In this document: positions 1 through 64,000 of the stretch, piece after piece
How the letters are laid out: every line of letters begins with the position of its first letter
Numbering within the stretch: the stretch's first letter is position 1
From: Rhea pennata
Lineage: Eukaryota; Chordata; Aves; Rheiformes; Rheidae
Length of the DNA: 64,000 nt
Direction: 5' to 3'
Assembly: GCF_028389875.1 (NCBI RefSeq)
Contig: NC_084676.1
Coordinates: forward strand, 2,728,001 to 2,792,000
Translations under genes and position numbers: made by a program
Notes under the pieces: model-generated
Databases searched by the model: none
The model's input: the letters and a program-made list of their open reading frames with translations, nothing else
Told to the model about the DNA's origin: nothing

Positions 1-124
1 TAAGCCTTGCCCTTGCTTCAAATGCACTGAGTCAATGCACTGCCAGGAACAGAAGTTAAATGAAATGAGAAATGTTAGTGCAATGTACAGAGATGTATTT
101 GAAAAGAAATGGAAACAGCCTTAC

Positions 125-14450
<14,326 letters not shown>

Positions 14451-17247
14451 CTGAGAAACACCAGACAATTCTGTAGAAAAACAAGCAGTTTTAGTCATAA
14501 ATCCCTTTACACAGATGCCGTTTTAAACTTACGCATCATGTTGATCTAAAAACATTAAAAGATCTCAATCTTACAAGGCTTTTATTACATAACTTAACAG
14601 ACTCAAGATGTACCCAGAACCTACATATATTATTTCAGATAAAAATACAGTAGTGTTTCCTATACATACTACTACTCTTCTACAAAAAGCTACTTTCATA
14701 CCGAAAGACAAGTGAATTTCAGAAGTTTGGGATGTGTGAAAGCAGCTAAAGTTTACAAGTATATAAGCCTCGATCTCTGGTTAATGACTTTGTATATACC
14801 CTATGTTACTATACTACATTCTAGGAGAAGACCACAAAAAACATAAGTTCACAGAATCCAAGATGACTTTGGCATATAACACATATTTGAAAATGAAACC
14901 TATACCACCACAGAGTAGGACGAAAGGAAGTTAAAAGTAACTGAAGTTTGGGCAACAAGTGTCTGCTGTAAGATCTGGTAAATAAGACCAAACATAATAG
15001 TCAATCTTTATGCAGTAAAATCAAATTATTGATGTGAAGATAGATGTGAACAAGAAAAATAAGTTTTAAATTTGCAGGAAGTAAATAAGACCTCTTGCTC
15101 AAATTGCAGTTATATGGATAATACCACATATGAAGTGAATCTTTATTCCATTACATGGCAGCCATGACATCAGCCTGTACTTTCAGACCTCAAGCTAAAC
15201 AAAGTCAGGCTTAGTCAGTACTTGGATGGGAAACCAAGGAAAACCCTACTGCTGCAGAAAGAGGTACTAGTAAGTCAGCAGATGGCACTACGCCCCCAGC
15301 CAGTTCTGCAAATTCATGTCTCTTACCAGCATATTGTTTCCTTGTTTCAGACTTGACTTTGACACCATGACCACATGTGGTAGTTAAAGATCCTAAAACA
15401 ATACTCACAAGAGATGGGTATCAGGCCTGTGTCCCACATAAATCCTAACCTAGTATTAAAATACTTGGCCAAACTGCATTTACTCAAAGTTGTAACTAAA
15501 CAATACATCAGTGCCCACAGTACTGCCACATGGTAGAAAAGGCATATTTCAAAAAAAAAAAAAAAAAAAAAATCTCCTTTTTTTGTGCAGATGGGAAATA
15601 AATTGTAATAAACCTCCTCCATACTACTTCAGCTCTGGGATACATAAAATGAAAAGCAATTCAGCACACACAGAGACATTTCACCAGCAACTGGTGGGTT
15701 TTGGGTCCCAGATGCAGTAAAGCCCTTTCAAATCTCTGCAGAACTTTTTGCTTCTCCAGCACTGCGACGTGGATGCACACAGAACACACAATGGCTTGAG
15801 AAAGAAAAAGGCACAAATTGCATAGCTCAAAACAAAATCAACTTCTAAGAGAACAGGTACATTTGTGGAAAAATGGAAAAAGGGACAAAACGGGAGCAAG
15901 GATCTCTCCTCAAAGAGACCAGCTGTGGCAAGAACAATTTCTCTTGTACTGGAAACAGAGGAAAAAAGGCCAGGGTTATGAATGTATACATCTCCCAACC
16001 GCCTACCAAATTCAAAGCCCTGTTTCCAAGGTGCATAAAGCAAAGGTTTTTTTCCCCACTTTTTTAAATTTGTAAAGCATTTTGGTATTCTCTAGGGTAA
16101 GAGATCTCATATATTGCTTTTAAGGACAGAAAGGTGTTGCGACATTGTATTTATAGAAAATCCACATTTTTTTCTGACTAAGAGATGTATAAAGTACACA
16201 AAACTCCCCTAGAAGTCCATCTTTGACAGGTAATCGCCTTATGTAATTTCGTATGTATTCTCTCATCAGTACATTCTGACCTCATATTTCATCTATGCTT
16301 TTAAAATACATGTTTTGGAGTCATTTAAAGCAAATTAACTGTGAAGCATTTGGTTAAGAACAAGAGATTGAGAAACATGGGAACAAAAATAAGTTTAAGA
16401 GTATCCAAGGCAGAAGATAGAGAAGTACTGCAGAAAGTTTCAGAGAACAGTCAGTGAGACAAGAATACAGGGAGAGCAGAGGAGGCAATTACTAAGTGAG
16501 ATACCAAAGACAAACGGAACACACTAAAGAGCTTCTAAATAGAAATCATTTAAGAACTACCCTGTAAAAGGAAGGCTCATTCAAGTTCAAACACACAAGA
16601 AACATCCATATTCTCCTGGGTACAATGTTTTTATCTTGTTTTTAATCTTACATACATTCAGCAGTCTTCAAAGTACTCTATGAACAGTGTTACAAGTTTA
16701 CCTTACCCAATTTTAAGTATAAATTTCCTTCTAGTTCATTAACACACTTACAAAATGGTTTCAAAGTGGGTTTACTAGGTCCTTTATAAACCCAGCTATA
16801 CCAGAGGGCTTTACAAACCAGACCATGACAGTGGTTCAGCAGACAACCACATGGTCAGGAAAGGCATGATGCTGTTAATGCAAGGACCTGCACTATTCAA
16901 GTTTTCAATAAATCAGGAAAGTTCTCTACACTTCAAAAATACCATTTCTCTCAGAACAGATGCTCACTAATCCTCTTGTCAGTCTTTCAACAGGCAATTC
17001 ATTGTCCACTGCTTTGGAGAGATTATCACAGAACAAAACCCAACACATCCCAGTCTCGCAGGGAACTGCGCTGCAGAGAAACGGATTACACACCACGGTT
17101 CAACTCCACTTACAAATGGAGTTTTTACATAATGTTACCACGCTGCTGCAAACCCTGGTAGAAGAAGGTAATAAGTCAGGAAAAAATAAAAATAAGAAAG
17201 AGACTGGGGGGAGGGGCAGGAAACAAGACAAAGGAACAAACAGGGGC

Positions 17248-17278
<31 letters not shown>

Positions 17279-20200
17279 GCATGAAGGGGGAGAGCAATGC
17301 ATTTAAATAATGGTGACAAAATGTTATCTTACTGGTTAGTACACCAACCTGCCCTACACCTAGTTAGGTATTTGAATAGCATACTTACTAAGTTACATTT
17401 CCAGATGGTTAGCTTCAAAAATTCACCATTTGTTGTATCACTGTCATCTTGCGATTGCTACTGTATTTGTCCCCTGAATCTCCCCATTCTTTAAGATCAG
17501 ACCAAAAGACAATAAAACAAGGTGTGTTTGGGGGTGGAGGGAAGAGCTCTAAAATCATACCGAAGAATTTTTAACTTCCACATGGTCAGGTTTAATATGC
17601 AATTCTAAGATCACATTTCTTATTGAAACAATGCAATCTGATGTCAGTATCTGATAGAGACAGGTTCCTACGGATCAAAGTCTGCTGGCTTTTGAGCAAA
17701 TGTGCCATCAACTGAGTCACAGCAACAAGATGACTATGACTGAACAAAGCAGTCCAAAGATCCAGATATGATTTAGCTCAGTTGAAAGTGTCATGCTAAA
17801 CATTCTTCATATAATTTCAGCTATTCTGGGAACAGACAGGCTTTCAGATATACATTTTTAAGATCTGTGGTCGGAAATTTGGCCATATTAAGATTTGAAA
17901 ATATACAATAAAAAGTTATTTCGAAATAAGTTGAAAGCTAAATGTTACTAGATTTACAGACAAATGTGAACTATGAAAAAACCCACTATTTCTACAAGTT
18001 GCACAAGAGTTTTCTGTAAAAGCAGACAACATAAGAAATCTGAATCCTACAGAATATACAGCTGCCAAATAAAGGCAGAAATAATACTGAATTTCAAACA
18101 CTATAGAAGGATTTTTTAATATAAAGGTGATAATAAATTGTTTTTAATAAAACAGATATAACTCTTGAATACATTTAGAAATGTGTTAGCAACCAGATCA
18201 TGCTATTCACTCTCAGGGAAAGCTGTACGTAAATATTAGTTTTGTTTCTGAAGAATATTCTTGGGATATATGATCATGTTGGCCATAACAATCTTAAATT
18301 ACTGCCCTTTATGGAACATCAATAGGCTGAAAATATTTTTGTTTCCTATTCCTTCCACCACCCTCAGTTTCTTTACCTGGGTATACATATTAGATCTTTA
18401 ATATCTCATTTTATAACAACTCATCTTTTATGTTTCTCTTCCACTACTTAGAAGTCTCCAGCATGAAAAAGAATCAAGTTTGCACTTTCTACTCAGTTTC
18501 GCTTTCATTCCAAGAACAAATAACTTGATTAAATTTAATTTTTTGAGTAAAGCCAGTTTTTATAAAGACATGAAATACAGTAATCTACAAGCTGAAAAAT
18601 ACTCCCTTAGTTCTAAGGGCACAAAATTCTTGAAAAATGTACATCCTTGAAACAAATGCCTCTGAATTCTTTCACATCCAGAATCCTTGCTTTCTGGATA
18701 ACAATCTACAGATTTTTCTTCTCCTACCCTTATGAGTTATTCTCAGTGTGTCAATTCATTTTGCTACTGAAGAATTCATATGACAAATACAGATGACTCT
18801 CTGTATGGCTCTGAGAAATAATAGTAGTAAAAAGACAAGAACTTCCAAGGAAATTAGAAGCAGATGTTATCTAGCTGCTGAATGTACAAGTGTACCGAAT
18901 TTCAAATCCATGGGATTGCTTTAACTTGCACAATACTGAAAAGGCTGTTTTTCTGAAGGCAAAGGAGCAAGATCAAATCATCAAACAACCCTGCATACAG
19001 AAAACGTGGCCTGTCACCTATTTCACAGACTAGTATTTCTTCAAAGCACAATATTTAATATTGTTTTTCTGCATGTAAGAAAATGACTCATCTTGTTCAA
19101 TCTCTGATCTTCAACTGTCACAACTCGAGAAATGTAAGCAGAGCCTGTCACTGTTAAACCAGAAGGATGCTTTTTTTAATGTACAGATTAGACAACCACT
19201 TATAGGCCTTGGAAAGCTAAGCATTTGATTTCTGATAACTACATTTAGCTTTGCCTCAGAGACTTGCTTGATCGGTGGAGCTCATCACAATTTGAAGTAT
19301 GAAATTACTATAACCGAAGACTGCTTCAAAACAACTAAACATTGCATGTTACAAAGACTGTTATTTACAAATGAAAAGATAACTAGTTTAGCAATTAAGA
19401 ATATTACAAGAATTTACACAATGTTCAATATTTGAATGCTACCTAAAGGAGCACTATAAAATTAAGATGCTGAGAAAACATGTATTTTTAGAAAGTGAAA
19501 AGGTAAGTGACTAGAAACATATGTATTTTTATATACACACATGGAGTCGTGTGTTGACTCTAATGGTCTCTAGTACCAATTAGATCTATGGCTTCCACAA
19601 ACTCCTTCCTACAATACATAAATCCACTCTTTATGACTAACTTCAGTGCTCCAACCTACACTAAGATGCACGCATACAGATCCCTGTACTTATGCAAAAT
19701 TCCAGGATGCCTTTAAGACTTTGTTCAATAGAAAGCATCTGCCAGCAACAAAGACATTGCAGAATGATTCAGGATCTTAGACTGGAAGCTCTTGTAATAA
19801 CAACCACATGCTCACACACTTGCCAAAGCAAGAAGACAATCACTATTCATTCACAATTTACATTTGGGGATGAATAGTCTTATAGGAACTGAAACTTTTA
19901 CAAAAGCACAGAACATACCATAATTATTTTTTTAAATAAATATTCATACACAAAGTAATCCAAAACTAGACTAAATCAAAGAACGTGCCAGTGTAATACA
20001 GAACCAATTCCACCTCATTTTTTGACTTCTGTACTGTGATCTGGTAAGTGACCAAAAGCTTTCTGACCAACCAGTAAATACAAGTGTGCCTCCAGGCATC
20101 TCTAGAGCTGGGATAGAAGAGTGTTCCTTCCTGACTGAAATCTTGCTGTGAGTTTGTCAACATGTGTTCTAGCTGCAGAGAACAATCAGTGGACTGTTCA

Positions 20201-21950
20201 ACTGTTTCAGTACCCAAAGTAAAAGCTGCCTTGTTTAAGCTATGATTACCTAATGTTGTACTTAAACACCTGCAAACTAAGTTAATTCAGAAATATTTTA
20301 AGGCATTTACATTTGTTTTCCAAGACTTGTTGTCTGACTTACAGAAAGTTAAGGAAGAATACAACAGCACAAAGGCTATATAAAAGGCTACTTACAAAAT
20401 AAACTCATAAACTGTATGGAAGTAATTTCTTTCCAGGTTTGCTTACAACAGTTTCTCCTGAGACTTACTGAACTACCTAGAACACTGTCAAATGTTGCAT
20501 CACAAGTATCTTAGCATTCAGCAACTACTTCAATAGAATTCTCAATACAGACACACGTGTGTCACAGAGGGGAGCAGACGATACTTACTTCTCCCCCTTC
20601 AAGTTAATGAGGCTTTTTATTTAAGCGCAGTGCTGAACATGCTAAGTGGAAAAGCTATTTTAGCTACGTGGATCAGGACATCTTGTTTCCTTGATTTAGT
20701 TTGGAGTCTCAAAGACTGATTTTTCCCTTCCCTATTTCATTTTATCTTTAGGAATGTGTATATTCATAGTCTAAGGATCCATTTCGGGTTAACTTAATTT
20801 CTGTTAGTTATTCCTCCCATCCTTCATGCTGAGATGCATAGAGCACCCAGATAGTTTCAAAATACCAGAAACTGTAGTTTCAATAAACAAAAGCTTCAGA
20901 TAACTTCTCGAAAACAAACACACACAAAAGTCTCATGACATTCTGAACCTAATCAGAATCATGAACAAGTTATCAAAGCTCTTAAATCTGCTGTTCAGAT
21001 TTCATTGCTTTGACTATTCTAGTGCACTATGGAGAAGTACTGATACTGGGTTATCGCTGAGCAAGCATATGCATAAGGCTTAACTACCAATACCCTAAAC
21101 TGAATTTAATTATTCCACGTAAATAAGTAATGAGTTGTGTGTTTTTAAATAAAACTGAAGATAGAAAATTATTAATTTCTGTGTAATATTAAACAGATTG
21201 AGTTTTTGATGTATGTTAATAAATTAATGTTTTAATACATTACATCATTTAATGTATTGCTGCATTTCAACAGAATCTTTTTAAATAAAGATCGTAAGAC
21301 ACTCCCTTTTTCTCTTCTGAGGTACAAAACACAGAATCTGTTTGAAATATGACTGTCAAGTTTTGAACAAGAATTGCCCACTATTTAATCTTGCTTTAGG
21401 AACTTAGGACCACCTATTTTGTCTACAATTCAAAAAAAAATCTGAAGAATTTTAAGGTGGGTTAAAAAGGGGGGGGGGGGGTGGGAGACCAGCTAACCAT
21501 TTTTAAAAAATATTAGTTATTTTTTTCCCCAAAAGTATGCTTTGTGGATAAGAAGAGACATACATTTAAGATGCTAAAGAGGGATTTTCAGCTTTCTTTC
21601 TGTGTCATAAGCGTTTCATTTATTTAAACAAAGCAATCCTTAAGGTAACCAGAGACGGCTTCTTAATTTCACTTTGCTCTAAGCACAAATGAACTTATGT
21701 ATCATTACTTTGATTCAGGATACAATACATATACAAAAAAAATGCAGTACATTATTAATCCACCACAGGAGAAAGGAGATCCCTGCAGCATGACTTGTAA
21801 CCACAGTCCAAATTACGTGAAAGTGAAACTGAGTAGAAAGAGGAGTCAATTTGGTGTTTCCACTGTCAGTATTCCTAATGCCCAATTAATTAATTCTTAA
21901 TGCTGGATAAATATCAGAAGCGAGGGTTTTCACAAGTCACAGCCTTCGCA
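14451..21950 (-). other. MATR3: MATR3 5' intron
   Basis: AT-rich sequence with no conserved coding frame, between the first coding exon and the nearer CpG island. Contents noted: an AmnSINE1-like element (about 15.18-15.45 kb), a poly(A) at 15,551-15,572, a poly(A) near 17,251-17,278, and a G run near 21,470-21,481. Short open frames here match nothing recognisable. Confidence 0.75.
15183..15446 (+). mobile_element. AmnSINE1-like SINE (5S-rRNA head, Deu-like domain)
   Basis: Bases 15,183-15,257 resemble the 3' half of 5S rRNA, including AAGCTAA, the AGTACTTGGATGGGA block with the internal control region, and CTGCTGCAG near the end. About 120 bp further, GTAGTTAAAGATCC (15,380-15,393) and following sequence to about 15,446 resemble the Deu domain of ancient amniote SINEs, including a GTGTCC core. 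This order (5S head then Deu) defines AmnSINE1. A possible 3' tail (TGTAAAGCATTTTGG) lies at 16,071-16,115 after about 620 bp of other DNA. It is antisense to MATR3. Confidence 0.6.
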
Positions 21951-22272
21951 GATGTCAGCGCGGCCCACGTATTAACGTGCTGTTCAGCTTCTGAACGGCC
22001 GTCCGCGAGGCCGGCAAACGACCACACCACGGAGAAAGGTGCTGGCTTTACACGAGGCCTGAACTGGAACCAGAAGGGGCGCTGGGCAGCCGCGCAGCCT
22101 TCCAGTCAGCGGGGCGAGCGTGCGCCCGGCGGGGGCCCGCTGCAGGCCCGCCCGACGCGCCTCGAATCCTAGGAGCCGACAGGAAAACCGCTCCCTCCCC
22201 CCCGGCGCGCGGCCGCCGGCGATCGAGGCCGCGGCCGGGCGCGGCGCCCCGCGGCTTTGTTCGCGGCGGGCC

Positions 22273-22290
22273 GGGGCCGGGGCCGGGGCC
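22273..22290 (+). repeat. (GGGGCC)3 hexanucleotide tract
   Basis: Three GGGGCC units preceded by GGGCC, giving four G-runs on the plus strand (the template strand for MATR3). It could form a G-quadruplex and is the same unit as the C9orf72 repeat, at normal short length. Confidence 0.8.
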
Positions 22291-22874
22291 GCGCGGCCCC
22301 GCGCAGCGCCGCTGCAGCGCCGCCAGGCGGCGGGCGGGGGCGCTCGCGGGCCGCCCGCGGCACGGGCCGGGCGCGCATGCGCGCTGCCGCCGCGCGGCGC
22401 GGAGCGCGGGCAGCGCAGGGCCCCGCGGCGGCTCCTAACGGCGCCTCCCCGCCCCCCGCCCGCGGGGCGGCGGCCGCCGGGGCCGCTTCCTGACACGGCG
22501 GCGGCGGGGCGGGGGCGGCGCCCGGGCCGCTCCTACCTCCGGGCCCGCGGCTGCCGGGACGGGGCCGCCGCGGCGCCTCCCGCTCGCTGTCGCACCAACG
22601 GCTCCACACGGCGGGGGGGGGGAAGGGGGCGGCTGCGCGAGCCTCACGCGCGAGCCTCACGCGCGACCGCGCCGCGCGCCTCACGCAGCGCTCGCGAGAG
22701 CCCGCCCGCTGCCCGCCCGCTCACGTGCCCGCGCGCGGCGGCCGCCCGCTCCGCTCCGCGCCTCTCCGCTCGGCTCCGCTCGGCTCCGCTCCGCGCGGCT
22801 CGCTGGCGACGGCACCCCGCCCCGCCCTCCGTGTGGCGATGTGGACGGGCGGAGGAGGGGGCGGCCGCCGCGGC

Positions 22875-22884
22875 TCTCGCGAGA
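22875..22884. promoter_or_regulatory. TCTCGCGAGA element (BANP-type), site 1
   Basis: Perfect palindrome TCTCGCGAGA. This motif is bound by BANP and drives CpG-island promoters of housekeeping genes (established knowledge). A second perfect copy lies 42 bp away. Confidence 0.75.
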
Positions 22885-22926
22885 CGCCGAGGGCAAGGCC
22901 CGGCCGCCCGCCCCAGCTCACCGTGC

Positions 22927-22936
22927 TCTCGCGAGA
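22927..22936. promoter_or_regulatory. TCTCGCGAGA element (BANP-type), site 2
   Basis: Second perfect copy, immediately next to the donor at 22922. Partial copies lie at 22,690-22,699 (9 of 10 matches on the minus strand) and 22,957-22,966 (half-site). Confidence 0.75.
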
Positions 22937-23550
22937 ACCGCGCCGTTGCGCCGCAGTCTCGCGTCCCCCTCCCCCTCCCCGCCCATTGTCTGCGCGCGCC
23001 CGCCCGCGGGGACGGTGGGGAAGGGCTCGCGGGGGCGGGGCCTCGCGGAGATTTGCATGTCCCCGCCCCTCGGGCACGCTGGTCCGCGGGTTCGCGGCCC
23101 GCCTCGGCCTCCCCCGAGGGGCGCGGGAGGAAACCTCAGTTCGGCAGCGCGTGCGAGGAACGCGAGCTGCTCCCGCGGCCCGGAGCGCGGCCCGCGCCGC
23201 CCCCAGCTCTTGGGCCGCAGGAACAAACAGCTCCGGGCCGGGCTGTGCCCCACACACACCAAACCCTGCGGCCGTAGGGGCCCCGCGTCAGTCCCGGCCC
23301 AGGGCCCCGATGGCTCCCCCCAAGCACGGCAGCTGCGCCTGGAAACGGCCCCAGCCGGCTCCTGCCAGGCGCCTGCCCGGGATGAGACGGCTTCAGCGCT
23401 GCCACCGGGCTGTGCCGGACCCGCGGCGGCCGGCGTTACCTTCGTGCCGCGGCGGACCCACATGGCTCCCCGCAGCTCCCCCCGCCGAGCTGCTGGCAGC
23501 CCGTGCGGGCATCCTCCGTCACGCCAGACCTAAGGGCTGCTTTCTTCAGC

Positions 23551-26500
23551 ACAACGAAGACCTTACCATCTCCAGAATATTTAAGACAATGGGCCCTCAA
23601 TGCCTATGAGTTTCATTAGAAGATTCTGGCAAAAAAAAAAAAAAAAAAATCCTCAGCTGCTCTGCAAGCTGTTCCCTTTTATCTAAGCCTATATTGCCAT
23701 CTTGTGCTCACAGGAGGAATGTTCACCTTTCCTTTGCTCTAATTAATTTTACAACCAAAATACGCAGAATTGGACAAATATATAAGATTTAAAATTACTT
23801 CATGGTCAGCATCTCTCTTTTCTATTTAATTTTGTGGCCAAGCAATCAATTTATCCAGCATCCAGGTATGCAAAACCTGCCTGGATGCGATCCTGTGCAA
23901 CGTGCTCCAGGTGACCCTGCTTGAGCAAGGGGGTTGGACTAGATGATTTCCAGAGGTCCCTGCCAACCTCAGCCCTCCGGTGCTTCTGTGATCTTTGAAT
24001 CTGCTACATTCTGGCAGCTTTATTAAGGTGATGGGGTGCGTTCCTGAATTCACTCGCCAGGGGAAAAGAAAAATCTCCCTTTTGAATTCATCTCAGGCTG
24101 ATTTTTCTTCCCTCTGTGTGGCTGAGAAGCACAATGAAACAATAAAGCAGAGGTATTTGAAAAACAAGATTGATACAAAATACATGTAGAAATAATATGA
24201 AAGTGCTCAGAGAGCAATCATACAAAATGCAGCTCTCCTAGCAAGCTTAGAATAAAAATCAATTAAATGCTCAAAACCAGTTAATACTTTACGTTGCAGT
24301 GCTGCAGAGCAATGCAAGCAGAGCAAAGCTAGATGAAATGTAAAGCAACTCATCCACTCTTGCCCAGTAAAAATTGTATTTAGATTTCAAAATCTTCAGG
24401 ATAGGAAACATTTCTCTGCAGCGTTATCATAAATGTACAGGGCTAAATAAACAACCATAAATCGCACTAGCATTCCCTGAGCACAAAAACAGACATTATT
24501 CCATTTTCCTGGCTTTATTTCAACACCAGTATTTTGTTCCTCTTAGACCACATGGGTTCTCTCTTGATTTCCTTTTTTGTCCTTAGATCAAGGCACTAAA
24601 CTGGCAGTGAGGTGAATCATTTTGACCTTTATTGATTGTATTTTCAATGCAAAATGAGCCATACAGTATTGATTGCCACTATCCCACTAACATAGCTACT
24701 AAAGTAACATGCAAAACTCCAGTGGATTCTTTGGAAGCTTGCTCCTGGTTCTGTAAGCCTGTACTCTTCTTGATGTTCCTCTGTTCTCTTTTCCAATAGG
24801 TGGACAAAAACCTCATGGACCTGGGAGAAAAGCATTGCTCCTCTAACTGGGTGAAGAAGGAGAGAAGGGGCCTGAGGCTGAGAGTTGCAGGGCCTGGAAA
24901 GAGGTCTCATATGGGTGTAAAGCACACGTAGTGAGAAGAGCTCTGCAGTCTGTCCCAAGGGCACCAGGATGATAATCCATGCTATCAGCAGCATCTGTGA
25001 CTTGAAGCTACCCCAACATAGACTTTCTCTGTCCTTTGAATACTAATTTAAAATATCTTACACAGAAGTATAGATTTCTGACACAAGAAGTTTGCTTTTT
25101 TAGCAACCAGCAGATAGATACAGAGCAGAGTGGAAGTCTCTGCAATGAGAACTCAAACCCATGTCCACCCAGAAGGCAGAAGGCAACCAGCCAGCCTAAG
25201 TGCACCCATAGTTTCCCTCCTGGTTCTTGCTTCTTCCTCACTGAAACAGCACGAGGATGCCGTGAGTACCAGGGGGGGGAAAAAAAAAAAAAGTACTGGG
25301 CACAAAATGTAAATCCACAGGAGAGCAGGTTATTAGTTTTGCATGTAGAACTGGCTATACTCATATACAGCCAGTCAAATCAGAATCATGTATGTCATAT
25401 ACTTCAACTGAGAAAAAACATTTTTTCAATACTGTTTGACTATTTCTATGAATATTTTGGTATAGAGTATCAAATACATATTCAAAGATCAGTTTTTCAG
25501 AGGGGCAGAAGGGTTAGCAGACAATTGAGTAATGTCAGGGCCATTTAAAAATTCACATTTTTAAAAAATTATCTATTTTTATAGAACTATGTGGCAGAAG
25601 TGCCTATCTAGATATCAACCATGCGTAACAGATACTAACCTGCGATGTGCTATTTTTTCCTCTTATCAAAAGCCTATCAAACTCTTGTCACTGACAACCT
25701 ATATACGTTAACATTGTTATACTTTTCCAGCATGGCGTACAACAGCAGCCTAAGTATCAAGGCTTTTCAGAGTTTAATTTGAATATAGATAGTACTGTAT
25801 CTATAGTAGGGTATATGTAGGGCAACTGCTGTAATATAGTTTGACTGAAGACCATTAAATGATTTAGGCTGAAACTTTTTTTCTTTTTCTTTTTTTTTTT
25901 TAAGCTGAAAAGTAAAAAGAAAAAAACCTCTCAAGTTTGGACCATTTCCCAAACATTTCAGAGAACATGGGTTTTTCTAGAAGACTGTATCAAATCCAAA
26001 TGGGTCAGGCGTCTTGGCAAGAGCAATATACTCCTTTACACAGACAACAGGAATCACATTTGAGTTAAAGTATTTGACAGAATTTTTGTCTGAAGCCAAG
26101 ATGGTCTTCCTTCCCCTCCCTACCAGTTTCAATTTATTTTATGTGTTTGGCAGCCTTTTCTAACTCCTCTAGTTATTGTGGACTTCCTCCAGGCCCCAGG
26201 AATGGAGATAATTAGGAAGTTCTTTCAAGTTAGTAACTGAAGTATAGAAAGGTTACCTTGTGAAATTGTACAGGCTGTATAATCTTTGTCACAGCAAAAA
26301 TAAGAATTTCAGACCTTATTTCATTTCTAAAAAACTTTAAGCATCTAATCTCCTTCAAAGTGCAGAAGGAAAGGTTACACTGTTAAAATACGCTCATGGC
26401 AAGTAGACTGCAGTGCAGTCAAAATACAATTTCTAAAACAAGTAATTTCAACCAGGTAGATTTTATGGTATAATAAAAAAACAGAATAAGCAAGCTTAAA

Positions 26501-26700
26501 TATAAATAAGTTTAATAAATATAAGTTTAACAAATAATTCACTATAAAAAAATAACACAACTCAAAGCAAGCAGTGGGAGAGGAGTAACATACTACTAAC
26601 AAACTGTATATATATTTCTTGTTACATCTTGCCCCCAACTGCCTGGGCTATCCTAATCCTGAAAACAAACACTTCTAGAGAAGTAGTCTAATTTAAACTG
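23551..26700. other. Noncoding DNA between the two MATR3-side islands
   Basis: AT-rich; contains one CR1 3' fragment (23,868-23,995), a poly(A) at 23,631-23,649 and short open frames with no recognisable homology. It would be intronic for transcripts running from the 28-kb island into MATR3. No MATR3-like coding sequence seen. Confidence 0.6.
23868..23995 (+). mobile_element. CR1 LINE 3' fragment
   Basis: Contains GGTGACCCTGCTTGAGCA, GGTTGGACTAGATGAT and CAGAGGTCCCTGCCAACCTC, the characteristic 3' end of avian CR1. Sense orientation on the plus strand, truncated at the 5' end, just outside the CpG island. Confidence 0.9.
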
Positions 26701-26834
26701 TGGATTATGAGTTTCCATCTCAAATCATTTTCAAATGGAGATCTTCAAAGCAGCACCAATAGCTTATTCCTTTTCTTCAGATAACTACTGTTGCCCCAGC
26801 AAGCCTCTGCAGTGAAACTTGCAAACCCATTTAC

Positions 26835-26862
26835 CTGTAATAATAATAAAAAAATTAGCAGG
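26835..26862 (-). other. Acceptor of SNHG4-like exon 3
   Basis: A branch-site-like TGCTAAT and a T-rich tract end in TTATTACAG at 26835, so exon 3 would start at 26,834. The same position also reads as a donor (CAG|GTAAAT). The snoRNA 3' end lies about 147 nt upstream. I could not fix the 3' end of the exon. Confidence 0.5.
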
Positions 26863-26981
26863 AATATCCCCAAAGACCCCCAATTCAACCCTTAAAATTG
26901 ACCAATTAATTCCATGACCTTCAGTTTTGTATGAAAGACACAATATTAAACAAAACATCTGCAGGGCTTAAGTTCTCTCTG

Positions 26982-27187
26982 TTTTGTCTGCATCCAATCT
27001 AGGATTAACTCTACAGAGAAAGAGTTACTCCACTCTCAAGTATGCAGAGTGCTGCCAAAACCTGGCACCATCTAGCACTAGAACAGCACCAGTGGTACCA
27101 GGAGCGACTTGCCAGCACATTTCTCTCCCAGCAGCATAACACTATCACAGGCACTGAACAGCAATTGGTAGCTGACTACTGCTGGAT
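26982..27187 (-). ncRNA. SNORA74: H/ACA snoRNA SNORA74 (U19)
   Basis: Guides pseudouridylation of helix 69 of 28S rRNA (human positions 3741/3743 as I recall). Seen on the minus strand: lower stem CCAGCAG (27,185-27,179) with CUGCUGG (27,134-27,128), followed one base later by the H box AGAGAA (27,126-27,121). The pocket has UAGUCA on the 5' side and GUUAUG on the 3' side. These pair with UGACU and GUAAC (one G-U) flanking the UA of the helix-69 sequence GUAACUAUGACU. A second hairpin has stems GUGCUG/CAGCAC and CCUGGUACCA/UGGUGCCAGG; a third has UAACUCU/AGAGUUA. The 5' end resembles human U19 as remembered. The 3' end is set at an ACA box (26,987-26,985) plus three bases, giving 206 nt, near the mammalian 200; an AUA box ending at 27,038 is an alternative. 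Confidence 0.8.
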
Positions 27188-27227
27188 TTAAGGTCCATTT
27201 TGAATTGTAGAAAGCGCAGAATGAAGT

Positions 27228-27278
27228 AGAGGCCTCAAAGTACATCCCTGTGGTTACACAGGCCTCAGTACCTCCTCT
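27228..27278 (-). ncRNA. 51-nt intronic RNA hairpin next to SNORA74
   Basis: Minus-strand RNA folds as AGAGG/CCUCU, AGGUAC/GUACUU and CCUGUG/CACAGG with a UAAC loop: 17 pairs in three blocks separated by a bulge and a small internal loop. One G-U pair would be an A-C mismatch in plus-strand RNA, so the minus strand is favoured. It starts 41 bp from the snoRNA 5' end in the same intron. No H or ACA box fits it, so its class is unknown. Confidence 0.4.
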
Positions 27279-27667
27279 GTAACAACTGGACACGCTGCCT
27301 GCTTTGTTAGAAGAACCTGCGTTGTTATACCCACCCTGGAGCACCAAAGAGGTTCATTCATAGGCCAGTCAATGCCATTTAGTTACTAAACACTACAAAA
27401 TAAACAGATTTTTTCCCCTCCCTACTTTTGGCTTGTAGAAAGTTCACTCATGAAATTTTAAAAGAGTTTCTACACTTTCAACATCCCAAACGTGCAGCTT
27501 ATTATTTCACACCCCCACTGCTCTGCCCAGGGAGACCCTTCCCAAGGCAGAACCACAAGAGAGGCGGTTTCCTTCGGCAGAGCTGCACACGCCTCATTTG
27601 GTCACCTCCACAGCCGGCAAAACTCGGGAGCTTTCAGAAGGGAAGAAGTTTAATAAAGCACACTTAC

Positions 27668-27769
27668 TGGTAAACACTTTTTGTCTTCCAGGGAGTGCTC
27701 TGCCACCTGAGACCTCTGATTTGCAGCGATCCCTTCGCAGATGCTTAAGCTGCGTATCATCTTGAAGCT
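27668..27769 (-). ncRNA. SNHG4-like host gene, candidate exon 2
   Basis: A 102-bp segment with a strong acceptor (pyrimidine-rich, ending CTCTCTTTAG, with a plausible branch site about 40 nt upstream) and the donor CCA|GTAAGTG. It lies about 385 bp downstream of exon 1 on the minus strand. An ATG near its start stays open to the donor (about 31 codons), but the frame matches no protein I know. It could alternatively be a 5'UTR exon of a long MATR3 transcript; both may hold, as in mammalian SNHG4-MATR3 transcripts. Confidence 0.55.
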
Positions 27770-28153
27770 CTAAAGAGAGCATAAGAGAAACATCACTTCC
27801 AATATTCAATTAATTGAGTCGATATTAATATAATTAGATTGCTAACAGCTGGGATCAGGCTTGTGCGAGGGAAAAAAAAAAAAAAACAAACCGAGTAACT
27901 GGTTCAGGAATTACTTTTAAACAGCACAGCCTAGAAAAATTACTCTTCCCCCGACTCCCCAGCTCCACGGCCTCATCAGTTACCAAAACGGCGCACAGGC
28001 CGCCGTGCGCAACAACTACGCCCAGATTTTAGTAGCCTAGCCATTAAGAGTAACTCAGGTGGCGTTTTCCACTCCCTGAGGAGCCCAGGGAGGCGACGAG
28101 GCGCCCAGGCCCCTGAGCCCCAAACCACGCGGGCGGCCCGCGCCGTCCCTCAC

Positions 28154-28385
28154 CTCATGGCGGCCGGGAGGGCGCCGCGCCCCACTCGCCTCATGGCGGC
28201 CGGGAGGGCGCCTCATGGCGCCGTCCTTCACCTCACGGCGGCCGGGAAGGCGCCGCGCCGCGCCCCACTCGCCTCATGGCGGCCGGGACAGCGCCGCGCC
28301 CCACTCGCCTCATGGCGGCCGGGACGGCGGCGCGGGAAGCCGGCCCTGCCCGGCCGTCCCCAGCGGCTGCAGGCGCCGAGAGAGG
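28154..28385 (-). ncRNA. SNHG4-like host gene, candidate exon 1
   Basis: The 3' end is placed at the donor ATGAG|GTGAGG (28154). The 5' end at a TOP-like pyrimidine tract is tentative. An alternative, near-duplicate donor GAG|GTGAAG lies at 28232. Much of the exon is a 36-bp minisatellite. Spliced to the next exon, the ATG before the donor meets a stop after five codons, which argues for a noncoding role. Confidence 0.5.
28155..28320. repeat. 36-bp GC-rich minisatellite with ATGGCGGC units
   Basis: Units of CCTCATGGCGGCCGGGA followed by a GCGCCGCGCCCCACTCG-like part. Perfect ATGGCGGC cores start at 28157, 28193, 28276 and 28312; degenerate copies are at 28215 and 28235. Spacing is exactly 36 bp within pairs and 41-42 bp between. 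The core matches the YY1 recognition core. Confidence 0.85.
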
Positions 28386-29266
28386 CCAGGCGGCCGCGCG
28401 CCGCCGAGATGAGGCGGCTCCGCCGGCCCCGCCTCGGCCTCGCCCCTCGGGGCGGTGCCCGGCCCGAGAAGGCGCCGCCGGGCGGCCGGAGCGGGGCCGC
28501 GGGGCCCCGCGGTGGTGCCGCGAGGGGCGGCTCCTCCGGCGGCTGTAGCTGCGGGCGCGGCGCTCCCTGCAGCGCGGCGTCCCGCTCCCGGCGTTGCAGG
28601 AGCATCGGGCTTGGGTCGCGCTGTGGTCTGCCCCGTCCGCCACCCCCCACACCCCATTAGTGCTTCACCTCCTCGGGGTTGAAATGTTTGAACCTCACAC
28701 GCGTTACTGGGCTCGGTGTGGACAGAGCCTAACACCGCAGAGATCAGGGCAAGGGAACCGCCAGTCCCTTCTGGTTCAGTGATTTCCAGGGATGAATATG
28801 GCCCTAGCGATCAACAGTGTCGCTCCAGGCAGGAGATGGGCTTTCGCTGGAGGCCGACCCTTGCATAGATATTTTTGTAGCGCTATAGCTCCATGGTAGT
28901 GCAAGTGCCTCAAGGGGATGCACTGTGCCAGCAGATGGAGTTTCATGCTCTGATTCAACGCATCCTGCTAATTATGGGAGTAAAATCTCAGGTCGGATCC
29001 CTCCTTCATCCTGGGTCAGTAGCTCTGGGGTTGAACAGACATCCAGAACTTGTTGCGCTTCCTGGAGCACAAACTGCAGTGCTGTGCTGGGATGCAGGGA
29101 GCTAAGGGAAGCTGTCTTTGCTCTGCACCTGGACGAGAGGAGCTCTTCTGAGTCTGCTTGTGCTTTTGTTTTGTTTTGTGGTAACTTGTATCTCTAATTT
29201 GGCTTAAAATGAGACATCTCAGGCCCTTCAATCCCCAATTCCTTCAATCTCCTTCTGCACTCGCAG

Positions 29267-29418
29267 GTGAAAATGAGCATGTATTTAGCTTTCACCAAGC
29301 TGGAGCTAAGACAACTAACAGGCCAAGGGGGTGTCTCAGCAGGAAACAATAATATGATATTCGCCAATGCCGGCTCTGCCTGAAATCCTGTGTTGGAGAT
29401 GGGAGAAGGACAGCACAG
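29267..29418 (+). other. Candidate plus-strand exon (unassigned)
   Basis: A 152-bp segment bounded by a pyrimidine-rich acceptor ending CTGCACTCGCAG and the donor CAG|GTAAGC. One frame is open for 38 codons and then stops inside, so if real it is noncoding or 5'UTR. It lies about 700 bp right of the second island. Splicing strength is the only evidence. Confidence 0.3.
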
Positions 29419-32400
29419 GTAAGCAGATGTAACCCAGCCTTCATGAAAACAGCTCTTGGACAGTCAAACAGTCAAGGCAAAAGTGAGTGCTGTAGACACC
29501 GCTGTGGTGTTGCTACAGGCAACTGCCAGTATCTCCAAGCCCAGGCCTGGATCCAGGCTGGAGGGGAGCTGGCTCAGCTCGGTGACACGGAGGACCTGTT
29601 GCCCAGCTGGGTGGGGGCTCCAGCAGTTGTGTGGTTCACTCAGCTCTGTAAACAGGTGTCTGGCAGGGTTACTGCTGCACAAACCGCAGGCGAGACATTG
29701 CCGGGTTCAGCCTGTTTCAGAGGCATTTTCTCAGCAGTCAGAAAGGATGCAGCAGATGTAGAGAGCATGTATGCCAGGACGCCAGGGCAGTAGTGGGCTT
29801 TACTTTACACATGGCAGAGCTGATGTGTTTCTCCTGGTGTTACACCTTTTATCCAAAGTTCCCAAATAACATGCAAGCATTTGCCTTAGCCGTCCTCACT
29901 GCATGAGATCAACAAATGCTCCAAGGCCAATTACTAGCCAGGAAAGCTGTACAGGAGCATAAGGAAGTCTATGCTGTCATGTGGTGAGATGCTGTTCTTG
30001 GCATTGAGATTCACTGAGCTCTGATACTCTGATATTGGACGTTCAGAAAGATTTTGGAGCATCTCCCTGATCCTGCTGAAAAAGTCTCATTATGAAAGGC
30101 TGGGCATATTAGTGTGGGCCCAGCACTGCACTAATGGGCTATACACAACTTCCAAACTTCTGCTGTCACTTGCCCAGTCTGCTCCGGGTATCAGCGAATA
30201 CCTGTGAACATGTGCCCTCAGCCGCTGGCAATACTACCCCAAGAAACAAAATCATGAAGTGCCCTCTACCTGCAGTTGCTTTTCATCTACATCTTGTTGG
30301 CAATAAGCCTGAATCTTTAGCGCTGGAGCATAGCCAAAAAATGGCTGTCCTTCATTCCCAGAGCCCCTTGCTTGGGGACCGTCCTGCAGCCCCTTTGCAG
30401 TATGAACCCACCATCTTGGGCTGGTTTGTGGGCAGACAGTTATGATTTGCACTGCTGGCAGCACGTGCTGGAAGGATATCTTCTGGGCACCTACTGCAAC
30501 ATGTCACTGTCTTTGCCCTGCATGCAGTTTCGTGATGAGAAAACCACACTTTGGCACCTGTTAGGTGACAAGACTGAGAATCATCCCCTCCACCCACAGG
30601 TTGTGAGGCAGGTCTGTGGAGGAGAGGAGGTAGGTTTTCCACGATGTCCACCGTCTTGCTGAGATACGTGAGGGAGTGAGTGGGGAAAGTTAATGAGTCA
30701 CCAGCTGCGTCATTGTATAGGAACTCACCTAATATTTTCCACCACTCGGCTGCCAAGAGGGTCTCTCAGCCTTGGAGAGAACAAGCCCAGCACTGTCTGG
30801 AGCAAGGCAGGGACAAGCTGCTTTGATGAGGAGCCCCTGCTCGTAATGACAGGTTCCACTGCATCCGTGAAGAACAGCTGCCCCCGTTGGACAGAAATAA
30901 AACCCCAAAAAGCATTTGAAGAAGGCAGACACAGGAGCAGATGATTGCCTACGGCAAGAGAGCAGCTCCAGCTGCCTCTCCACAGCAGGCATCATCAGTG
31001 TCCTCCGAAGAGCTCCGGTCGCATCCTCATGCTGTGAGTGCCTAAGCTACGGGAAAGAGCGGGTGGGAGGGAGCCCAGCCTTTCCTGAGAGAAGTTTGAA
31101 ATGCCTCACTGGAGTGCAAAGCCTGCAGCAAAAAACTTTCCAAATGGTCTTTGAATGGATCCTGAGTGAGGTTATTGCTACACTGCCATGCCCAGCTCCC
31201 ATCTTAGTTTGTGCAAGCAGCAGTAGACTCGCCAAGTAACATGGAGCTCAGAGCTAGTGACCCGCAGAGGCTATGAGAGGAATAAGTGTGTCTCCTTCCC
31301 AAAGAGTGACATGCCAGGACCACATGTTTGGCCTACTTGTTTTAGGGCTAGGCTTTTTGCCATTGGCAGATCACTGCCATTTTTAAGCTGAGTCTTCCTT
31401 CCTTGTATATCTGAAGTGCATTAAAATGGGTAAGCAGAAAGCTTACAAACCTGCAGGCAGTTTCCCATTTGCTGATGAAGTCTGTGCTTGATTTTATTTT
31501 TCTAGCCCCACAAATCCTGTGTTTCCTGTGCTAGTCCTCCACATGCTTTGGTATGCATCCCAACATGTTTTTTTTTTTTTTTTTTTTTTGTGGATGCTTA
31601 CACTGAAGCTGATCTTGCAGAACTCTCCAGTTTCAGTCAGGAAAGTACCTTTACTACTTGAATATGGTACCTTTAAGGTCCTTCCACTGCAGCTCATCAC
31701 ACAGGTGAAATTGCATTCTTCCTTGCTGAAAACGAAAATTGGACCTCAAAATCCAAGGAGACACACAAATCTCATTCTTCAGATTGGAAGAAATTGCTGT
31801 CTTAGCTGGATAATGGAACTAGAAAGAGACATTTTTATGAAATGAATCATTTTTACTCACTGAGAGCACAAAGAGGGACTTTTCTGCCAGGGACAAATTT
31901 TCTCTTAGCCCCTATCTTGTTAAGCTAAAGTACTTCTGGGATCCATCTAACCAGCTATCCGTCTAACAGGAGCTATGCATTTCAAGCCACTTTGAGAAGC
32001 TATCAAATTCCACAGAGAGGACACTGGAGTTTCCACTTCCTGAATATGATCACAAGATGGCATTACAGACTTAAAAGCTGAGCCAGCTCTGGTAACAGGT
32101 TGGAGATCTTCCCCAGACCCTGATGTGTCCAGCCCCAGAAGGCTTTTAAAGAAGCTGTGGACTTAACCCTGCCTGCTGAGCTTTTCCAATATATTTGAGC
32201 CTCAGACACTTTCTTTTAATCATGTTACGTTAATGTCAAGGCTGTGGTTTAACCACACAGACGTGCAGTATGTGAAATGAATAGCTGCAGCAGTTGCTCC
32301 TGTAATCTGTGAGCAATCTGATTGCACTGATTTAAGCTAGTTACAGTGTTGACAGTTAATGCCATGCACAGCACTTTAATCTTGACCTGCAAGACTTTAG

Positions 32401-32789
32401 GCTCTTCCAGTGCATCCTCTGCCCCTGTGTAGACACTGCTAATCAGATCAAATGGTGAAGGAGTTTATGATGTGGCTAAATGGAGGCAAGGGTGAATCAT
32501 GAGCAAAATGTAGCTGGATCCTTTTAGTTGAAAAGCACAATTAAAACAGTCTTTTGTTCGCCTGAGAGTGATTTGGGAGGGTAATAATATGTCTTTCAAT
32601 AACTTACAGCCTTAAAATAAGAAAAACAAAATGAGAAAAATTGTTCCTTTTGGATGCTTGGATCATTTTAAAAAATCAAAGCTTACTGAGAGTTATGCTT
32701 CTCTGAGTCAGATAAAGCCACAGTGCATTATGCCCTCCATGTCCCCTGCTGACACTGCCCTCCCTGGGACGCGGTGCCCAGCTTGGCTG

Positions 32790-33070
32790 TCTGGCCCGAG
32801 TCCTGGGCTTTGAGTCCCTGCCTGAGCTGCTGTAGGTGTCCCTGGCTCCAGCCCTGGCTCTGTCCCCATCTCCAGCTGGACCTTTTGGCTCTGTGCCGTT
32901 AGTAGCTTGTCTCCTGGGTGGACCCTTTGGACATATGTCGTAGCTGTGTCTTTGGCCTTGTTCCCTAGATGGGCTTTGGACCCAGGGTAGCAGGGTCTCC
33001 AGCCCTGTCCTTAGCCCTATCTCCTCTTGCTCTTGACGGGACACTCTTGGTAGACTCTGGAGCTGAGTCT
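32790..33070. repeat. Degenerate minisatellite, period about 24 bp
   Basis: Repeated TTTTGGCTCTG, TTTGGACATATG, TTTGGCCTTGTT and TTTGGACCCAGG, each followed about 15 bp later by TAG, suggest a decayed tandem repeat with units of about 24-30 bp. Boundaries are approximate. Confidence 0.45.
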
Positions 33071-33564
33071 TGCTGTGCTTGGCACCAACAGACCCTGTTC
33101 CCTGCACTGTGATATGGCTCTGCCTGCTGTGTGCAGCCCTTACGGGATGACACCCATTAGTGAGGGCACTGCCTGGGCTGAGGTCACCCCGACTCCCCTT
33201 CCCTCTGGAGCAGCTGGCCTTTGCTCCCTGGCAGACTCGTCATCTTGTTGTGAGAGAGTAGGTGCAATAACTAATATGCTCTGCACTGCCCCTATTTCAC
33301 CATGGACCTCACTGTGGCCCAGCAGGAAGGAATTGTGCTGGCACAATGTTCAGAAGCTGGAGCAAGAACAGAAAATGCTGGGCTGCGTCGATGTGAGGCT
33401 CGCTGTTCTTTTAAGTAAGTGCGTGCTCCAGCCAGCAGCTACTGGCTTCATTCTCTGGTCCCTTCTTGTGAGAGCAATGGAGCAAGGAGCAAGCACAATC
33501 TACCTGTATCTCCCTCCTTGTCCAAGGAACTGGGGGAATGAAGGGCCCTACAGCCTCCCACAGG

Positions 33565-33650
33565 AGCTTTCTATATACATATATATTATATATATATAAA
33601 AGTATGTATATGTGTGTGGAGTGTTTTGTTTGTTTGTTTGTTTGTTTTTT
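33565..33650. repeat. AT-rich and GTTT microsatellites
   Basis: A TATATA-rich run (33,570-33,600) passes into TATGTGTG and then (GTTT)n at 33,627-33,647. Confidence 0.85.
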
Positions 33651-36600
33651 GAAAGATCAGTGCCTGTGCTGTCTTTTGGGGTGACAGCTCTCCCCTCTGC
33701 AGCTGCCCTGGGGGTGGTAATGGGACGAGAGCCATTGCTGAGCTGACTCTGAGCTCTAGCTGGATGTGACCCTCTGGGCAGCACAGAGGGTCAGGCCAGA
33801 GAGAAGGAAATGTAACTCAGGCTGTTCCCGGCTTCTGTGGGCTTGGAGGAAAGAGCAATCAGAAAAGGTTATAGGAAAAAAACACCCCTGCCGGAGGGAT
33901 GGACATACCAGCAGCGAGCGCAGTGCTGCTGGGCAGGAGCGAGCCCTGCCTCCCCTCTCCCTGCAAGGAGACTCTCCCCCGGCCGCCCTCCCTTCAGGCC
34001 CCCCTGGGTTTTATCGCACCATCAGTGCCCTGGTTTTATGTTGTTCAAAAGGTACTCAGGCAGCACAAGGAAATCTGTGCAGTTGGCCCTCTGTCTCGTC
34101 TGTAATTGCTGTGGGGTGAATTTCCTTTTTTTTTTTTTTTTTTTTTGTTTTCCCTTTATTTTCCTCTGTTTCTCTAGCAGACCCCTGGAAATGCCCTGCT
34201 TCCCTTTCCTCTCTCATCCATCCCTTCTTCTTACTCTGCTTTGACTTACTCAGTGAGTTCCTCCTCAGCTGATTCTCCTTCCCTGATAGCCTTCTCCTTT
34301 CTCAATTCTTATTTTCCACATTTCTCTCTTCTCTCTCTCCCTCCAGTGTTCCTGTCCAGAAGGCAGACTGCAAACTGCCAGATAGTGCTCTGATAATTAC
34401 TCAGTACCTTTGAGCTAAGCAGATCCTAAACCACTTTCCGAGCATGCTAGGCGTGCTCTGCTAACCATATGGAGGGTGCTAGCCCAAGCCATTTTGGGGA
34501 TCTATTGCAAACATCACAGCAACAAGTTGCAGGGCCTGTCTTGGTTGCAAAATTACAAGTGGTGAAGTAGCTGGCTTTGCCCTGAGCACGGGACTCACAA
34601 CGTGCTCTTGTCCCACAGCCCCTCTAGCTCCTTTAGGGATGCAGCTTAGGCATTTGCACACGTGCTGGGTGATCCCCTTGTGCTCTGCCAGCCCATTCGG
34701 CTGCTGCAGCCCCCTGTGTCCAGCACCTCCGAAGAGCAATGAGGCCGTGGCATTGCAGGGAGCCCCCTTGCAGCTGGCTATCCCTGGAGCCCATAGCGAG
34801 AGCAGCTGCACCAGGCCTTGTCTGCAAAAGAGGAGCTGGAGAGCTTGGAGCAAGGACCCCGTATCTGGGTTGGCCTGGTTCCCTCGCAGCCTGGCAATTG
34901 TCCCTTACACGTTCCATCCCACCGGAGCAAGGGCAGGGCTGGGAGGAAAGCACCCGGCAGGCACCATCCTGCCTTTGGCACTGGTGTCCCAAACCGCTGC
35001 CGCTATTTTCTCCATGGTGAAACCGGCTCTAGCGTGCAGCAAGACTAACCAAAGCAGATCTTTTCCCTTCCAGAGGTCTGCCCAGTCTCCAGCCTGCAAG
35101 GGAAAGGCTCTGCGGGGCTGGTGTCTGGGCACAGCAGGTGGCTGAAGGCCTCGAGTGGCACCAACCCAAGCATACAAGACAGCTTTTCTGGGAACGCAGG
35201 GCCGAGATAAGGAACAGCAGTTGCACAGAAACACTTAAAGTGCTCCCAGTTACGATAACATAAAAGCCAGTTACTGAGAGTGCCATTTTTTTGGTGCTGG
35301 TTTAATTCCGTGAGGTCTTGCAAAGCCCGACTCAAGTCCCAGGGGAGTTTTGCCAGTGCTAGCGCCTACCGCCAGGTTGGTGTAAGCATTGCTGATGTAC
35401 CCGGACACACTGGAGGCGCATGACTGGTGAAGACGAGAAGGGGCACAATAAGAAAAGACCAAGGCCAGTATTGTGCAGGCAGCTAACTAGAAACAGATTA
35501 TTCCATTTGATTAAAAAAAGAAAAAGAATATGGAAAATTTCATTCTTAGGACAGAAACCCCCAAATAGGTTTTTTTTTTAAGAAAAGAAAGTCTAAAAAC
35601 ATCATTTTGCTTTGATTTGAAAGCTATTTTTAGTCTTCAGGCTGTGAGATAAAGTACATTTGAGTTGATGAGGCATTTCTCAACAAAAATATATCTCTTT
35701 TCATCTTGAAAATACTGAAATGGGTTGTTTCAAAATTTTCAGCATTTTGCTGCTTTTTTTGAAAACAAAATTTTTAATTTAGCTGAAATGTCTTTTTTTC
35801 TGAAAGGAAACTGCCTTGATTACATTTTTTTTTCAACAGCTTTAATTAGAATTAACAATTACAGCTGATTTTTAGCTGTGTGATATACAGCTGGACCGAG
35901 TTCACTGCCCAGCCCTCTCTGCTATGGGACTTCCAAACAAACTCCAGCACTGGCAAAAGCTGAGTCCTCTGCAACATTTTAGCCTTGTCTAGCCATTGAA
36001 ATTTCTTTTTTTCTTCATTTTTTCTTTTTTTCCTGCTCCAGGGATTAGTTTTTACCAGTGCAGCATGTCTAACAGAGTCAGGGAACTTCACAGTGAGTTG
36101 AGATCACATTGATTTATTGAAGAAGAAGCTGCATAATAATTCTTCCTATTTTTCTCCCTTGAGGAAAAAAAAAAGGTAACAACGCCAGAAAGGCAGCTTG
36201 TTTTAACTGTATTTGTAGACATTATGTTCATCCACTACATGATAGGAAAGTCTAAGGTCTGCAGAACCGTCATGAGAAAGAAGGAAACTCTGGCTGGTCT
36301 GACACAACTTCTGGGAGGAAGCTGGTAAAGTGAAGGCATTTGGGATTCAGGCACCATCTTTTAAGTCTGAAACGAGCATTAGGCATGGATCAGTCCATGG
36401 TCTGGCCAAGGCTGTGCTGACAGAGATCCTACTGAAGCAAGATCTGCCACTGGGCACTGGAGAATCCTTGCTTGTCATGCACAGCACGATCTCCACTTTA
36501 GGCAGCCACTCCAGGAGCCTCTGGGCATCAGCAGAAGGAGAATAGCCCTTTAGTTCAAGTCCTTATTGCCTCTGCAGCAAAAATCCTTCCTTCAACTCAG

Positions 36601-37189
36601 AATGATTAGTGACAAGGGCAAAGAGTCAAATCCGCAGGTCTCCAAAAGATCCTGCAGAAGTCTCAGCCCCATAAGGCCTGATCCTCCTCAAGTCTCACTT
36701 GGGAGCACCCTCCTCGCAGGAGACCAAGAGCTAAGGCAGCGGTGTCTTTGACAGAGGGGGTCGCTCTGCAAGGCGCAGCTCCCCGGAGTGTCGGTGTCTC
36801 ATCCAGGGCTCAGGGCTGGGTCTGCATCGCATGAACTCCCTGCGGAGTTCATGCCTGAAGAAGGGGGCAGAAGGCCTCACAAAGAGAAAGTGGAAGGATT
36901 GAGCTGGGGCATCTCATTTCCCTGCTTTAGCATCTCTTTTGATACATATTTACTGTAAGTTACATTAATAGCACATAGAAAGGTCTCCCCTTTTTAGGAA
37001 ATTAGTCTGTCATGGGACACATATACCATGACACCAGTATTGCACATTTTCACTCCTGAGAAGTGGAGATTACTGGCTCTGCACCTCTTAGAAGAACAGC
37101 TGGGTGTGGAGAAGAACTGGAAGGTGCTGACAGCTGGAGCCAGCACTCTTCAGCAGCTGTGACTCACTCCCAGCTCTCATGAGGGTCTT

Positions 37190-37243
37190 GAATAAAATGG
37201 GTCATGAATAAAATTATTCATTGGGTCATGAATAAAATTATTT
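37190..37243. repeat. Short tandem duplication
   Basis: GGGTCATGAATAAAATTATT occurs twice in tandem with a third partial copy (GAATAAAAT) before it; each unit carries an AATAAA. Confidence 0.8.
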
Positions 37244-40200
37244 TGTCTTGCAAGTTTCCACAACCAGCAAGCACCTCAGCTGGCCAAAGTGGAGGCTGGA
37301 GTCCAGTCCAAATGGGAGAACCAAAATCCAGAAGAATCCCCAAAGACTCGTAACGCGCAATGCAGCTGCAGGAGTGGTCCTTGTGTGAACTCCGTCATGG
37401 TCCGTGCCTTTCTGCCAAGGCAAACCACTGCTATCGATTGCTCTGATGCAATTTTTTAGTAGACGGTTAATATAAGGGGTGGGGGAGAAGCCAAATATCT
37501 TATTTAGATCAAATCTATTTCCAGACTGGGTCTGAGTTTGTCCAACAACTTCAAGGAAGAGAAGAAATACTAAAGCAGTTTGACTGCTTCTGAAGTGACA
37601 ACTTGTTGCGTTTCTGCACAGAGCTCCTGAGACGGGCTCTTGTGTGGATGTTATTTCACTTAAGATCCACAGGCACCGGCCTGCAGATACCCTGCCTCCC
37701 AGCCGATCACCCCTGCTGCTGGCTCAAGGGTCAGTCTCACTTCTTTTCTCTGGCCCCGTGACATTGTGTTGACTAAAGCCGCGTTCTGGGGTGACTCCAG
37801 ATGTGTGGATCCGTGGGTCTCTGCAGCCCTCTGCAAGGTGCAGCCCAGCTCATCAGACCAACCTTCAGCAGGCAGCAGCCTTTTTCTGCTGGCCTGCTTT
37901 CCATTTTATTTGCTCACACTCTTAGATTCTCTAAATGCATTTAGGTCTCCTGTATAGCTTAGCTGGGCTTGGCTTAGCGGAAGAAATCCCCGCTGTCTGC
38001 CATGGCAGTGTTCAAATCTTGATCCAGCTCCATGGGAAGTCCCCTTCCTGCTGCAGCCTAGAAAAGTCCTCTCTGCTGGACAGGGCCCCAAGCCACCCGC
38101 ATGGCAGTTTGTCAGACTAGGTGTTAAGACAGCCCCTTTCTCATATGTGATCTATATGTACTTACTTTCTGGGCATAGGTGAGCAGTGGCCCTCATTTTG
38201 TGCTCTCCTTCAGCAAAACCTGAACAACAAGATCGGCCCAGAGGCAGGTGTCATGGCAGAGACCAACATTGCAGGTGGGCTGCTCCTGCCATGCAGCGGG
38301 AGCAGAGCACCACGAGGCAACGGCACAGCCGGGAGCCTGCTGCCCACGCCACAGGCTGCAATCCCACCCTCGCTCCATGCACCCCTCCTGGTCTGTCTCT
38401 TCCTCTCCTCCCCACTTCCTCCTCAAATCTGAAGACCAGCAAAGTAATAAAACACTGTTTCCACCGTATTAATTCTCCTGTCTTGGAGATTTATTGGGGT
38501 CTCTCACCCTTTGCTGGTACATTGGTGCTGAAATCCAATGGAGGAGATATAAATGAGAGAAGAACAAGAAGTGATGTTTGCCTGCAGCACCTTTTTTGAG
38601 GCTGGGGACCTAAAATGAGGTCACTGTACCTGAAACAGGATGACGGTGCAGTGGCTCCCAGATTGCTCACACATGTTGGGCTACCACGGCGCAGGATGGA
38701 TTTACTCTTGTGAGGGGCTACCTCAACAGCCCGTTAGTTTAACGTAGCCAGGGTACTTCCCTGGCAGGATTTTATTGCACAGTATCATGGAAACGCTACA
38801 TGGGAGCTGGTTACCATCTGTACCAAATATTTGACACTGTGAAAAATTGCCTGGTGAGCAGAAGCTGAATGTAGGTACCCAACAGGCAATAAATACCTCC
38901 AGGTAATAAGCACCGGGGTTACTTACCTGCACCTGTGATGGAAGGAAGTCACAAAGATGCTGCTGGACAACTTAAGAGCATCCAACGCTGGGCATTGGTG
39001 ATAGAAGATGATTTAAAGTCCATTTTTGCAGGGAATAACTGCTCATAACCATCCCCTCTTCTTTAAGTGTGCGGCACTGCTGAGATTTATGGTCTCCTCA
39101 TGGCACGTGTTTTATTAATTGTCCCTGCACTTACTCCTGAGTGGGTGCTGTGGCACAGGGATGCTTCCAAACATGAGTCAGAGAAGATAGCAATGATGGG
39201 TGCAGGTGGCTGACCCGTGGCCCCACGTTGCGGCACCAGGGCTGAGCCAGGGATGGGAGCTTTCCTGGAGGATGAGGAAGGTGCTTTTGGTCCGGAACCT
39301 TGTAGTGCAGAGGGAAAGGACTCCCGTACCACTTGGCTGGTTCTTCCTGGACTGGTGCAGTGGGGCAGCTGGCCTGATGACTCTGCCTTACCGGGAGGCT
39401 CACTCTGCAGTACTTTCATCCCAAGCAAGCCACAATTTTTTTTCCCAGCCAAAGCCAAGCTTTCCCCACCCACTTGGGATGCCTCCTCCCAGCTGCCTCT
39501 GATGCAGCAGAGATGCACTATCCGGGGCCGTGCCAGGGGCAGCTCGCTGTCTCTGCTGCCATCCTGCATGTGCTGGGGTCCCCCACCAGCCCGGCGATAC
39601 CTCCCTGGGGACTGGCTCCTCTATTTTGACTAAAATCCTGCCTGGGCACCTGGCAAGGCTGCTCTGCAGTCACTGCTGGGGGCTGCTTCTGCAAAGGGAC
39701 ACTGGAAAGAGCTGCCCTTGCTGCAGTGGGGCTTCGGCCCAGGGAACCCCAGCCCCATTCCCAGCAAAATCAGCCGCTTTATGCAAAATCTTTATGTTCT
39801 CTCCGCACTGGGGCTGCCAACCCTCTTTCCTCTTGTTACAGCTTTTATTCACCTCTCTCTTTATAAATTATTTGTGTGTGGCTTCATAGAAAATCGGCTT
39901 TGAATTGATCACCTTTGCTGCCTGATCTAATTTAATCAAAAACTGGTATCAAATGGCAGTGAGCGAGGGAAGCCCTGGCATACAGTGCGAACCTGCTTAT
40001 GGCTGACCACTTTGCTGTGATGAATAACACTGTAATAACTTGTAATGAAAAGCTGAGCTCATCTAGCACTGCTGGACTCAAGCAGTACTCCAGAGCTCAC
40101 ATCCGGCGAGCGAGTGAGCAGTTTCGCTGCAGCGGCCTGTGCCCACACTGTGGGACCACTGAGAGCAGCGGCACCGTGGCTCTCCCTGGCACCCTCAGCC

Positions 40201-43200
40201 CAGTGGAGATTGCACCAGAAACCTCCAAAAATGGGGATTCAGCACACAAATGGGGGTGATGCCTTGGGATAAGCGCAATGGGCCAGAGTCAACCCAGCAT
40301 GCAGAGCTGCGAATGCCCCAAAACTTGCTTTTAGTGGAGCTGGGATGCCACTAGGTCTTGATGTGTGGCTCCGCTTAGCCCTCTCTGGATACAAGTACGC
40401 TATGAAAATAGTCTGTTTTACGCTCATGCAGGGTCACAACTCGCTTCTTTGTGAAGACGTATTTCATCATCTCAGCATGGAGACTGGCTTGCCCTGGACC
40501 TTGCCAGATCTGCTCCAACAGCAAAGAGATCGGTCATGGGAAGCTGGGAAGGCAATTCATCAAGCTGTTCTGGAGTCACAGGTCATTAAACAATTACACC
40601 GGCTTGAACCTGAACTTAATCTAATTTTTGGAGCTAGAACAAGACAGAAAAGGCTGAGGGAAAGGGAGGTGGGAAGGTGGAAGGACTCACAGCACATTGC
40701 TGAAACCAGCATGTGCCAAAACATCTGTGCTCTGTTCTGAGCCTCCCCTCAGACAGCAGAACTGCTCCTGGGAAAGGCTCTCTGGAGGCTGGCTACAAAT
40801 CCATTTATTTTGGTGCAGGTTTGCGCTGAAACCTCCAACCTGACATCTGGAAACTTGAACTAATGAATTGCCTTAAGCTTGTTGAGTTTGCTTATTATCT
40901 AGCAGAGCAACACATTTCATGTCGCACAGCTCTGCTCTCCTGCCCGCCGCAGCCTTGCAGATCAGAGCGAAGCAACGCTCGCTCGCCACGCCAGGACAGC
41001 CGGACACCCCACGCACTCGGAGGTGATTTATAGGCACGACTCCAAGCGCTCAGTTCCACCACACTGTGAGCATGTAATCTTCCCAAGCACCAACAACCAG
41101 CAATTATTTCACTGCTGTTATCTCTTCTTAGAGACTCTGTGTGCTTAGCACAGCCGGGACCAGCAGTTGACGATCAAAGCGGTTTGGCTGGGGATCGAAC
41201 CTCCAGCAAAGGTCAGGGCAGACCTTCAGAAAGATCAACAACCTCTCCTCTCGGCAAAAAGCTCCTGTCACTGAAGAGTGGCCTCTCCTTGCATCTTTCC
41301 ATGAGAACTGAAATCCTGCTAGAGAGGACAACACAACCGCTGTAGACGTGGCAGGGAGATTGTGGAGGGCGAGTGGCCCTGGCATGGGTGCTGGGCCAGC
41401 AAGCAGAGCTCAGCGGGATGTTGGGAGTTCAGACCTGGTCCCACCATCCCGGAACCCCCCTTGTCTTTCCCAGCACAACCACATTAATTCTGACCTTGGC
41501 CAAAAATCATTTCATTGATAATTTTGGACATAAAATGGACACAAAACCCTTCTCTTCCTGGGTGCGCATCAGCTGTTTGTAGTTGTGCTTCAAACGCAAA
41601 GGCAGGCACCTGCCCTTGCTGTGCATGCATTTCCTCCTGGTCTCCTCACAAGAAAAGATACTTGCAAGTACTTTAGCAGGAAAAAAAAAGACCAGCTACA
41701 TACTACCACTAAGTGTTTCTTAACCGATTATTTTTATTTTGCTTCTGAAGTTAAATTGAGTGTCTAATTAAGTGTCTGGGGCATCCAGAACCAGCTGACT
41801 ACTTCCATTTCAGACCAAATTCAGGGCAAATTGCCGTGTCTTGTTTGATGGGGAAGCTGGATACATGATGCGGAGGGTGCTGGGTTGGTCTCGAGGTGCT
41901 GCTGCAGCTTGGCCAGCTGTGCAGGCTCACCCAGCAGCAGCATGGAGCACACCAGAGGGAGAGCAGCACTTCGCCCTCATGTGATTGATGAAAGCACTTG
42001 CGAATATTCATTGAAATCAAGTAATTACAGCTGCCCGTAAAGGCAAGGAAAAGTTTTATTGACTCAACTTCTCTTCTTGTCAATTCTCTGGAAGATGCAA
42101 AGCCCCGAGCCACAGAGCTTGCTCTGGGAGGAGCGTGGCCACTCTCCCTGTGGCCCACGCGAAATGGGGTGAGGGAGTGACACCAGCAAATGAGGGGAAT
42201 GCGGCTGAGCCCTGTGAAACAAGCTGAGAAGTGCCTCTGATATTCTCCTGTTGGAGGGTTTTGCCAAAGAAAGCTGCTCTTTTGAGCAACTCTGAAATGA
42301 GTTATGGCACTGAGCCACTTCCAGGCCTTGCGAATTGTTTCAATTTCCACTGAGGCTTTTGTGGAGAATTTCTTGTCACTTTTGCCCAAAACGCGAAGTG
42401 AAACGCAGGGTGAAACAGTAAATTGTGCAGTGGTGCCAGCACTGGGGATTTTATCACTAGCCTTGGCCTATGCTGCTATTAAGCTATTGATGAGGGCAGG
42501 TGCTGAGTAGGTGAACTTTTATACCATTATTTTAAGCGCGGAACCAAGCTTTCCATGCTGCTTGGGGGCACAGAGCAGTGGCTGCTCACCACGATGTGTG
42601 ATGCTGAGGCCGTGTGGATCAGCAGCTCTACATTTGTTAGCACTCGTGGCCATTAATGTTGCCCCCAAAGTACCTGGAAACAGAGAGAATGGACATCTGA
42701 TGGATTAATGCTGCCTCCCACCAATCTAGCCTGTGATCCATCAATTACCTATCTGGTTAGGCCCTTTCTCCATCCTTTTACAGTCTAAATAGTACATTTT
42801 ACAGTCACTGTGAAGTGATGTGATCAACATCAATTACCTCCTAAAAGAGAATCAAGTCTTGATTTAAAATTAAGTGCTGCATTTTGCCATGTTCTTTATA
42901 TGTAGCCAACAGAATAATTGCAGTGACATAAAAACTAATTACACAACTCCACAATTAGGCCTCCCTCCTAGTGCTGTGATTGTCTTTAAGTACATTGATG
43001 AAAAATTACTCCCAGACCTAAATTACTATTGCACACACATCTTCTTCAATACCTTTGGAAAAACTCTGTCCCATCAGATCAAACCAATATTGTTGAAGAG
43101 CTTAATCATAAAATAAAAAAATAATACAGTGCAGAGTGTATTTTTTAAATCTCTTTCATGAGGGAGTGATTTCCAGACAGTGTGACTAGTCTGGTGTTGC

Positions 43201-43848
43201 CAGAGAATGCAGTAATGTTCCTCTCCTGTGATGAGAACAAGCCCAGGGGTCCACATAGCCCACCACACTGCAGCAGAAGCTTCCTGGGGGGAGAGGAAAA
43301 TGTTTCTTTGGCGAACACCTGCCTGCAGCATCACCCCAGCACCCTACTGCTGGCAGGCACTGCTCTGCAGCCCCGCACTGCACGCCTTGCCCTGCACCGC
43401 AGGACATGGCACAGCCCTGCTCTGCGACCGATACGGAGGAACAGCCTCCTGCACTTTTAGCCCAGCACAGGACCATGCTCCCTCCTCAAGGGGAAGGAAA
43501 TCAGATGAAGCCTTGATCCTAGCAGTCATTTACTGGATGCTGGATTTCGTATTTTTGAACACAAACCTTTTCCTGCAGCTACTGACCCAAAGCAAAGCTC
43601 TGCTCTGGGGCATGCAATGTCCAAGAGCATCTGGCCTAGATGTGCTTGTTTCCCCTAGGGTGCCAGGGGAGCAGAGGGAGCACAGCATGGGCCTGAACTC
43701 TCCATTAAAGCTTGAGAAGGATAGACAGGAGCGAGGGGGGGGCAACTGGGGAAAGGGCAGAGCTCTTAGGTGGCCAAGTCTGGCAAATAGAGATGGCAAT
43801 GTCTCCCTGGAGAATATGCCACTTGTTGATGGTGCTCCTTGTGGCAGA

Positions 43849-44280
43849 TCATAGAATCATAGAATAGGTAAGGTTGGAAGGGACCTCTGGAGATCATCTA
43901 GTTCAACCTCCCTGCTCAGCAGGGTCGGTCACCTAGAGCATGTTAGACAGGGTTGCAGCCAGGCAGGCCTTGAATATCTCCAGAGAAGGAGACTCCACTA
44001 CCTCTCCGGACAACCTGCTCCAGTGCTCCGTCACTCTCACAGTGAAGAAATTCCCTCTCACGTTTAGGTGGAACTTCCTGTGGTTCAGTTTCTGCCCATT
44101 GCCTCTTGTCCTGTCGCATAGGACAACTGGAAAGAGTTTAGCCCCATCCCCTTGACACCCTCCCTTCAGGTACTTATAGACCTTGATAAGATCCTCCCCG
44201 AGTCTTCTCTTCTCCAGGCCAAACAGGCCGAGCTCTCACAGCCATTCCTCACAGGGCAGATGCTCCAGCTGGTGAAGATT
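43849..44280 (-). mobile_element. CR1 LINE 3' fragment, antisense
   Basis: About 430 bp starting with the terminal TCATAGAATCATAGAAT repeat, then GGTTGGAAGGGACCTCTGGA and AGATCATCTAGTTCAACC, and running through the typical CR1 3' region. Well preserved, so probably a younger insertion. It is in antisense orientation. Confidence 0.92.
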
Positions 44281-47200
44281 GTCTTTGGTCTTAAGAAATA
44301 TCTGATGGCTTTGATTGTGTGTGTTACCCTGGCGAGTGACTGCTGACCATTTTAACTGGTGCCATTTAGAAGATCTAGATGTTAAACAAGCCGTTCTGGG
44401 AGGAGGCTGTATCAGAGCAATGCTCCAGGCACAGAGACACATGCACGTACCGAGCCCGGCCCCACAGACACAGAACAGGCTGCAGGCCTGCAGGAGTGGC
44501 TGGGATGATCTGCAGGCTTAGGCCTGGTACCCTGGGGGGGGGAAAGGCTTGACGATTGTGGTTGGGCTCCTTCAACAGGAGCCAGACTCAAAAGCTGAGC
44601 TTAGACACCACCAGGGCAGCCATCACTGCAGCACATTCCCTTTCCTGAAAGCTCAGGAATATTTGGATCTATGTTTTATGCCAGACCTGTCCCCACTGGG
44701 GAGAAGGAGAACTTTATTATTCTTAATGCTCCAAAAGATTTCCACGAAAACACCAATAAATACGAAAGCTAAGTCTATGCAAAGAAGCTCTTCACCTCCT
44801 GCTGATGTTCCCACAACACTTGCTGCCCAAATTTTACCCTTTATCTCTCATCTGCAACAGAACAATTATTTCCTCTGGCCAAGGCTCTCTCCTGCCCAAG
44901 GATGGGGAGCAGCATTCCCTGGAGCTGCAAGGAAGGGACGAAAGAGTGTTAGATCCCACATTTTGCCATCAGATCCAGCTCTGTCATGCTACTTGTCCAG
45001 TACAAAGTGCCTCCAAAAGGCATGGAAGAAGCTGGTCAGCCATTATGAAAAGAGTCAGCAGCCAAACTAGCTTGAGATCCAGCACCTCACAGAGGGAAAA
45101 TGTCCCAGATCTCCAGGTCAAAGAGAACAACTGTCGAGAAAGCAGAAGCTCATAGCTCCTCTGCAAGGTGTGAGGACAGAGTGGCAGAGTGCTGCTGCAT
45201 TGCAACTAAGCTGCAATACAGGTAAGACTCTGTGGAGAAGCTCTTGTGCCTGAGTCAGCACTTGGGGCCTTGCAGGGCTATTTGCTCTTGGCTGAGAAGT
45301 CAGAGAGGCAAGGCATTTATGTACGTGGCATGATCAGGTTTACTTATATCAAGAGCATGCCTGGAGTCCAGTTTGTCTTGCTCAGAAACCCTCAGTTTGC
45401 CACGCAAATGCAGTGCCATGAACTCCCTTTCCCCTTGCTTTCCATGGGGGTCCTGCTTTTGACCACTTCCACAAGGGTCTCTGCTTCCACATCTGCAAGT
45501 GGCATCCCAGGTCTTGGGTCTGTAAGCAGAGATGGACAGGCAAACTCTGCCCTGCTGGGTAGCCCAGGGCCATGAGAAGCCTGCCCGTGCCATCTGCCCA
45601 TGGGCTTGGTTGCATGAAGGGGTCTTACTGCTCCTTCTGTCATGCCTAAAAGAGAGGGCTTGACTCTTTCTCAGCCCTGGTCCTCAGACGTGCTGCTGCC
45701 AGTATGGAACAACAGCCCCATCCTGAGCTGATGGCAATGCTCACAGCTCTGACGAGCCAAGGGTGCCAAGAGTGTCAAAGTAAACAGGGGGAAAAGGCTT
45801 GAGTATCACAGTATTTTCAGCCATGAGCATTCGAAAATCAGGAGTTATGTCCTGCCAGCAATCATGCAGGTGCCTGAAAAATCATAGCATTAAAACTCAA
45901 TAAATCTGTGGAGTGCTTTTTATGTGCTTTCTGCATTTTGAGCCTTCAGGATTCTGATTTTGAGGTGTTTATATTCAACCAGGAAAGATTGAAAACATTT
46001 CATTTTCTTTAAATGAAAGTTGAGATTTTAATACAATCCATCACCTTACTCCAGGAACAGGAGGCACAAAACGCAGGAGGTTTGAGAGAAAATGATGAGG
46101 ACTGGAATCCTGCCTGCAGTGCACTTGCTGAAGCATCTCAGCCTTGCTGCCGGCCATTTTGGTGTTTAGTGGCAACTCTGAGGCTTATACCTTGGTAAAG
46201 CTTGCTCATAAATCCCTCATGCAGCTTTCTCACCTCTCTTCTGCCTGAATCCATTCTGTCCTTACTTTTACTGTGCTGATATAATAAGGGGTGCCAGAAA
46301 ATGTAACAGTCTTGGCTCTTTTCCCTCAAATCTCTGTCTGCTTATGCACCTTATATAACAAAGAAGAAAAAAGCCCTTCCACAGGCCAAGGTGGCAAGGA
46401 GGTCTTGGAGAGCTGGGCAGTACTCATGGTAGGGCTGATGTCCAAGGCACTAATGCTGCAAATTCAGCCTCACTCATGAAGACCCTGCATGAACAACACT
46501 GTAAAAAATAAAACAAATTACAACTGCTAGATGCAAACCAGCAGCTCAGCTCAAGAACTCACTGCTTGGGCTGTGGGGAAGACGTAGAATAAGGAAGACT
46601 GCAGTGGAGAAAATAATTACTGCCTTTCTTCCTGGGTCTCTTTGTGAGCTCCAGCAGTAAAGCATGGTGCATGGGTGACTCGTGCACTCATCCAGCTGCT
46701 ATTAGCCCAAAAGACAAAGTGCACAGCTTCCCCTGTGAAGCACCTGATGAGTCCCATTACACCACATCACAGAAAGGTGTATGGTCAGTTGTTGTTTGTT
46801 GTGTTAGTGTGCATCCTTCACTGGATAATTCCCACAGACAAGTATTAAGCACACAGTCAAGCTGTAGACATTATCAGTGTTGCAGCAGTAATTTTGGGAC
46901 TGGGAGGGCATTTTTGGATGTTTCCTGGTGTGCAGTACTTTCCTGTGGCTTCAGTCAGCCACAGATATCTAGGCACCTGAAAATTCCTTGCAGACACTGT
47001 CTGGAAAGGGGTTTATGGAGCTTGTGGCTGTGGCTTTTCTGCTGTCTTGTGTATTCCAGTATGCCTGTCACTGGAAGGGAACACCCTGGCGTGTGGAAGA
47101 TTCGGTCTGACTGGCATCAGATCTGTGGCTCAGATTCTCCCCACAGACACCCTCTGAGAGAGGGATGGGAAATGCTTTGGCCACCTGATTTTAACCTGCC

Positions 47201-48690
47201 GTTGCTTGTGAGTCAGTGCCTTGCTGCGTCCTTAGGAGCAGCGATCCCACAGCAGAAGGGATCTTCAGGCCTCCTGTGGGCTCACATCTTTTGTGGCCCT
47301 GTCTGGAGAAGGCGGAAGAAAAGCAGGTCAGGTGCCTTCCAGTCCAACTTTCTCACCTCTTTTTCAGTGCGGTCCAAGGGACCTTAGGTGCCAAGACTGT
47401 GAATTAACATCCTTTTATTTACCTGAAACTTCACTATCTCCTTCAAAAAGTGTGAAAAATAAAGGGGACAGATCTGAGGTGAAAGCAGCCGGTGGCAGGC
47501 AAGACATGATGGGCCAGGCTGGCTGTATCTGATGCACAAATGTGCAAACATCTCCTCCTCTTTTCCCCGCAGCCCGTCAACCACAGGGACGGGGTTTTGG
47601 CAGAGGACTTGAGATACCCGCTGCCCTGGGCCCCTACCCCCAGAGCAGGATTTACACTGTACCAGGTAGCAGCTGTGGAACAGTTTTTCTGGCTCCTAAC
47701 TGTTTCTGTAATCCTTTTCTTTCTTTTTTTCCTATGCAATAAGCATATAGGGGCTAATGTGTAATGCCTTTAGCTGTCCTTCAGCAGTGTGCTCTGCAAT
47801 ACTGTGCTCACCGGTGCCTGCTATGTCGTGGCAAAGCAATGATGTCTGCAAAGAGCAAACACTAGGTCTTTTACTTGCCTCCCTCCCTCTCCTTCTGCTG
47901 GTTAAGCAGATTTAGGATGAGCTGTTGCACAGCTGGTGCCCAAAGATGACGAGTGATCTCTGTGGTCTAATATAAGTCAGTGGGATAATGCAAGATGACC
48001 AAAGCAAAACTTCAAGTATTTGGAGTCAGCACAGACACAGTGAAAGGGGAAAACTCTTGAGTGCTAAACCAACAAGCAAAAATCTGTCAGCAAGCAGCTA
48101 GCTTTGGCATCAGGCCACCATCCTGTCCCCAGAACATAGACATCATTTGGAAAAGTACTTTATTTAACCATTTCCCTCCAATTAATACTGAAATGTAATT
48201 AGTCAATCATTTCCAGTCTGACTGGGTTTCTGCTGCTGTAATGGGATTGATATTTGTTGTCAAGCACAGGCCATTTGCCCAAAGCAAAGGTGTCTCTTGA
48301 ATACCAAGAAGCAATTGCCACAGATTGCTCAAGCAGCTCTTTAAGGCTTCTGCTCCCCGCTGCCCTGGGTTGAACATGGCTGTGAAAGAGGGATTTTCTG
48401 TTTGTTAAAGACTGTTCTAGGCTGTCTCGCTAAGAACTCTGGCAAAACGGCTGAGGCCCACGGGTTCGGATTTATCTTCCTTTAGTGGAGGTAGAGACAG
48501 GATTGTCAAGAGCTGTTTCACAAAACTTTTATGCCTGTGTCCCATCCCCATCCACTCATCCCGGGTATCCTGTCACTCTAAATAGCCCTGTCACCCTGCT
48601 GCTCCTAATACTTCACACCTGCCATACAGGGCTGTGAGGCACAGAGAGGCCTAGACCCCTGCTACGCCCCACCACCCTGAGGCGGGGCGG

Positions 48691-48731
48691 CCCCAACGGC
48701 CCCGCCCCAACGGCCCCAACGGCCCCAACGG
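48691..48731. repeat. 9-bp tandem repeat CCCCAACGG x4
   Basis: Four CCCCAACGG units at 48,691, 48,705, 48,714 and 48,723; the first is separated from the rest by a 5-bp insertion. Each contains CAACGG, which fits the MYB consensus YAACKG. Confidence 0.85.
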
Positions 48732-48789
48732 CCGCCCGGCGCGGGGGCGGGGCCGCGGCGATGCGGCCAGCGCGGATTGGCGCAGGGGG

Positions 48790-48843
48790 GCGTTTCGGTG
48801 CCGCCAGGGGTGGGGGCGAGCGGAGCGTGCGCAGTGCGGAGCG
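48790..48843 (+). other. Candidate plus-strand noncoding first exon
   Basis: Ends at GCG|GTGAGTG, a near-perfect donor. The start is only estimated from the inverted CCAAT box upstream. No partner exon could be proven in the remaining 15 kb. Confidence 0.4.
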
Positions 48844-51800
48844 GTGAGTGCGGCGCGTGGGCTTTGCCGGTGCCCTCCCACATGGGTTGGGGGTCGCTGC
48901 CGAGCCGCGCGTGGCGCAGAGCGCGCGCAGCCGTGTTCTCCCTCCCCCTCCTGCCTCCCACCCCGCCCCCCCCCCCCCGCCGGCGCGCGCTGCGACCGTT
49001 ACCGCGGCTGTTGGCGGGGGCGGCCCTGGGCCGGGCTTGGCGGGCGCCCCCGTGCGAGGGGCCCCGGGCAGGGATGCGGGGCTGGGCGCTGGTGCTGGCA
49101 GCCGGGCAGGGTGTAAAGCAACTTGCCGTGAGTTCAGTCAGGGTTTGCGGCCCGTTCTGGGGAGGAGGGTGGGGGGGAAGTAAGTGCAGCCACTTTTCTT
49201 TCCCTCCTTCTTTTGACCAAAATACGCAGGCCACTGCGTCCTCTGAGGTATGTGGCTTGTGTGTGGCAGCAGTGGTGCCAAAAAAGTTGCTGGGGTGAGG
49301 GGAGGGTGTTGCCCATCTATGTTTCCTGCTCACATGAGGGCCTAGCTAGCCTGGAAGGCTGCCTTTGCCTACGCACAAAATTAATTGGAGTAGATTGCTC
49401 ACTTGTGAGTCTGTCTGCGTAAGAGCTCTAAGCATGGGACTGCCGTGCCTGTGGAGGCTAGGTCCCTTGCACTGAAGGTTTCTGAATGCAGGTTCAGCAT
49501 GCAGGAAGTTTGGGTTCTGTCCAGCGCACTACAGCAGCTGACTTCAAGCTCTAGCACCTTTGGTGTAGTTCAAGGAAATTGAAATGGATTTTTACTTCCA
49601 GATTATCCACTCAGTACCTGGAAGTCTGAGTTAATAGTTTTAATTATTTTGGTACAAGCTTGCGTATGGCTCTTTTTACTAGAGAATAGGTGAAATTACA
49701 TCTTACACAAAGCAAGAGGGTGAAAATTAAGCAAGTGAGATTTTTATATACAAACATTGAATATTACCATAAAATATTTAACTTCAGTGGTTGACTAACA
49801 CTCTTACTAGAAGTCGTCTTTCACAAATAATCAATGCTAGCCATCTCTCAAGATGCCCTAACAGGTTTTTTTAGACATGGTATCTCTGTGACGAGTTATT
49901 TATTTTTCAGTATTTTGCTGATAAAATTAGCCTGGTACAATATACTTTAGAGGTAGAAAGTATGAATTCACAGATAAGTTTAATTGCTTGCCAAAATAGG
50001 ATAATCTGCAGAGGCAAAGGAATTCCTGTTGACAGAGCTGTCTATGTTAGGTGGCTGTTTGGTGCATAGCTGTGGCAGGAGAGCTTTTAAGTGCAGATAA
50101 GTCTCTTAAGAGTTCGAAGCAGATGATACACCCTGTCTTTTACTGAACATGGTGTCACTATGTTTCTGCTCTGTACAGTGCTTTTGAATTCATTTTTGCT
50201 ATGGGAGGAGCATTCTTAGGGAGTGGAATTCATTCTTTCCTTTTTTTTTCCTTTTTTTTTCTTTCCAACCTTGCTTTAAAATGGCCAGGCTGGACCACTT
50301 TGGTATTTCTCAGCAGCCTCCAAGGTGCTTTTGGGTGGAAGCATTTGGAGAACTCTCCCAAAGACTCTTGCAGCATAGCTGCCATGTGCTTCAGTGTAGA
50401 CGTGCAGCTATTGGTAATAAGAATGGTTTCTGCAAGGTCTGGGGTCTGTGCTCTATAGGAGCTGATTTATTAGTTTTGATGACTAGATGGCCTATATTTT
50501 ACTAGATTTGAAGGCATACAAGTATGTTTTGTGGGAGTAAGTTGGAAATTGGCAATTCCAGATGAGTTGTCAGAACAACCCTTAACCATGCAAAGCTGCC
50601 CCAATACCCTAGAGAAATGAAAGACAGGTATTGCCACCTTCCTTCTCACTACTGAGAAATTCTTCAGTGTGAATAGTAAAGCACTCAAGAAATTTTTCAG
50701 CACCCCCACATTTTTTCTCTAGCTGTTCTTATCTCTCAAGGAATTTGAAGACTACTTAAATACAGAGTTGGTCAAGCTGGGCATGTGCGATTGAAAGCAT
50801 GTGAATTATGCACTGAAAATTTGTAAGGTAATGGATTAATGGAATAAATTCAGGGATCATAGATCTTATATGTGCTAATCCTCTCCGCTGTTGACTCTCT
50901 CTGTGGCCCTTCATAACCTGCTTCAGCTCTCTTACCACTTGGTAATATTTAACTTTCCCTTTCAAAGTAGGTGAATGAGCTTCAGTTAAGGTTTGTCAAG
51001 TATTTTGTTGATAAGTTCTATATAAAGCTAGTTATTATTTATTATTAACATGCAGATATTGTTAGCACCTGAAATCAGTAATGAGACAACACTAGGGATC
51101 TTCTGGGAAACATCCATGTGAAGGGAGATAGAGCGTCTCACAAAGGTTTTGCCGAATTTCTTCTGGCTATTCCTAAATTTCTGATTAAAAAAAAAACCAA
51201 AAAAAACAAAAAAAAAAAACCCAAAAACCAGCCTCTCAAGGCAGTGTGGAATCCTAAACACACTAACGTTCTTGGAAGTTGAGCGCAAATTTTGCGTAAG
51301 ATTTGTAGATGTTGCTCTGCTTCCATGTTTTGTTGCAGAGCCGTCGGTTTTGTTCTGTGCTTGTGCAGCTGTGTGTGTGTTACATCAGCTCCTCGGGCAC
51401 AGCTGCTCTGCTGGGTTTTGAAACACCTTGTTTCAAGGAGCACCTCTATCCTTACAACATGTTTATAATCCTTACCTCAGATTATTCTATCTGAAGTAGT
51501 TAAAGGATTCCTGCTGGCCTGGGTGATGATTCTTCAAGGCTCTAGCCTATTCTGTTCCTCAGGGGAACTACTAGGGATTAAAAGAGATGGAAAAAAAAAT
51601 CTTACCCTTCCCCACCAGAAGATAAGGCCAGGACCCCCTCCTTTTGCAGCATGCCAAAATAGCTTGGTGGCAAGTTGAGCTGAATGGTTTTCTTTGTAAA
51701 AGCTAATGAAATATGAACTGAAATTGGTATGGCCATGCTTGTTCTGCGTTGCTGTGTGGGTGCCCTTTCAGCAGAATAAGGAGCTCTATTGTATTCTGGC

Positions 51801-52529
51801 GAAAGGAGGGCTGTTAACTCAGCTCTGAAAAGTCGCTGTGGTAGTGGAGTGAGAGTGGCCAGATGGAGGATGCTGAAATCAAATACAAGGCTGGAAAAGT
51901 TGTCTTCATACCCCTGTTTTGAAGCTGGATTATATATATTCAGATTCAGACTGCCCAGTGGTGGATGGCTGTGCAGATCTGTGGCAAAGTTCTCTGGGGA
52001 CTTTGACAAAGCCCCAGGCACAAGATCTTCCATGTTCATCCCGGTGCCTTTGCAGGCTCCTGGCGTGCTCAGCTGCTGCTGCTGTGTCTCTAGGGGTAGG
52101 TCCTGGGCCATAACACTTAAGGTGAGCTGTGATGCACTGTTGTAGTTTCTTGAAGGCAGGAAAAGCCCACAGCAGACCTGGCTGGCCAGCAACGGGTCTT
52201 GGCAAAATAGTAAGACTTTTCTTAGGCTAGCCTTGGCACATTGCCTTCTGACCTCCCATTTAGGTGATTCCACACTCCCCCTGCTCCTAGCCTGCCTGAC
52301 ATTTTATTTAACTCTTCTCTGCGGTGAATTAAGCAACCTTCTTCCATCTCTCTCCTTCAGTGAACAAAGAGAACAGTTGATGGTTCTCCTTGTAAACAGT
52401 GGTTAAATGTTCAGAGCTGTTAATGAATCTGGAGGGACGGAAAAAGCCTTCTGTAGCTTTTCATGGGCTGCCTGTTCTACACCACTGCCTGCTCCTCTCG
52501 TTTCCCAGCCTCGACAGTTTGTGTATTTT

Positions 52530-53015
52530 TGAGGGGTGGTGCCCAGCACTCAGTGTTGTCTTCTGGCTCTGCCCTGCTGAGTACAGTGGAATAATTCTTG
52601 TTTTATAGGTGTTATTAAATCCCTGAGTGATGTTTAGCTTTTTGCAGCTGGAACAATGGAGTCACAGTGCTAACATATGTTTCATTCTTAGTCCACTCCA
52701 ATTGCTGATTTTTTTCAGCATTAACTCTGTCTAGGTAGTTTTTCCCCATGCTGTATTTATGCATTTGCCCCCCCCCTTTTCAAGTTTAATACTTTGCATT
52801 GTGTTTATTCCTTTTCTTATTTATTTTTTTTGGAGGGAATTTTTCTTCAGTTTATCAATTCTGATCCTGACCTCCAGAGTGCTTCCAGCTCTTAACTGCT
52901 GGGCATCGTTTCAGACTTTATAAAAATACTTTCTCTTTCATTGTTCAGGCCATTAATGAAAAGGCTGAATAGAGGCAGATCTGGTCAGAGCCACCAGGGC
53001 CCCTACTTGAAATTT
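52530..53015 (-). mobile_element. Old CR1-family LINE fragment, antisense
   Basis: Degenerate similarity along about 480 bp in colinear order: GCTGAGTACAGTGGAATAAT, TACTTTGCATTGTGTTTATT, GATCCTGACCTCCAGAGTGC, CAGACTTTATAAAAATAC, CATTAATGAAAAGGCTGAAT. These correspond to successive landmarks of the CR1/L3-like reverse-transcriptase 3' region in antisense. It is clearly older than the copy at 43.8 kb. Confidence 0.7.
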
Positions 53016-54794
53016 TCTTCTTCTTTTTTTTGACAGGGAATCATTGGTAGCTATTCTTAGCAGGCGGTGATGTGAAGGAGGATTGCTTTGTGGTGTTTTT
53101 TTTTAATTTAATTAATTTATTTATTAAAGCCAGCACAGTGCCTAATTAAGGTGAGCTCACCTAGTCTGTTTTCCACTGGTTTGCTTTAGAGAGTGTCAGA
53201 TGAATACAGTGAAAAGCTAGGCTACTTCCTCTCTGCTGGTCTGGAGGTGAAATGGGCAGATCTCTGCAGAGAACTTGTGCCCTGTTTCTGAACACTCAGT
53301 TGGTTTTAAGGAGCTTTCACAAATCTCATTCAAGCAGGCGTTGTGTTCTGCAGGTGGGCTTCTCATTAGGAAGCTTCTCCTGGGCTGGTCTCACTCTGAG
53401 GCAATCCTCTGGTCCCTCAGCCCTCCTTGTGCCCTGCTCTCCTCCATGAGTTACCCTGAAAGCAGTCTTTCCTGGGAGCCATACAGCAGCACTAGGCTGT
53501 GGCTGCCAGTGCTGCAAGAAGATGAATCTATGCTACAGTTGGCCCATTTCTGCTGTACTCTGAGCCTTTGTTGCTCCAGAGAGCCAGCTGCAGCCTTCAT
53601 GGTGGGATGCTGCTCAGCAAGCTCCCCAGGGAACAGGCAGATTCTAGCTATTGGGTCCAGCTGTGAGGTGGTCAAAGAAAGGGAGGAGAAGAGAAATGGA
53701 CAACTTTTGAGAGAGGCTTCGTTAACGATCACAGCACACAAGGTGCCGAAGTGTCTCTGCTTTGGTAATGTTGCACTTTGGTATGACTTTGCAGAGGCAT
53801 GCACATAGGGAATTTGTGTCCGTAGTGCCCTACTCGCTTTTGATTGTCCCCAAGGCGGTCCATAGCGAGAGTTAGGCTTGTCTGTATGTGACTAAGGTTG
53901 TAAATTATTCTACTCAAGCAACTCTAAAAAAGCTCCTTAGGTGGTTATGCCACTCTGGAATAAAAATGAGGTGCTCTGGAATAATTAATTACAATCATTT
54001 TTATGCCCAAATAGGGTCTCCCTATGGGAGCAGTTCCAGAATAACTTGTTCCACTAGAGCTCTGCTGATCACTTTCCCAGAGCACACTAAGCTTTAAGAA
54101 GAGGAATTACTTTAACTGAAATATGTTTAACTAGAGAGAACCTCATTGTCCAGCTATGATTAGCTCTGACGGCCCCCAAGTTTTGTCACTCCTGAGCTGC
54201 TTTGTTCAGCTCCTTGAATTTTAAGAGGCTGGTCCTTTTCTGAAATGCAGTTCCATCTGCAGTGTCTTCTTTCTTTGCACATCTGTCATGTCATGCCTGT
54301 GTAACTGTGGGGTGGAATTTGGGCCCTGCTGAATTCAAGGACAACTGCTGTGCAGTCAGGATCCCTCTATTTTTCATGTCTCCCATCTATCAAGACAGGT
54401 AACTCAAGGTACCTGGCCCAGTTGAGGCTGCACTTCAAGGACATTGTCCATGTGCTGGAGAAAACATACCCTATTTGTTCTCCTTTTATTGCTTCATGGC
54501 TGATGGTAGGTGCAGAGTGTGCTGTGGTGCAGCATTTGTTGGGAGAGGTGAGTCTGGAGACTAGTACGTTTTTCTTGAAAAGTCCAATAGTACTTTTATA
54601 CGGATGTGGCATGCCCTGACCAAAGTTCAGTTTGAAGGGAGAAAATTCTGCTTCCCTGAATCATTCCTGTGGTTTCTATTGGATTCTTCTCCTCTCTGAA
54701 GGCTACGTACTGTAATTAAATACCAGTTGAAAGGCTGTGTTCCACTCTAGGTATGGTTGAATCTTGGTGATGGATAAATTACTTCTGTAGTTCA

Positions 54795-54850
54795 GTTTGT
54801 AAAGCTCTTTAGGCTTCATGGGATGAAGGCAGCTGTATTTTATTCTAGAT
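54795..54850 (+). mobile_element. Ancient SINE 3' tail (AmnSINE/V-SINE type)
   Basis: TTTGTAAAGCTCTTTAGG and GGGATGAAGGCAGCTGTATT resemble the conserved tail TGTAAAGCGCTTTG...GGATGAAAGGCGCTATA of ancient vertebrate SINEs. Only the tail is recognisable. Confidence 0.4.
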
Positions 54851-57800
54851 GTGTATGTATTGATAATTCTGCAGGATTTTCAATGAGCAGGTCAAGAGAG
54901 CCTGATTATGTTGGTTCTCTGCACAGTCAGAATCTTTGCCAATTCAAAAATCTGCTGCATGGAGAGGAAAGGAAACATGAAAGTGTTTTAGAAACCTTTG
55001 TATTGCTGGTACGGGTGGGAAGAAGATGCATGTGTTGAGCTGAAGGTGATAACAAACCACGTATCTATCATTAAACCTCTAAAGAAAAATCGTGATTTTT
55101 AACAGCTGCCTATTTAAAACTCAATAGTTTCTTTAACAGGAGTTTTTAAAGGCTTAACTGTTAATTTTAGAATTTTTACTTCAAGCATGCCTCCATAAAA
55201 TTAACTTTTTCAATGTAGAACACTAATGTCTTCCGTGTTGGTGCTCATTTGCAAGAAATCTATGCATAATTATTTCTTATGTACTAGTTAAATCTATTGG
55301 CCAACAGATGTCAAGTGTAGCAAAAATACTATAATAATATTATGGTCTAATAGTAGTTATAATGATTCTAATTACCTGGCACAGCTTTTGAGAAAGGGAG
55401 ACTTGGAAATTTGTGCAAATGAAATGTTTAACCTTGAACTACACAAGTATAAAATGGGCAATTTTGTAGATGTTTTGGCTGTATCCCCTCCTCCACATTA
55501 GACATCCCATTCTCATTGTTTCCTCAAAAAAACCAGGAGTAACAATATGGTCCATTTTAAATGTTAAAAACTCATTCTCAATATGTTCAGAGATACAGAA
55601 CAATGCTGCCAAACTGTAGATGAGCAGGTTTCTTGAAATACTCATAACTGTGAAGCCCAGTCCTTTTAAAACTCATACTGCAGTATAACCACTTTAGTTT
55701 GCAGGTGCTTTCCCTGCCTGATGATTACCGTGCACACAGATTGCTTTCACCTTGGGAAGGCTACAAAAGGCTCAGCAATCTTTCTTTTATGCATGTCAGT
55801 TGTGCTGCTTTTAAGTGTTAGGGAGCTTTAGACAAAGCCTGAAAAGCACAAAGCTGGGCAGCTCTGCAGTGGTGCTGCCGTGTGGGTCCTGTGCTGCCTC
55901 TGATGGAGAAGCGCGCGTGCGTAGGGTGCAGACGAGTGGATGCTGATCGTTGCTCAGGAGTGAGTCTGTGGAGCGGGAAGTGAGCAGGGGCTGTTAGCAG
56001 ATAGGAGAGTGCTGTGTCACAGAGTGCCTCTACGCATGTTTCTGGGTGCAAGACTTTGCTTTGCCTTCAACAGCAGAAACCTGTGCCAGCCCTAGTGGGA
56101 TCTCTTCCCCAGTGTGGGAAGGATGCTTTGTTTATCAGCTGTGTTTATGCAGCTCCCCATACATCTCTATCACCATATTTTTTTTCTTTAGGAAGGATCT
56201 TTAGGCTGCATTTCATATATTCTGGTGGTTTTTGCCTAGCCTTGCTGTATGCTGGGTAGTGTCTTGGGGGCTCTATGCTTGTTGCTGTTACAAGGCTGAT
56301 GGGGCAACACACAATGGATCACCACTTGCAATGGCTGTTTGTTTTAATTTTCGTTTTAATTTTTATAAAATTTTTGAGAAGTCTGTGATTCACAGAAAAG
56401 GATTCTTTTCACAGAGGAAATGCAGGATAAGTTAGAAGTTGACAGCTTTCTGTGATTATAAACTAGACTGGACTTTTTTCCTCTAAATAAGAAATTTAGT
56501 TTGCTGGTAGGAACTCAGCAGGAGCCAGGGGAATTCAGGTGTTGGTTGCTGATCATTGGCATAGGCAGCAGCTGTGAATCTTCTATCTTCTCCCTGTGAG
56601 ATGGATCTAGAGGTGCCCTCACAAAGTAGTAGTCTTCATTTCAGGCCCACGCTCCTGGCTGGCATGTTCTTTTTCTTGTGAAAGCCCTGTCTGCCATTAC
56701 ATGCACTTTCTCAGTGCATGCAGCCTGCCTTTTTCCTGGGTTAATGTTGGTGAGAGCTCTGCTGTCTTCTTCAGGCTTTTATGTGGGAAGATTTGCCTTC
56801 TTGTTCAAGTTGATATCTCTGTAGGCTCCCTCTGACTGTGAGCCAGTTTATCACCATGGAGATAGGGCCTTAGGAACAGCAGGGCACAGCTTTTTCCAGA
56901 CATGTGCGAAGAAGGACACTGTAATGGGCTACCCTTGTTTAGGGAGAATGATCTCTGAGTGAGTAAATAATTTGTCGAGGAATGCTTGGCATCACCCCAG
57001 GTGCTATTAAGGAGAATACAGATCTTGGATCTCTTCAAGCCTGAGCTGTAAGGCTCATGTAATATTCACTTGCTTTTGAACATGCTCCTTTGCTTGGCTC
57101 AGTGTTGGGTGTTGCTGCTGTGACCCAGTCTGAATCACTGTTAACCCGTTTCTGCTTTTACTTAACCTGAGAAACCAAAGCTCCCCTTGCTTTTCTACTC
57201 TGTGTAAATATTGATAGTGTATTTCTCATGCTGCCGCAAGAGCACCTTTCAGCATCCTTTTTCTTAGTCTGAGAGCACTGTATTTTTCACCTCTCTGGAT
57301 CTGTTGCAAGCATTCCCTTGCCTATGGCTGATTGATGCCGCTCAGGCCTGGTTTCCATAGGACACTAAGGTTACATAGTTGCACTGACTTCCTCTGTCTC
57401 TCTCTCACCTCTCCCTCTCAGTGATTTTTGCATGCTGACCAGTTCCAGTTCTCCGAGGAGTTTTCAGAGATGCTCCCTTTGATGGATGGAAGAGTGTTTT
57501 TGTGTACAGGTCTGTTTGTTAAGCTAGCTTGCACTGCATTTTCACTGTCTCGAATTACACCTGTTCTCTAGTTGGTCTGTGCATGCTGTTTGTGTGCATA
57601 TCGGTCATTCTTACGACTACATGGGAAGCACTTAAATAGCGCTGGAGGAACTAATCCTCCTCATTCTGCTGCTTACGTTATCATCGTTCTCTTACCTCTC
57701 TGACTTCCTGCTCCCTGTGACTCTAGTGTTGGATTTTCATGTGTGCAGGGAAGCACAGGCACTTCCCAGGCCTCAACAGCCTGTGCCAGTGCACACCAAA

Positions 57801-60800
57801 CCCTCTTTGTACTCGCTTTGACCTCCTTTGAGATTTGGGGATGCTTCTCTTTTTGCTTGTCTGGCACTGGCATACTGTTTCTTCCCGTAGTTTTTGGTAG
57901 GAGAACCTTCTTGACAATGACTTTGTCTAGAACAGTTTTCCCGCACCTCTCTGCCTTGCTGGCTCCACGTCTGTAAACATCTCTCTGCCCTTGCTAAATA
58001 CTATGTCTCTTAATTTCTCTCTGTGAGAGTATTATTTAATTTGTAAATGTTTTAGGAGATTGTTTGAAAAATATGATATGAAGCTGTATTTCATTTACTG
58101 TAATGATCTGCTAATGCAGGCATATTTCAAATGCAGCCTATGCAGTACTGTGGGTTTTAATTAAATTTTGTCTCTCAAGTAAGCTTCAACAGATAGACAA
58201 TAACAAGTAGCAGGCAATATGCATACAGAACAAATTCGCTCCGTTTTCTTTTCCAAGGCAATGTAAAAGTGAAAATGGATAGCCCTTAAAATGTGTTTGG
58301 CCAGTTCATGATAGCTGCTTTAGTATCATTACTCACTTTTAGGGAGGTTATTTCTTATTCTAACTTAATTAATTTTCTTGATCTCTCCTTGCCCACAAAA
58401 TAGTCTATTACACTATGTGAAATTTCCAGGGGCAGCCTTGTAAGAATTAGATTCTACTTGAAACTCTGGGCTTCAGAGGTGCAAGGTTTTGAATGCTGTT
58501 GTGTTGCTTAATGGATTGCAGCTCATGGAGAGAGATTCCTGCGAAGGTTACAGAACTGAAGAACTGGTTATGAGGTACCCTGCTCCCTTCTTCAGTGGGA
58601 AGGCTGTGTGGTTGGACATACCTGTCTCTGGTGGCTTGATTTGGTGTATGCTATCCCTCACGTAAGTAGGTTGCAGGGAAGTAAAAGTAGTGTTGTATTC
58701 CATGTTGTTGCACTTAAATTAGGAATAAACGAGTGGCCGGTATCTTCCCTTTTTTTCCAACAAGCTTGGGGTAGATAAGTACAAAACTTGTGCAGAGATG
58801 CTTGGTGGGAGGCTGCTGGAAATCGTAATGATACTCCCAAAGGTGGGATTTCTACAAAGCTAAGTTTTATGAGGCTAAAGGAATTCTTTGCTGAATGTTG
58901 TAAATGAGTTCCTTTGAGTGTTCGCAGAGCATCACTTCAGGCGCAGAGTGAGATTGCTGTCTGGAGCTATCTTTGAGTTGAAGTTTGTTTTCTGGTAGTT
59001 AGCGTTGTTTTTGTTCTCTCTCTGTTTGGAAGATTCTCCATTGTTCAAAAGCGTAATCAGAATTTGTTGAGGAAATCAGTGTGGATGCCCTGGAGTTCTT
59101 TAGTTCTATGACTATTTGATTTCTCTTTGAAATACATATTAGTCAGAGATCTGAAAAAAAATTAAAAAAATGTAGATAATAAATTGGTTAGCAGCTGTAA
59201 AAGACTTCTGAAGCCTTACAAAGGAGTGGTAAACAATGGGTAGAGCCTTTGGTGCTCCGTTCAGGGATGCAAGTTTGAACCTCATTCTGGATTTATCTCC
59301 AAAGCTTTGCCTGCTTAACCTGGCTGCAAATGGATCCCTGTACATCGGGGCTGGGGAAGCGTGGTGGCTGGATGTGAGTGATAGCTGTACCATATCCTCC
59401 GGTGGCACTGGCTCTGGGTAGCGACTGGCTGACCTAGAGCAGGTCATAGTTTTGGTCGAAGTTGGATTGTGTAAGGTCTGAGAAAGATCTGAGAGGAATT
59501 GGCTTTTGACTTGGGTTTTTGTGGCTGTAAATGCTTGTAAAGCATCACTGTAAGTGGTAGAGACTTGTGTCTGTTACCTCCTCCTCCACAGGGACTCAGT
59601 CTAACACCTCCTGTGTTATGGTAACACTGTGTGTTTTGCAAGGAGTACTTTACAGTTCTTTTGGTACATGTACCTGCTGATTGTGTTCTGTGCAGTGGCT
59701 GAGATAAGAAACAGCAATCCTGTCCAAGTAAGGATGGTGAGATGGTGTCCTGTGCTTGATGCCAGTCTCTGGGGCTGGGGAGAAATCTTGTACAGACACA
59801 ACTGTGTCTAAATATAACTTGTCATGAGGCTCTTTAAATAAAATCTGAAAAAAAATTGCTGCTGAGGTTGTTTGGCCCTGTGCCTTCCCTCTTGTTCTTT
59901 CCTTGTTCTTTGCTGGAGAGTTTCTTTCCTTTTCTCGCTTGTTTTTATGTAGTGCTATTCAAGGCCGTGCTGGGTTTTGGGGCAGGCAGCTGCTTTTTGG
60001 TGACTTGAGGCAGTGTTTCCTACTTCTCTCATCCTTCCTTTAGATCTCTTATCTTTCTGCAGTTCACTGTCACTTTGAAATAATCTAACCCTCTGTAGAT
60101 TTATAAAGCCTCTAAGCATCCAAGAACCTCAAGTCTTTCGCAGACAAACTTTTCTGGGGCCATTATTCATCTTCTACAGAAAGAGAGGTTTTTGGGGTTA
60201 CCCCTGGTCAGAGATTGCTAATATCATTTGAAGGGCTGTGACTACTGGAACATCTGGAGGTGACAGATGAGTCCTTGGCTGAGGGATTTGTCTTCTGTGA
60301 TGACCAACAAGTGCTGAAGTCTGATCTTTGCCTGAGCAGGTAAGTGTTTGGTTTCTGCTGGCTTCTGATACTGCTTCCAAGGTCTGGAAGGACATGTTGG
60401 TCCTGAGATCCTGAGAAGTTTGGCTGAAGTTTTAAAAGGGGAGCTTGTGAATTTTCAGCTCTGTGTGCTTTCAGGTAACAGTGGACTTCTGCCAGTGTGG
60501 TATCAACTGAAAGGAGGGGCTTCCTGCAGGAGCTGGGAAGATTAAAATACCCATGATGACTAAATACCATGATTAAAATACCGTGATACCATGTTGGACA
60601 AAAAGGGGAATGAAGGAACAATGACAAACCTTGTTTAAAAAAGCTGAAAGGGGCAGTTGGGAGAACCAAGTTAGAGTTGGTGCAGAAATGACTGAAAGAC
60701 TTATGGGAAGCACTGTGCTGGGTTCTGGGTGAACTCCAGGATGAAGCAGCTGGGTTGGGAATGGCAGCATAAACTCTCACTTAACTTCTTCGGTACCTAC

Positions 60801-61257
60801 GACTGGAATGTAGCAAATGAGATGGCAGTCTTTAAAGGTACTCCATCTTTCCAGGATCCAGGGAAATGCAGGCAAATAGTAGCAGGGAAGAGTAGAACTA
60901 GCAGATGCCTGCATGAATGCAGTTCACTTGGAAAGTCTCGATATTACTCTTGTGAAGAGGAGCCCTTCAAATGTCTTGGGTGGAAGGAGAAGGAAGTTAT
61001 CAGGAGGGGTCAGTATGTGAGTGAAGGGGATGTGGTTGATAGTCTCCTTAGATTTTCAGAATTTTTTATGCGTCAAAAAATCAAACATGAAAGAGATGCA
61101 CCCCCTTTGCTCTGTGAAACAGAGGCTTTCCTCTGAGGGCTGGCAGTGGAAAATACATTTGACCTATCTTGGTGGAGAAGGTGTTTACTGAAGTTGAGTG
61201 CTGGGCAGCATGATTAAATTTTGCAGATGTACTCAGAGCTTGTTTAGGGACTCATTC

Positions 61258-61350
61258 TCCCACCCAGCATGATAGCAAAGAGATGAAGCAACTTGGCTAG
61301 TGGCAGAGCCAGTGCTCAGGAGTCCAAGGCCTGTGCTTTAATGGGTGAGG
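61258..61350 (-). mobile_element. MIR-like SINE remnant, antisense
   Basis: GCTAGTGGCAGAGCCAGTGC followed by GGAGTCCAAGGCCTGTGCTT reads as the reverse complement of the MIR core around CACTTACTAGC and CTCTGCCAC. Short and diverged. Confidence 0.55.
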
Positions 61351-61641
61351 CTCTCCCTGCCACTTTAAACCTAGGTGCTGCTGGGACCTTTCTGGACAGG
61401 GTTAGATTTCTGTGCTAGGGTTATTTGCACCAGTGCTGCTGCTGCTGCTGCTTGCTGAAGCAGGTTCCAAAATGGCCACATAATATCGTAGCAGGAATTT
61501 GCAGAAAATCCTGTGGGACCACACAGGAAGCGGGGGACTTGCAAGGAGCTTCAACACAAATACTGAAATCGCAGGAGAACTGGGCATGGGAAGCTCTGAT
61601 AATGCTCAAGAATGAACCAAAAAAGGGTTCTAGTACAGTGT

Positions 61642-61690
61642 TTCTTTTATTTTTATCAATAATTCATTTTTAGTGAATTCATTTTTAGTT
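61642..61690. repeat. Tandem 14-bp duplication and ATTT-rich repeats
   Basis: GAATTCATTTTTAG-like units repeat in tandem at about 61,660-61,688; CTCATTTATTTAT repeats about 45 bp apart at 61,768 and 61,807. Confidence 0.6.
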
Positions 61691-64000
61691 TAACTCTTTC
61701 AAGCTAAAGTATATTCTTACTCTGCTTGTTATTTTTTTCCCTCGTCATGTTCATACTAGTAATGCAGTCTCATTTATTTATGGAGAAATTAAATGAGAAA
61801 TTAATTCTCATTTATTTATTTATTTGGTTTATTTTGCTCAAGAAGTTGGTAAATGCAATACTGATGAAGGAACCTTGGGCTTTCCTAAGCTGCCTGGGGT
61901 GAGGGGAGGGTTGCTGCCCAGGTGGTGCTGGTAGAGTTGGGCTCATGTTGACTTGGTGGGCAACGCCTCCTTAAATCAAATGCCTGCCTTCTTTTATGGA
62001 ACACAACGTTTGCTTAGCAGCTCACGCTGATAATATAAAGGAAGAACAAATATGACGTTGACCCTCTCTGAGTGGTCAAGTAGGCAGAATTGCACTTTCA
62101 AAGTTAACTTTTGGCCAGTAAAGTGGAGCTGAAATCCCTGCTTTTACACAAAGCCCCAGAAAAGGTTTCAGGTCCAGATTTTGGCTTTGTAATTGCTGTG
62201 CTGTTCAGCACTTCTGGCAGAAATTTGTCTCAAGTACCATGCTGGAGTTTGTGTTCAGCGTCTTGGTAGGGAACGTGTTGCCACCACCTCGTCAGGGTGT
62301 TGGTGTGGCTTACTAGACCCTGTGCTATGGCTGCAGAGAGCATGTGTAAAGATGGGAGTGAGGAAACCAAATCCTGACTGGAAAGAAAATCTGAGTGAGT
62401 GAGGAGGGTGGAAGAGAGATGATGAAGTGAGGGAGAATGCAAGGCCATCTAGAATGGGAGGAACACTTGCTCGAATGAAGTGGTGTTGCTTGTTTGCTGG
62501 ATCTGTTTGGTGCCAGTGCTCCAAGACCCCAGTGAAAGAGTCCCTATGGTGATAACCTGTGTACAAACATACAACACAAGAATGACCCTCCTGCAAAGAG
62601 CTTATGATCAAAATATCTCATAAGGTAGTTCCTGCCCTAGCAGTGTTCAGAGGACAGGGTGTACAATTCTTTCTTTATCGAATTTTGCTCCTTTAGTTAA
62701 AAGGAGCCAAGCTGAAGAAGAGATGCAGTGAAGAGATGACAATCCATTGCAACTAGGCACCACTTTATATCTTCAATGCTCTTTTACAAACATCAGCTTT
62801 CTTAATGCCTCCCTAGGATGAGTGAGATGCATTGTTGCTAGATAAAGAATGTGAAGTTTCTGGACTATGAAATTTCAGCCAAGAGTGGTAATTAAAACCC
62901 CTTGTTCTTCTTAATAATGGATATTGTTGATGGCTACCTTGCATGGAAGGTGCTGCATAGGAATAGATTGTGTCATACTGATAGGTTTTAAAAATGAAAA
63001 GTGTTCTGGTCTTTGTATGCTTGGGTTTAACGCTGGCCAGCTAGGTTTCTTGGATTTTTTTTCTTTGGAGTTTGGCAGCCGTCTGCTTAAGGGAGTACAG
63101 TGCTCTCTTAAGAGTTTATTTGATCTGACACATGACAAATTGTTTCTGCTGGTGAGTACTTCAAGCACAGTCTGTTAGCAGGCAGCCTTGGCTTTGCGGG
63201 CGCCAGGGAAGTTGGGGAAGGCAAGGCCGCTGTCCTCCTCTTAGAAAGCCTCAGCAGGAGAAGTGTTGTTTCAGCCCACCCCCCCTTTTGCTGTTTGTTG
63301 AATTGTACTATTTGCATAGATTATTAATGTTGCCCATGTGCTGAGTGTTCCTGCAGATGCTGCCTCTGTTTTTTGTTGCACTTTGGTGCGCAGGGCAGGG
63401 GAGGAGAGACTGCGTTTCTAGAACCAGACTCAATTGCCATTGAAGACACTTTGTTCTGTTATTTTTTTTAGGGCAGCCTTTTAACTCTGCAGTGAAGGAT
63501 GGAAGAATATTATTTTTCACAGCAGAATTATAGCTGTTACCTAAAAAGTACATGTCCCCTGTGAGATACTGTAAATATGTTTTTATCTGTTCTATTACCT
63601 GCAGTTTCAAGAGTATGTCCCCTAAGCATTTTAATCTTGTTTTTCCAGACTTGTCTCAGGGTGAACAATCACTCCTATTTGCAACTTTGGGAATAATTAC
63701 AATGTTCATTAATTTCTTCTCTGTTTTTTTTCTGTCCATCTATTGTTGCTTCTAAGAGAGAGAGAGAGAGAGAAAAAAAAGAAGACCCTCAGTAAATCTG
63801 CACTAAAACAGAACTGATTCCTTGATTAAAAGGAGAGTTTATCTGTTCTGGAAATATGTTTGTGAGAGAGCATCTCCCAGCCACGCACGTGGACTGATGG
63901 TGCACCCGAGTATGCTGGCTCTTTCAGAGCTGTTCGAAAGCGTTTAGGTATGTGGAGCCGACCATATGCTGAGACTGGCTGAACAACTTCTCCTAACCCT

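Follow-up and report, generated by a model that had tools for sequence, protein, structure and literature searches.

The minus strand at 26983..27186 carries what reads as an ordinary full-length SNORA74 (U19) box H/ACA snoRNA gene of 204 nt, with both guides kept and in its expected place upstream of MATR3. On the sequence evidence we hold with high confidence that this is a working U19/SNORA74 gene and that its predicted targets lie in helix 69 of 28S rRNA. That confidence comes from a full-length model match far above threshold, and also from the z-score of the fold, the guide pockets, the spacing of the boxes, the standing of this copy as the stronger of two matches in the genome and the position of MATR3 downstream.

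When the window, meaning the whole 64-kb stretch analysed, was scanned with Rfam, the SNORA74 model (RF00090) matched 26983-27186 on the minus strand with 117.6 bits (E 2.9e-29) against a gathering score of 71 bits, the alignment covering model positions 1-201 of 201. No other Rfam match exceeds its gathering score in the window. Relaxing the threshold over 21-30 kb yielded one extra match, far below the mark at 14.1 bits for a gathering score of 70 (E 0.2), and no tRNA was detected by ARAGORN across the 64 kb. The earlier note had assigned the locus to SNORA74/U19 and proposed an Infernal search with RF00090 as a check. The covariance model and both guide pockets bear out this identity, while the span given there (26982-27187) has the locus right and is one base too wide at each end.

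The RNA has a minimum energy of -86.3 kcal/mol (z of -4.52 relative to 200 dinucleotide shuffles, none of the 200 folding as well) and is predicted to form three hairpins, with an unpaired hinge carrying AGAGAA after the first and an ACA near the 3' end. Placed by the predicted fold together with target pairing, the 5' hairpin (27127..27186, minus strand, as are all elements of the RNA) holds the first guide pocket. The exact 7-bp stem CCAGCAG/CUGCUGG that had been described in it is present, lying within a 10-bp stem of the minimum-energy fold, and the H box AGAGAA described after this lower stem is likewise read from the sequence, at 27121..27126. A long, stable middle hairpin follows at 27049..27118, recognised by both the covariance model and the predicted fold and given no guide pocket, and then the 3' hairpin (26987..27048) with a guide pocket placed on the same grounds as the first. 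The ACA box (26985..26987) is read from the sequence and aligns to the ACA of the Rfam model, the match ending 2 bases beyond it. H boxes follow the consensus ANANNA, and a spacing of 14 nt from pocket arm to box is expected of H/ACA guides. In the rhea RNA the right arm of the 5' pocket begins 14 nt ahead of the H box (GUUAUGCUGCUGGG followed by AGAGAA) and that of the 3' pocket begins 14 nt ahead of the ACA box (UAGAUUGGAUGCAG followed by ACA).

Guide pockets and their predicted helix 69 sites

A search of the rhea assembly for an exact 25-base pattern from helix 69 returned nothing, so rDNA may be missing from it, and 84 nt of 28S given in a publication about R2 elements (PMC12180492) served as the target instead; the pairing below is with that sequence. 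Identical helix 69 letters appear in a printed stick-insect 28S consensus (PMC4370867). Pairing was scored at the 17 U of the 84-nt stretch and at a control of 36016 U from both strands of the window, this control being window DNA and not whole rRNA.

The arms of the 5' pocket, AGUCA (27177-27173) and GUUAU (27140-27136), form 5+5 pairs, one of them G-U, around the U-A of AGUAAC[UA]UGACU. Pairing on both sides of a UA in helix 69 had been put forward in the earlier note, and this site is indeed the best of the 17 U, only 4 of the 36016 control U being at least as good. The arms of the 3' pocket, GAGAGU (27037-27032) and UAG (27001-26999), form 6+3 pairs around the U-G of AACUA[UG]ACUCUC, again the best of the 17 U, with 1 of the 36016 control U at least as good. 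Arms of the Rfam consensus pair with the same two U by 4+5 in the 5' pocket and 6+4 in the 3' pocket; that the right arm of the rhea 3' pocket forms 3 pairs versus 4 in the consensus counts against it. The second, 3' guide pocket and the three-hairpin form had not figured in the earlier note.

For human SNORA74A, U3741 and U3743 of 28S are the reported target sites, and deletion of its matching regions at 12-15 and 181-184 nt is reported to disrupt modification (PMC12245033). Given the pairing and the spacing of two bases between the sites, the two helix 69 U would correspond to human U3741 for the 5' pocket and U3743 for the 3' pocket.

The MATR3 neighbourhood and a predicted host gene

The coding exons of MATR3 occupy 81..14299 on the minus strand, the ATG lying at 14299 and the first coding exon matching residues 1-304. 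A human MATR3 sequence gave 13 tblastn matches at E of at most 0.01. Eleven of these follow the order of the protein, beginning at 14299 (residue 1) and ending at 81, and the remaining two are cross-matches between the two RRMs. One MATR3 exon matches Matrin-3 1x4d (E 2.6e-21); no match came up when the first coding exon was searched against PDB or when four MATR3 ORFs were scanned with Pfam. The end of SNORA74 lies 12.7 kb upstream of the MATR3 ATG on the same strand, so that the placement upstream of MATR3 claimed in the earlier note holds by both the tblastn order and the Matrin-3 match. Between SNORA74 and the MATR3 coding exons lies a CpG island (22001..23500; G+C 0.77-0.83, CpG observed/expected 0.89-1.15), a candidate MATR3 promoter. 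A further CpG island at 48501-49000 (G+C 0.71, CpG observed/expected 0.83) is accompanied by short tandem repeats at 48688-48859. For SIL1 on the far side, tblastn with a human sequence covered the window plus a further 10 kb and found none; a SIL1 family search of the genome also found none, and as control genomes likewise yielded none, this genome search shows nothing.

The earlier note had put SNORA74 in an intron at this position. The place and the strand stand, and the intron itself is one of predicted splice sites, which were scored simply from consensus frequencies and ranked among the 3178 donors and 4935 acceptors of the window's minus strand. Predicted host exon 1 falls in a CpG island (28154..29000, minus strand), whose 500-bp bins starting at 28001 and 28501 have G+C of 0.78 and 0.61 and CpG observed/expected of 0.99 and 0.75, and ends at the donor GAG/GTGAGG, with first intron base 28153, ranked 8 of 3178. 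Predicted exon 2 is 102 nt long (27668..27769, minus strand), with an acceptor ranked 42 of 4935 and a donor at 27667 ranked 71 of 3178. The second predicted intron (26835..27667, minus strand, 833 nt) runs from the donor CCA/GTAAGT to the acceptor TTACAG/GTA at 26834, ranked 8 of 4935, and SNORA74 lies within it, 481 nt from the 5' splice site and 148 nt from the 3' splice site. For comparison, the highest-scoring acceptor was taken near each of ten MATR3 exon starts; these rank from 3rd to 1357th, and the two predicted host acceptors outrank those of six and nine of the ten exons, acceptors alone being compared.

Other host models are possible, since the interval 21.5-29.3 kb contains 17 donors scoring at least 6, and the site at 26834, taken above as an acceptor, scores fairly well as a donor too (rank 27 of 3178). 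The CpG island also contains a 36-bp tandem repeat (28140-28334, 4.9 copies) with units of GCCGCC(A/G)TGAG followed by GTGAG, GTGAA or GCGAG, so that the predicted exon-1 donor occurs in several near-copies.

In human, one paper derives SNORA74A from intron 2 of U19H (PMC3766210); another account places it between MATR3 exons 3 and 4, in mouse too (PMC12245033). We consider it probable, with some reserve, that rhea SNORA74 lies in the second intron of a separate SNHG4-like host behind the CpG-island exon 1. It is less likely, at roughly one chance in a few, that SNORA74 is real and has no separate SNHG4-like host, being carried instead in an intron of an alternative MATR3 5' leader or transcribed from its own promoter. 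This would accord with the joining of host and MATR3 transcripts by splicing in human: MATR3 is said to be encoded by about 2% of U19H forms (PMC3766210), and another paper mentions chimeras of SNHG4 with MATR3 (PMC6093180). Against it, both predicted exons and one CpG island lie immediately upstream of the snoRNA, with the other CpG island nearer MATR3; this layout fits a joint transcript as well, so that a separate host and a MATR3 leader are not cleanly separable here.

With the favoured separate host, which we infer to be the counterpart of mammalian SNHG4/U19H, the transcript would probably begin within the 28-29 kb CpG island and then be spliced. SNORA74 would be cut from the intron 27667-26835 and assembled into an RNP by binding of the H/ACA proteins. 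Its 5' pocket would place one helix 69 U of 28S for conversion to pseudouridine, and its 3' pocket would place the U two bases downstream for the same modification.

A second SNORA74 copy in TIMM23

A covariance search of the rhea genome (1.269 Gb in 180 contigs, with 32 of 40519 first-look candidates scored) found SNORA74 in two places, the window and G000:C7:30403311-30403510 (L002:1501-1700). The second copy scores 83.6 bits, 34 below the window copy, and a DNA search found the same two places, its match to the second copy being confined to the first 70 nt of the query (81% alike). This copy sits between two TIMM23 coding exons: a human TIMM23 sequence gave six tblastn matches on the strand of the snoRNA, in order save for one query overlap, an ORF at the locus matches the Tim17/Tim22/Tim23 family (E 5.8e-10), and the exon edges flanking the snoRNA read GTAAGT and TATAG. 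Also between TIMM23 exons, L003:6588-6658 matches a tRNA model with 37.9 bits (gathering score 29) and could be a tRNA-derived repeat or tRNA relic.

The two copies share their family and the 5' guide, which in the TIMM23 copy forms 5+5 pairs with the same helix 69 U. They differ in score, in host and in the 3' pocket: searched in two registers, the 84-nt 28S stretch holds no U that the 3' pocket of the TIMM23 copy would flank by 3 pairs on both sides. The TIMM23 copy was accordingly rejected as the better gene (83.6 versus 117.6 bits, and a 3' pocket not matching helix 69), and judged by sequence the window copy is the fuller SNORA74. A better SNORA74 elsewhere in the genome, together with no expression from the window copy, had been named in the earlier note as something that could overturn its reading; as far as sequence bears on this, no better copy was found.

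That the window copy is a pseudogene or retroposed copy, with the working gene elsewhere, for example in TIMM23, is very improbable: a second locus does exist, and predicted silent snoRNA copies are reported to outnumber expressed ones in most vertebrates studied, chicken being the exception named (PMC10234308), but the window copy is the higher-scoring by the margin given above and keeps its boxes, stems and both pockets, the 3' pocket of the TIMM23 copy does not match helix 69, and the DNA search found just these two places. Among the matches listed in open-licence papers, none was found on a link between SNORA74 and TIMM23.

Relation to known SNORA74 loci

The rhea gene adds to a known family that is already annotated in chicken, where SNORA74 appears as LOC112532735 ('Source: RFAM; Acc: RF00090'; PMC8067266) and is named as differentially expressed (PMC7206725). 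The likeness to LOC112532735 is one of the same Rfam family, as given by its annotation label. In a 2009 chicken catalogue, U19 is absent among the mammalian homologues of the H/ACA table (PMC2653536), and a rhesus study states that orthologues in human and rhesus exist for nearly all snoRNAs of chicken and for their hosts (PMC2832892). Among the matches listed in open-licence papers, none was found on a bird SNORA74/SNHG4-MATR3 linkage, and the terms sought are absent from PMC4378963 and PMC3349704.

From this one genome and papers on human and mouse, we infer that SNORA74, its host and MATR3 are linked across amniotes, as the earlier note had proposed. We would give about even chances to a fuller history in which the entire non-coding host unit, with a CpG-island promoter of its own and the snoRNA in intron 2, has stood beside MATR3 since the bird-mammal ancestor, the TIMM23 copy has kept only the 5' guide, and the second helix 69 site in this bird is served by no SNORA74 guide other than the MATR3 copy. 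The rhea locus supports a long-term linkage of U19 and MATR3 and gives a conserved snoRNA family a bird member together with its genomic surroundings; otherwise the find is ordinary genome annotation.

The closest comparison is with human SNORA74A, which the rhea RNA resembles in family, boxes, two pockets for two 28S sites, a position upstream of MATR3 and placement in a second intron, the last being predicted in rhea. The rhea RNA is 204 nt long versus 200 nt reported for human SNORA74A (PMC12245033). Compared by way of the Rfam consensus, its pockets differ in that the 3' right arm forms 3 pairs instead of 4 and the 5' left arm 5 instead of 4. The predicted host is likened to mammalian SNHG4/U19H by position, strand and predicted splice sites.
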